A stretch of DNA of 64,000 bases from NCBI GenBank assembly GCA_022661535.1, contig JAKULF010000003.1:3410001-3474000 (forward strand), given 5' to 3'. The DNA is from Eutypa lata (lineage: Eukaryota > Ascomycota > Sordariomycetes > Xylariales > Diatrypaceae). The position numbers and the translations under genes were made by a program. Below the pieces are notes generated by a model, which saw nothing but the letters and a program-made list of their open reading frames with translations, made no database searches and was not told the DNA's origin. Shown here piece after piece: positions 1 through 64,000 of this stretch; the first letter of the stretch is position 1; each line of letters starts with the position of its first letter.

Positions 1-1563
1 AGCCACTGATGATATGTGTTGTTGCTATAAATCATCTTTGCATTCCGATATCATTGAATAACCTTCAAGCAGTTGGCATATTGACTGATATCTTATAGCT
101 AAGAACACTTAGCTCCAGTGCCCGTGTGACAGTAGCATATGTTATAAACAATATACAAACAACATCTTAAAGACTTTTCAGAAGTCTATTCAAATATATG
201 TAACAAGACATCAACCAGGTCAGTTTAGATAACGATAGATGAAATGCAACTAGCGTTATATTCTTAAGTAGTGCTGCTTATAGCTGTATAATACGACATA
301 TCATAATAAGGTGACCATGAGCTTAAACGGGCCCGGAAGATCGTGAGATTTCCCGTATTCTGTCGTATTGAGGAAGTAAGAATAGAGATATCCATATATG
401 CCGCTTGGTCTAGAGCATAAACGCCAAGAAATACCAATTTACAACCCCTTGAGATATAATAATATAACTCTTTAGAAGCATAGTACAACAGGAGGGTCAC
501 CTCTCTGGAATAAATAACCGGCTATCTTAATAATATCTATATTTTTGGGTGATCTACATTACTGGACAATGAGATTTGGTTGGAGAAACATGGTGTGGAT
601 ATGTCGCCTGCCGCTCTTTGAACTGCCGCCATTTATATATCCGGCATAGACGGATGTTTTTCATTGTCCGATCAACCAAATCGTCCGAAACTCGTTCTCG
701 AGGCCGCGTTCTAATATAATGATTCTATCAAACATCGTAATGGCTGATAGAAGCCGAGTATGGATCAATGTTGATTCATAATGTTGCCTGTCAATATTAT
801 TAATGGTAGTTCACCAAGGAATGTACTATGTAGATGTTAATATACGATCTCACAATCCCCACTCTCGGCTATCATATACCACCCTCCAATAAATTGATAG
901 TCGAGATTCCCCTTATACGACGCCAATAAGGAATGATGACCTGATCTAACCGGCGTAGCTTGCTGTAGTGCATGGGCGTGATAACCGGGATTGTCACATA
1001 TACACGTAGGATGTGATCCTTGGAAAAACGCGTAGAATTGATAACTTGGGGTCCCTTCTTAGGCCAACCGAGACCCCAACTTACGCTTGGCTTTTACCAT
1101 ATTACCTCAGTTCCAACTGTCAGCCCAACATCCGAATCTGACATGCGTTACCCCAAACCGCCTCGGTCGAATACCCTATAGGCGGCTGCGGTTGGGTTGC
1201 ACTGCAGGTATAGCGCCTAATTTCAGCCTCGTGGCCGGAATGCTGCTTGAGTAAGCGTCCTAGTTGGTCGACTAGGAATGAAGGTGCTGCTCGACTTGGC
1301 TTCCTATTTGTTTGTGGCCATAGGTCAAGCATATACTGAGGGATCACGGGATCGTCCGGGCCAATAGCTGAAAGAATAAAATAACATGCCTAATACGAAA
1401 GGGGCTGGAAGTGCGGGATGACCAAATGCATGTAAGATGAAGAAAACCAGCATGGAGATGCCGGTATTTGGCACTAATATATGACTGTTAACACCTTGGG
1501 CAGGACCCCTGAGTAATTACTGTAGTTATATCACTGCCGTAGAAAGCTTGTTGAAATGCCATT
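1..1563. other. AT-rich intergenic region, left edge
   Basis: No convincing coding region is seen. Short open frames here lack family resemblance and splice partners. The right end, just before 1564, would contain the promoter of the tannase-family gene. I see no repeat array or RNA gene. Confidence 0.5.
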
Positions 1564-3420
1564 ATGCTCATCACTACGTCAGTGACTGCGTGGGCCTTGG
1601 CCATTATAGCCGGTCACCTCGTTCGGGCCAGCCAAGGCACCCAGCGACGCCAACAAATATTATCATGCTCTCTAGAGTATTTTACCACAATTGTACCCAT
1701 AGGAGCCTCCGTTGAAAAAGTAGAAAATGTGACCACTGGATATTTCGTTGAAGAGGGAAACCTAGGATCCCCATACTTTGCTTCTGGGCTCCCACCGCTC
1801 TGCGCAGTGATCATACAAAATACAACAGCGGACTACCGATTTGGCATGTTCCTCCCGGAAACGTGGAATTCGAAACTGCTCGTCGTCGGCAACTATGAAT
1901 TCTTGGGGGGGATCAATTGGCTAGACATGGGACCGGGCCCCAAATACGGCATGGCGAGTCTGTCGACGGATACCGGTCATAACTCCGGGGCTGGAGACAT
2001 AAGCTGGGCGGACACAGACCAGAAGAAGCGGAACTGGGCATCGGAGGCGTTAGAAGGCTCGATACTACTCGGCAAAAGCCTAGCCACGGCCTATTATAGC
2101 AATTCACCCATCGAGTACACGTACTACAGCGGATGCTCGACCGGCGGAAGACAGGGGCTCAAGCAGATCCAGAGGGACCCCGACATATTCGACGGGGCGC
2201 TGATCGGAGCCCCGGCGTGGGATACCAAGCACCTCATGCCGTGGGTGTCGAAGCTCGCCGTCTGGAACCTGCCCGAGAACGCATCGCACGCCATCAGCGA
2301 CCCGGGCCTCTTCACGCGGCTGCAAGCCGAGGTGCTCGCGCAATGCGACCCCCTCGACGGCGTGCAGGACAACATCGTCAGCGCGCCAGAGCTCTGCCGG
2401 CGCGCGTTCAACGCGACGAAGATCCGCTGCGGCGTGGCGGCGGCGAACCAGAGCGACGCGTGCTGGACGCAGCCGCAGGTCGAGACGGCGCAGAAGATGT
2501 ACGCCGATTACGTCACCGCCGAGGAGGAAGGCGGCACGCTGGTGTACAGCGGGCTGGAATACGGGTCCGAGGCGGAGTGGACCGCGTACCTGCTCCCGAT
2601 CGCGCCGGAGGAATACAACGTGCGGAGGAACTTCGACGTCCAGTACGAGCGGTACTTCATGAACTACGGGGCCGACTGGCCCATCACGGAGTACAACGAC
2701 AGCGTGGCCGATGACTCGGGCCGTCGCGACGATGGCTCGGTGGCCGCGACGGCCGACCAGTACGATCTTGGGCGGTTCCGGGACCGGGGCAAGATCATCC
2801 TGTACGGCGGACTCGCCGACGGCGTCTTGCCCGTGGGGCACACGACCCTGTACTATGAGAGGACGGTGGAGCGGATGGGAGGAGGTCGCGGCGACCTCGA
2901 CGACTTCTTCCGCTACTTCCAGATCCCCGGGAGTAAGCAATTTCCAGGGTTAATTTCTCCCCTGTGTGGCTGGCTAGCTTCAAAGCTTGAAGTTACACTC
3001 GAGAGCAAGAACTCCCGAACAATTCCCACGTCTCACTTCAATATCCAACTATAGAGGAATAATGAAATGCTGACTCCAGACGTTGTAGTGGGCCATTGCT
3101 GGGGAACACCGAACAATGTTAAAGCGCCGTGGATGATCGGGGGCGCGGGCCAGGCTGCGCAGCGCCCGCCGTACAATTCTGGGTGGTCTGTCCCGCTCGG
3201 CCTGAACGACTCGCGTCACGATGCGCTCTTGGCCCTGATGGACTGGGTGGAGCACGGTAGCGCGCCGTCGGAAATTATCGCTTCCGAATTCAACTTCACG
3301 GACTCGACCGGGCAGAACATCAAGCTTCATCGCCAGAGGCCTATTTGTTTGTACCCTCATGTTTCAGTATGGGACGGACGGGGGTCCCAGGATGATGCGA
3401 CGAGTTGGACCTGTAGGTGA
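1564..3420 (+). CDS. Secreted tannase / feruloyl esterase family protein
   Basis: Predicted CDS join(1564..2932, 3080..3420), 569 aa. It is a serine esterase of the tannase/feruloyl esterase family, which splits ester bonds of gallic or hydroxycinnamic acids from plant polymers outside the cell. The N-terminus is a hydrophobic signal peptide (about residues 1-23). The nucleophile lies in GCSTGGRQG (about residue 197), the acid in GGLADGVLP, and the histidine in VVGHCWGT just after the intron. Cysteines next to the Ser and His fit the CS-D-HC arrangement of the family. The C-terminus ends in the family-like RQRPICLYP...WTC. The 147-bp intron (GTAAGC..CAG) joins in phase 1 and creates an Asn codon; without it the HC motif is lost. 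It lies tail to tail with a second esterase at 3816. The substrate (tannin versus feruloyl ester) cannot be decided from sequence. Confidence 0.9.
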
Positions 3421-3815
3421 AGAAGTAGCCGAAGAGTCTTGATAACGGTGAAAGCGGTAGTGGTCTTTTCAAATCTTAAGCATGGCGAGCGTCGGTGTCT
3501 GATATTGGGTATCTGATTGAAGTATTCGAAGTTTGATTTCTAATAAAACACACAACTTTTAAATACCGGCCATTGTTCTACTCTATGATGACATAATCGT
3601 CAACCCACTGAATGTCCATCTTCCATCCCGTCTAAAGTCTATACCCTATGAAACAAATATGTACATAATCTATGACTAACACAATATGATCATAATATCA
3701 TTCGTAGAAAGGGAGTCATTATATATATATATATGTATATATATTAATAGCGGGAAACATCAACCTCATGAGATGCTATATCGAGGCAACCGAAGAAATA
3801 TTCATCAATGATGTT
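3421..3815. other. Convergent 3' intergenic region with TA-rich tract
   Basis: Shared 3' region between two convergent esterase genes. It contains a short alternating TA/TG tract around 3718-3744 and otherwise plain AT-rich sequence. Confidence 0.5.
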
Positions 3816-4987
3816 CTAGACGAAAAAGGCATAAAGCAAGAAGAGACCTGAAAACTTGGTAGCACCGAAGGTCCTGAATGTAGAACCACTGCCTTCTGAG
3901 TCTGTCGGGTCAGAACCAGTAGATGTACTAGTTGGCGATGAAGTACTTGTTGGTGTGCCGGTAGAGGTTGGATCCCCGGTCGTGTATTGATCCCTAGAAC
4001 TGGATTAGCTATTGGGGATAATGGGATAGGGAGACGACATAATACGTACGGTAGTTGCTGCTCTTTGAAGAAATCCATGATCAAGCTGCTAGCATTGAAA
4101 GAGGCTGTACCGGGGGTATCTCCGTCCTCATCGACAGTAGCCGGCCACACATGGCCGACATTCTTTCCATCGTACACGAACGATACCAATCCCTTCTCAT
4201 CGCCATCGCCGTAGATATACTTTGTCGCTGAGCTCGTAATCTCCTGGTTTTCCGTCGGATCCGAGTTTAGCCCTTCGCGGACCGCCCATTGGGAGATCCA
4301 ATGTCCGACGTTGGGAAGACAACCTCCTCGCCGCTTGCCACCGTCGTAGGAGACAACATCGTCGGCTCCTCCTTGGAAAGCTAGGATCGGGATCCCATCC
4401 CGCCCGGGGCTGCAAGAGAATGTGACATTGTCCTCGTCGCACTGGCCATTATCGTCCTCTGCGTAATAGTACGCGCCAGAAACGGGAGCATAGGCCGCGA
4501 ATCGGTTCGACGAGGTCTCATTGCACGCTAGCAAGTTGACCATGCCTCCGCCTTGGCTCATCCCCGTGGCGTAGATCCTGCTGTCGTCTATGCAGAACTC
4601 GTCTTGAATATTATCGAGAACTTCAAGTGTATATCCGACGTCATCGGAAGTGACACCAGGCGAGACCTCCCACAGCATCTCCGAGTCGGTTTCACTGGAC
4701 TCTAAATATACGAGGATGTGATCCGTGTTGAAGTCGGACGTCGTCAGGAGATCTAGTTTCGCCTGTTGCGCAGCCGAGCCGCCTGCGCCGTGGAAAGAAA
4801 AGATGAGCGGCGTCGGCGTGCTGCCATCATAACCGGGTGGGAGCCAATACAGATACGTCCTGTCGCTATCGTTGAGGGTCACCTCCGTCTCGCTGGACGT
4901 GGCGACAGACGGCGCCGATCCGCAACCCGAAGCGCGAATGGAGACGGCGCTCCCAAGGAGAAGGGTGAGGCGCCAGCCGAAATGCAT
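3816..4987 (-). CDS. GPI-anchored CE1-type feruloyl esterase / LpqC-like esterase
   Basis: Predicted CDS complement(join(3816..3993, 4050..4987)), 371 aa. The alpha/beta-hydrolase resembles CE1 feruloyl esterases and PHB-depolymerase-like enzymes. It has an oxyanion loop in FSFHGAGGS, the nucleophile Ser in GMSQGGG, Asp in GGADDVVSYDGG and His in GKNVGHVWP. The start at 4987 was chosen because the protein then begins with a signal peptide (MHFGWRLTLLLGSAVSIRASG); an upstream in-frame ATG at 5035 would bury it. A 56-bp intron (GTACGT..CTAG) joins in phase and replaces an unrelated read-through tail by a Ser/Thr/Pro-rich linker ending in a hydrophobic stretch (FSGLFLLYAFFV). That is a typical GPI-attachment signal, so the enzyme is probably held at the plasma membrane or cell wall. 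Substrate unproven. Confidence 0.85.
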
Positions 4988-6014
4988 GGCGGCGGGCGAA
5001 TGAAGGCAATCCCTGACGGGAATTAAGGTTAACACCGGAAGTTAATGAAAAAAGGCGTCAAGGGAATGCGATGTCCATTTCTTCTCTTCTCCTGGGTTTG
5101 GCTTGCGGGTGAGATCTTAGTTATTAAAATAAAGCTGTGGGAACCGCGCGTCATGGACGGCTCAGCCGGCTGCCGGCCCCATTTCGATAACCGCCATGCA
5201 GAAAGTGTAGGATCAACTACCTAAAAATAGGAAATGATCACCTATCAGCCTTCGTATTGATGCACCAATTAGCGCGCCGTCCAATCCTTAAGCCACGTGA
5301 TCTCTTGCATTCTCGTCTCGAGTAACAGCCAGCACGCTGAGAAGAAAATATATCGGCCGAAACCAGCAAATGAAAGTGTTAGATTATTTCTGCGATATTC
5401 GCATGCAAAGATAGATACCAGAGCACAGCAGCTGGCTTGCAGTACTTGGCTATAGTTATCGGCAGCTAGTGGAGCTGCTCCGTGTCCGTATTATATTGGC
5501 TTTCACCTAGCGTTACTTGCTAGTTAAGACGGCGTCTCATTCAATCTGAGAAAATGTGGTTCTCTGAATTGCATAGGACAAAGAGATTGAATATCGATCG
5601 TTGATAGCGTAGCATCATACCTAGGTAGTTTAGGTTGTTATGTGATACTCGGTTTTAAAGGAGAAAAAAGAAGATAAGATAAATAATTAGAAATCACGTG
5701 TTCTTATACTTCCCACTAACTATAGGTATAACTAGTAGAAATGTAGCTCCACTGAAAATGCCGAGGGCCGCTTACTCAAGTACCTAGCTACAGCAGTCTA
5801 ACAATGGGTGAGGTGAGAGTTACCTCGGGTGAAGATAGAACGCAATTGGATGATGACACCTACATCTTCGTCAGATATAACAGTTATGCCTCTACTCGAG
5901 TAGAATGGGATCATTCACTTCGGACGTTTAGTAACAATCGCCGAGCCTTACATCCGACTCTAATATAGCTTCGTCGGACGATAGGTTGATTCTTTCGATT
6001 CATTTGAGTCCGGA
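4988..6014. other. Divergent promoter region between esterase and thioesterase
   Basis: About 1 kb between divergent genes. No ORF with family resemblance. It presumably holds promoters for both neighbours; I could not single out a known operator. Confidence 0.5.
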
Positions 6015-7272
6015 ATGTCTCCACTAGAGGCCGGTCCAGTCAGGGATGGACGGCTCACATTCCAAGAGACGATGAGAATGGCGCCCCTCCCAGATCGACA
6101 TGAACCCGGGGGTATCGTCAAGCGCTACATGAGTCAAAGAGCCGCGTGGGCTGTCGGATGCGACGTTCCATTTGTCCCAAATACGGCAGCTTATGGTGGG
6201 CGTAAGTAGTCTCATGGTTGTCGCTCAGTACATCTGCAGGCCAGGCTGCCTTCTTCTTGGAATACCCGAGATCGGTGCCATTCTTAATTAATATCGTCAT
6301 AGAGGTGTATAGCCAGGCTGGACTTGCTGCATCCAAGGCATTCTCCGAGCAGAAAGCCAAATCACCATCATTCTCGGGCAAGGAGTTCGGCATACATGTA
6401 AGTACACTCAATGAATGCGTTACGGCAATGCTGTATGAGTACTAACACAATAGACCGTACATGGCTACTTCTCCGAGACGGGCCTGTGTGATAGACCGTT
6501 TGTATACGAGGTCACCACAGTCGCAGCTAATCGGGGCTTCTACAATGTGCTAGTTACAGTTCGACAGCCGACAGTGCCTAGTACTAACCAAGCTCATGAT
6601 CACTTCCCGTTATCAGATGCCGAGCTTCCTCTTGGGCCGGTGTGTTTTAGCGCTCTGGTATCGTTCAGGCCCGGGGCCGTGTCGGTATCGACGGCCCAAG
6701 AGATGTCGGTGCAGTCACGATTTACAGATATCCTCAATTCGCGGAGTCCATCGGAGTGGGATCCATCGCCTCCGATCGATATTGCGAGCGTTGTGGCAGC
6801 GGTCCCCCGTGATATAGTGGGGACGTTTCCCGCTGTCGACATGAAGAAGGTCGACATGACTTCGTATAATGAGGGCAAGCCCTTAGACCAGCGGCGTGAG
6901 CTGTTGTTGTATCGGCTGCTTGCGCCCCTCCCGGCCTCGGACCCTGACGCGCACGTCCTGGTTCACGCCTACGAGGCAGACAGAAACGGGCTGCTCATGG
7001 TTGGCAATCATATAGGCTTCGGCTATAACTTCGGCCGCGCAGCAAGCTTGAGCTATTCGTTCGTAGTGCACGTGAATCCCTCGGAGACGGTGATGAAGTA
7101 TGGCGAGGACCAGTGGTGGGTCCAAGAGGCCTGCTTTCCGAGGGTTGAAGCTGGGAGAGCTATCGTCATGAGTAAGATTTGGAGTCCGGAGGGTGTCCAC
7201 GTAGCTACAGAATATCAAGATGGTATTATACGGCCAGCACCACAGCCTGGGGCTAGAAAGGGGAGGCTCTGA
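6015..7272 (+). CDS. Acyl-CoA thioesterase II-like (double hotdog) protein
   Basis: Predicted CDS join(6015..6201, 6240..6397, 6454..7272), 387 aa. It resembles fungal TesB-type acyl-CoA thioesterases, which hydrolyse fatty acyl-CoA, often in peroxisomes or in specialised metabolism. Exon 1 carries the N-terminal hotdog start (LTFQETMRM...WAVG...AAYGG). Exon 3 begins TVHGYFSETGLCDRPFVYEV and ends with ACFPRVEAGRAIVMSKIWSPEGVHVATEYQDGIIRP. Intron 2 has a textbook branch point (TACTAAC) and an in-phase join. The middle exon is less certain: about 25 residues before QAGLAASKAF have no obvious place in the fold and may be misread intron. The Asp of the bacterial IDHSMWFH motif is replaced (SLSYSFVVH), while the Gln of the VQEGV motif is kept (EYQDGI). 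No SKL-type C-terminus is visible. Confidence 0.75.
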
Positions 7273-7860
7273 ATAATTCAAGCTAGTCGGAGAGTAGCCC
7301 TGATTATTGACCGAACTCTTGCTAAGAATGGAGAAGGCTATATTTCACAATTTGAGCCTGAACATAAAGCACATATTTTGGTTCACTGGCAAGTTGCATT
7401 TGGAGAACAGTTGAGTGGGGTGATTACAGAGAGGACATAATGTTACCATCACAGCGGTCGTACAGATCTCGGTACCCTTAACAGGCCTTAGGTAGGCGAA
7501 TAACTCGCGTCGTCCCTAAGACGGTGGCACTAGATTGCTGGTATGTGAATGATGCCGGGAATCTTGATTTATTCAATTGCACCGAATTATTTCCTGTTTA
7601 CCATTACATAGTTGCATAGCTAGCATTCCGTAAATATCTTAAGCGGTATACGTACAAAGCCCCACGCAAAGTTACGCATTGATGTGTTCATGCACTGGTG
7701 TGACGATACGCCTATATGACGTCATTGACGGGAATGGAGAAGACGTGGGGACAGACTTCATAGCTTCATAAGGAATTCTTAGCAACATAGAAATAAACAT
7801 TCACCATCATCCGAAGAAAATCAATCAAACGCAGTCAGTAGAAAGGATTGAATATATTGA
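7273..7860. other. Intergenic region
   Basis: Nothing recognisable apart from the presumed 3' end of the thioesterase and the promoter of the aldo-keto reductase. Confidence 0.5.
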
Positions 7861-8995
7861 ATGAAGATGACGTTCTGGCGAATCATATCGGCCGCCTTTA
7901 TTTTCGGTCTCGCCCTCTATGTATTTCTCCCAACGGCGGGTCCCGCATCCGAGGTCGTGGAGCAATACTCGACTTCGGTAAAGGATATACCACAGTTTGG
8001 CCTGGGAACTTGGCTTTCTGATCGAGGCAAGGTGAGAAACCACACCAATATGGAAAGGGGATGTAGATGTTAACCATTGAATAGGTTGCTCATGCTGTCG
8101 AGTTCGCGCTAGACTCTGGCTACACGCATATTGATGCTGCTCTGATTTACAGTAAGCTGAAACCAAGTAACGTTGACTTAAGTAACAAGACACTCACCAG
8201 CGTGTAGAGAACGAGGATGAAACCGGGAAAGGCATTGCAGCCGCCAATCTACCGCGCGAGGACATCTGGGTCACGAGCAAGCTCTGGAACGGACACCACC
8301 GCCCCGATGAGGCAACTGCAGCAATTCAGAAGTCCATCTCGGACCTTGGTGTCGGATACCTTGACCTATACCTGATCCACTGGCCTGTCGCCTTCGTCCC
8401 TGGAGAAGGCACCAAGATTGACGAGGAAACGACAATTGTTGATACCTGGCGTGCACTGGAGAATCTCGTGCGAGCCAACTTGACTCGACATATCGGCATC
8501 TCCAATTTTGCCAAGCACGATGTCGAGACGATTTTGGATGTTTGTAGTATCTGCCCTTACGCCCATGAGTTCGAAACCCATCCCTACCTCCAGCAGCAAG
8601 ATTTCGTCGATTTCCACAAGGAAATTGGTCTGAAGGTCATTGCGTATTCGCCGCTGGGAAACACCAATCCCACCTATGATTCTGGCCTCAAGCCCATTTT
8701 GGAAGATCCGTTCTGGAAGGACTTGGCTGAGAAGAAGAACGCCACAGTCGCGCAAGCCGTCCTAGCTTGGGGTATTCAGAGAGGAACTATCGTGATACCC
8801 AAGAGTGTCCATGATGGACGTATCAACGAGAATCAAGGCGCACTCGAAATTAAGTTTACTGATGAGGAACTAAAGGAGATAGCCAAGCAGGACAAGAAGG
8901 CGAGGATGAATAATCCGGGGAAGGGCTGGGGGGTGAAGCTCTTTTCCGATCTAGATGACCCTACCGATCTAGGGCGGGAGAACCAAGAGCTGTAG
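7861..8995 (+). CDS. Aldo/keto reductase with N-terminal signal anchor
   Basis: Predicted CDS join(7861..8031, 8085..8151, 8208..8995), 341 aa. It is an NAD(P)H-dependent aldo-keto reductase that reduces aldehydes or ketones to alcohols. The catalytic tetrad is visible: Asp and Tyr in YTHIDAALIY, Lys in WVTSKLW and His in LYLIHWPVAF. The cofactor-binding end is IVIPKSVHDGRINEN. Introns of 53 and 56 bp join in phase; the second depends on using the second AG after CACCAG, giving IYKNEDETGKG. Unusually for the family, the first ~30 residues (FWRIISAAFIFGLALYVFLP) form a membrane-spanning or signal segment before the barrel begins at about residue 43 (IPQFGLGTW). The enzyme may therefore sit on the ER membrane or be exported. 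Substrate unknown. Confidence 0.85.
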
Positions 8996-9181
8996 TGTGA
9001 TACAGCTATTGCCACTCACTATTTGGAGGTTGATAGCAACAAGTACTTAATGCACACATCACCGTGTATCAGCGTATCCATCAAATCAAACAATATTTGT
9101 TTGTTTGACTGTTTGTTTGTTTGTATTTGAACAAATCCCGAATATTACGTATTTGGTCAAAGCAAACCCGCTTCAGGCCAT

Positions 9182-9543
9182 ATTTGAAGCTATTCAAACA
9201 AATTAAGGGTCCATTTTATTGATTAGTAAGCTATATATTGTAGGGGTTTCCTTGACGTTGAGGGCGCTATCCCTTGAAGCCGAAATTTCTGCTGGCCGTG
9301 CTGTCAGGCTCCGATAGAAACAGGACGTATCTAGTGGCCTGTGTGTATAGATGCGTCCGCTTTCTATCGGAGCCTGGCAGCCGTGCAGCCCGTGATACCC
9401 TTGAAGTAGGCTTTTGATATCCTGGATAGTGTTATAGCTTTTGCTTAAGGTGTTTGAGCAGTACATAGTTAATGGGGCTTACGGACCGAAATACCAAATA
9501 TATTTGACTTAGTAAGCAAATCAAATCCTGAATAGCTTCAAAT
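9182..9543. repeat. Small foldback element with 15-bp terminal inverted repeats
   Basis: A 15-bp sequence at 9182-9196 (ATTTGAAGCTATTCA) recurs as its exact reverse complement at 9529-9543. A long hairpin (9300-9381) lies close to the middle. TATTTG-rich segments outside the ends (about 9115-9153 and 9572-9611) resemble each other in direct orientation. This is the shape of a MITE-like, non-coding DNA element. No transposase frame is present. I did not find a clean target-site duplication, so the exact borders are uncertain. Confidence 0.4.
9300..9381. ncRNA. Long near-perfect hairpin (possible milRNA precursor or foldback core)
   Basis: Arms 9300-9320 and 9361-9381 pair over 21 bp with only one T-G wobble. 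After a 2x2 internal loop, 9323-9333 pairs with 9348-9358 over a further 11 bp with one wobble. The terminal loop is 14 nt (9334-9347). The stem is thus 32 bp within 82 nt, as in microRNA-like precursors. The pairing is symmetric, so the strand cannot be assigned. It may equally be the core of a dead transposable element. Expression is not shown. Confidence 0.35.
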
Positions 9544-10752
9544 CAATCAAATAGGGAGTGATATTTATTTGTATTTGTATTTGACAAGTATCCTGATATT
9601 CCATATTTGCTTGATTTGATGGACACGCTGCCGTGTGACTCATGTGTTGGATGAAACAAACATGCTGAGCCAAAGCAGACTATCAGAAATAAAATACAAT
9701 TATATCCAATAGGAGTATGCGAGGTCTGCATACAGGAATGAATGAATGAGTCACTCGGATATGTAGGTACCTGGTTTAAGAAAGTCTAAGGAGTCTGGTG
9801 GAGCCCCTTTAGGGGATGATAGACGGGGAGTTCGCCTCCCCCATGTGTAAATGCTTAACATATGCCAAGGAGGTAGGCAGTTAGGTTAATGTGATCATGA
9901 TATTTTGCGAGGATATTAAAAATACGACTGGTTACCTGAAGAAAACAAAGACTGCCTTAATTTTGTTCAAGACATTAAGTATAGAACCAGTGGGGCTCTG
10001 CCTCTTACTTACATAAATGAACCTTATAAGCAACTAGCCTGTAATTGGGTCCCAGCTTAACTACTACCTACAGGTAGGCATACAGTGAAACACAAGTGAC
10101 ATGTTTGTGTGAAGTATATTGTCTTAAACGATATATTCTCTTTGATGTTTAACGCAGGTAACCTGCGGTGTTACTTCACTCCGTAGGAGGCAGTGGTTGG
10201 AAAGTTCCACTTAAATAGAGTTGAATGATTGGCTGCCCTTTCTTCAACTTGGCTGTGCTGCCTAGCCTGCATAGTCACAACCATAAGGGGACCAATGGGA
10301 TTGGTGCCATGATAAGGTTGGAGTGACTGTGCTGCCTATGAACTGAGGTCAATGTACCCGTTAGGCAAACAAGGTCTGAAAATCCTGATTCTCAGAACCT
10401 AGCCTGCTCCCATAAGGCTCTCACTAAGAAGAAGGCTATATATTGAGCCAGCCGTCCCCAGATCACACCCTCCTTTCTCTTCTTCCTTTTACTTCACACT
10501 CTACCTATATCTGAAATCACAAATACCAACAGTAGTTTTTGAGTATCGAATTGATCAGGGTTTTATTAGGTGAGATAATAAAACTCATTTATCTATTCAC
10601 GAAGACTCCAACCTTCCATCCCCTTTCTTTCCCTTCCTACTTAGTCTAACAAGCACCTCAAGTCTCAAGTATTTCCTACTTATATTATATTACATAGAAG
10701 TCTTAAATATCACCTTCCTCTAGCTATATCTGAGCACTCTCTATCTCACATT

Positions 10753-13155
10753 ATGGCACGAACTAAGCAGACCGCTAGATCTTCTAAGAGTAAGTTCTCC
10801 AAACATTGCTACCAACATTCTTTGCTTCCGTGGCCACGCTTCCTGACAACAAGGTAGTTCGGGATGACTGGTCTGAGGAAGAGTCTGAATCTGACGTCGA
10901 AGTCGTAGAGGAACAAAGCGAACTGAGCGACAAGCAGCATCGCGAGGTCCTCGAGGGTGTTTCGGAAGTCACCCCCTTGAAAAAGGATAGTACCGGTGTT
11001 GCTGAAGCTGCTAAGTTTGGATACCAGTCCAAGCTGATTAGCAACTGGTATGAACACAAGTGCCAGTATCAGTCTTGTCCCGATAGGTGGTCAGAGTTTG
11101 ACAACGTCGATGATGATGGCGTCGATCTCAAGCATCGGACTTCTCAAATTCCGATTGTTCACCGCCACATCTATGTCAAGAAGCACTGGGTCACGAGCTC
11201 TGTTACCTTCCAGGATCCTGCCATGAGAGTCGTCCTCGCGGAAGTACTGCGCAAGTACCAGGACCTCGATTGCGAGCTAGAGAATTGGACCTTCCAGCCC
11301 CCTTTCATGCCTTTAGTTCATCGCTGGGACGCACTTAAGAAGTATCATGCATCCGCTGAGGCCGAGGATCTCAAGAGCGCCTCTTCTGCCCTCCTCGCGT
11401 TCCTGGCGCCTATCCTGGCCACCTCGATCATTTCACTCGCTCAGACTAAGAAGACGGGCAAGGTCAACTTTCAGAACATCTGGCAGATCTTCCCTCCCAG
11501 CTCGCTGGTGATGACCAAGTTCTACGGCGTCGACACCATTTGCCGCATCATCAAGTACAAGCATCGTCCAGCAGATCGATGCAACCCAGAAGGGTGGGTT
11601 ATCGACATGGAGTACGTCGACTGGAATGGCGAGAACAGTGGCTACGCCACCACTAGTCTCACCATCTGGGAGTTTGAAGGCTACCGTCGAGTGACGGCAC
11701 TTCCCGTATTCCCCATTTCTTTCCTAAATGATATAGAAGGAACCAAAGCCAAGATTCTTGAGCGAGGTCGTAAATTTGAACGCCTCCGGGGCTACCATTT
11801 CATGGTCTGCAACGGTACAAAGGTTCTCCTCGAAACCGAGAAGCCTGAACAGCGCACTGTCAGTACCTCGCAACTTAGAACATTTTTATATGTGATGACT
11901 GACACGATCTCACAGGTGACCGGCAGAGTGTGCGTGGATGCTTATGCCTATTACCGCAGTCGTAACGTCGTCAAGCCTAACCTACGACCCTTGTACAAGG
12001 AGGTCAATGAAGAAGATTCCGATGATGCCAGTGCTGATGACACTGATATGTCGGACACACCCTACGAGATGAAGTTCTCCGTTGCCCCAGTTGAGGTCGC
12101 ATCCGCCGCCAAGGGTCCAGCTGAAAGGACCGAGGATTTGCGACCACTCACAGAAGAACACCTGCTGCTCACGTCTCCCTGGCTCAAGGGCTTCGACCTG
12201 AAGTCGAAGGACTGGTGCGAACTGCGCGTCGATGAGCTCAAGGACCTGGCTTGGAACGACGAGGCCTTCGAGAAACTCGTCCTGCCCGGCGGCGAGAAAG
12301 AGCTTGCATGGGCATTCGTGGAGAACAAGAGCCTGTCGAAGACCGGGTTTGACGACTTCATCCCCGATAAAGGTCGCGGCCTCATCATACTCATGTTCGG
12401 TCCTCCCGGTGTCGGCAAGACGTTCACGGCAGAAGCTGTTGCTGACAGATCCCGCGTCCCTCTTTACATGATGAGTGCGGGCGACCTCGGTACCCAGCCT
12501 GCGGACGTCGAGAAGACGCTCGACCGAGCACTGGAGCTTTGCCGCATGTGGAATGCCATGCTTCTCCTCGATGAAGCTGACGTCTTCCTCGGCGCCCGGA
12601 CTAACGAGAGTCTAGCTCGCAATGAACTTGTGTCCATCTTTCTCACTAAGCTGGAGGTAAGTACTCCTATTAGTCTCCTCCTCTTTTCCTGCTTGTGTTT
12701 GAAACTTCCCCACGAGATATATATTTTACTCTTCATTGGGAAAACACATTTATCCCGCCTTCACTATAGAGAGACGACAGAAACTAATGCCAATGGCACG
12801 ACAGTACTACCAGGGAATTCTCTTCCTGACAACGAACCGCATCTCCAGCATCGACCACGCCTTCCAGTCCCGTGTGGACCTGTTCCTCCCATACCACGAC
12901 CTGACTAGCGAAGCGCGCCGCCAAGTATGGGAGAACTTCATCAACCGGGCCGGTCGCGACAAATTCGACTTCGACGAGGGTGCGCTCGACAAGCTGTCTC
13001 ACCTCAGCCTCAACGGTCGCGAGATCAAGAATCTCATCAAGTCGGCTCAGCTCCTTTCTATCAAGAACAACGACAAGGTGCCTATGGAGCGCCTCTACAT
13101 GCTGGCGGATAAGCGCGTGCAAGCGCTCCAGGCTCTAGACGGGATCGAGGCCTAG
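10753..13155 (+). CDS. AAA+ ATPase (DUF7025-type) with histone H3-tail N-terminus
   Basis: Predicted CDS join(10753..10789, 10858..12656, 12805..13155), 728 aa. Exon 1 encodes MARTKQTARSSK; residues 2-9 equal histone H3 residues 1-8. A 68-bp intron (GTAAGT..CTGAC..GTAG) then joins in phase to an acidic stretch (DDWSEEESESDVEVVEE). The middle (about 60-400) resembles the fungal DUF7025 region found before AAA modules. The ATPase has Walker A GPPGVGKT (about 527), Walker B LLLLDEADVF (about 580), sensor 1 FLTTNR and arginines in AFQSRVDLFLPY, followed by a helical lid. The last intron (148 bp) restores the family junction KLE-YYQGILFLTTNR. The substrate is unknown for this large fungal family. 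An alternative start at ATG 10806, inside intron 1, would lack the H3-like tail. The ATPase assignment is firm; the H3-tail start is well supported by splice phase but needs transcript proof. Confidence 0.85.
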
Positions 13156-14037
13156 TCGAGAGCACTCGTCACAAGTGATTATGGATCCGAACATGTAATC
13201 AGTGGTTCCTTTCGGCTGTTTTAGCTTGGGTTATTCTAGGAGCACATTTCATGACTCGAGGTCGTCGTTTCTTGCTAGAGTTTCATAGTCAATCATAAGA
13301 CTTTATCATGATTTTAGTAGTGAGAGTGAGGTACATCTTGTTAAAGGAATAGATTTACTTACATCTACATAATATTGACAGGACACTAGATCATACCCCT
13401 TAGGTCGAGTAATGCACCAGAGGAATTGAACCGTCAAGTATGTTTCACCACATCTAATTCTTGGTATTAACTGACTTGTTTACTACAGCTGGTGTAGCCA
13501 CCATATACAATGCTACGGTTGACAATGGCAGTGAAATATTATGCTCAAGGAGGTCTGCGCTGTGCGGTAGGGGGGTTCAGTGATTAGGGGTGGGCATCGA
13601 TAATGCCTGCGTCTAAGCACATCCCATCACTGATAGTCCGGAAGCGTATGTTGGATACCTGATTAAGGAACCGGGATGTATCAGGCGAATTCGGTACTGT
13701 TAGTATAATGATGTGTATATGAGCTAGGTGAGTAATGCCTTCCCCTGCCATTATAATATGGATGGATAGTTAAGTATTCATAGAATGATTCATGGCAATT
13801 GGAAGAGGCCACGAATTCGCCCCTACTTGATTGAATCACTTCTAACCACTACTAATATCAAACAAACAGTCTTGCAATGCTATAAAACACCATTTAACTT
13901 ACTTCAATAATATGTTCCTTGTTTCGAGACATTACTGCCCAAATCATATACTATCTACACTCCAATCGGGCAACCGAGTCTTCGCGCCCATAAAACCGAA
14001 CACATTACAACCAATTTGTCTCAAACAGGCGCTCGCT

Positions 14038-14080
<43 letters not shown>

Positions 14081-14081
14081 C
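13156..14081. other. Intergenic region ending in CA repeat
   Basis: No supported gene. AT-rich, with a CA dinucleotide tract at its right end directly before the next small ORF. Confidence 0.5.
14038..14081. repeat. (CA)n microsatellite
   Basis: About 22 CA units with one AAAC interruption, ending one base before the ATG at 14082. It would lie in the 5' UTR or core promoter of the small Cys-rich gene, or encode a His-Thr run if translation began upstream at 14016. Confidence 0.9.
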
Positions 14082-14261
14082 ATGTGTTCACACTGCAAGT
14101 TGATGTTCTATTGCCAAGGCTGCGGCGCGTGGCTATATTACTCACACAAATTGAAGGACGACTCTCGCTGCCCTTATAACTGCAGGCCCACCGACGCCAA
14201 CTCGGACCAGAAGGCTGTTATGTCCAAATGCAAGGAGTATCCGGATTGCTATAAGAAGTGA
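14082..14261 (+). CDS. Small cysteine-rich protein, hypothetical
   Basis: A 59-aa ORF with eight cysteines in paired spacing: MCSHC near the start, then CQGC, CPYNC, and CKEYPDC near the end. There is no signal peptide. Two CxxC-type knuckles suggest a small metal-binding (zinc) protein inside the cell rather than a secreted effector. The start at 14082 was chosen because the upstream in-frame ATG (14016) would only add a low-complexity His-Thr tail from the CA repeat. No family recognised. Its coding status rests on the regular cysteine pattern alone. Confidence 0.45.
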   Translation: MCSHCKLMFYCQGCGAWLYYSHKLKDDSRCPYNCRPTDANSDQKAVMSKCKEYPDCYKK

Positions 14262-15929
14262 GGGACGACATAGTGTTCCTGGGTAGGGAGGATTGTGGGG
14301 GAAGGTCTCGATACACTACGACTTCTAAAGCAATCTCGCTGGCTAAGGACAACTAATTCAAATTGGGATCTTGGACGGGATTGAATTGTCAGTAATAGGG
14401 ATCTTCTTATAAGTTGAGATTATATGCGATATGGGTTGGCGGTGTTGTGGCTTGGGATGGGTAGAGGTCAGCATTGGTATTGAAATTGAGATAATTGCAT
14501 ATTCTCCTAGCAAGGTGCCTATCACCAATAGGTCCTCAATCCTTATAATTATATATCCTAGAATGAGACCATACTCAACGTATTTCATATTGTATTGAAA
14601 GAAACCTAGCACTATGAACTATCGTTGTAAAGTATTTCCAATTCCATTCTGCGTCCAGAGCCAACAATATGTAGTTCAATTCCTGTTGCGCGCCAGCTAC
14701 AACTGAGTTACGATAGTATTAGGTTCCTAAAATGTAAGCCTTTTAAGTATTTGATAGTGCCATAATCCTCATTACTGAGGCAACTTCCAGCTTGGTTAGG
14801 CCTATGACCTCCTTTTCCGAGCCCGCAGGGTAAATATGCTACGACGCACCGGGCGACACCCGCCAAGACCCAGCTTCTAGTGCAGAGGACTATGACGAGA
14901 ACCAACTCACCATCAAAGGCGAAACCTAGAATCAGCTGTATATAACAACGAACGCTTGAGGTCTTCTACTTGAAGGGGATAAATAACGTCTTGATATTTG
15001 GTAAAGTAAGAGAGGGATATATCATTGGTCTAGATAGCGGCAAGCCTGGAGGGTCCACGTAACACCTTGAAGTGTTCCGCCCTCTACTCCAAACCGGAAT
15101 TGAGTAGTGAAAGGCTGAAAGAAACAGCCCCTTATATCCCTGAAGACTTTGTGTATTCAAGATGAAACCCTGTAGAACCAACACACCGCACATGTTCCAT
15201 CACATTGATATCATAGGCCAAGGCTTGTATAGGGGGCAAATGAATGAATTCAAGTTAGTTTATCACCCAAGTCTCAGGAGACAAAGTGACGCTATATATG
15301 GGGTACAAACGATTGTCGTCCAACATATCACATAGATCTCATTCCAGTCTTTTATGTATCCAACAAGACTCCGGAAATCAGCTCAAGTTCGTGCTCCTTC
15401 AAACCCGCCTGCGGGGGACAACAATAACAAAGAGTGAGTAATGTATAAAGGGGCGAACACAACACAATAGGAAATGCGGGTAAGAGTTAGTGAACGACGA
15501 TCAACTCGTGTATAGTACTGAGTGTTCCTCTGAGGGTTGCCGAGGCCGGCTCGGACTGTGGCCCTGATGACGGCCCTACGCTTGTTGACGAAAGAGTCAA
15601 GACCTGCAATAGACCCATCCTAGAGAATTGATTTTAGAGACTTCATATCCCGCTTTGACAATAATTTGGTCCAAAACTCTTCATTTTCGCGCCAGAAAGT
15701 CCGAAACATTCAAGTATCAAGTTCATTTTCGGATGTATCGGGCCATATAGTCGAAACTGGTTTTATTTCTCAGACGGCGTCTCGTGGGCAGTATCCGCAA
15801 TACGATACAAAGTTTGGTTTTGCTGCTCTTCATGTAGTTAGTTCGTTGGTTTCTTCATCGACTGGTTCATTGGTTGAATCGTCTCTTAGTTCAGGAGGCG
15901 ATTAATGGCTACTGATAAGAGAGTTAGTG
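14262..15929. other. AT-rich intergenic region
   Basis: No supported gene. Several 60-90 codon frames occur on both strands but show no domain, codon bias or splice context. No RNA gene recognised. Confidence 0.5.
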
Positions 15930-16379
15930 TTACCCAAAATAAGAAAGAGAACACGGGAGAATATTATACATGTCGCGCAGAACTTCCTTCATAACTCCTT
16001 TGATGTATTGGTTTTCATGCTCTTGAGTAGGGCCTTTATTCTCTCCTAAGACTGAGAGAAGACTGGCGATTCGCCCCACTGCTCGCCTATATTCATAGCG
16101 TCGCCTCATCGAGGTGTCATTGTCTTCAAATCCAATAACGGGGGACCCCACGTCCTGTTGAGTAGGTGCTGCTGAGGTGCCGTCGTTGTCGTTGTACCCA
16201 TTTACGTGACTCTCTCGGGCAGGGGTCTCCAAGTTTGCTTCTCTAGGTATAGAGGTACGAGGGTCTTCTTGAGGTACAGATGGTGCAATGGGTGCCAGGT
16301 TCTTCTTAGGTCTCCATCGTGCCCCTCTCGAGTAGTTGAAAGCCCTCTTTCTCTTCTTGTTTCCCCGTGCCGCAGGCAT
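15930..16379 (-). CDS. Hypothetical basic protein with nuclear-localisation-like start
   Basis: A 149-aa ORF starting at MPAARGNKKRKRAF. The in-frame ATG at 16445 would add 22 unlikely residues. The first 25 residues are strongly basic (KKRKR, RWRPKK), which suggests a nuclear localisation signal. A Pro/Glu/Asn-rich low-complexity middle follows, then a short helical C-terminus (RRRYEYRRAVGRIASLLSVLGE). No family is recognised. It may be a terminal exon or a lineage-specific gene. Length and composition support coding moderately. Confidence 0.4.
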   Translation of the reverse strand: MPAARGNKKRKRAFNYSRGARWRPKKNLAPIAPSVPQEDPRTSIPREANLETPARESHVNGYNDNDGTSAAPTQQDVGSPVIGFEDNDTSMRRRYEYRRAVGRIASLLSVLGENKGPTQEHENQYIKGVMKEVLRDMYNILPCSLSYFG

Positions 16380-18137
16380 AGTGTCGATTCTCACCACAAT
16401 GACAAGGACTGTAAAACAATGTGTAGAACAAGATTTTCTGTTCATTTACTCTGCGATTTGTGAGCAATTTAATGTTGCAGTGCTTTCGCTGTAACTTACC
16501 AATCATCGAAGGTTTCTGAGTTGCTTAGCTTGCACTTGCTCTGATACCGGCAGAGTTGGTATCTAATAGAGAAGCACCACAGAAAATCTAAGCCTGAATA
16601 AGGGGATGCTGGAGATGGCGAAAGGGAGCTGATAGACAGGCTCCCTATGAATTGAAGTTCCAAAAAGAGGCAATGTAAGAATATATATACAAGTTTCCTC
16701 TCAAGTTGCTGACCAAGTGCACATATCGCATTTGTATTATACGTGACATGGTATGATGCATCTCGACTAAGTTCATGTTGATGCCCGGCTCACCGTGTTT
16801 TAATGCACTTCAATACCAGTCAAAGTGTTGCCGGAAAAATATATGTATGTTGCGGACCGTTCGGCACTTACAACAAACTCTCCAGTCCAACCAGTAATTT
16901 CAACCCAGAACTGACCAACCATCTTAGATTGTTGCTTGTAGAATGATTGGACGACGGTGATAGGGTCGACCAACACGTGTGGTAGTATGCGTTTCAAGTC
17001 AAAATGCAACCCTAAAACCAAGCAAGATTGCATAACAATGTATCTTGCCGTTGCCCCGATAAGCACGGTGACGGCCAGCCTTACATAAAACTTTGACCTG
17101 TATGGCTACCAGTACGTGTTTCTCCTCAGCGTATCATCAGGCAGCTACTACCTACATCGAAATACTACCGTCCGGTACAGCTAAGAAGTACCCTACAACC
17201 AGTCATGTGTTAGTAGTAAAAGAAGTATAATGTTGTCCAATCATTGAGTTGGGACCCTGCTTACCCTACCTCTTAATGTGTCCTTCTATCTTGGGGTTTC
17301 TGACAGGACTGGACTATAAAACACGGCCAGAATAGACACGCCTAATAGTGAGGTTAGTTCATGACGCAGTAAATGTCTGGGAGTCGCATATATTAGGTTG
17401 TTCATTCGCCATTTATGCGTAGATACGCTCATCCTAGCACTATGTAAGTTTTCAACAGTCAATGTGAACCTATGAAGAGGACTCATAGCAAGATCCTACT
17501 GTTTCACCAAAGGATATATTCCAATGATGAACCTCGGGATGAGTTCACCTGAAAACTTATCTTGAATGCTTCCCTACCACATCTGCTCTTTGAAGAGGCA
17601 AAGGAATAATATTCAATCTCAAACGACCTAGCGCTTACCCCTGACTGCTCCCACCATGCCATATCTTTTCACAGCTATCTACTTAGTGACTTAGGTTAGA
17701 AAAAGGGCGATTTGCACAAAGTGTCTCGGCATAGCTTCTAAGTAATCTCCGAGGCAGGATGCGCAAAGGTCTAGTTAATCTAACGAAGTCGGATTGTTAT
17801 TTTTTGACATCCTAAAGCAAGATGGGAAAATAGTTACAGGTAAAAAGAAATACACGCCGGACTAACTACTCTGAGCCTTTTTTTTTGGATTCTTTGAAAG
17901 TATGTCACTAATTGAAAGCTTATATTATATATTGTTGATCGATACCGTCCCAGTGAATCCCCCTAGAATTCAATACCAATATTCGGTCTAGTCCCGGGCC
18001 CCTTATCTAGGTCCTCCAGAAGGGCTCCAGGAGCTCGAGAGTATATGTGCTAGTTGGCGATCACTATTTTCAACACCCTTCTCCCGACACAACCTGTCTT
18101 CAGCCCCTATCATATCATATATGGAAGTATCCCCTGC
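16380..18137. other. AT-rich intergenic region
   Basis: No gene recognised. A frame at 16800-17066 on the minus strand (88 codons) has no domain resemblance. The region may contain decayed sequence, but I cannot name its source. Confidence 0.45.
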
Positions 18138-19584
18138 TCAGATGCTAACTGCCTTGGTATTCGGCACAATTTCGGCATCGAAGATATACTCCTTAACAAA
18201 CGCCCTCAACCTTCCGTCAGACTCAGCCAAGAATGTTTTCACTCCCCGAGTGGTATAATCTAACTGGGTTCTTGCAACACCAGCCTTGCAAATTTTGGTT
18301 AGGTCTTCTAAGCTTGGTCGTACCAGGATGTCATCGTCAACACACTTTTGGATGAGTTCATTCAGGTCAGCATCTATGGGCGGTGAGTCCCACATCCTTA
18401 TAGCCAGCTCTTCCATAGACTACATAAGTAATAAGCAGGTAAGTAGGTGTCTGCTAATTATCATGCGGGATAGCCTGTATTCGTTGCACAACATTGGGGG
18501 TCACTCACACGTCCAATTTCCTCTACATTCTCTGCTATACCAGTTCGGTCGCCGAGTCTAGATATGCGGTTAGACATTATATGATCGGCGAACAATACCC
18601 CCCCCTGGTCTTATCTCCTTGATGTGAAGTCGTGGATAAGGATGATGTACTCACGTAGGATTTACTTCAGATGGTCTTAGTAGTTTGGCGAAACCAAAGT
18701 CAATCACCTACGAGTTCATTAGCCCCCTTTCGAGTTGGCTCTCGTTCCACCCGCTGTTAACCACAAACCTTAAAGATAGGACAAATATAATGTTCGCTTG
18801 ATGTCGGATCTAAATCGCCGACCATGATGTTTCCTTGGTGGATATCGCCGTGGCTGAAGTTGAGCGGGGCCTGGTTGACTACTATTTCCTCCTCCTTGAT
18901 GGGAATGTTCGACGAAAGGTTTATTGGAGGATAAGCCATTCCGGTTATGGCTCGCGTAACTAATGCGGTGAGGTAACCAGGCGCCAATTGTTAGTCAACA
19001 AGGTTCAAATTATAAAAAATCACCGCTCATTTCGATTATGCAAAGGCTGATTACTCACGGCACATGAAGACGAACCACAGAATTCGATTAGGTATATCAT
19101 TTCGATCATCGACCACCCGGTCAGAAAAATCCATAACTGACCCGTTCTCCATGAACTCCGTAATGAGTACAGGGCGTAATGAATTTTGGGCAGGGCCTGA
19201 GGGGACTGTCTCGGCTCCGATGAATTGTATGATGTGCGCGCAGCCTCGCAACGTCCTTAGCCAGGAGATTTCCTGCTGCAAATCTGGATCGTCGATCTTC
19301 GTACTTGCGAACTTGACAGCGAGCCTTCGGAGGAGCAAGCCCATGTCGTCTCGCTCGTTGACCTGAATGACCTGCCCTTGCACTCCGGCTCCCAGTGTCC
19401 TAACGAACCTGTTGCGCTCGTTGGTAAAGAAGTTGGACACATCTCTGGCATAACCGGTCTGTTCCAATTGCTGTTTAGTCGGTCCCGTTGGTTCCCTCGA
19501 TCGACGAGCCCCTGGAAATCCGGCTCTGGGTCGTCCGGCTGAATTATTCCTGGCTCGTGGGTCCAGTATCCGGGGTATATTCAT
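18138..19584 (-). CDS. Fungal protein kinase-like protein, five exons
   Basis: Predicted CDS complement(join(18138..18419, 18509..18557, 18655..18707, 18769..18959, 19059..19584)), 366 aa. All four introns join in phase and have GTGAGT/GTTTGT-type donors. The order of motifs is that of a protein kinase: glycine loop LGAGVQGQVIQV, Lys in RRLAVKFAS, hinge LITEFMENGSVMDF, catalytic loop HGDIHQGNIMV, metal-binding IDFGFAKL, then a C-lobe with DDDILVRPSLEDL. The HRD motif reads HGD, keeping the catalytic Asp. The loop Lys-x-x-Asn is altered to HQGN, as in several fungal kinase-like families. The region between DFG and the C-lobe is short. It is probably an intact lineage-specific kinase; substrate unknown. 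Confidence 0.75.
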
Positions 19585-20633
19585 GTCGAATGAACGTTTT
19601 AGTCAGTAGAAGCAAATGCATACATGGGCTTTCGTAGCTAGGCACCATAGTTGAATAGATACACATCTATTTTCCAAACCTTTATGGTAATCTTTACGCA
19701 CCGATCAGGCTCCGCTTGTTGTCGTAGGCTTTGATTAATAGGGAGTGTCACAAAGGACTTCCGCTTCCGTTGCTGTCTTTTTTTCAATGAATATATCCGC
19801 ATTGTCTACTACCAGTTCTCAAAGAATTCAGGGCCGCAAGGGTAGAAGAAACACGCGTACATTGGAATTGAAGCATATAATATATTATATATTTCCATTT
19901 AAACCTTTGACTTTTTATATGATTAAGCGTCATATAAATTTCAGGGGAGTTTTGTGGCTGCATGACTTTAAGCTGGATGGCATAGTTAGCCCTAAGTAAA
20001 TCTTGACACAGGTGGTACAGTTAGTCTTCTCGATACCATACCTACATACCTTAAGGCACCGCAATAGCATGTCAATCTTTTAACAAATGCACCATAAGTC
20101 CTTGTTCCTGGTACGTTCAATTGAATCGCCTGGCCGAGTCGAAATGGGTGGAAAACCCCCCTATGTCCATCTCCTAGTTTAACTCCCTAGTAGTTGGTTG
20201 GATATCCTCCTACTAGAACGATGTCAATGTTGGTGGTACAAGTCAGGGCATCTGAACGTTGGGAGCTCAAATTGACATATATGTATACACGACTAAAAGC
20301 TGAAAGGATCTATAAATCAAATTTGCAAATGACATTTTTTCCAGTAGAGCATAGGTAATGTAGCAAGATGGTAGTCTACTACATGTATGTGTGAAGTTAT
20401 ATTTAGAAGTATTGTGTACCTACGAAGTAGTTGGCTCTAGAGAGGTGAGAGGTAAGTACATGTAGTTAGATGCTTAGCGGGGTTTAACTAACGTTAGTGG
20501 CAATCGATAACATAGTGTAGAGGAGATAAGAATTTTTTCTTGGATAGGATACCCAGGTAGCATCGCGAACTCTTAGAGCTTCGCTGATATCTCCACCGAA
20601 ACAACAAAAATTCTCAGGATACCCAAACAAACA
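19585..20633. other. Intergenic region at border of accessory and core blocks
   Basis: No gene recognised. It contains the presumed divergent promoters of the kinase-like gene and RPC40. AT content drops sharply on entering the RPC40 coding region. Confidence 0.5.
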
Positions 20634-21857
20634 ATGGCTCCTTCTTCGGGACGGCGGCCACCGCCAAGTGCGGAAGAATTGGAAGAACGAAATGTATGCA
20701 CCTTCATCCCGTATCTCCCTCAATTGCCCTTAAAAACCACAGCCAACTGAGTTATCTAACAATCACTCTAGATCGTAGGCATTAACAAAGAGACTGTCAC
20801 CAACACCGTCTCAACCGATTTCCCCGACAACTTTGCGAACGAGGAGCATGCTTGGGACAAGGAATACTTCCGCCAGAACTTCCAAGTCCAGTTCCACTCG
20901 AACCAGCAGTTCGACGCCCAGTTCTCGCTGATCGGCGTCGACGCCTCCATCGCGAACGCCTTCCGGCGCATCCTCATCGCCGAGATCCCCACGCTCGCCA
21001 TCGAGACCGTCTTCGTGAACAACAACACGAGCGTGATCCAGGACGAGGTGCTGGCCCACCGCCTGGGCCTGATCCCCTTCGCGGGCAGCAAGGTGGGGAT
21101 CCGCGAGTTCCTGACCTTCTGGCGCCGCCCGCGCGACGGCCAGGACGCCTTCGACACCACCTTCGACAATAACACCGTCTCGCTGCAGCTGCGGGTCAAG
21201 TGCGCCCACAACAAAGACGCCGCGCCCGACGAGCGCGACCCCAAGAAGCTCTACCACAACGCCCACGTCTACGCCTCCGACATCACCACCGAGCTGCTCG
21301 GCGGCCAGGCCAAGTACTTCGAGGGCGACGGCGCCGTGCGGCCCGTCTACCCGGACATCCTGATCGCCAAGATGCGCCCGGGCCAGGAGCTCGACATCGA
21401 CATGCACATGCACAAGGGCTTCGGCTGGGACCACTCCAAGTACTCGCCCGTCGCCACCGCGAGCTACCGCCTCATGCCCGTCATCAAGATCCTGAAGCCC
21501 ATTCTAGGCGCCGACGCCAAGAAGTTCGTCGACTGCTTCCCCGAGGGTGTCGCTGGGCTGGAGCGCGTTACGCGGGAGGAGGCGCGGGGGAAGGAAAGCG
21601 GCTATGAGGGCCATGAGGGCGAGCTGAAGGCCGTCGTGAAGGACCCGATGCGCGACACGGTCAGTCGCGAGGTCCTGCGGCACTCCGTGTTCGAGGGCAA
21701 GGTTAAGCTGGGGCGGCGGAAGGACCACTTCATCTTCTCGATCGAGAGCCTGGGCCAGTGGGATAGTGATGAGCTGTTCGTCGAGTCTGTTAAGACGCTC
21801 AAGAAGAAGTGCCAGGTCCTCAGGCCGCAGGTCACCGACATGGTCCAGTTGTTTTAG
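20634..21857 (+). CDS. RPC40: DNA-directed RNA polymerases I and III subunit AC40
   Basis: Predicted CDS join(20634..20693, 20772..21857), 381 aa. It is the alpha-like subunit shared by RNA polymerases I and III, which pairs with AC19 to nucleate polymerase assembly in the nucleus. The first exon encodes only 20 residues (MAPSSGRRPPPSAEELEERN). A 78-bp intron with a CTAAC branch point follows, and exon 2 continues IVGINKETVTNTVSTDFPDNF. The family signature is FRRILIAEIPTLAIETVFVNN followed by DEVLAHRLGLIPF, and the C-terminal dimerisation part includes HFIFSIESLGQW. The coding region is very rich in GC at third positions, unlike the flanking intergenic DNA. Confidence 0.95.
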
Positions 21858-23061
21858 ACGGCCTGGGCCAGGCCGGGCCGGGCTGAGATGTTTTGCTTCG
21901 GAGTGGAGGTAGAAAAAGAAAAGAGCAGCTTTTCGCTTTGCATGGCAGGAAGGAGTTTGATCCACCAGTGTATATGGTAGTAGGCGTTCGTAGGTAAAGG
22001 GCAAATGGGATTGCTGTCTGATTTGATACGCTTTGGTTTTGGTGTTCTGTTCTTTCGTCAGAACATCAAAAGTATGTATATGACCAGATTGAACTTGGTG
22101 TGATATTTTGCAACTAAACAGAGCCGGCATATACCATGAACGAAGAAATAAGCATTTCCGTATGAGGAGGCCCGCCCTGGAGCCTGGAGCCTGGAACATC
22201 CACATCCTTACCCTGAGGAGCTGGTGTAGATTGATACTGGTAGTAACTGCGAGACTCCATCAAAAGGCCTTGTTACAAACTGTCAAGAATTTTGTGTATC
22301 TGTTACCTTTATTTATTCAACTCTACGGTGTCTAATGTCTGTGTGGAAGACATTTGGGAGAATCATTGAGCTAGAGGTAATCATATGCGCAATTAATTGT
22401 TCAGCCATTTGATCAATCCAATCTGTTCCTCTATGTCAGGAGATACTAGGTAGTTATTGACTACATTCACTTGTCTCTGCGTGGAAACCTATAACATGTT
22501 TCTTGAGATACTTATTTAGAGTCAAAGCAACAATCATTGTGGTAAGGTTCTTATAGACCATTATGTTTTCTGTTTTATCAACCACGAGCTTGGGAGGTGG
22601 GAGAGGTTTTAAGACCAATTGCAATAAGGAAGGGGTAGTTGAGAGACTTCTATTGAGAAAAGGACGTGAACGCAAATCAACTAGAAACTTCTATCTAGTA
22701 GCATAGGAGGTAATGAAGCTATATAGTTATTACATATATTATACATAAAGTAGTTAAAACTGTGTGATATCTATTAGAAAACACCAATAGGCAATATTTC
22801 GAGGAGAAACTGGTGTTAAAATACGAACTATTGAAGTCCTACAATACATAGTTGAGACTGGCCGTTACCGTATAGTCCAAAGTTCACCTGTAGGGAAGTA
22901 CCATGGCATAGAATCCTGGGGCATCTGTGAAGGTGACCACTCTCAGGCACCGACATGTTCCCATTAGGGTATCCATGGCAGGCACCTGTCTCGGACAATG
23001 GTTAAACAGCAGCTTACGGGGGAGAATAGGTGCTATAATACAAAATAAGCACTCATATCAT

Positions 23062-23160
23062 AACAGAACACATGGTCTAGTGGTAAGACCCCTCACTTCT
23101 TCATTGAAGTAAACTGACTGATTCTCTAGTTCCACGATTCAATCCTGATTATTGGCACAG
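23062..23160 (+). other. tRNA-like relic (A box and degenerate B box)
   Basis: TGGTCTAGTGG at 23073-23083 matches the pol III A-box consensus fully. GGTC/GACC can pair as a D stem around a TAGTGGTAA loop. About 55 nt downstream, GATTCAATCC resembles a B box with one base missing. A proper acceptor stem, anticodon stem and T stem cannot be formed, so this is a decayed tRNA or a tRNA-derived short element, not a working tRNA gene. Confidence 0.3.
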
Positions 23161-23284
23161 AATGCTACGACCAAATCTCAATGCTGTACCCAAACACATT
23201 CTAAGGGGTTTATACGCTAATACGCCATAGTGGGAATAAATTAAACAGAGGGATTCAACTAAATAGACCAAAGCAAGTTCTTGA

Positions 23285-23317
23285 GGGATACTGGGGGATA
23301 GTTGGGGGCACTGGGGG
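23285..23317 (+). other. Putative G-quadruplex motif
   Basis: Four G runs (3, 5, 5 and 5 Gs) are separated by loops of 5, 6 and 4 nt, which fits the standard G3+N1-7 pattern. It arises from an imperfect tandem repeat of ACTGGGGGATA-like units in otherwise AT-rich DNA. Confidence 0.6.
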
Positions 23318-24072
23318 ATAAGAAATATCAAGACCAAAACAAGAAAGGTAAGCAAAGCACCACACAATCCCACTAGCCATTGTTCTTTTTTTGTGGTTGT
23401 TCCTCTTCTTACTTTTCCTTTTAAATATTTTTGTATAATTTGTAAAGTTTACGGGAAATCTTTTGTCGTAAAAGAATATCAATTCTGCGAAACAACCAAA
23501 TTTGGACATCGACTGGAGCTTGAAGAAACGGTGTACATTATCGGCCAACAAGATAATTTGGATCATATCTAGAAAAAACTGCTAAAATTCCCAATCAGAG
23601 TCAGGTCAACAGCTAGGAAAAATTAACGGCATGGCCGTATTAAGTTCTCAAGTTTAATTAATGCTCTTGCAAAATCAACTGTCTACGGTTCGGAATGGCC
23701 CCCTTTTCAGGTGGGGCTAGAAGAACCAATGTTCCTACATAGAAATCCCCTTCCCTATTGACATGACGCAAAAACATGACGCAAAAACATTACAGCCCAT
23801 ATGATCTTGTTGCATTAGTATAATCGCCGTGATTAAACAAGCAAAAGGGAGATGATCAAGGTGTCTATGAGGTTATCAAACTTCGCTGATATTGCTAACT
23901 ACATGTATGATCTAAACTGATGCTGAGAAAGGCACATCAAGACCTGCATAGAGGCGCCTCTATGTGTCTACCCGAAATGCTCTGTACATACGCCATCGCG
24001 ATCGCTTGCTACACCTTTTTGCGACTCGAATGATAAATCGAACGCTCAGTAAACATTGATCTGATTATTCTT

Positions 24073-25413
24073 TCATGTGAATTGCAGATAGAAGCTGAAA
24101 CTAAGTGCAGGGAACGCAGGATCTGTCACTGCGATCTCTTGTTTCTCTACCAAGCCTAGTCCCTCCCTCAGCGTCTTCTCTAGGTTTGGCCGTGTCTTCT
24201 CCTCGATGCTAGGCGGAAATTGCATGTACAGAGTCTTGCCCTGTGCGGTGAGGGATGGCTTCTTCAGTTGCAAGTCGGCCTTCACGGCGAAGGAGTCGAG
24301 GAGCTCCTGGAGAGTCCAGTTGGGGTCTACTGGGAGAGGCTTGGCCATATTGCCGCATACAGGACAGTCCGCCTTCTTCTCGTTCTTGAAGGCATGCGTG
24401 TAGATAGCCTCGTCGCCAGTGTACATCATGTAGTTCTCCTCAAAGCCGAGGAAAGGAGCAGTTGTGGTAATGATCTTCAGCGCCTCATTGCAACAGCTCG
24501 CAGCGATGATGGCATTAGTTGATGCAATGGCTGGTATGATGTTCTTGACTACCCCCTGTGTGAGTGAGTAGGTGACGCCACTAATACCGAATTCTTGAGC
24601 GCGTGTTAGAGATTTCTGGTATAGCCACGTGATATGTTCTGGATCATCTTTATCCAGACTTGGAAATGGCTTCTCTTGATCCCACGCTATTATATGCGCC
24701 CATTCTATGCAATGTTCAGGTTGGCGGGGGATGGTAGCGAGGGTACAAAGTGGAACGGCGGCTCTTGGTGTATAAAGGTCAAGTTGGCATTCGATGCAGG
24801 CGGTGAAGGTAGGAAAGACGACCCGGGTCTGGCCCTTGAAACCTCGTTCTAGTTAGCAAAGTACTTTCATATCCCGGTTGACTGAAAGCTCACCTTCAGT
24901 ACCACCATCAACCAATGGCTTCAAAGAGTCTTGGTTCTCCTCATCAACCATTGCCACAAGGGTCGCATTGATCCATCGCCTAGCCTCGATGCTGTCCAAA
25001 CCGCACACGATAATCTGAAACTGCATGTAGAAATCCTCATCGTACTCTTGTATTCGACAGTTATGGGGTGTTATCTTGACCCCTTCCACTCTGTGCTCGA
25101 CGAACGCGGCGGCGACCTCGGCCTTGTATTTCCCTACATCGGATTTGCGGAATAGGAATTGGCGGTTAAGATTGGAGATGTCAATGGTGTCCATATCTAT
25201 AACGTGAATATCCTTGAAGCCAGAAAGCGCGAGGTTCTTGAGGATCTCGCAGCCGAGGCCACCTGCTCCGATAACCAGGATCTTGACGTCGTTGGTAGAA
25301 GCCAACGCTCTCTCGCTGACATCTGAATCTTGGTTAAATGGACCTTTCGTTCTGCGAATTCGGTCCAGATACTGCCATCTTGAGGACCCTTCAAGATCTG
25401 TGCCTACCGCCAT
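24073..25413 (-). CDS. UBA3: NEDD8-activating enzyme E1 catalytic subunit
   Basis: Predicted CDS complement(join(24073..24842, 24894..25413)), 429 aa. It adenylates NEDD8/Rub1 and carries it as a thioester for transfer to the E2 Ubc12, driving cullin neddylation; the partner subunit is Ula1/APPBP1. The nucleotide loop is ILVIGAGGLG (about 45-54) with the following DMDTIDISNLNRQFLF. The active cysteine lies in AAVPLCTLATIPR (about Cys206). CIEC and CPVC pairs form the zinc site, and the C-terminal ubiquitin-fold domain ends in FSFYLQFT. The 51-bp intron (GTGAGC..CGAG) joins in phase 1 and gives GGTEGFKGQTRVVFP; a nearer AG would put in the wrong residues. The length equals the family norm. Confidence 0.95.
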
Positions 25414-25988
25414 ATTGATTTCGGGCTTTCGGAGTATCGAGAGGAGCAGACGAGAGAGCAGGAGTGCGAGGTCGTAACGGCGGATATGTACGAGAATGGG
25501 AAGGTGTTGTTGGTTTTGATTGCGATTTCAATCGTTGGTGACGTTGGGCGCATGTAAGGACGTCACTTTAGTAATGATAAGGTTTAGTCGGGGCACGAAG
25601 TGGGATAAAAATATCTCGATAAAGTAATAATGTGGACCTAAATCGCTGCTAAGGCCGTTAAGCTTGATATATGCATAAGCATAACTTAAATGCCTAGGTA
25701 CTTCTTAGCTCTAGTACCTGTTGTAAAGGTAATTGAGGATGATCGATAGTTGAACTCAAATGCCACCTACAAACGTCCCTATAACACATTATGAAAGGAG
25801 AAAACTTCTATCCTTAATACTTGATATTACGTAGATGAAAGATTTAGAGATGTGAATGGACTGGACTGGTACTAGGTGTTAAGAAGCTCCCCAACTCCAA
25901 TGTTGGTTGCTAATGAGGACTTCTACTGAAGCCAACCCACCTCTTTCCCTCAGCCACAAGCACTAAATCTAGACCACTGATCGACAAA
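25414..25988. other. Divergent promoter of UBA3 and TEL2
   Basis: 575 bp between divergently transcribed genes. No ORF or repeat of note; presumed shared promoter. Confidence 0.55.
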
Positions 25989-28900
25989 ATGGAAGGTCTT
26001 CTCACCCAAGTAAGCCAGAGCTATCGGAAACCAGCTGAGGACGAACAGTTGTTGCGTTCTTCAGAGCCCATTAAGCCCACAATAGAACCAGTTCTTGAGT
26101 TCAAGGGGTCGTCACCCGAGGAGGTTTTAGATGTACTCAAGAAGCAACCAGGACATGATGTTTTACTTTCCGTCTTGATATATCTTCGGAAAGGTATACA
26201 GGGAAAACATTCATTCGATATACGAAAACCAAGCCCCAAAGCAGCTCAGATTGTGCACGTTCTTAGCACTGAAATCATCCCAAATTATTGGACTGTTTTA
26301 AGCGAGGGATCTACCGACCAGAAAAGAAGGGACGTCGATATTCTACTAGCGTGCTTTCAAAGCATTCCTGGGATCAACGGTCTACTCACGTACTTGCGAG
26401 CCTTACTTAGGGAAGCGAAAGGCGACCCCAGGGGGTTAAAGCAGTCCCATGCTGTCTTTAACATCAGCTTCGTCCTAGAAGCCTTATCACGACTTCTACG
26501 AGATAATGATGAACTGAAAGGAATATGGACCTCAGTAAATACTTTACAGAATTCTACTCAAATTCGGCCTCTTCGGCAAGAGTTCATATCGTTACTCACT
26601 AGTGGGAAGATCATCTCACTCTCCGCTGAGGCTGAAGATATCCTACGGCAAGCAGACAAGCTCCAAAATAATATCTGGACAGCCGATGGTAAATCTTATA
26701 TTGACTGGCTTGGTCGGAATCTAGTGGGATGGATTGCAACAGGTATCAGTGATGACGAGTTGAAGTTATGCGCAGACATAACGACACGGGCGACACGTCT
26801 AGCACACTCTGGTAAGACTCAACTACGTTAAAGTTCCTCCCGAGACTGACTGACCACTATATGCAGAAAGATTATCCAAGAAACTCTTCACAGATCTACT
26901 TTTAGGGAATTCTGGTAGCGCAGACGCATTCAGCAAGTTGTTTAGCCTTTTCCCTTCACTTGAGCAGCGAAAGATACTGCTAGTGATACTCAAGTTCCTA
27001 GCAGATACACACCTAAATTCTGCGGACACAAGCGGCACTACTAGCGAGGATCCTATTATTTGGGCTGCTGCTAGTGCTTTAAAACAGATCATTGGCGATG
27101 ATGAAGTACGAAAGGGCCATCTCTTGAGCTGGCTTACAGGCACTCCGGGCGCCGGCCTTGGCGAGGGGTGTGGTATTAGAAGAGCTGCTATTGCTGTTCT
27201 TGCAGATGATAGGGAGGCAATCACAACGGCCCTCGAGAAAAGTTTGAGCCAGTTTGGTGACCAACTATACATTAAGCATACTCCTATGCTCCAGCAAGAA
27301 GGTAAGCAGATATGCTAGCAACATTCAACCAGTTGATTGACTCTAATCTCAAACCTTCTAGCCCATGCTCAAGTACTCCTATTGAGTGCTGGGTATGTTC
27401 ACAGACTGGCACCCATCAAACTTACCCTCCTCACGCGATCGAGTACGTATTTGAATGCCATATCTACTCGAATCGCTGCATCCCAGGTTCGTGCTCGCTT
27501 CTTAGGTATGGTAGTTGGCGAAGCATTGTCCGGGCTTGTGGATAGTGCGGATAAGAAGCTTGATTTCAAAATAGAAGAAACGGATACAGACGATGCAAAT
27601 TGGTACAAGTCTCTGGTAAGGGTTTCAGACAAGATTGGTCCCCTGGACCCTCTGCATCAGTCTCCTAGTAGTCCGAGGCCAGTGGGGAAAACTAAGACGG
27701 CAAAGCCAAAAGCGAAAGCGGCGCCACCCCCTGCGAAAGTTGCACCAACGCCCGGTTTCATCATTGAGGAAGTTGAAGATGAGGACGAAGACGAAGACCC
27801 TGAGTTGGTGCCATATGCCAAGCCAGACTCAGACGCAGAGGACTCTGATGATGACCCCACCCTGATCAACCGCGGCAAACCTAAAGCTCCTGTGTATATC
27901 CGAGAGCTCATCACTTACCTACGGGATACGGAGAACTATGATAAGCAGAAATTAGCCCTCGTAACTGCACCGACCTTGATCCGACGAAAAGCGGATTTCG
28001 GCACTGAAGTAAGTTCTCATGTAGAAGAACTTGCTACCCTGTTCGTCGGCCTTCAGGACCAGTATGACCTCGACAACTTCTACGAGTTGCGTCTCCAAGG
28101 CATGATATCCATCATCGTCGCACAGCCCAAGAAGATGGGCCAGTGGTTCGCCAAGACCTTCTTTGATGGTGACTACTCGTTGTCTCAACGAGCTTCGATT
28201 CTGATTGTGCTTGGCTTGAGCGCCCGCGAACTTGCAGGTTTCGATACGTCTGAATATGCTGCCGCTGCATCATTTCCTTCGAAGAGGCTTCCAGAAAAAA
28301 TCGAGAAGCACTACGCCCTACCTCCCACGTCTAATGCATACGCATCCTCGGCCTCTAAGCTCAAGGCCCTCCCTCCCAACGCCATAGACAGCATAGCGCA
28401 ATCCCTCTCGCAGGCATTCCTCGCCCCCCTAGCCGCGGAGGCAGCAGATGCAGTCACGGGGCCCGACGCTCTCAAACTATCATCCTTCACTTCGCGCTTG
28501 CAGCAACAGCAGTCACAATCATCCTCTTCCAACAGCCAGTCTAATATCAGCAAGAAGAAGAAGAAGAAGAAGAAGCCCGGCATCCGCGCGATCCCCAACA
28601 CGACAGCCTCGCTCCTCAGCACGTCATTCTTCTTCCCGCTGACGTCCCGCTTCCAAGCGGCGCTGCACTCGGCGTCGGCCACCACGCGCGGCATCCTCTT
28701 CCAGCCGGACCTGCTGGCGCTGTACCTACAGACGCTAGGCCTGCTCCTGCATGCTGCGGGGCCTTCGACCCTCTCCCTGCCGCAGATGACGGCCGAGCTC
28801 TGGGATCTGGTGCTCGGCGCGCGGGGACCCAGTCTGGCGGGGCCAAGGGGAGGAGGGGGAGGAGCGGCAGCGGCACCGGAGACGAGCGTCGTGCGCGCTC

Positions 28901-29157
28901 TGCTGTTCGCGCTTGTCGCTCTGCTCGACGTCAACGAGGCTGATATGCGTGGTCTCTGCGAGCGCCATGGCCGCGAGGTCGTCGAGACTACGGAGTGGGT
29001 TGCTGCTGTTTTCAATGATACGCGCGGTGGGGATGGGGGTGGGGACGGCGAGGAGAGCGAGGTCAAGATGCTGGCGGCTGGCGTGCTGATCCGGCTGCGC
29101 GAGGCGGTGGAGAAGCATCAGGCTTTGTTGATGGGGGATCTGATTGGCTTTACGTAG
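25989..29157 (+). CDS. TEL2: Telomere length regulation protein Tel2 homologue
   Basis: Predicted CDS join(25989..26811, 26867..27301, 27362..29157), 1017 aa. Tel2 works in the Tel2-Tti1-Tti2 complex, which with Hsp90 matures PIKK kinases (Tor, Tel1/ATM, Mec1/ATR). The conserved Telomere_reg-2 core is clear: VYIRELITYLRDTENYDKQK, then APTLIRRKADFGTEV and ASILIVLGLSARELAG. The N-terminal part is helical-repeat-like without short motifs. Before the core lies an acidic linker (EEVEDEDEDEDPE and DSDAEDSDDDP), where CK2 sites are expected in this family (inference). A poly-lysine run follows the core. Both introns are about 55-60 bp and join in phase 1. Short Pro/Ala-rich and Gly/Ala-rich insertions occur near the C-terminus. 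Confidence 0.9.
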
Positions 29158-29180
29158 GTAGGGTAGAGAGGAAGCGAAAT

Positions 29181-29220
29181 GAAGTGAAGTGAAGTGAAGT
29201 GAAGTGAAGTGAAGTGAAGT
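29181..29220 (+). repeat. (GAAGT)8 tandem repeat
   Basis: Eight perfect GAAGT units lie directly behind the TEL2 stop codon, so they should be within its 3' UTR. Confidence 0.95.
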
Positions 29221-29273
29221 GGATAGGGAGTTAGTCGTCACCGCCCGAGCCTCCTGTGGTCGTACTCCCGGGT

Positions 29274-29357
29274 GATTTAACAATGTTAATTATATCCAAC
29301 ATGGTTTCCTGTTTGTTCAATGGACTTTGTATCGGATATAGTTAACATTGCTAAATC
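29274..29357. terminator. Imperfect 24-bp inverted repeat between convergent genes
   Basis: 29274-29297 and 29334-29357 are reverse complements over 24 bp with two exceptions, one of which is a T-G wobble. The loop is about 36 nt. Pairing continues weakly outward. It lies where the two convergent transcripts should end, so it may be an RNA 3'-end structure, but a MITE relic is an equal possibility. Confidence 0.35.
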
Positions 29358-29784
29358 GTCCGAGAGCATGACCGCAAAAGGTCCGGCCGGTGACGACGCT
29401 ACAACGACCACGGCACAGACTGGTGGAGTTGGGTGGTTAGTAATTTGCGTTTATGTCCTATTTTTGCCAATTAGTTTCTCAATCCATTCTTCCTGCCACC
29501 GCGCCACGGATACACGTGCAAGTCAAGCCAAAAGTACATCTTTACAATGCCATTTCATTACATCTCATCTCATCTCATCTCGTCTCATTTCATCCTAAAC
29601 GCCAGCTAAAGCAAAAGCAGGCCGGCCCCTCCCTCAAGAGGCAAGAGAATCCGAATAACAAAAAAGCAGGCCTGCTTGTTCCCTTTTTTTCAATCATCAT
29701 TATTATTCTACAGCAAGATTATTCCGATTTTCCCTCCCTCTCCCTTCCTTCCTCCCCCCCCTCCTACCCCCCCCCCCTCTCTAT

Positions 29785-32595
29785 CTAGCGCGAAGTGCGC
29801 CGTGGCTCCATCTCCGCCACCTGGTTCCCCATGAACGAGAGGTGCTCGTTCAGGCTCCCGATGAGCCGGCGCATCTCGTTCGTCACGTCGCCGGGCGACG
29901 CGCGACCCTCCATGACGGCCGCCGAGGGCGGCGCCACGGGCGGCAGCGGCAGCGAGCTGGGACCGACGCCGCCGTACGCGTCCTCCTGGTTCACGTAGGT
30001 GTGCGAACCGTCCGAGACGGCCCGCGCCGAGGCGTCTCCCAGCACCCCCTGCAGCGGCTGCTGGTGCTGCTGGTACTGCTGCTGGTATTGCGGGTGTTGG
30101 GGGCCCGACGCGTACGGCGGCTGGTACGTCTGGTATGGCGGCATCTGTTGTTGAGCCTGCTGCTGCTGCTGCTGCTGTTGTTGCAGACCTGAGCCGTATT
30201 GCTGCTGTTGTTGTTGTTGCTGTTGGTGGTTGTTGCTGCTATACTGGTACTGGTACGGAGCAGCCGGGTACTGGCTCTGGTGGTACTGGTTCTGGTAGTG
30301 CTGCTGGCGCTGGCGCTGGATATCCAACGCCTGCTGGTCCACAGCCTCCGCCGTCAGCGTGTCGAGGTCAGGCGGGACGGAGACGCGGATATCGTCTTCA
30401 TCGTCTGTGTCGATGCCTGGGGGCCCCTGGTGATGGTGCGGGGCGTGCTTGCCGACTACCGAAGCCAGGTCGAGGTCCTCGGAAACGTAGATGGAGGGCT
30501 CGCGCGTCGTTAGCGGCAACGGCGCGTACACCGAGGCGTGGCGCTCGAGCTCGAAGGGACCGCCGCCGCCGCTCTCCGAGCCCGTCATAGATGCCACATC
30601 CGAGTTCGCCGTAGAGGGGCGCGTCAGCTCGGGCAGGGACGGCTCCGGCATCATCATGCTCATGTCTAGGTCGATCAAGCTATGCATCGACATGCGCTCG
30701 TTCGACGCGCTGCTACGCGGGGCCTGCAGGTCATAACCCTGCGAGGGGAGACCGATGGGTTCCGTGGGGTGGTGCATGAGTCGCGGTCGGCCGGCCGAAC
30801 CGGGGTCTAGGGAAGGGCCGCTGTCATCGTGGTGGTATCCGAATTGGGACATGTCCGGGGTGGACGATTTGGCGGGAGGGATGCTAGTGGGCCACTGCCA
30901 CTCGATCTCAGGTCTCTCGTGGTTCGTGTCTGCGGGATCAGCGATAGGTGAGTCGTCGTATTCGTACTGGTACTGCGGCTGCGAAGACGATGACTCTGCA
31001 GCTCCGGCAAAGGACCAGCTGTTGTCCATAGAAGCGCGAGGGCCGGGTCGAGGGACGGGACGAGGACCTGGAGCCTTGATGGTGCCGACATCCATGAAGT
31101 TAGCAAGGTCACCGCCATCGAGAGATGCATCAAGGTCGATCAGGGACTCTCTAAGCGATGAGTGCAGCGAATCATCTCGTAAGGGGAGGTCCGAAGCCGC
31201 TACGGCGGGCGCCGGGGGAGGTGGCATAGGGGGCATAGGTCCGCGACGATAATACATGCGAGAGTTCTCATCGTAGTTAGAGATGGTGTTCGGGTCGAAG
31301 ACCTTCTCAAGGGGAGCCTTGGCTGCAGCTAGAGCCTCGGGAGGTGGTCGACGTCTGCCCTTCGCTCGCGGTCGCGCCGTATCCTCTTCAAAGCCGCTAG
31401 GGAAGTCGACTGCGGAGCCGTAGACATCGCGCACCGCTTCTACTTCCGACATACCATCCGCGTCATCCTGGAGCTGTTCGTCGAAAGCGAGAGTTGTAGA
31501 GAAGTTCCACTCGTCTGCTGCAAGAGAGGTCGAATCTAAATCAGCAGGTGCCTGCGCGCCGCCCAATCCGAAGAGAGATCTTCTGTTTCCACCGCGGTCT
31601 TCCCAGAGCTTGTAAGCCTTCACCAGGTTTGCGAGAGTAGACGTAGGGTATTTGGAGCTAGTGTTGTGGACATAGGGGTGCTGCTGAACTTGCTCGATAG
31701 TAGGGCGTTGGGAAGGGTCTTCCACAAGGCAGAATGCAACGAGGTCCTTGAGCTGACTGGAGTACCGATCGCCTTCGAGACGTGGGATATGTTCTCTGAG
31801 GAAGTCGCCGAGCTGGGGCAAGCCAACGCCGGCCTTAACATTCGGTGGTAAGCCCGAAGCAATCTCGTAAACCATGGAACCGAAGGCCCAGATATCGACT
31901 TCCGTTCCGTACTGAGAGTTCTGGTCAAAGAGCTCTGGTGCCATCCAATGAGGGGTTCCAATGAAAGTAGAGCGTTTATCGAACTTGGACTCCATCATGC
32001 CGGCAACTCCAAAATCGCATAGCTGAACTCCCCCAACCTCCGTAACCAAAACATTGGCACACTTGATATCTCGGTGAATGATTCCTTGATTGTGAACCCA
32101 ATGAATGGCAACGGCAACTTCTCGTAGAATAGGGATGATCCACTTCTCCTGCAGACCTCCCGGAGCTGTTGGTTTCATAAGCGTAGCGACACTTCCACCG
32201 GCACAGTACTCAGTAACCATCCACATGGCATGGCCGACTGGAAGAGCTTCGATGACATGGTTGATATTCTGAGCTCCGCCTTCACCCAGTCTCTGCAGGG
32301 CGTTGATCTCCTTGAGAAATTCACTGTAGGTGTCTGCGAGCTTCGGGTTGACGGTGTCGCTCTCATCTACATCAATGATCTTGACTGCGACCAGCTGTTG
32401 CGTTTTGAGGTCATTAGCTCTGTACACGCGACCAAAGCTTCCTTTGCCAATGAGCTCTGTGAGTCGATAGGGCGGGATTGGCTTTCCATTCTTGTTGCAG
32501 TCCACTGCCACGGCAGCTTGCATTTTTCTTGCATCTTCAAATGCCTTCTGCTTGCTTGGAGTTAGCCCTTCACCGAGTACCTGGAGATGTGCCAT
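29785..32595 (-). CDS. STE20/GCK-family protein kinase, probably NAK1/KIC1/POD-6-like
   Basis: A single 936-aa exon. The kinase domain spans about residues 43-310: glycine loop IGKGSFGRVY (49-58), Lys72 in VAVKII, HRDIKCAN with Asp176, DFG at 194-196, STFIGTPHWMAPE activation segment and VDIWAFGSMVYE. This is the germinal-centre-kinase type of STE20 kinase. Fungal members act in the MOR/RAM (POD-6/NAK1 with COT-1) or septation (SepL/Sid1) pathways controlling polarity and cell separation. The long, low-complexity tail after the kinase points to the NAK1/POD-6 side, but I cannot exclude the others. The tail is Pro/Ser/Asp-rich and contains two polyglutamine blocks (about 820-850) rich in CAG/CAA, which may vary between strains. 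No introns seen. Confidence 0.85.
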   Translation of the reverse strand: MAHLQVLGEGLTPSKQKAFEDARKMQAAVAVDCNKNGKPIPPYRLTELIGKGSFGRVYRANDLKTQQLVAVKIIDVDESDTVNPKLADTYSEFLKEINALQRLGEGGAQNINHVIEALPVGHAMWMVTEYCAGGSVATLMKPTAPGGLQEKWIIPILREVAVAIHWVHNQGIIHRDIKCANVLVTEVGGVQLCDFGVAGMMESKFDKRSTFIGTPHWMAPELFDQNSQYGTEVDIWAFGSMVYEIASGLPPNVKAGVGLPQLGDFLREHIPRLEGDRYSSQLKDLVAFCLVEDPSQRPTIEQVQQHPYVHNTSSKYPTSTLANLVKAYKLWEDRGGNRRSLFGLGGAQAPADLDSTSLAADEWNFSTTLAFDEQLQDDADGMSEVEAVRDVYGSAVDFPSGFEEDTARPRAKGRRRPPPEALAAAKAPLEKVFDPNTISNYDENSRMYYRRGPMPPMPPPPAPAVAASDLPLRDDSLHSSLRESLIDLDASLDGGDLANFMDVGTIKAPGPRPVPRPGPRASMDNSWSFAGAAESSSSQPQYQYEYDDSPIADPADTNHERPEIEWQWPTSIPPAKSSTPDMSQFGYHHDDSGPSLDPGSAGRPRLMHHPTEPIGLPSQGYDLQAPRSSASNERMSMHSLIDLDMSMMMPEPSLPELTRPSTANSDVASMTGSESGGGGPFELERHASVYAPLPLTTREPSIYVSEDLDLASVVGKHAPHHHQGPPGIDTDDEDDIRVSVPPDLDTLTAEAVDQQALDIQRQRQQHYQNQYHQSQYPAAPYQYQYSSNNHQQQQQQQQQYGSGLQQQQQQQQQAQQQMPPYQTYQPPYASGPQHPQYQQQYQQHQQPLQGVLGDASARAVSDGSHTYVNQEDAYGGVGPSSLPLPPVAPPSAAVMEGRASPGDVTNEMRRLIGSLNEHLSFMGNQVAEMEPRRTSR

Positions 32596-34779
32596 CTCAG
32601 CTAGTCCTCGCTATATGAATAGTTAGTTGGATTGTCCATCGTAAGTGCAGCAATGAGCATAAGAATAAAGCAGATAAAAGCAAAGTAAATGGACCAAACA
32701 GACAGAACGCGAGCATATAAATCAAACGGTAAACCAAATCGACATCGTGCTTGCTACGCGAAACATGCCTCAAATTCAGCCAGGAGCGACCCCCCAAAGG
32801 GCTGGAGTTCAAGGCGCTCGAGCTCATAGTGCTGAGGCTCAGGGAATGGGTGCAAACAAGAAAGACAAGCCCCCATCTTGATTCATTTCTCGGTGATATC
32901 TCTTTGGAATAGCTTCAAGTAGTATAAAAGGAAATGTCCTGCAAAGAAGAAACCATTCGAGCACTTGCTATTTTACAGTACTTGTGATGACTTGAAAGTC
33001 GAAATGTAATGGTTTCCCAAATGCAAAGAGGGGAAGAAGAACGAGATTCATACTTACAAGACTAGATGGGTGATTTGGGATGTCTGGTAGGCAAAAGAGT
33101 GCTGATTCTGCTGGCCCTGTTGTAGAGCTGTCGTAGGGTGGTCTCAAGATGAAGCTCAACTGGGGATCACGACACTTAATGGTAGGATCCCGTGGAGACT
33201 GGGAATCGTGCACTTCTCGAGGAGTGCCGGAAATTAAACCGGACAAATTCGATAGCGCTCAATTAGTATATGAAGCGTCGATTTATCGCATTCAAATGGT
33301 TCGGGCCTTCCGTTGCTGTGTTCCACAATGTCCGTTATTTTGTGTGATGGAGTTGGAATGTGATGGTTGACCAGACTCACGATCTTAAAGCTAGATGGGG
33401 TTGACCAACTTGACAACGAATGAGCCGCACTAGTCCCATAAAAGTAAACGCACTAGTGAACTAGCCAATCAAAACTTCAGCCTAGCATGTACCCATGTAT
33501 TCTCTCCAACTTCACTTCTAAATCACAGTACTTGATCAACTTCTTCAGGCTAATTATTCAATTAGTGAACGCTTTAGGCATCCATCTCATACAGATTTAT
33601 CCAAGCAATATGTGAGGTCACTAGAGCGCCTTTCTACATACAACACTAGAAGCCTGAACTTATTTTGTTCTGCCTTTCTTTTGTCTCCTCCACTTTGTAT
33701 GTAGGTAACTAGAACTTAGACGCTGAGCGGCAGGCTGTCTATCTAGCAATAGCATATTGTATTGTATTTCTCTCTGCAAGGGGACAAAAACAAGCAATGA
33801 CATAAAGATACAGAATATCATGTTACACATATTTACACCTAGGCCCAGTACATTGACAAAGTTCACGAACTCCCTGGGGGTTGATCACCAGGGGATCTTT
33901 CATGCTTGTTAATTCTCTCTCTTTTTTGTACATAGCTAATTATAAAGCCAAAACCATAGTTGTACGTTTTACTAAAGCCTCATAGGTTATTTAGGTATGT
34001 GTACTAGGAATTTATTTGTTACCACCTGTATACCTCGATGTACATCACTGATTGGTCGGACTAAATCGTCAGATTTCGCAAAAGATATCTTGACCTTTGG
34101 AATTAGAGAACTATACGATGATTGCTTTGTATATATCAAGCTAGATTATACGCAATGGGCTTATATACCAATGTTAGCGCTATACATGTCACCTTTACAA
34201 CGCGCTGTTATTAAGCCTTTTAGATATAAGTAGCGATTAACTATTTGTGTTATCGGCAAAGTCTCATTGTCATGGTAAAAGACTGGTACGATTCAGTTTT
34301 ATACAAGTTCAGTCTTAACAAAGTTTGGTATATATGTAATAATAACACTCTCCTAGCAATATATGTATTATATGTAAGCTAGCTTAACGGTAAATCAGCG
34401 AGATCAAGCAAAAACCTACACCCCTTATCACTCCTGATGGATTAAGAGGAAAGTAAAAGATCATGACACCAGGAATGCAACAAACGTAGGTCTAAGGGTT
34501 CCAAGTAGGGTAACAACGATATCGAAGCACGGGGTACAGAATTAGGTATAAGAATATACAATATGCCCGCCCATCTATCTACTACGCATGTCTTCATGCC
34601 ATCATAAAATATACACAACCACCCAGCTCGACACACCAAGCTTCCAATCTCCCTCCCCACATCCACTGCAATTATCATACCTAAGTACTTATCCTATCAT
34701 ATGCCATATTCATCTTTTTTAATACCTCCCCCTACGAAATAGCACATAAGTTTAGCCATTCAATTAGTAACAAACTGCA
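32596..34779. other. Intergenic region upstream of the GCK kinase and downstream of PEX1
   Basis: About 2.2 kb without a supported gene. The part near 32600-33300 is probably promoter and long 5' UTR of the kinase. Frames of 60-90 codons there have no family resemblance. A short CCCTGG/CCAGGG hairpin lies near 33868-33895. Confidence 0.5.
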
Positions 34780-37700
34780 TCACATCAAGCTACTCCGACC
34801 CCCAACCTCCATACTCGGCTGCCCATCCCTCATCTCGCCCGACCGCCCGACCACGAACTCGCGGTAGATGCGCTCCAGCCGGCTGCGCTCCTGGGCGCTG
34901 ATACTGGGACGCGTGGCCTCGAGCGCCTTGAGGAGGTGCTTCCAGGAGACGCGGACCTCCCCTGCTCCTGCTCCCCCGTCTTTCGTGCCGTCCCCATTCT
35001 CCATCATCGAAGATGTGAGTCCGCCGCCACCGCCACCGCCACTACCACCCCCTTTCTGCGCCGCAGCCGCGACCCGTGCCCTCTTGCGCGCCATCTTGAT
35101 CTCCGCGAGGCGGGCGGCGATAGCCGCGTTCTCGGCGAGCTCGGCGGAACGGCTGCGCTTCTGCAGGTCGCTGTTGTCGGCGAGGGCATCTTCGGTCCCG
35201 TACCGGAACTGCAGGAAATTGCGGATCGCGGCGGCTGATGAGGAAGGATCTAATTTGGAGCTCCCTCCTCCGGCTCTATAGCCGCGTTTGGCACCCGCTG
35301 CTGGTTGCTGCTGTTGGAGGTCGACGCCGCCGAGCACGTCGTGGATGGCCTCGAGCTGGGCGTTCGACACGAGGGCCTGGATATCGGCGCCGGAGAAACC
35401 CTCGCTTTGTCTGGCGAGTTCGAGGAGCGGGCCTCCTTCGCCCGCGGCGATCATCGCTGCGATTTCCGCGTCGTCATCGGGGATCACGACGTCGTCGCTG
35501 AGCTTGACTTTCCTCCCCAGGGCGCGCAGGATGTCGAGACGGTCCTCGAGCCCGGGGAAGTCGCAGAGCAGACTCTTGTCGAGGCGGCCTGGGCGCAGCA
35601 GCGCCGGATCAATCAAGTCGGGACGCGAGGTGGCGGCGAGGACGTAGACGCCCGACAGGCCCTCGGCGCCGTCCATCTGGGTCAGCAGCTGGTTGACGAC
35701 GCGGTCGGTGACGCCCGTGGAGTCGTGGCCGCGCTTCGGCGCGATGGAGTCGAACTCGTCGAAGAAGAGGACGCAGGGGCGCGCGGCGGAGGCGCGCTCG
35801 AAGAGGTCCCGCACGCTCTTCTCGCTCGCGCCGATGTACTTGTTGAGGATCTCGGGGCCCTTGACCGAGATGAAGTTGAGGCCGCACTCGCCCGCCACGG
35901 CGCTCGCGAGCAGCGTCTTGCCGCAGCCGGGGAAGCCGTAGAGGAGCAGGCCGGAACGGAGTCGGAGCGGGCACTGCGCGAAGATCGGCGCGTACTTGGT
36001 GGGGTACTGTAGCGTCTCGAGCAGGATTCTTCGTGTTTCTCTGAGGCCGCCGATGGAGTCGAACTTGGTGGTCGAGGTTTGGAGAGTGACGTTTCGGAGC
36101 GAGGCTGGGGTGAAGCCCTTGAGCGCGTTGTCGAAATCGGTTCGGCTGAGCTGCACGATGTCTAGGTTCTTCTGCAGCGTAGTCTCGCTAACTGCTCGTA
36201 TTAAAGCCTCGTTGCGAGCGCGGGAGACCAGTAGAAGGAGATCGCCCGGCATATAACCATCCGTTTCTCCAGCTAAGTCAAGAAAATCCAACTCGGGATC
36301 AAGTAAAAACCCGTCGCTCTTTGGTTTCGATATCGAGTTACTCCTGCTTGGTTGGCTAGCACCATCCATCCACGCACCGCCATCCTCCCCATCTGTGGCC
36401 CCATCAGCTGTTGGGGGCCGGCTTGCCTCGGAATTCGGCGCACGCATTATATCAGGGCTAACGGTATGGGTCCGGACCACTGCCTCCATGATTCTCCTGC
36501 GCGCTTCTTTATCCGGTGCTTTCAGGTCGATGATCTCGCGAACTACATGCCCACCAATAATGACGTTATTCAGAGAATCCTTGCCTTGAGCCGTTGTGAG
36601 AAGAACCACTCCACTGTCTCGCCCACAATACTGCCGCACAATCGAGCAGATCGTCTCACTAATCTGCCGGCTCCGGCCGTTATCATTCCCTACTTGCAAC
36701 TCCGTTTCAACCGGGCATAGCTTGTCTAAATCATCAAGGATTACAAGGGCCTGACCACCGAGTCTCGCACCCCAGCTAGCATTCATGAATACCCTATTCA
36801 GAGTCTCTTTGATGGTTGTTATCCTGCTTTCGTCGTTGACAAGCTTCCGACAGGGAAAGTATGTGGTATGGAACAGGTATTCGTTTCGCAAAGTTTGAGC
36901 TAGAGATTGCACAACGGCGCTTTTCCCAGACCCTAGAGCACCTGTCAAGAGAACTGATGATAAGTGTGAAAGATGAGACTTCAGGTTTGATAGCAAAGTG
37001 TCGATTCCGACTAATATTGAGTCATCCGAAGATGGGGCGTCTTCGTCTTTTTCTAGCCATTGTGGGCGAGAAATCGGGGCTTGTACTTCGATGGGCAGTG
37101 AACGCTCAGAGCCAAGACACCAACTTAATGACTCCCTGGAACTGGTAGTGAGGCTTGGTGGGTCGAATTTGAGAAACCCACCCTCCCAACCATGAGGCAA
37201 ATCTAGTCCATCATATAGCCCAAGAACCATTCCATCAGTCAGGGGTCCGCGTAGTAGTCCCTTTGCATTATGGCTCGGGCCGTAGATGCGCGATATCATC
37301 TTGGCAGCGGCCTCTTTCTCGGCTTTCGACTCACCACCAAATTTCAGCCCATCCGTAGAACTTTTCGTATCTGCACCAGAAAATGGGTATACTTTTAGGC
37401 GTTGTATTGAGCTCCGTGAAAGTGCCTGTGGTGCTGGTTCAACCTTCACAATCCCACCAACCATTCCTTGACATCCCAATAAAACACATAAGGATGTTGT
37501 AAGAGCTATTGTTTGACCATTGGGAGGATCATCCCAAGGATGAAGTTGTGCAATCACTTTCTCGGTAGGTTTGGTGCCCTCCGGATTGACTGCATTTTCC
37601 TGCTGCTGCTTCTGAGGGTCGATAGGGGGTTGTAATCCAGCTGGCCTCACAACATTCACTGACACCCAATTTACGCCCCGGAAATCTTTAGATAACAGTA

Positions 37701-38696
37701 GATCCCTGTCGATCCATACACTTAGATCCATAGAGGTGGAATCTTCATCGAACCACTCATGGCAAAGTTGTCTATCCAGGCCTCTTAAGAACAATGATGT
37801 CTTCTTCTCCTCACGCGTACCCTTTTTGCGAACGGTGCTAGCCATACTCTTGCCACTCCTCCTCGAGATACTCGCGATGCTGTGGCTCCCGCTATTGGTC
37901 TTGGATGGTTTCGGGCGGGTTTTAGGTGCAACAATGACTTCGGCATCAGGGGCGATCTTGACAAAGGCGGCATCTCTTGGAGGAGCAGGTTCAAGCGAAA
38001 GCACCTTGATATTTGCGGTGGACGTAGGTGACAAATGAAGCGTCAATGGGTGTTGGTTCGAGGAGGGTTGCCCCTCGCCTGGCGAATATGCAGGATTCGG
38101 TAGAGCGCGGATTTGGGAGAGAAGGTTGAGCTCCAAGAAAGTTGCATGTAACTCGATGATCTCCCAGTCTTCCGAGGTTAAAGGCTCGATATTGACTGTA
38201 TGTGCTAGAGGAGGATCAACATGAATGATAGCTGTTATTTTTTGACCATCAGACAATCCTAATGTTGCTGCTAACGTCGCATCGATTTCTACAGAGTTGA
38301 CCTCCTGATCTCTTCCACTGCCACGTGTAGTGTTTATACCATCCCTTCCGACTATTGGTGCTATTTTCCGTTTGCTCGGCATGCCCGTCCAGCCAAGGTA
38401 TACGGACTTTTGCGATGAGGAGCTCCCACTACCTGGAGCAGATCCATTTGCGGATGAGGGAATACGATAGTTGAGTTCGACGATGACATTTTGGGCAGGC
38501 TAGGATGATATAACCAAGTTTAGCGAACCATTAGATATCCAGGTACTTAATAAGTCTATACAGAACATATGCTTACAGTATTTATGGTAACAAGCAAGTT
38601 GACAAGCGACGAGGGAAGGTTGACTAAACAGTTTTTGAGGTGTACGAGGGAGATCTCGGCGGCAGTAGAATGCGCATTTGGTCGTGTTGGAGCCAT
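34780..38696 (-). CDS. PEX1: Peroxisomal biogenesis AAA ATPase Pex1
   Basis: Predicted CDS complement(join(34780..38499, 38577..38696)), 1279 aa. With Pex6 it forms the AAA motor that extracts ubiquitinated Pex5 from the peroxisome membrane. Exon 1 (40 codons, MAPTRPNAHSTAAEISLVHL...) plus the first 39 codons of exon 2 supply the start of the N-terminal double-psi barrel, missing if the ATG at 38382 were used. The 77-bp intron joins in phase 0 to PAQNVIVELNYR. The degenerate first AAA module has Walker A GALGSGKS (about 555-562). The canonical second module has GFPGCGKT (about 890), LFFDEFDSIAPKRG, and ATSRPDLIDPALLRPGRLDK. The region after D2 contains Gly- and Gln-rich low-complexity insertions. 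It is divergent from MCM7. Confidence 0.93.
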
Positions 38697-39333
38697 CTTC
38701 GGCTATAGAGTAGCTCAATGTAAATGAATCATGACAAGTTATTACTGTAGAAAATCAATTACTCTCTAGTCAAGAAGAGACAATAAACTCCAGGTATTAA
38801 ATGAGAATAATCACCAACTACCTAATTACAGCAAATACGTTGACCGATTTTGTTTCTTCAGGTTGAGTTGCGATGCGACACCGATACCGAGGCCCATGAG
38901 CAACTCCACAAGGTCCCAATAGCCGTTAGTGCCGCTGGGGAGCATTGGTCATGCTTTCATCCGCCCACCGCCTGCATGTGCAAGTGGGGATATTGTTAAC
39001 TACCTACCCAGTAAGAGCCTTTTTGATATCTTGGCTTTTTGTCAGCCACAATCTCAATTGCTGCTTTAAAAGTTTAATAGTGAGGCTAGTGAAGACACGA
39101 AAAGTCGCGTCTCAATCACGCGTCGCCGCGCGCCTAACTCAATTCACTAGAAGCCCACTTAACTTAGCTGCACAGATCCCGTAACCCCTAGCAGCACTAC
39201 CTACTCCCAGCCCCATCAAGTCAACGACTGACTATCATCGCTCCAGTCGCATTTTTTTCAACAGCATCCCAACTTAATGAACGCCTGAGACACGATTGAT
39301 ACCCACGGGAAGCAAACTTAGACTTTCAACACA
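38697..39333. other. Divergent promoter of PEX1 and MCM7
   Basis: 637 bp between the two start codons. It holds one perfect MCB element (see the separate site) and a nearby GTCGCGTC. The GC-rich block 39100-39135 stands out from AT-rich flanks. Confidence 0.6.
39118..39123. promoter_or_regulatory. MCB element (ACGCGT) upstream of MCM7
   Basis: ACGCGT lies 211 bp before the MCM7 start codon, with a related GTCGCGTC about 15 bp away. MCB sites bind MBF (Mbp1-Swi6) and drive G1/S genes, including MCM genes, in yeasts. Its use here is inferred from position. Confidence 0.5.
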
Positions 39334-42145
39334 ATGGCGCTGCTTCAGTACAGAAACGTCGTTGACTATGAGGCGCAACAAAGTATGAGATTTCCTTCAG
39401 CCAATATTTACTTGAATGTATTTTCTTGTTCTTTATACCTAAGCTAACACTATGTTTCTTTTCTTATAGCTGCTTTCGAAGACTTCCTGGAGAATTTTAA
39501 GACCTCGCCGGAACAGAGCATTACGCACGCCATTGGTCAGATCAACATTGACGAGGATGACCTGAGCGATGATTATGATTTTATGGACGAAGATGACGAT
39601 GCACACGAGCGACGACGGAGAGAACGTGCCACCTCGAAGCAGCCCAAGCATAAATATGTCGATCTTATGCAGAAGCTCTCCGACCGATCTATAGACGAAG
39701 TATTAATAGAGTTAGATGACCTTGTCGCAGTACGTCAACCGATCCATTCCGAGGTCCGAGGTATAACTAACATTACATAGTGGGAAAATGATACTAGCGA
39801 GGAACTGAAGCTGGTGGAGTCTATTGAGACGAACACGAAGCACTATGTCGAGATTTTGTCCCGGGCAATAGACAAGAAAATGCCACCACCGACATCTGGA
39901 GTAACGTATGACGAGACCTGCCCATATTTCCTTATTATGCTTTTCTGCTAACCCCTAGGACAGGTTCAAGGATGATGTGCTGGATGTTATTATGGAGCGA
40001 CGACAAGCGCGGAATCGTGACCTTGCGGAAGCCGCAGCGAACTCGAACAACCCCGAGCTGCTCGAGTCTACTTTCCCCGCCGAGCTCACCAGACGGTATA
40101 CGCTTGTCTTCAACCCGAGAACTTCAACTGCGGAGAAGCCTGTAAAGGCACTTGCTGTCCGGCAAGTACGGGGAGACCACCTCGGACATCTCATCACAGT
40201 ACGCGGCATTGCTACCCGGGTGTCGGACGTCAAGCCGATTACCCAGGTGGCCGCGTATACTTGTGATCGATGTGGCTGTGAGATCTTCCAGCCTGTCAGC
40301 GACAAGCAGTATTCACCACTCACCAACTGTCCGTCTCAGGAGTGCAAGGAGAACCAGTCGAAGGGCCAGCTGTTCCAGTCCTCCCGTGCCTCTAAGTTCC
40401 AGCCATTCCAAGAGGTCAAAATCCAGGAATTGGCAGAACAAGTCCCGATTGGCCAGATTCCACGCATTCTCACTGTTATGTGTTACGGCAGCGCCGTTCG
40501 ACAAATCAACCCTGGTGACGTCGTGGATATTTCCGGCATCTTCCTACCCACACCTTATACCGGCTTCAAGGCGATGAGAGCTGGGTTATTGACCGACACT
40601 TATGTCGAGGCCCATCACATTGTACAGCACAAGAAGGCATACGACGAGATGGTCATTGACGATCGACTGCTCAAGCGTATTAGCGCCTTCAGTCAATCTG
40701 GCGCCGTATATGAGATGTTAGCCAAGTCGATCGCACCGGAGATCTACGGCCACCTTGATGTCAAGAAAGCCCTCCTCCTCCTGCTCGTCGGTGGTGTCAC
40801 CAAGACGATGGGTGACGGCATGCGAATCCGTGGTGATATCAACATGTGTCTGATGGGTGATCCTGGTGTTGCCAAATCCCAGCTGTTGAAGTATATATCC
40901 AAGGTGGCTCCCCGTGGCGTCTACACGTCCGGCCGAGGTTCCAGCGGTGTCGGTCTGACGGCGGCTGTGATGCGTGATCCGGTCACGGACGAAATGGTGC
41001 TCGAGGGCGGTGCGCTGGTACTCGCCGATAACGGCATCTGCTGCATCGACGAGTTCGACAAGATGGACGACAACGACCGGACGGCCATCCACGAAGTCAT
41101 GGAGCAACAGACCATCTCTATCTCCAAGGCGGGCATCTCAACCACTCTCAACGCCCGCACCTCCATTTTAGCCGCAGCTAACCCTATCTACGGCCGGTAC
41201 AACCCGCGCATCTCGCCCGTCGAGAACATCAACCTGCCCGCGGCCCTGCTCTCGCGTTTCGACATCCTCTTCCTCTTACTCGACACGCCGACCCGCGAGT
41301 CCGACGCCCAACTCGCCAAGCACGTCGCCTACGTACACATGCACAACAAGCACCCAGACATGTACGCCACCAACACCAACGCCAACAACGGCGAATCGGG
41401 AGAAGATCAGCCACAGCAACAGCCGGACGTGGTCTTCACCCCGCACGAGGTGCGCGCGTACGTGGCGCAGGCGCGCACGTACCGGCCGACGGTGCCGGAA
41501 TCCGTCACGGAGTACCTGACCAAGACGTACGTGCGGCTGCGGGACGCGCAGCGCCGAGCCGAGAAGCACAACCGGCAGTTCACGCACACGACGCCCCGGA
41601 CGCTGCTCGGCGTCGTGCGTCTCGCGCAGGCCCTCGCGCGCCTGCGCTTCGCCACCTCTGTCGTCCGCGACGACGTCGATGAGGCCCTGCGCCTCATGGA
41701 AGCCAGCAAGGAGAGTCTGGCGGCGCACGAGGCGAGCGGTGCGGGCGGTTTCAGGCGCGCACCTAATGCCGCAAGTCGTATCTATAACCTCGTTAAGTCC
41801 CTCGCGGATACGGGGGCTTGCAGGGCGGATGTTGAGGAGGACGAGGATGAAGACGAGGAGGCAGGTGCTGCTGTGGAGTTGAGCATGCGCAAGGTTCGTG
41901 AGAGAGTCCTGGCTAAGGGATTCACGGAGGACCAGTGGTTGAGTGCGCTGGACGAGTATACCAGTCTTGATGTGAGTTTTTTTTTCTCTTGTGCCCCCTC
42001 AAATTATATTTCCCTGGCATATATCCTTTCCTTGCCTACTTTAGCTCATACTTCATGGGTTCTTGCTAATTATGAATAGGTTTGGCAAACTGCTGGCAAT
42101 GGCAGCCGACTGGTTTTCATCACCGCCAACGACGATGACGAGTAA
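39334..42145 (+). CDS. MCM7: DNA replication licensing factor MCM7
   Basis: Predicted CDS join(39334..39382, 39470..39729, 39781..39905, 39964..41971, 42080..42145), 835 aa. It is a subunit of the MCM2-7 replicative helicase loaded on origins in G1. Exon 1 gives [16 protein letters not shown]. The zinc motif is CDRCGC...CPSQEC (about 245-272). The MCM box has Walker A GDPGVAKS (about 443-450), Walker B CIDEFDKM and arginine finger [43 protein letters not shown] is the Mcm7-type stretch. The last exon encodes [21 protein letters not shown]. All four introns (51-108 bp) join in phase. The third uses the second of two close AGs. A Glu/Asp run precedes the winged-helix end. Confidence 0.95.
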
Positions 42146-43127
42146 GGGGGGTGGATGGTGTGGTTTGGCTTGGCTGGTGTCTACAAGTAGGATTATGAAA
42201 AGAAGAATGCAATGGTATGCAATATTATGCTATGTCATCATGCCTTGCGTGTCTATATGTCACGGCGTTAGGGATATGGAGCTATCAAATACATGCTAAA
42301 CATCCTGTTTATGTCTTATTGCTATGGTGATAACTTGAGACGATAATGCAAATACCTACATCCTAGGAACCTACATACCTACATACATGTAATGAGACTT
42401 GCGTGTGGTTGAACCTTTTGATTGCGTTGTGTACTTAGCTACTAATGCGGTTATGCTCCAGCCTCCACTTCCTTATTTCTGCCTCGGAAAATGCGTGTGG
42501 TTGTCTGCAGCTGTTCACTTGGCAGATACGACTGACTTTCAAATGAAGTGTAATTTCTAACTATAGCAGGTAGGTAAGTACCTTGCCTTTCTTTCAATGG
42601 TCATGGTTTTATTGTCATCTGTACCTACAGAGAATACCTGGGGCTCCTTTCAACCAAATACTACTCATCGATGCAGTAGGGATTTCCATCCTTTCTACTC
42701 TGACTTCCACCATACCGTTTCCAAGCCTGTATGCCTGATAACATCAATCTAAACCTTCAATCGCCTTTGCAGGGGCATAGTTCAACTCAATGATCTTCAC
42801 CATCAAGGCACTTTGAAGGTAGGAAAAACAATTGTTCTAGCTTATTAATAGGGCTAACCTATGTAGCTTAGATTTTGATGTTTCCATAGGAAATCAACAC
42901 GCCTTACGCCTGCCAGCTTCTTCTGATGACAGCCAGGGGCCTATCCTGCGATCCTATTTGAGAAAACCAAGATCTCTCCCAAACTAAGCTGGAAAAGTAG
43001 TAACCTGCAAACTAACCATCTTTCTACCAAGAACATCCAAATACTATCGTCATCGAGACACGAAACCCAGCCCAGACAATCTTCAGTCGAGTTTCTCATA
43101 CGAGGGCTGCCTTGTCCCCAACTTGCA
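42146..43127. other. Intergenic region
   Basis: No gene recognised. AT-rich, with scattered TAGGTAGGTA/CCTACATACC motifs that recur through the window. Confidence 0.5.
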
Positions 43128-44195
43128 ATGGCAGACCTTAACCTCGACCATCTCAATGAAGAGTTAAGCACGCTCCATCGAGAGCGTACTACTTATGCGG
43201 TTTATTTCGAATGGGCTGAACGCATTGACGGAAGGCCTCTCCAACCTCGTCGCGAGAGAGATATATTCTTTCGACAGCTGAGAAAAGGTTTCGGAGTCAA
43301 TGAATTTAAGGCCACAGTTAGTGGCGGCGACTCGCTCGATAATCCTCGCACCATTTGCGATGAGCCGCTGAGCCAGCTTACAGTCCCCGAAGAAGTCCTC
43401 AACGCCGATAATCTGATATTCTTCTACTGTGGCGAAGTACGCGCCCGAGACACCCTCACTTGGCTCTCGGACCCGATCGGGACTCCCGAAAGCGAAGAGG
43501 CAGATTGGTTTGCCTTGTACGAGACCGAGCAGTTCAGGACCAAGGTCACATGGGAGCAGGTTGTTCAGAAGTTTCGCCTACAAGGGAAGAATGTATTTCT
43601 TATCCTACTCCCCGCACATGAATGTCCAAGATCCGACCCTATTCCAGGGTCACAATCGGCTGAGGACTTTCGGCAGTGGGACCTGGGGACAATGGAACTC
43701 CTTGAGGTTTCGAGTTATTTTGATTATGAAGATCCCCCCTTTAAAATGTACAGAATGCCTGGCGTTTGGTCCATTATATTTAGATTGCAGGGGTTGGGCA
43801 CGTCTCCCGTATACCTCCGGGACTTGCGCAATGACATGGAAGACGAAGACTATCCAGTCATTTACACCAAATGTGGCCAAGAGCCCAATGCACCTCCCAT
43901 GATGGTCGGGAAACACATCATCCGAACCCACACAGTTCGGTATGACGGTCCGGGAGACGGATTGTCCCATTTAGTCCTACAGTGGGCGAGGATCGCTCCT
44001 GGCGAGATCGAGGGAATTGAGGTAGCCGCCAGTGAGGATGGCAGGATCAAGATCAAAGTCAACTCCGTATTTCCAGACGACAGCGAGACCCCTGAGTACA
44101 CCGACTGGGTACAAGGCCTATATGGGCGCGTTTCTTTGAACAAAGTCACAAGGGCATTGACTGGAGCTTCGGCTACGGTTTCGGGCAACCAGTAA
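43128..44195 (+). CDS. Hypothetical protein, 355 aa
   Basis: A single-exon ORF beginning MADLNLDHLNEEL in a good context (CAATGGC). No signal peptide, membrane segment or known motif is visible. The protein is acidic with mixed secondary structure and contains DWFALYETEQFRTKVTWEQVV and a C-terminal part rich in beta-type segments (HTVRYDGPGDGLSHLVLQWARIA). The long open frame with normal fungal codon use supports a real gene. No function is proposed. It sits between MCM7 and mS29 in the core block. Confidence 0.7.
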   Translation: MADLNLDHLNEELSTLHRERTTYAVYFEWAERIDGRPLQPRRERDIFFRQLRKGFGVNEFKATVSGGDSLDNPRTICDEPLSQLTVPEEVLNADNLIFFYCGEVRARDTLTWLSDPIGTPESEEADWFALYETEQFRTKVTWEQVVQKFRLQGKNVFLILLPAHECPRSDPIPGSQSAEDFRQWDLGTMELLEVSSYFDYEDPPFKMYRMPGVWSIIFRLQGLGTSPVYLRDLRNDMEDEDYPVIYTKCGQEPNAPPMMVGKHIIRTHTVRYDGPGDGLSHLVLQWARIAPGEIEGIEVAASEDGRIKIKVNSVFPDDSETPEYTDWVQGLYGRVSLNKVTRALTGASATVSGNQ

Positions 44196-44909
44196 TTGTT
44201 AGGAGAAGCTCACGATACATACCCCGACGTCCAAAATCCGAAATGCTCTCCTTACCCCAGGGGTCGTAGGAGAGGTTGTTGCAAGAGGGGAAAGGCGCGG
44301 GAAACGGACTGGAGTTAATAATGCAAGTCAGGGGTAATCATGTAAACCGGCGCTTTCTACATATTTTCCCTCTATTTGTCTCGTTGGACCTCTTGCATCA
44401 TTCGTCTACTAGTACTTGGCTCTTGTCTTCTGATCACATCACTCCGGGACTGCTATGAGCAACCAATATACAGTGGAATCCAGGTACATCCAACTTGAAA
44501 TAATGGCCAATACCATTCTCTCAAATCTCTTTCGTATACTGCTATATGGCTGGTTTCTTTTCATGTCTCTGCTAGCAATGCCTAGATTGTCTTATATAGA
44601 GTATTTCACTTGTACCCTAGCTAGCACATTATGCGAATTCTTGAAACGTGACACACGCACATAGACTAAAGTCGTGATGATAACGAAGAGTGAGCTACTC
44701 TGCATTTGAAGTTTATTTGTGATATAGAGTACGCCGCGTATTATGCTCATTTCTCGCTAGTCATCATGGCAGAATTTTGTACAGATTACCTATAATATCA
44801 TACGTAAGTACACTCTTTCAACATCATCCATTCCCATCCGTATTTTTTCTAATTCTTTCCTTTATTTTTCCTTCATGATGTCTATTCTCACGCCCTCTCA
44901 CATCTCCAC
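44196..44909. other. Convergent intergenic region
   Basis: Lies between the 3' ends of the hypothetical gene and the mS29 gene. Nothing recognisable. Confidence 0.5.
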
Positions 44910-46522
44910 TCACATAGACACCCGATTATCATACAGCGCCACCCTCTCCATCTCGGCGAGCACGCCCCCACCAGCGAGGGTCCACTTCTCACTAACGCTG
45001 TACTCGTCGACGCGCTGGCGGAAAATGCCGCTCGCAGCCCAGTACTCGAGGAGGGCGCGGGCCTCGGCCTTCGAGACGCCCTTGACGTCCAGGACGCCGA
45101 CGCCGCGCAGCGCCGCGAAGACGCGGTCGTCGTAGCCGCGGTAGAAGGGGTCGCGCTGGGGCGCGTCCTGGTCGGGGGCGCCGTCCTGCCTCGCGACGGC
45201 CTGCTCGAGCGCCTTCTCGACCGACGGCAGCACGGGCGAGTTGCCGCGGCTCGTGACGCCCAGCACGGCGGCGCCGTTGGCGAACTTGGTCGCGCCCCCC
45301 AGGGCGTCCGTGAACAGCCGCACGAGCGCCAGGTCGTGGCTGTGGATGCGCTCGAAGGACGGCGCCCGGTAGTCGCTGACCCGCATGATGTGGTGGAGGC
45401 CGTCGAGGGCGAAGAGGACGGGTGGGCGGCCGGGCCGCGACGTCAGCTCCTCCCAGAAGGCGCGGAATACGGGCCACGCGAACTCGGGCTCTTTGGTCGC
45501 GTTGAGCAGCGCCGCCAGGGACATGTTGCGCGTCACCGAGATCGGCAGGTACATGTGGTCGCCCTCTACCTTGTGCTGGGACAGCACGGAGAAGTTCGCC
45601 TTGAAGATCGCCTGCATCAGCTTCACGGTGTAGACCGGCTGCGAGAACATCTCGGGCGCGTTCGGGATCGGCGCGTACTCCGTGTGAGCGGTGGTGAGCT
45701 CCTGGGCTAGTTTTCAAAGAGGTAGGTTAGTTGACCATATTGGTGTTGTTTGTCTATCGGTTACATTGAGAATAAAAGCAATACGTCCTTGCAGTGACGA
45801 AGTTTAATTATCTCACCTTCTGGGATGTTGATGACGACCCATTTATTCATGAATCCAGCCGACAGGGCCTGCAGCGCCAACAAGCTCTTCCCGGAGCCCC
45901 TGTCGCCGGTGAGGACGACGCGGGCGGTCTCCTTCTTCGCCACGGCCTCGTTAAGGCGGGTGACCAGGTCGACGGTCTCGCGGCGGACTAGCATGTGCGG
46001 CGAGCGGAAGAGGCCCCAGTTCTGTGTGGGCTTGAAGGCCTCGACAGTGCGCAGCTGGTCGACGAGGTCAGGGGACAGCCCTACGACCCGGCCTACGGCC
46101 TCCGGGTCGACGATGTTCACGTTGTTTTGTTCCGGGTTGTTGTTGTTGTCGCCGGCGTCCAGCAGCGGCAGGCCCTCCACCTCCAGCGCGTTGTCGTTGC
46201 TCAGTTGGATCTTCTTCCGGAACGCCTTGCGCTCGCCCGCCGCCACGGGCCGCTGCTTGTCCCCCTGCCGGTTCTTCTTCCGGCCCAGCACCAGCTTCTT
46301 CCCCGATCGGATGTGTCGCGACATGCCCGTGCCTGAGTCCTTCGAGCTTCCTCCTCCTCCTCCTCCTCCATTTACCGCTAGTTGGTTTGCTGATGTCGAG
46401 AAATGTAATGCTGTTGTTATTGGTGCTGCTGCTGCTATTGGAGGTGGTGGTCTTGTCGGGACGGAACTCAGGACTCGTTGCGAGGGCCGTGCCAGACACC
46501 TCCAGCAATTCGTACTCGCCAT
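44910..46522 (-). CDS. Mitochondrial ribosomal small-subunit protein mS29 (DAP3 family)
   Basis: Predicted CDS complement(join(44910..45706, 45817..46522)), 500 aa. mS29/DAP3 is a GTP-binding protein of the mitoribosomal small subunit. The start at 46522 (MASTNCWRCLARPSQRVLS) gives an Arg/Ser-rich, acid-free mitochondrial targeting sequence; the frame is open further upstream but lacks such a signal. After a Gly run and a basic stretch comes the P-loop GDRGSGKS (about residue 215), then WVVINIPE, the splice junction, AQELTTAHTEYAPIPN, and LFALDGLHHIM as Walker B-like segment. The 110-bp intron joins in phase 1. The gene is divergent from RRS1, 453 bp apart. Confidence 0.9.
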
Positions 46523-46975
46523 GGCTGCTGGTATGCGAGGTTGTTCGTCTTCTCGTGGTGCGGTGCGTCCTACTCTACTCCCTCCCACAAGAACTTTCCA
46601 ATTGGGAAGCTTTAATTCGCTATGAGGCTGATCGTTGCTTTTCCAAAATTTCGAAAGCCACAGATCTGCCTGCACCTATCGGAGAATTAGCCCCACTAGT
46701 TACAGTCTCAAGTTCCTTATCACAGCTATCGATAACATAACTAATTAGGACCAAAATTTGTAGAAGTTCTTATCAATCTCGACTTTTCTAAGGTATTAAA
46801 GTAAACCTGTGCTTTACCATTGCGCAAGACGGAAGATCACCAATTACTATTCATTACAACCAAACGGAGGACGCATTTACATACACACCGAACCGTTTAC
46901 ACCGACTCCTTCCAACGCGTATAGTTTCACACAGACAAACAGAGCATACACCAACCGTACAATTAATTTGGCAAA
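46523..46975. promoter_or_regulatory. Shared promoter of mS29 and RRS1
   Basis: 453 bp between two divergent start codons, both for ribosome-related proteins. AAAATTT-containing stretches (46644-46651 and 46752-46759) are loosely like the RRPE element of ribosome-biogenesis genes. No perfect PAC site was found. Confidence 0.4.
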
Positions 46976-47684
46976 ATGGCAGCGACAGCCAAGACGAAGC
47001 TCGATGTCGCAGTCAATAAGCCGACACCCTACACATTCGACCTCGGTCTTCTGCTAGCCAACGATCCCAACCCGCTGAACACCTCATCTGCGGATCCTTC
47101 GGCGCCTCTTGAAGAGCGCCTCTCAGCCGTAGCACGAGATGGCGCACAAGCACTGGTGGGTTTCCATTCCACATTCCATTCACCCATTCCTCCCATCCAC
47201 CCCATCCTCCATCCTCCCCTCCAAACTAACTAACCAACTAACCACATCCTCCTCCACCCCCCAACAGATAAACCAGCTCCTAACGACAACCCCCCTGGCC
47301 TCGACCACGGACGGGGTCCTCCTGACCCTGCCCGCGACGACGACGCCCTTGCCGCGCGAGAAGCCACTGCCGGCGGCCAAGGAGACCACCAAGTGGGAGA
47401 AGTTCGCGGCGCGCAAGGGGATCAAGCCCAAGACGCGGGAGCAGCGCTCGCTGAAGAACCGGTCGTTCAACGAGGAGACGGGCGAGTGGGAGCGCACGTG
47501 GGGCCACGACCGGGGCGGGAAGGCGACGGATCGGAGGCGGGCCCGCGACGAGGGCGCCGTGCAGCGGGATTGGCTTGTTGAGGTTGATGAGAACGGGGAG
47601 CCTGAGGGCGCTAGTGGTGGTGGTGGTGGTGGTGGTGGTGCAAAGGGTGCAAAGGGTGCGAAGGGGAAGAAGAGGAAGGCCTAG
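46976..47684 (+). CDS. RRS1: Ribosome biogenesis regulatory protein Rrs1
   Basis: Predicted CDS join(46976..47155, 47268..47684), 198 aa. With Rpf2 it brings 5S rRNP (5S rRNA, uL5, uL18) into pre-60S particles in the nucleolus. Conserved segments are YTFDLGLLLANDPNPL in exon 1, then in exon 2 KWEKFAARKGIKPKTREQRS and WERTWGHDRGGKATDR. The 112-bp intron (GTGGGT..CAACAG) joins in phase 0 (DGAQAL-INQLL). The end is a (GGT)n-coded glycine run followed by KGAKGAKGKKRKA, a basic nucleolar tail. The protein is on the short side for the family. Confidence 0.92.
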
Positions 47685-47957
47685 GAAGGAAGGAGAGGGA
47701 GGCTGTGTGGAAATGGAGTACATAAGAGAAACTAAATCACACAAAAGGAGCACGGCGTTCTGGCAACATTTGGTATTAATTATGTATGCTACGGTCTGGT
47801 CTCGGGGGGGTTGTCTGTATGTCTGCCTGTCTGCCTGAGGTATCTTGAGATAATATCGATAGTAGGCAGGACCGTCCTTAAAAAAATCGACTTGCCCAAG
47901 AGGTATATTATGTGCGTCAACAGGGCTTTGCTGCGCTGCTAAAAGGAAGAGGACATA

Positions 47958-47996
<39 letters not shown>

Positions 47997-48936
47997 GGTA
48001 TGTAAGATTACAACTGGAACCACCACAGGCTCCTCGGGTCTCCATCCATCCATTGCTTTATCTTTCTTGTGTTCCCAACGCGGTCTCATCCCGATCATGT
48101 CGCAAACCATCCAAGATAGGGGAGGGGCGACGAGTCCGCTCGGGGCGGTTTGTATCACAAAAAGTAGAAAAGCATAACCAAATCAAGTCTGCCGCGCCTT
48201 CTCTGTATACAAAACAACCATCCAACTACTCGCCCACGGAAAAAAGCGAGTTACACCAGACGCAAAAGGCACCAACCAACGCATCCACCCAAGTATGTGT
48301 GTGTCGGAGCCCCCTTATATAACAGCCACCACAAACCTGTTTTGGCCCCGACACGACACCTAACAAATGCCACTGCGAAAAGGGGTATTTCAAAAATGAC
48401 AGTTTAAAAAGAAAAAAGACAAAAAAAGGCAACATTCGATATTGACCAACAAGGGGTGTGTCCGCGGTATACTCAAGAAAAGAGGACCCGCCTTCTGCTC
48501 CCTCGCGTCTCCCCAACAGCCTGGCTGGAATTCTCCAAAACACAGGGATTCCAAAACATGGGCGACAGTAGTTGTCTCCCTAGGAATTCCTACCCATCAT
48601 ATTTTGTAACAACCCTACACGGTAACCAGCGCCTTAAATCGCCTATGAATGCGGAAGAAGGGGCTTTGAATCGCGAACAGAAGCGCAATAAAATCGAGTA
48701 TGCTGAGTACAACACAAAGGAAATTAGGAAATTCGTGCAACGTGACGTCGTGATCCAGCAGGAGAGGACCTTCTCCATCATATACAATGGTTCCCTCCAG
48801 GGGGAGTATAGCAACAAAGCCCTTCATGTCTACCACGAAGGGCCTTTAGGTTATGACGCCAATATATGTTTCATCTACCGCCGTCTTCAAGGATTCCGAT
48901 CGGTTAATCGTCCTCTTCCGCGTAGCTGGGCGTTGA
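47685..48936. other. Convergent 3' region with GT microsatellite
   Basis: 1.25 kb between the 3' ends of RRS1 and the RhoGAP gene. It holds a GT repeat and otherwise nothing supported. Confidence 0.55.
47962..47994 (+). repeat. (GT)n microsatellite
   Basis: About 16 uninterrupted GT units, likely polymorphic. Confidence 0.95.
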
Positions 48937-51231
48937 CTAGAAGCCCAGTGGAGATAGGGGTTTGATGGGTGACAGCGGCCGCAGTTCTGAAGAGAATTTC
49001 CTCGGTGTTTCCCGATTGCTATTGACGGTCAAGGACGTAGCTCCCGTCGAACTGGATTCCATACTACCATTTGACGGGCCTGATGCTAAAGGCTTCTTCC
49101 TCAGCTTCCCATTCTGTGGTAGATCTTGGGCCAGCGTGGATTGTTTGCTACTATCTGACGAGGATATGTTACGTTCGTCTGATCCGTCGTTCTGCGTTTG
49201 AGGTCCACTATGAAGTACCTTAGGAATCGGTTGATCCAGCATCATATACTCCTCTTCAATATATTTTGTTTCGTTCTTGCATCCTTGCCAGCAGTGCCTC
49301 CAGTCGCACACTAGGAACTTGAAGCAAAAAGCATCGATTTTCATGCAAGGTTGGAAGCAAATACAGAGGTTGCGAAAATCCATCTTGTTCTTGTCCGAGT
49401 GAGCGAGCAGTAGGCTTAAGTGACATGTGATAGCGAAAAGGAGGTAGTAATTGAACGGTGATAGGTTGGAGAGCTCATCGATAAGGAGTTGAGGTACTTC
49501 CTCATTACCCGCGCATTCGCGAGCTATTCTCTCCTGAGCCTCTTTCGGAAATAATTCGTCGGGGAGTTCACGTAGCCACGCTTTAAGCATTGAGCCTACA
49601 ATGTTGATATCATAGAGGTCGTCCTGGGCAAAGAGATCGACATCACCCTCTTCTAGAAGTTAGTAATCGTTCCAACGTGTGATTTAGGGGTGTTAGAGCC
49701 ATACCTTCGTCGAATTTTCTTTGCCACTTCTTGATTTGAGGACCGCTCCCAGGAACACGGTAGAGTCCCTCCACCTCGGTTCCTTTATAGTTCAGATAAT
49801 CGATGGCACGCCAGGGAAAAGCGGGCATCCAGAACTCTGTCTTATCCCGAGAATCTTCGAGTCGCTTTGATATCCTAGTTAGTCGTGTCTGCTCAACAAG
49901 TGGTAGGTTAATCACTTTCAAGACGTAGTGCTCGTCGTCCACGAAATCCCTCCTTATATTATTACCGTGGTTGTTGTGGTGGCTATTGCTGCCACTCCGT
50001 CCGCCCTTTGCAAAGAATTGTTTGCCCATGTCGAATGCCCAGCTTCCAGAAGTCTTGAGGCCGGTAAAAAAGTTGGAGCCACTGGTATCCCTATATGACG
50101 AGGGATGACTCCGATTGTATTCTTTATCGCCTCGGCCTTCTTTGTTTGCTGGTACGTCTCGGGGCAATGCTCGATCCGCTGAATGATTTCGTGGTGCTGA
50201 GTTCATCATATGCCTGAAAGATCGTTCCGGTCCTTCTAGGTGTATTGGGGCCGTCTTCAAAGGTTGTGAGCCAGGTAACGCGCCAGATTGCTCCAACTCA
50301 CTATCCTTCACTACCGGTACCTCTTTGACACTGTTGTCGTCCTGTTCTTTGAAGGATCTGTTGCGTCCAAGTAGAGCAAATGATTTTTGCTTGTTTCTCC
50401 TGAGACCGTTCTGGTTGTCGTAATCAACAGTAGACGTCAATGACACGTCAGATCTAGAAGGTAAAGGGACAGTGGCTTTGTGATTCGACGGATCAACCGA
50501 TGATAGGTCGGTTTCTGGGGCGGACAAAGAGTTAGTTTAGCGTCTAGTCTAACAAGAAGTAGAAGAAAACCGCCAATTCATATTAGCAGCACCTCCTGTT
50601 CTTGGCAATACATACCAGACCCCTTATTCTTTCTACTTGATCCTCTCTCCGATGTGCCTGGATAATCAGAACCGCGCGACATGGCCTCACTACTGTTGTT
50701 GGCTTGTATATGACGGAATTGATTCGATTTAGCAGACTTGCCGAACCCCCAGAAACGGCTCGCGCTCCTGGAATGCTCAGGTACACGTCTCTGCTGCGAT
50801 GCTTGTTGTTTAAACGATGAGGATTGCTGGCCGCCGGACGTCTTTGGACGATTGCCTACGTCTTGGCGAAGATGGTGGAATTGATGGGCATTGACGTCGT
50901 CGACAGAATAAGGCGGCCGGGGAATACCAGCAAACTGACTTGAAGTCTCAGCTTGTGGTTCGGAAGGCGAGTGAGCGTGGACCGGGGTCTGGGGCTTCTT
51001 AGACGCATTGGTCCTGTTGAAAGGAGAACTTGGAGATCTGGGTGATCTGGACGAAGCCGGTGTGGTACTGCTAGCAACTTGGAAAGAGGCCGGACTCAAT
51101 CTTTCATGTTGTCCCGAAGAGGCGGATCTCGCAAGCGTAGGGGCATTGGTGGGGTTATAGGTTTCGCCCAGATTACCGGAGCCAGAATCGTCAGGTAGGG
51201 ACAGCGGCTCGGGAGCCCCCTTTCGTCCCAT
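48937..51231 (-). CDS. RhoGAP domain protein
   Basis: Predicted CDS complement(join(48937..49652, 49705..50514, 50616..51231)), 713 aa. It should stimulate GTP hydrolysis on Rho/Cdc42-type GTPases that direct polarity and wall synthesis. The first ~370 residues are Ser/Pro/Gln-rich and disordered. The GAP domain then follows, with the arginine finger in GTEVEGLYRVPGSGPQIKKWQRKFDE, followed by IVGSMLKAWLRELPDELFP and NKMDFRNLCICFQP. The second intron cuts the GAP domain (52 bp, phase 1) and the first (101 bp) lies in the disordered part. After the domain there is a Cys/Trp-rich FCFKFLVCDWRHCWQGC and a Ser-rich tail ending LSPIKPLSPLGF with proline-directed phospho-sites (inference). The target GTPase is not deducible. 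Confidence 0.88.
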
Positions 51232-54200
51232 TCTATTTGGCCTTCTTAACAGGTATCAATAACCTGTCAATCTGTATATTTGCTGCTACAGGCCTAGGAA
51301 GGTGGGGAGTTAATTCGTGCGTAGATCCAGGGTAATGGTATGAGTCTGATCGGTGGCGCCGACTGGTTCCGTCTCGAAATCCTGCGCGCCGGGTGAAATG
51401 ACGGTGAATCAGGGATTACCGTAGTATCAGGTTGGTATCAACAACAGAGAATAGGCAGATTGTAGGATCTGCGACAAGTAAACAAGGAAAGTACTCGGTA
51501 GATAGTAATAGTAGTAGATGATTCAGCTCGGGCCAACACAAATGCTGTAACTTGAAACGTGAGGGCGAACAAAACGGATGTTGGTATAGCGTAATGACAT
51601 GCAGATCATCAATTGCCGCCGAGTAAGGTTACTACTACATACGGCTGATACGTAAAGGACGGTGGCTACAGGCGCGGTTGCTAATTAGTTAGTGAATGGG
51701 TAAGTAAATCCTGTGATGCCGCAGAAACCCGCCAGCTCGCCGGCCAGCTTCTGGGATCGATGGGCGCAGGGATATGGATTTGAGAAGTTGGATATAATGA
51801 ATTGAGTTTGATTGATAGATGCAACTAGACAAGATGAGGGTTCCGCAACTCTAACTCAATAGTTGGAAAGGTAAAACGTTAGAATAATTTTTAGGAAGTG
51901 GGAAATTAGAGCAGAGGATGTATGGCAGGTTAGGTAGGTGTTCAATGTACATGGCCATGTATGTATGTATGTATGTATGTATGGAGTTCCCCTGGAAATA
52001 ACTACTACTGACATACCTAATCCTTATCGTATCGCACTGTTGTATAACCAGGTAACTAACTACCTTATGTAGATACACCAGGTCCCCTACGAAAGTTTCC
52101 CCAAGTGTGACGATGACAATGCTAAAAGGCTCCAACAACAACCGCAAACACCATTGCATACCTAACGTTCCAACAACAAAGAAATGCAGTTATATCTGCA
52201 ACAAATATCAGGTCTGTATGTAATGTTTTAGTATTTCTGTATCGTACCTACATAATAAAAAGGAAAACATACGTGGGTCTGTATGTATCCGTACTAGCCC
52301 CGTTAGGTGTTAATAGGTTTGAATATAGAAAGGTAGGTACCTACCAGCCCTACATATGTCTAATGTATAGGCGCCTTGAATCTGCGACAACTTGACCCAG
52401 CAAGTTGTAGAGGAAATCAAGATTCACGGAATTAGAATCAACTAAGATCGAGATAACTGCCGTCAGATAAAATTAAAATTATCTACGGTGCTGCCGGATA
52501 TTTGCAAAGCGCAACTCAGCGCATCTTGCATCTCACAAAAAGGACCTGAGTTCCCCAGAATTCTCGTCAGCTCACCTAGCGTTTGTGTCTGGTGACTGTG
52601 GAGGATCATTATTCGTACCAATTATTAATTAATCAGGGAACTTGATTCATGGCTTATTTGAAGTTAGGTAGGTACTTAAACATAAGGCCACTGATAAATA
52701 AACATTTGTACTCTAAAGTTATAGGAGTTGCTTAATGATGTACTAGGTAGGTATGTTTATTTCTTTTGTTACAAAAACCTCAATTTCTAATTAATAGGCT
52801 CGTTGGTCATGTACAACGCCACGTTCCTAACTAAATGTTTATTACATTTGCAGGTGCATGCAGTCATCAAAAATCAACATGTGGAGTGTCAAGGTGCCTG
52901 AGTGAATCAGGTACCTACTCAGGTACTACATGTACCTTGATTCAGGGAGAGGGGTGGCAGTGGCCGGCCCTGGACCGATATCACTGGTTACATGTAACTC
53001 ATATGCTTGCTGAGGTAAACACAAAACAAGACGATTCTGAAACACATGCGCCATGTGCCTCGTACACTGAGAACACTTAAACGAACTGCATATAGTTAGG
53101 TCTTTCCCTTCTCGGTTCTAGTATGGCTCGTACTTGAAGCAAAGTACGGACATATTGACGGGCATTGATGCCAAAGCCTCAATCCTATATAAAGTCGATT
53201 TCCAGCATATTGTACGTACTACAGATGGATTAGGATCGGTATCAGGTATGTAGAGATATGTAGGTAGTTACATACACCTTTCCACGAAAGTTGGCACAGC
53301 TACATACAATTGATAACATTCACTCAGACGCAGCTAACCAACTCGTAGAGCTATGTACATTTGATTGTAGAAGGGGAGAGTTTGTACTACACGGAATTGA
53401 AATCCCACCCGTTTCAAAAGAATGGAACGAGAGTACATTGTTAGGCCGTTTATCTGAATGCCCTGCTATCTATTTTAAGTTGTCACGATAAATAGTGTGC
53501 CAACATCACAGCCGCAAATGGTTATTTCTTTAAGTATACGTCCCCATTTTGTCCACTCGTTGCCACAAATACCAACTACAGAATACCAACTACAGAGGGT
53601 AACAATGTTGCCACAGAATCGTATACAAAAACACTGGCAACCAACCTACTACCATGTAAGTATAAACTGCCGAGGGAGTACATAGCGTCAAACGCAGCAT
53701 CCAGAGAGATTTCTAATTTAGGATTCAAGAGTTGACCACACAGCCCTACATAAAACAGGTCATCAGAGGCCGATGCGGCACCAGTGTCTCTAAACCCAGA
53801 GCGGACCTTGAATCCTTCATACCTAAAAGTCCCTAAGCTGAGGACAAATAAACACAGGAGTAGCCCCAATGAGGCTGATATAAGACATCCTTATCCTTCA
53901 AAGGATCAAAACTACTTATATAGTTGTAACTGATTGCCACATCTGCCCTCAAGTGTAGTCAATAAACAGTGGTTGCACCAACTACATATATACCTAGGCA
54001 AGACAAGGTCTTCTCTATTTCCACCTTTCGAGGTTTCCCAGAAATAGTATTCAATCTATTCTAACGTGCATTTTCCTCACGTCTTGGGACAAGCCCGGGA
54101 CTGCAATGAAAACACCAAGGATGTTGTTTCGCGTCGCCTGAAGACAGTGTAATATCAGGGACACGGTGGAAGCGACCATGCGCAAGCACAGAGGATCGCC

Positions 54201-54676
54201 ACCAAGTGACAAAAATAAGAATAATAGAGTTTACCACGGTGTGGCGCTAACAGCTATTAAACTGATAAGAACAGATACTACACCTATCGAACGAGTTAGC
54301 AAGCCATCAATGAGCACAAGGAGCAAAGGGATCGGTAAGCTTACATGATCTAAGCCAGAGGCAAAGAGAGCTAAAGAGAAAAGAAAAAGAACTTCCAAAC
54401 AGCACGAGGAGGAGATCCTATTTATATACTAAAGGCGGTGAAGAGAAGTGGCAGAATTCAGAATAGTAACTAAATTACCGCTGGTCACCAGCTGCCCCAA
54501 CTGCTGCCTAGTGCCTACCTGCCCTACTCTACCGTCTACGTACAACAGGTGCCTAGTCTGCTTCGTCCCACTTTAATGACTACCAACGCATCATCAACAG
54601 TAGTCGCCTGGAGCGCATCAGCGCAAGCTTTGCAGGAGAACCTTGAAGCCCTTTCACGTCCCTCGCAGCGAACACA
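51232..54676. other. Long AT-rich intergenic region
   Basis: 3.4 kb with no supported gene. It includes the RhoGAP promoter and 5' UTR, an ATGT microsatellite, many TAGGTAGGTAC-type motifs, and several 60-100 codon frames without family features. One frame (53576-53869, minus) begins with a hydrophobic stretch but lacks other support. Confidence 0.5.
51957..51983. repeat. (ATGT)n tetranucleotide repeat
   Basis: About six ATGT units following a palindromic ACATGGCCATGT. Confidence 0.9.
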
Positions 54677-55747
54677 ATGTCCAAAGTACAGAATTTGCCG
54701 GTAGAGCTTCAGCTCGCTACTTCGGCTCACGTCAAGTACATTCAGAGCCTCGACACGAGAAAAGAGGAATACGAATACTGGCTGACCGAACACCTGCGAC
54801 TGAACGGCATATATTGGGGACTGACAGCGCTCCATCTCCTCCGACACCCTGACGCTCTCCCCAGGGACGAGACGATAGATTTCATTCTCTCTTGTCAGCA
54901 TGACAGCGGGGGATTTGGTGCCGCTCCGGGCCACGACGCTCACATGCTCTACACTGTGAGCGCCGTCCAGATCCTTGCCCTGCTCGATGCCTTCGATGAG
55001 CTAGAGAAGCGTGGCAAGGGCAAGGCTCGAGTAGGTAAATGTGAGTCAAGCGTCCACCGGCAGGCATCCCCTGCCCCCGAACATCCCTGTAGTTGGTTTT
55101 GACTAACCATCTCCATTCCAGTCATGGCAGATCTGCAGAATCGAGAAACCGGCACGTTCGCCGGTGACGACTGGGGTGAAGAAGACACGAGATTTCTGTA
55201 CGGTGCCTTCAATGCGCTTTCCCTCATGGGACTGCTGCACCTGGTCGATGTCGACAAGGCAGTCAACCACATCGTTGCCTGCGCGAACTTCGACGGCGGG
55301 TACGGTGTGAGTCCCGGCGCCGAATCCCACTCCGGGCAGATCTTCACGTGCGTGGCTGCGCTGTCTATCGCGGGTCGAGTAGACCTCATCGACGTCGAGA
55401 AACTAGGCGGGTGGCTGAGCGAGCGCCAGGTGCCCGGCGGCGGCCTGAATGGCAGGCCCGAGAAGCAGGAGGACGTGTGCTACAGTTGGTGGGTACTGAG
55501 CAGCCTGGCGATGATCGATCGCACCCATTGGATCGATCGCGACCGGCTCATCGCCTTCATTCTGAGCTCCCAAGACACCGAGTCAGGTGGCCTGTCTGAT
55601 CGGCCTGGTAATATGGTCGATCTGTACCACACTTGCTTTGGCACCGCCGGTCTGAGTCTTCTGGGCTACGACGGCCTAGATCCTGTAGATCCCGTATACT
55701 GCCTGCCGAAGTCTACGACGGAGCGTATTTTTGGCAAGCGGAAATAG
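54677..55747 (+). CDS. BET2: Rab geranylgeranyltransferase (type II) beta subunit
   Basis: Predicted CDS join(54677..55040, 55122..55747), 329 aa. With the alpha subunit (Bet4) and the escort protein it attaches geranylgeranyl groups to Rab GTPases. Prenyltransferase alpha-alpha repeats are visible ([64 protein letters not shown]). Zinc ligands are Asp and Cys of EDVCYSWW and His of DLYHTCFG. Two donors lie six bases apart, both in phase. I chose the GTGAGT site because it yields ARVGKFMADLQ, closer to the family, rather than GTAAAT six bases upstream. The length is normal for the family. Confidence 0.95.
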
Positions 55748-57416
55748 CCAAGTTGCATAGACACTTAGGTATTCCGAGCTGTGTTTGTCCATTGTCCTGC
55801 TACAAACTGTGTTCGATCTAGGCCTTGCTGTTTATTGAGAGGAGCAGGGGGGTTTACAGCGACAGAATCATGTTCTCTTGCAACCTAATAACCTATCAAC
55901 TCGTCTTCGAAATAGTAGCTAGGATACAAGGTAAGGGTAGATAGAACTTGGCAGTATCTCCTTTTGATCACCACGGTTTATGTCGTGGTCAATGTCACTA
56001 GGGGCGCGGCCAACATTTGGAACGTTTCGTTGATATTTCAATCAAATTTGATACCAACATGCCAATTAATCCTCGTTTTCCCATGATCAACTAAGTAATG
56101 TGATTTACGCCACGGCTACTTCTATAGACCTTTGCTATCAGTGCTTGAGTGTCAGGTGATAAGATGGACCTAGCTACCTCTGAGCTAGCGTCGACCCTCT
56201 GGTGTATATAAAGGGGGCTTCGCCCTCCCTAGGTCTTACGAATGGCAAGCGTTATTGGTCTTTCTCGCCATGGCCTATACTAATCTGTCTGCCTTGCACT
56301 CTGTGACACACGCCCTATCATTAAGCCCGTCTTACGCCAAGAGTGTCTTTCAGAAGACAGCTGGACACGCCTCACCGAAACCCGCCTAGTTATCCAAGCA
56401 ATATGGTTCTCCGGCGCTCAGTGACCATTTTTGAATGAGTGTAAGAATTCCCTGTTTTCGATGTTTGCCGATGCCATTTGCTGCTTCACAACTGGCATTT
56501 AACAGCCGCTGGAGTACCTTAGATGATGATAATTGTATGTTTGGGGTTGTTCCGTTTGTGAAGGCGTCTTGGCGGGCTTAGTGTAGCACATTGTGTGCAG
56601 TTCTTACCTAGTAATATGAGGCTAGCTACTGACGAAGGTAGCGGCATAATCAGCGCTCACGTTCATCCGACGTGGCAGATGCTCAATAACAGCCCCGCCC
56701 GAGTAGTGTCAATAGCAGCCCTTCCCGAATGGTGTCAAGAGGCACACTAGTGAACAATAGAGTAGTGCTGTTCAATGTTGAGTTATGGGAGGTATGAACA
56801 GGATGCTTGCACTGTCCCTGTTTGCAAACTATAACCATTCTCAAAAGGATAGCCTAGTTGGGGTCAACAAGTGCATGTCTCGCTACGTATTGCAATGCCT
56901 TGAGTGTGCCAATGTTTTACCGAACCCAACAAACCCATAGTGGCCTGTTGCTTATTAAGGGGAGTTGAACTATACCGAAGATTTAGAGCCTCTGAGTTAC
57001 GCATAACCCCTTTATGATATCTCACCAACCTATGTTTACCTGCTTTTATCGCAAAACCTGGCCATTCTAGCTAGAGTCTCCAAAGCCCTTTAAGAACAGT
57101 TTTCACAGCTCCAGCGCTCTCATATGATTGGATCTCCATGTCGTAAAAGCCGTGATTCTCGCCCAATATTGTAGATCCGGAATAGCTTACCTCCGGCGAG
57201 GCGCTATCGAGTCAGATAGACTGGCCGAGATATGGAGAAACGGTACAGGTTTACGTGAGATTCCTGGACATCTTCGCAATGTCTTGACATATAGGCCAGT
57301 GAGATGCTACTTCTCTCCTATTAGAGAACGTCATATAGAACGCTATGAATTGTAATGTAAGATTAGACCATATTGCATCTATCTAGTTGCAACTAGGTAG
57401 TTTTTTCTTCTTCGAG
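55748..57416. other. Intergenic region with short tandem repeat
   Basis: No supported gene. A 26-bp imperfect tandem pair lies at 56683-56734, and a GC-rich GGGGGCTTCGCCCTCCC hairpin-like sequence at about 56213-56230. Confidence 0.5.
56683..56734 (+). repeat. 26-bp imperfect tandem duplication
   Basis: Two adjacent 26-nt units share the start CAATA.CAGCCC and the end GTGT, with several substitutions between them. Confidence 0.6.
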
Positions 57417-58070
57417 CTAAATGAGATAGACTACTTCCAAAGTAAACCCTCGTAGACGTCCCACCATACCTAATGCCAAGTCATATTCGAGTCTTACGAA
57501 ATTTTTTAATGGCTGGCTATACTTAGCAGCCGGTATCTCGGCGCTGGCTACAACAGCAGTGTTGCAGCCGCTCGTGATGGCGCCAGCGATGACTTCGTAC
57601 GGAGTGCTGCAGTCTCCAACAGCGAATACACCGGAGACATTAGTTTGCCAGAACGGCCCCTCAGCTTTGATGTTACCCGATTGGGTTGTAGCAAGGCAAA
57701 GTTGGTCCACGAAAGGCTCCTGAGGTTTCGTTTGGGGATTATGTACAAAAAGTATCCTCTCCTTGCTGGGCCCGTCGTCGAACTCTACTGTGACCGAACT
57801 AGGTTTCTCATTTCTAATGAGATGCTTTCTTCTTCGCGTCGAGGTTGAATTTCGACATGATGAGTGAACTTACAAGAGGGTTTAGCTCACTTGCTACGTT
57901 ATTGTGGTGATTGGTGCAAATAGTAACTTGATGCGTAAGCTGCGCAGCATTTTGAGCTATATGAACGGCGATTGCTGGTTCGCCTGAATCGATCGTGAGG
58001 ACCTTTGAAGATAAAGGGTCTCTATCTTCATAGCCGTGGCAGAATAAGCAATGAAAGCTTTTCATTTAAG
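57417..58070 (-). pseudogene. Thioredoxin-reductase-like flavoprotein, truncated and frameshifted
   Basis: Reading the minus strand, 58065 starts MKSFHCLFCHGYEDRD, the redox CxxC motif and surroundings of the GliT-like branch of fungal thioredoxin-reductase-like oxidoreductases. That frame ends at 57814. A second frame, offset by one base, continues with SSVTVEFDDGPSK, then FWQTNVSGVFAVGDCSTPYEVI, the C-terminal FAD-binding GD motif. The N-terminal FAD-binding GxGxxG domain (about 130-150 residues) is absent upstream. One frameshift plus the missing N-terminus mark a dead remnant. Intact relatives often sit in clusters making disulfide-containing secondary metabolites. The frameshift lies near an A/G-rich run, so a sequencing error could explain it, but not the missing N-terminus. 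Confidence 0.75.
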
Positions 58071-58488
58071 TAATATTGTCAATTCATAATATAACAAGCC
58101 AACCATTGAAGCATGTTTCGAGAATGGTCTTGCTAACTAGAACTCCTAATTAATTTGTGTCACAATACGAAGAGAGGCCTTTGCTTTTCTCGCCATGACA
58201 TAATATAGAAGTTCTGACTGAATAATATATAGTTCGAAGGTAGCACAACATATTCTTCAAACTGCACAGCTTTGCGCCAAGGCTATTGGTGGTAAGGGGG
58301 GAATATGCACTTTATACTATTACATGCAGGAACGCAGTGATGACCGTGAACGCGATTGTAAAAAGGTCGCAGCGGTTAATAGTAGTTACCAATAAATGGG
58401 AAGATAATTGCTGTGGTTTGATTAAAAGGTACTCAAGGATATGTGCTCTTGCATCGTTGGTTTAAGCTTATACCCCTTTCCTTCCTAC
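58071..58488. other. AT-rich intergenic region
   Basis: Nothing recognisable; upstream remains of the flavoprotein remnant were looked for and not seen. Confidence 0.45.
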
Positions 58489-59580
58489 CTAAGGGCTATA
58501 AATTGACGCGGCTGGTAGGTCCACCTCAATTAGCCAAGGTGGATTCGCAGGATCATAGTTCACAGTCATGATAGCAGCATTTATGAGTAAGGTATCCCTC
58601 CCTCTTTGTAGCGGGCTGTCGCTTTCGGAAGAGACATCAAGGGTAATGGCACGATCAGCCTTGGCAGCCTCAAGGTCAGGTTCAATGCGTACAATACCGT
58701 CCTGTCCAAGTGTTATCCCGTCCTCCCATGCCGGTTTCGATTTCAGTTCCCAGAGATTGCGTTCAACCTTCGAACTTGCCACCTCTTCAGCATTATCAGA
58801 CCATTCGATCCTCTCGGCGCCATGCCCTTCGTGGATGTGACCAAAACAATGAATCAGAGGCCTTGCCCGCATCACAGCCCGCAGGAGATGGGGACACCCC
58901 GTATTCAGCAATGTGCCATTTCTCTGAGGAACTTCATCCAGACGCCCCCATGGCGGCCCATGTGTAATCATAATGTCGATGGGTGAATCCGGTGCGTTGG
59001 AGAACGACTGTACTGGGGCCGCCGCAATATTTCGGGCGTCTGAAAAGGAGATATCCGCCGGATTGTAACGGTCCTCATCGCGCCGGTAAGGAAAGCCCCA
59101 GTCTAAGAATTCGGGCGTATATGAGCTAGCATAAATTCGAACTCGCGCGCCATTTGCTAACGTGATGGTATGTTCGCCCTCGTCGAGAAAGGTGATCCCT
59201 TCCTGCTTGGCACGGTTGTCCGGCGATGTCCAGAGAGCACGGGCGGTGGCCCACTGGGCGTCCGTTGCAGACGGGATGCGCCGATCATTCTCGTGCGATC
59301 GGACGAAATCACGGTCCAGTGTCAGGTCGTGATTACCGGCGATGACGAGCTTGACAGGGGCATCGATGCGCTTCAGCATGTCTAATGTTGCGTGATATTG
59401 AGAGATGCCACCCGTCATTGTCAGATCGCCACAGTGTATCAGCAGGTCGGCCGATGGCAACGGCGCCTTGAAGGGGGGTTTCGGCGCTGGTGCGCCATGA
59501 CTAGCATCGGCGTCCGTCAAAGGCGCACAGTGCGTGTCAGAGATTATTAGTATGCTCGTTTTGACGAGGGCTTTGGCCAT
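58489..59580 (-). CDS. Calcineurin-like metallophosphoesterase
   Basis: A single exon, 363 aa. All metal-binding blocks of the metallophosphoesterase fold are present in order: SDTH (about 15-18), HCGDLTMTGG (about 49), AGNHDL, MITHGPPWG and CFGHIHEGHG. These residues hold two divalent metals for phosphoester hydrolysis. The protein resembles the MPPED-like group of soluble enzymes found widely in filamentous fungi. No signal peptide or membrane segment. The ATG at 59580 directly precedes the first beta strand (ALVKTSILIISDTH), so it is a natural start. The natural substrate is unknown. Confidence 0.9.
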   Translation of the reverse strand: MAKALVKTSILIISDTHCAPLTDADASHGAPAPKPPFKAPLPSADLLIHCGDLTMTGGISQYHATLDMLKRIDAPVKLVIAGNHDLTLDRDFVRSHENDRRIPSATDAQWATARALWTSPDNRAKQEGITFLDEGEHTITLANGARVRIYASSYTPEFLDWGFPYRRDEDRYNPADISFSDARNIAAAPVQSFSNAPDSPIDIMITHGPPWGRLDEVPQRNGTLLNTGCPHLLRAVMRARPLIHCFGHIHEGHGAERIEWSDNAEEVASSKVERNLWELKSKPAWEDGITLGQDGIVRIEPDLEAAKADRAITLDVSSESDSPLQRGRDTLLINAAIMTVNYDPANPPWLIEVDLPAASIYSP

Positions 59581-60303
59581 AGTCCTTTTTGGATTCCAAG
59601 TAGAGTATTATTTTGCTGTTTTATTTGTAGTTTGTTGATGTTTGAGTTCATCGATGCAATGATGTGGGGGGAAGCATGAGGTCACTGTGCCCCACAAAAT
59701 CTACACGGTGTCCTTAAGGGAATAAATGCGCTCGCCTCTAGTTACCTGGTACACAACTAATCATCTATTACAGCCTGACAGCATAATAGTTCGCTATCGT
59801 GCACCTCATCGGCACCGGTCCAGCCTTTTGCACTGTTGGGTTGTACCCCACTATAGCTCCATCCGACCGGCAATCCTACGAAGCTACACCCCTTTTAATC
59901 GTATAGGACTACGAAACGGGGTACCAATCAGTGATCGCGAAGGAGCCACATAGGTAGCTAACAGTGCTTATATCTAACGAATACTGTGACTACATGGAAT
60001 GCACTGATTTGACGGACGACGAGGTCGTGCGCTTTACATAGCATGCCACACTCAGATGACAAAGCCTTATTCCTATTGGCCCATTGTTCTTTGAAAGCCG
60101 CTGCGCCTCGCAAACAGTAACCAACCGCAGGATGGTTCATCCAACGCAGAAGTAAGGGACTTCGAAATTCGTCAGTGAGGTCCCGTTGGTATCCTCTTAC
60201 TAGGTACCTACGTGATTATATAGAGCACAGTCTAATCCATCCTCTAAGTTTACTCTTAGTTACCTGTACCTTATAACACAACTTCAAGGACTATCTACTT
60301 AGG
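59581..60303. other. Intergenic region
   Basis: Between two divergent reading frames. No gene, repeat or RNA recognised. Confidence 0.5.
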
Positions 60304-60378
60304 TTGGCTACGTCACTTGGAGTAGGGGGAATAAATCTTCTATTTTCCATTCTCGAAAATACTGCTGTAGGACCTGCC

Positions 60379-61101
60379 ATGGTATCCAGTAGAGCAGAAG
60401 AGACTCCCGTCTCCTTTTCCGAGGTAGGAAAGCTTGGGAAAATAGACTCGCATATCTATAAAGCTTTTCTCAACGAAGCATTCTGCATTCGTGCAGGTAT
60501 AGGAATTCATTTCTATTACACCCCTTCTTCTTGTACTAGGTATTTAACTGGGTCTAGTTATCGAGGAGGTATACCCTTTCTTGAACATTCGCTGGGCAAC
60601 TGGAACTTCTACCTACCGCGCGAGGGACCGCTGGCGCCCGCGGTCCTCGACATGTGGATACGCTTCGCGAGCGGCGAGCCGATCACGCAGGCTGCGCTGC
60701 CGTACGTGGTGGACTCGTTCCCGTACAACCTCCATACGTTCCTAGCGGCGCCGGAACTGCGCAAGCTCCTGATAGAGCCGCCGCCAAAGCCGACGGAAGA
60801 TGCCGAGGGCGCCCGCGCAGCGAAGGAGATCCGCGAACAGGACAAGCAGCGTGCAACCATATGGCTTCCGACTGTGGTGATGAACCTTGAAGCGAAGAGG
60901 CCACTCCCGGATGAGGGTGTGGAGTGGTTGGCTGTTCGCGTGACGTCGAAGCAAATTAAGGATGGGAGGTTCGATCTCGATGTGTTGGTGGGAGATGTAG
61001 ATGGTACGATCGTGGCGTTAAGTCATCATGTTGCGATGATTTTAAGCATTGCGAGGAATACGGGGAAGAAATTGAGTTCTTCGGCTAAGTCTGCATTGTG
61101 A
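60379..61101 (+). pseudogene. Thioesterase-like (hotdog) protein, internally shortened
   Basis: The frame is open from 60304; the family-like start is the ATG at 60379 (MVSSRAEETPVSFSEVGKL), giving 240 aa. The first ~40 residues match the start of fungal thioesterase-like proteins (IDSHIYKAFLNEAFCI). The last ~165 match their C-terminal hotdog (GNWNFYLPREGPLAPAVLDMWIRFASGEPITQAALPYV, then EWLAVRVTSKQIKDGRFDLDV). The expected middle section of roughly 120 residues, including the first hotdog core, is missing and replaced by about 35 unrelated residues. A deletion is likely. The frame is still open, so a shortened protein may be made. A complete relative of the superfamily is at 6015-7272. Confidence 0.65.
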
Positions 61102-61646
61102 GATTTTTAAGGACGTACGTAGTGCTTAGTTTCAAGTAGCTTATAATCAACGGGAATTTGATTTATTGACATACATGTAGTAATTAGACAATACCATTTT
61201 ACATTTCGGTCAATACTCATGGGAATATGATATTTTGTTTCGTTCGTGCATAATATACATTATCTTCTATCTATACAGAAATTTCCTCTTAGTATAACAT
61301 AACGCCTCCGCTACTGTGGCGTCTCACTGGACACAATTATGTTCTACTGGGATTAACTAAGTTGGCGGAGGTACTGGATAATGGATTGAACAGTGAGGCC
61401 GGCTTCCTCCTGGCAGGGTCTCTTGGGCTGTTGACTGGGGTTTATAATCTTCTGGCCCGCATGATGGCGCCTATCTATATCGAGATCCTTGAGAGCGAGT
61501 GTATATCGTCCCGCTTCTGAAAACTTTGACTTCTGTGGATACGAAATCCATATTACGCCTATGTAATACAGCTCTGCGCTGCCACATTTTCGAGGCTACA
61601 GGTATAAATCGTGCTGTAGCTTGACGGACTGACACCGGCCTCAACC
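61102..61646. other. Convergent 3' intergenic region
   Basis: Nothing recognisable. Confidence 0.5.
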
Positions 61647-62882
61647 TCAGTCTTGAAGTGCCTTAAGTGTTTGATAATCAAGAACGGGCAGGGACTGCAA
61701 CAAACAGCGTGAATCACAGTCGGGGTCTAGATCTTTATTTTCGTGAGTAAAGAAGTTCTGCCACTGGTGGGCAGTCCAGTCCCAGGTCTCCTCGCTCATA
61801 CCATCATCGTCTGCTGTAAACCGCGATTCGGTGTACTCAGTATCCTCCGGATCGAAGATCGAGTAGTCGGCAAATCTTAGATCTGAGGACCTCATTGGGC
61901 GAAATGTGTGGCAGATGCTGTAGCCAGTGAACTCGACGTACATTCCATGTATCTCTCGAGCGATCTGATCGATCGGCATAGCGTCTTCGCGAGCTGGATT
62001 GCCGAATTGTTGGATCGCGTTGTGGACATCATATGTATATGCCGAACTGTTGCTTTGGCTGAAACAGCCGGTCGTATTCCAGGCGGCCAGCTGTCGAATA
62101 CCAACGGTCTGGGAGAAGAATCTCCAGGCTCTGCCATCGGAGCCCTGGTCGAAGCACCAAGCCGTACAGCAGTGTCGGCCAGGGCTCGGGCAGCCTCCTT
62201 CAGAATCAATTGCTTAAAATTAAGTTAACATATAATCGAGAAAGGAGTTGCGAGGTAAATTACCTTGTAGAAGAGCCGACTGGGTGATCAGGCGCACAAC
62301 ATATAACTGGCTGACCTCTCTCTTTGAGAATGTCCTCCAATACTTCTTCTCCAGATCCGGGAAGGGAGCTCGAAACGTGTACCCTGCCATACCTGGCATC
62401 ATAGCTGTTCCATGGAAGACTTTGCCACCTATTTCGACCATACAGAGGGCTCGGCATAGGCGGCGTCTCTCGGTGACACTGTATCTATGGTTGATCGCTG
62501 CGGTATGAGCGTAGGCTGTGTCTTGGATTTTGACGAACAACAACACGTCTGTAGCGGCAATAAACAAACCGAGCCTATGCACGGCCTGCAGGGTGTAGAT
62601 ATGATCCGGGAGGGATCTACTTAGGAATCGGGACAAGAATGACTCGACAGACTGACGGTCTCTATGATTAACCCCAGTCGCCTCCATAGCCATGAAGGCA
62701 AGGTGCAGTGTGCTAGAATCTCCGCCGATCGTAGCCAAGACACGTGTAAGGATTGTCTTGGTGTTATTTAGGTAGATATTGTTGAAATCTTGGTTCACGA
62801 GACGAAGTGAGATGATTGACTTCACATCCGGGAGGTAACCGAAAACGTCCAATTTAATCTCTGTAGGAAGAGTAGACACCAT
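61647..62882 (-). CDS. F-box domain protein
   Basis: Predicted CDS complement(join(61647..62212, 62264..62882)), 394 aa. An F-box lies at the very start (MVSTLPTEIKLDVFGYLPDVKSIISLRLVNQDFNNIYLN), the part that binds Skp1 in SCF ubiquitin ligases. The rest, which would bind the target, has no recognised repeats. I chose the ATG at 62882 because the F-box follows directly; the ATG at 62921 would add 13 residues. A 51-bp intron (GTAATT..TTAAG) joins in phase 1 and links exon 1 to an open frame that ends at 61647. Without it the protein would stop at 62220. A lineage-specific fungal F-box protein of unknown target. Confidence 0.75.
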
Positions 62883-64000
62883 GACTGCGATATCGGCAGA
62901 ATCTTCTGCACAGATCTGCACACGGGTGTTGGTATTTGGGAAATTAGGTGTGGTGATGAAGGCGCTTTCAGAAACTCAGGAAAGATGAAGAATTTAAAAG
63001 GTGAGGTTGCTTATGAGTTGAGGATAGAAGGAAACCGTGTGAGTGATGGTTAATTAAAATAAGAAATGAAGGGCTGATTAGATGACAATAGGCGAGAAAG
63101 TTTTTCAAATTGTGAGATTGCACAATGCTAATCTCCCTAGCGATATGACATTTAGGTTATCCAGTAGCAAATGTAACGATAGGAGTGCTTATACGAAAGT
63201 TGACGCTAATTAAAAAGATCAAGACATCCTAATAAGCTTAACATATGACTATACGGGTAGATTAGAGTTGCGCACAGAGGAACCATAAACCTCATAATAT
63301 GTTCTAGTAACTTTACCTTTTTGGCCGAGGAAGGTGATTTGTAGGACCAATGCATATATATATATATATATAGTATACACAGTAAATCAGCTAGCCTGGG
63401 TGGAATAGTAATACCGTCCGGGTTGGTGGAATAATTTCTATTTCATTAAAACCTACTGCTGATTATTCGAGACGCGCCTCAACCGTACGAGAAGAGACCT
63501 GTGCACCTTTGCTCCTCAGAGACTACAAACATTGTGCAACTACTTTATAAAGCAGAGCCTATTCATAAATTAACTTTAAGTTCGTCAGAAGGCTATTGAT
63601 CTCTTGTACCCACGGTCAAGATATATATAACTTTAATAATATACACACATAGATATATCACCCTGGAATCATATCTAGGTTACTCACCAGCCCACCAAAT
63701 TAAAATGTAGAACTTTCTGCTCGCAAACTACGCAGTAGACTCAATACCATTTAAATATATATATTTGCGATTGTACCACCAACCAAGCACTTACCGAGGT
63801 GCTAGTTTAGACGTGTGGCAAATGATAGCAATGGGGGTAAAACTCAAATGCTATGACTGGATGCTAGGTAACTTTGTAACAAATATACCGTGACATATTA
63901 TGTAAAGTAAACCCTGAGGGTTATCATTGCTTCGGGAGGATTCTGAAGAGGGAAAGGGTTGTTATACGAAGGTATGCCTTTCTGGTAGGAGTTTATATGA
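62883..64000. other. AT-rich right edge with TA microsatellite
   Basis: No gene recognised. A TA repeat of about nine units lies at 63354-63372. The part next to 62921 is the likely promoter of the F-box gene. Confidence 0.5.
63354..63372. repeat. (TA)n microsatellite
   Basis: About nine uninterrupted TA units. Confidence 0.9.

Follow-up and report, generated by a model that had tools for sequence, protein, structure and literature searches.

A predicted DUF7025-AAA+ ATPase of Eutypa lata begins with the first eight residues of histone H3

The window, by which we mean the whole 64,000-nucleotide stretch analysed (G000:C10:3410001-3474000), carries on its plus strand a gene predicted to encode an AAA+ ATPase of 709 residues in four exons, with its start ATG at 10753. 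Exon 1 (10753..10789, 37 nt) encodes MARTKQTARSSK plus one nucleotide (phase 1) and is followed by a 68-nt intron (10790..10857, GTAAGT...CTGAC...GGTAG, its donor and branch-like CTGAC read by eye) and by exon 2 (10858..11858), which holds an acidic stretch, the N-terminal region and DUF7025. Intron 2 (11859..11915, 57 nt), predicted by eye from GT..AG, has a length that is a multiple of 3 and would be stop-free if retained. The first part of the AAA domain lies in exon 3 (11916..12656), together with GPPGVGKT (12399-12422), which we take to be Walker A, and LLLDEAD (12561-12581), presumably Walker B; beyond a third intron of 148 nt (12657..12804), exon 4 (12805..13155) supplies the end of the AAA domain (to 12882), an AAA_lid_13-like lid and the stop codon (13153-13155). 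Pfam places DUF7025 (PF22942) at residues 207-302 (11439..11726) with 88.8 bits, above its curated cut-off of 27, and the AAA domain at residues 504-619 with 68 bits (curated cut-off 21.2); AAA_lid_13 scores 21.8 bits, under its cut-off of 27. The AAA match is single, and Pfam finds no bromodomain. The closest solved chains, in the best 60 of 163 matches, are Afg2- and p97-type ATPases.

The neighbouring frames scanned, seven in the window, are ordinary and correspond to a tannase, a thioesterase-like protein, an aldo-keto reductase, a kinase-like protein, an Rpb3-type RNA polymerase subunit, PEX1 and MCM7. Two further features were seen in the window. At 14038-14079 a (CA)n repeat (14038-14065 and 14068-14079) precedes a short ATG frame with several cysteines, MCSHCKLMFYCQGCG..., possibly a small Cys-rich protein. 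At 9303-9378, GTCAGGCTCCGATAGAAA (at 9303) and TTTCTATCGGAGCCTGGC (at 9361) form a near-perfect inverted pair, which may be a hairpin or what is left of a small transposon.

The 37-nt first exon and its in-phase splice had been proposed in the preliminary description, and 10753-10789, the GT..AG intron and the acceptor at 10857/10858 agree with that model. Exon 1 connects to the downstream frame only once intron 1 has been spliced out; the acceptor AG that ends at 10857 keeps the phase whereas the AG ending at 10853 does not, and later in-phase AGs at 10881, 10902, 10908 and 10968 would leave the same tail on a shorter linker. The exon-2 frame opens at 10794 and the next Met after Met1 is residue 135, so that the N-terminal part of the protein needs an upstream start or exon. 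The 400 nt upstream of the start (10353-10752) contain no other ATG, the next one up being at 10352. With coding scores trained on 7 frames only and compared over six frames, the claimed frame of exon 2 scores 0.28 over the first 180 nt, against 0.2 for the runner-up, and 0.21 in the remainder (vs -0.05); intron 1 and the 300 nt upstream of the gene have negative scores. Exon 1 has a score of -0.07, the best of six, on a length too short to count.

Residues 2-9 of the predicted ATPase are identical to residues 1-8 of histone H3 (ARTKQTAR), as had been noticed beforehand and as the predicted protein bears out; its N-terminal peptide reads ARTKQTARSSKIRDD. With the initiator Met left aside, H3 ARTKQTARKS aligns with ATPase ARTKQTARSS in 9/10 positions: the position of H3 K9 is a Ser in the ATPase, and H3 S10 is a Ser in both. 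The tail is directly followed by an acidic linker (residues 15-37, 10863..10931, plus strand), probably disordered to judge by its composition. That this is not a histone gene, as already suggested, agrees with the acidic stretch behind the tail and with the Pfam comparison of the 709 residues, which at E<=0.001 returned no histone family and no histone fold behind the tail. An H3 query against the genome recovered H3, a divergent copy and a gene that we take to be CENP-A-like, which is our own label for this match, and did not recover the ATPase gene. Residues 1-55 compared with solved structures gave no match at E<=10, as expected at such short length.

The genome scans, covering 54.5 Mb in 29 contigs, show where else this N-terminus occurs; an ITS sequence of this genome, at C2:1214341, resembles those of Diatrypaceae (Xylariales). 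A seven-residue pattern placed at an ATG has three exact matches, namely the H3 gene (C12:437427, minus strand), the ATPase and an orphan, and the six-residue version returns the identical trio. The orphan, which we call the second carrier, lies on the minus strand of the contig that bears the ATPase, at C10:1468222 (L053, G000:C10:1463500-1473400, gene at about 3705-4723), and starts MARTKQTAKRYG. It is a predicted protein, unrelated to the ATPase, in which exon 1, MARTKQTAKRYGKGTITW, and a GTGAGT...CTAG intron are followed by a stop-to-stop frame of 259 aa; spliced together, the two exons give 318 residues. Its start, MARTKQTA, matches seven H3 residues, with R8 replaced by Lys. Pfam returns nothing for it, not even at E<=10, and a search of its own genome at E<=1 recovers only the orphan itself. 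In each of its exons the claimed frame narrowly outscores the other five (0.10 and 0.09), and the start of the orphan is less sure than that of the ATPase because the 600 nt upstream contain nine ATGs. A HET-domain gene is found about 1 kb away. Since seven residues of the tail also open an unrelated protein of this genome, the ATPase N-terminus looks like selected copying of the H3 tail rather than coincidence.

Other look-alikes are few. An eight-residue pattern with up to two mismatches adds only C1:603604 (MERTKQAAS). A 537-aa open frame at C1:2904718 (L081, 583-2193, plus strand) has within a basic low-complexity stretch the sequence RTKQTAR, PPRTKQTARRSGAF, which resembles H3 1-10; it has no Pfam match at E<=0.001 and was not counted as a tail carrier, its RTKQTAR being internal rather than N-terminal. 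In a wider look for histone-tail mimicry, a pattern for the H4 core gave two genome matches, in frames of 46 and 228 aa, neither of them H4; the canonical H4 gene was missed, perhaps owing to an early intron.

The DUF7025-AAA family is large in this genome and spread over many contigs. Scoring 63 of 122 candidates, we found at least 68 matching stretches for the ATPase, two of them its own, many being exons of one gene and some containing internal stops. Similarity of the paralogues to the ATPase starts at residue 88 or later. In the 11 paralogue regions inspected, several of which have introns that make the true starts uncertain, no frame starts like H3 and none has ARTK or RTKQT; nor does the genome-wide scan reveal a further contiguous tail.

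The preliminary description held that an eight-residue match placed at the N-terminus is very unlikely to arise by chance, and our estimate agrees: in a proteome assumed to comprise 15,000 proteins, 2.7e-6 are expected to start with Met-ARTKQTAR and 4.0e-5 with Met-ARTKQTA, on residue frequencies taken from 10,379 residues of window open frames of >=250 aa, some of them perhaps non-coding. Across 257 Gb of prokaryotic contigs the eight-residue codon pattern has 10 matches, of which 7 start as H3, one is MASTKQTAR (admitted because the Arg codon pattern also covers Ser) and two are frames of 28 and 19 residues from their Met; thus none of the 10 is a non-histone protein longer than 28 aa. The contigs L045, L046 and L048-L052, filed under prokaryotic genomes or MAGs, contain the start of, or whole, eukaryotic H3 genes, apparently as contamination, and L046 follows H3 for 15 residues only, as at an exon end. 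Viral contigs gave 0 matches to the eight-residue pattern, and the fungal genome gave 0 matches to one pattern with its residues in permuted order and 0 to the tail patterns read backwards. Given the low expectation and the prokaryotic and permuted-order controls, we reject a chance origin of the tail.

How the tail came to the ATPase can be judged in part from codons and flanks. Over the ARTKQTA codons (2-8), 4 nt separate the ATPase from H3, 5 nt separate it from the second carrier and 6 nt separate the second carrier from H3, all differences being synonymous; with codon 9 included, ATPase and H3 differ at 6 of the 27 nt of their first nine codons, again synonymously throughout. Single changes in H3 codons 2-9 are synonymous in 28% of cases, so that six of six has p of about 5e-4 without selection, and the peptide itself appears to be selected. 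Upstream of the two genes, the best match between ATPase and H3 is an 18-nt pyrimidine-rich stretch, outscored or equalled by 1/200 base shuffles and equalled by 8/300 random pieces of the window; downstream, the score was reached by 121/200 shuffles. A captured H3 promoter or longer H3 piece is unsupported, the upstream match being matched by random window pieces. These data bear on the proposal that the tail is the relic of a gene fusion, in which the ATPase acquired its first exon from the 5' end of a copied H3 gene and has kept a tail without any special role. Such an origin would be in keeping with the presence of a divergent, apparently decayed H3-like copy at C18:1291278 (L038), MARTNNIARKASGGK..., 53% like H3 over residues 1-56, and with the retention of H3 S10 in the ATPase, and the synonymous changes could predate the fusion, having arisen in the donor H3 copy, in which case they would be uninformative on selection in the ATPase. 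However, no H3-like DNA lies up- or downstream of the tail beyond the 18-nt stretch, the genome's H3 gene lacks an intron at codon 12 (it matches the H3 query unbroken to residue 73), every one of the six differences in the tail is synonymous and an unrelated second gene has the same seven residues, and we regard a functionless relic as unlikely, if well short of negligible. The all-synonymous differences together with the lack of convincing H3 DNA in the flanks therefore favour selected mimicry at the protein level, with fusion as its possible origin. The H3-like copy at C18:1291278 directly follows a long CATACAG-type tandem repeat.

The tail might instead serve the ATPase internally, as a pseudo-substrate or gate for its own AAA+ ring, or by taking the place of H3 in a histone-chaperone reaction, much as ATAD2-type ATPases thread the N-terminus of H3. 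It does sit on an AAA+ protein beside an acidic stretch, and the AAA+ protein Yta7 has been modelled, in the part of the work considered here, to draw the H3 tail into its chamber beginning with the N-terminus (PMC9898759). Yet the second carrier, without any Pfam match, has no AAA domain, the AAA domain of the ATPase scores best against Afg2-/p97-type chains in the best 60 of 163 matches, and Pfam finds no bromodomain in it; we regard internal use as distinctly unlikely. Least probable of all, in our estimate, is that coincidence or a wrong gene model accounts for the match, the protein starting elsewhere and the ARTKQTAR stretch being untranslated. An exon of just 37 nt, which coding scores cannot judge, leaves some room for an erroneous model, but the ATG is the sole one in 400 nt, donor, acceptor and phase fit, and nothing would constrain a stretch that is not translated to match the H3 protein sequence; against coincidence stand the expectation and the controls described above.

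The reading that we find best, and towards which we lean without strong commitment, is that the ATPase tail mimics H3 1-8, without K9, and serves to hook a reader of the H3 tail. H3-tail mimicry had been put forward in the preliminary description; it is strengthened by the exact H3 1-8 sequence and by a second carrier that uses other codons, and it is narrowed by the replacement of K9 with Ser. Removal of the initiator Met before Ala is an established rule, and a free ART-K4 end is recognised by PHD fingers, LSD1, BIR domains and Set1. Loss of Met1 would leave A-R-T-K-Q-T-A-R as a free end, borne by a flexible acidic linker, and several copies of the tail would be present per assembly, should the ATPase form a ring. 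A protein that grips the H3 N-terminus (an LSD1-type demethylase, a PHD-finger protein, a BIR protein or Set1) might then bind the ATPase instead of, or besides, chromatin, with the consequence that the ATPase would be tethered to a reader complex or the complex kept off nucleosomes. Judging from the known specificities of such proteins, readers of K9 (HP1- and Dim-5-type) would not be the target, because K9 is absent, and only readers of R2-T3-K4-R8 could recognise the ATPase tail; as the two carriers have only residues 1-7 in common, the R2-T3-K4 end is probably the important part. Candidate partners in the genome are an LSD1-like gene (SWIRM plus amine oxidase) at C10:2413774 and a pair of BIR matches at C9:653375-653903, each interrupted by in-frame stops that reflect either introns or a broken gene.

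What is new here, at the level of predicted proteins, is the H3-tail pattern in two unrelated non-histone proteins besides H3 in one genome. Imitation of the H3 N-terminus is so far known from one virus and from a few animal proteins, whose matches are partial. More tentatively, and with somewhat less than even confidence, we suggest that a small set of non-histone proteins is used as H3 tails, that two unrelated genes of one contig separately gained ARTKQTA, that readers or enzymes of the H3K4 type are recruited or titrated in this way by other machines, and that the AAA+ carrier is the first known with an exact H3 tail. If this is true, decoys or hooks for the machinery that reads H3K4 can evolve within cells, the short peptide offers a simple system for reader binding, and antibodies against the H3 N-terminus could, in fungi, also pick up proteins that are not histones.

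SNAG domains are N-terminal and are not known to be identical in sequence to H3, and the tail of shugoshin Sgo1 is not known to have the exact H3 sequence. In the excerpted literature on which our comparisons draw, SNAG domains are described as mimicking the H3 tail and recruiting LSD1 (PMC12612597). The likeness to SNAG factors such as Snail1 and GFI1 is that a short H3-tail-mimicking domain recruits an enzyme of the H3 tail (the same excerpt of PMC12612597), whereas partner binding by the ATPase is only proposed; SNAG domains occur on animal transcription factors, and the ATPase tail has eight exact residues on a fungal AAA+ protein. The N-terminal VRTK of PAF15 is read by the UHRF1 PHD finger like the ARTK of H3, according to the portion of PMC8034647 considered, which is likewise an xRTK motif at a non-histone N-terminus, but a look-alike of four residues compared with eight in the ATPase. 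The N-terminal tail of Sgo1 has been proposed, in the excerpt of PMC12420818, to mimic the binding of H3 to the survivin BIR domain; Sgo1 is a mitotic factor, and for the ATPase a BIR protein is a candidate partner. Influenza NS1 also bears an H3-tail-like sequence on a non-histone protein and meets the H3K4-reading machinery, as the corresponding part of PMC12937675 reports, but its tail is viral and C-terminal, whereas the tail of the ATPase stands at the N-terminus and comes from a gene of the cell itself. The open-licence PMC literature searched has no mention of DUF7025; for MARTKQTA it includes, by title, no fungal non-histone protein and one paper on EZHIP, an H3 K27M-like inhibitor, and for fungal H3-tail mimics no title among the matches listed concerns one. 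With its own fungal DUF7025-AAA family the ATPase shares the order of DUF7025, AAA and lid-like end, and it differs from the inspected paralogues in having the tail. ATAD2, Yta7 and Abo1 resemble it as AAA+ ATPases linked to the H3 N-terminal tail (PMC9898759, in the part cited above), but they combine a bromodomain with two AAA modules, whereas the ATPase has one AAA and no bromodomain; those proteins bind the tail by bromodomain and pore, whereas the ATPase is predicted to carry the tail itself.
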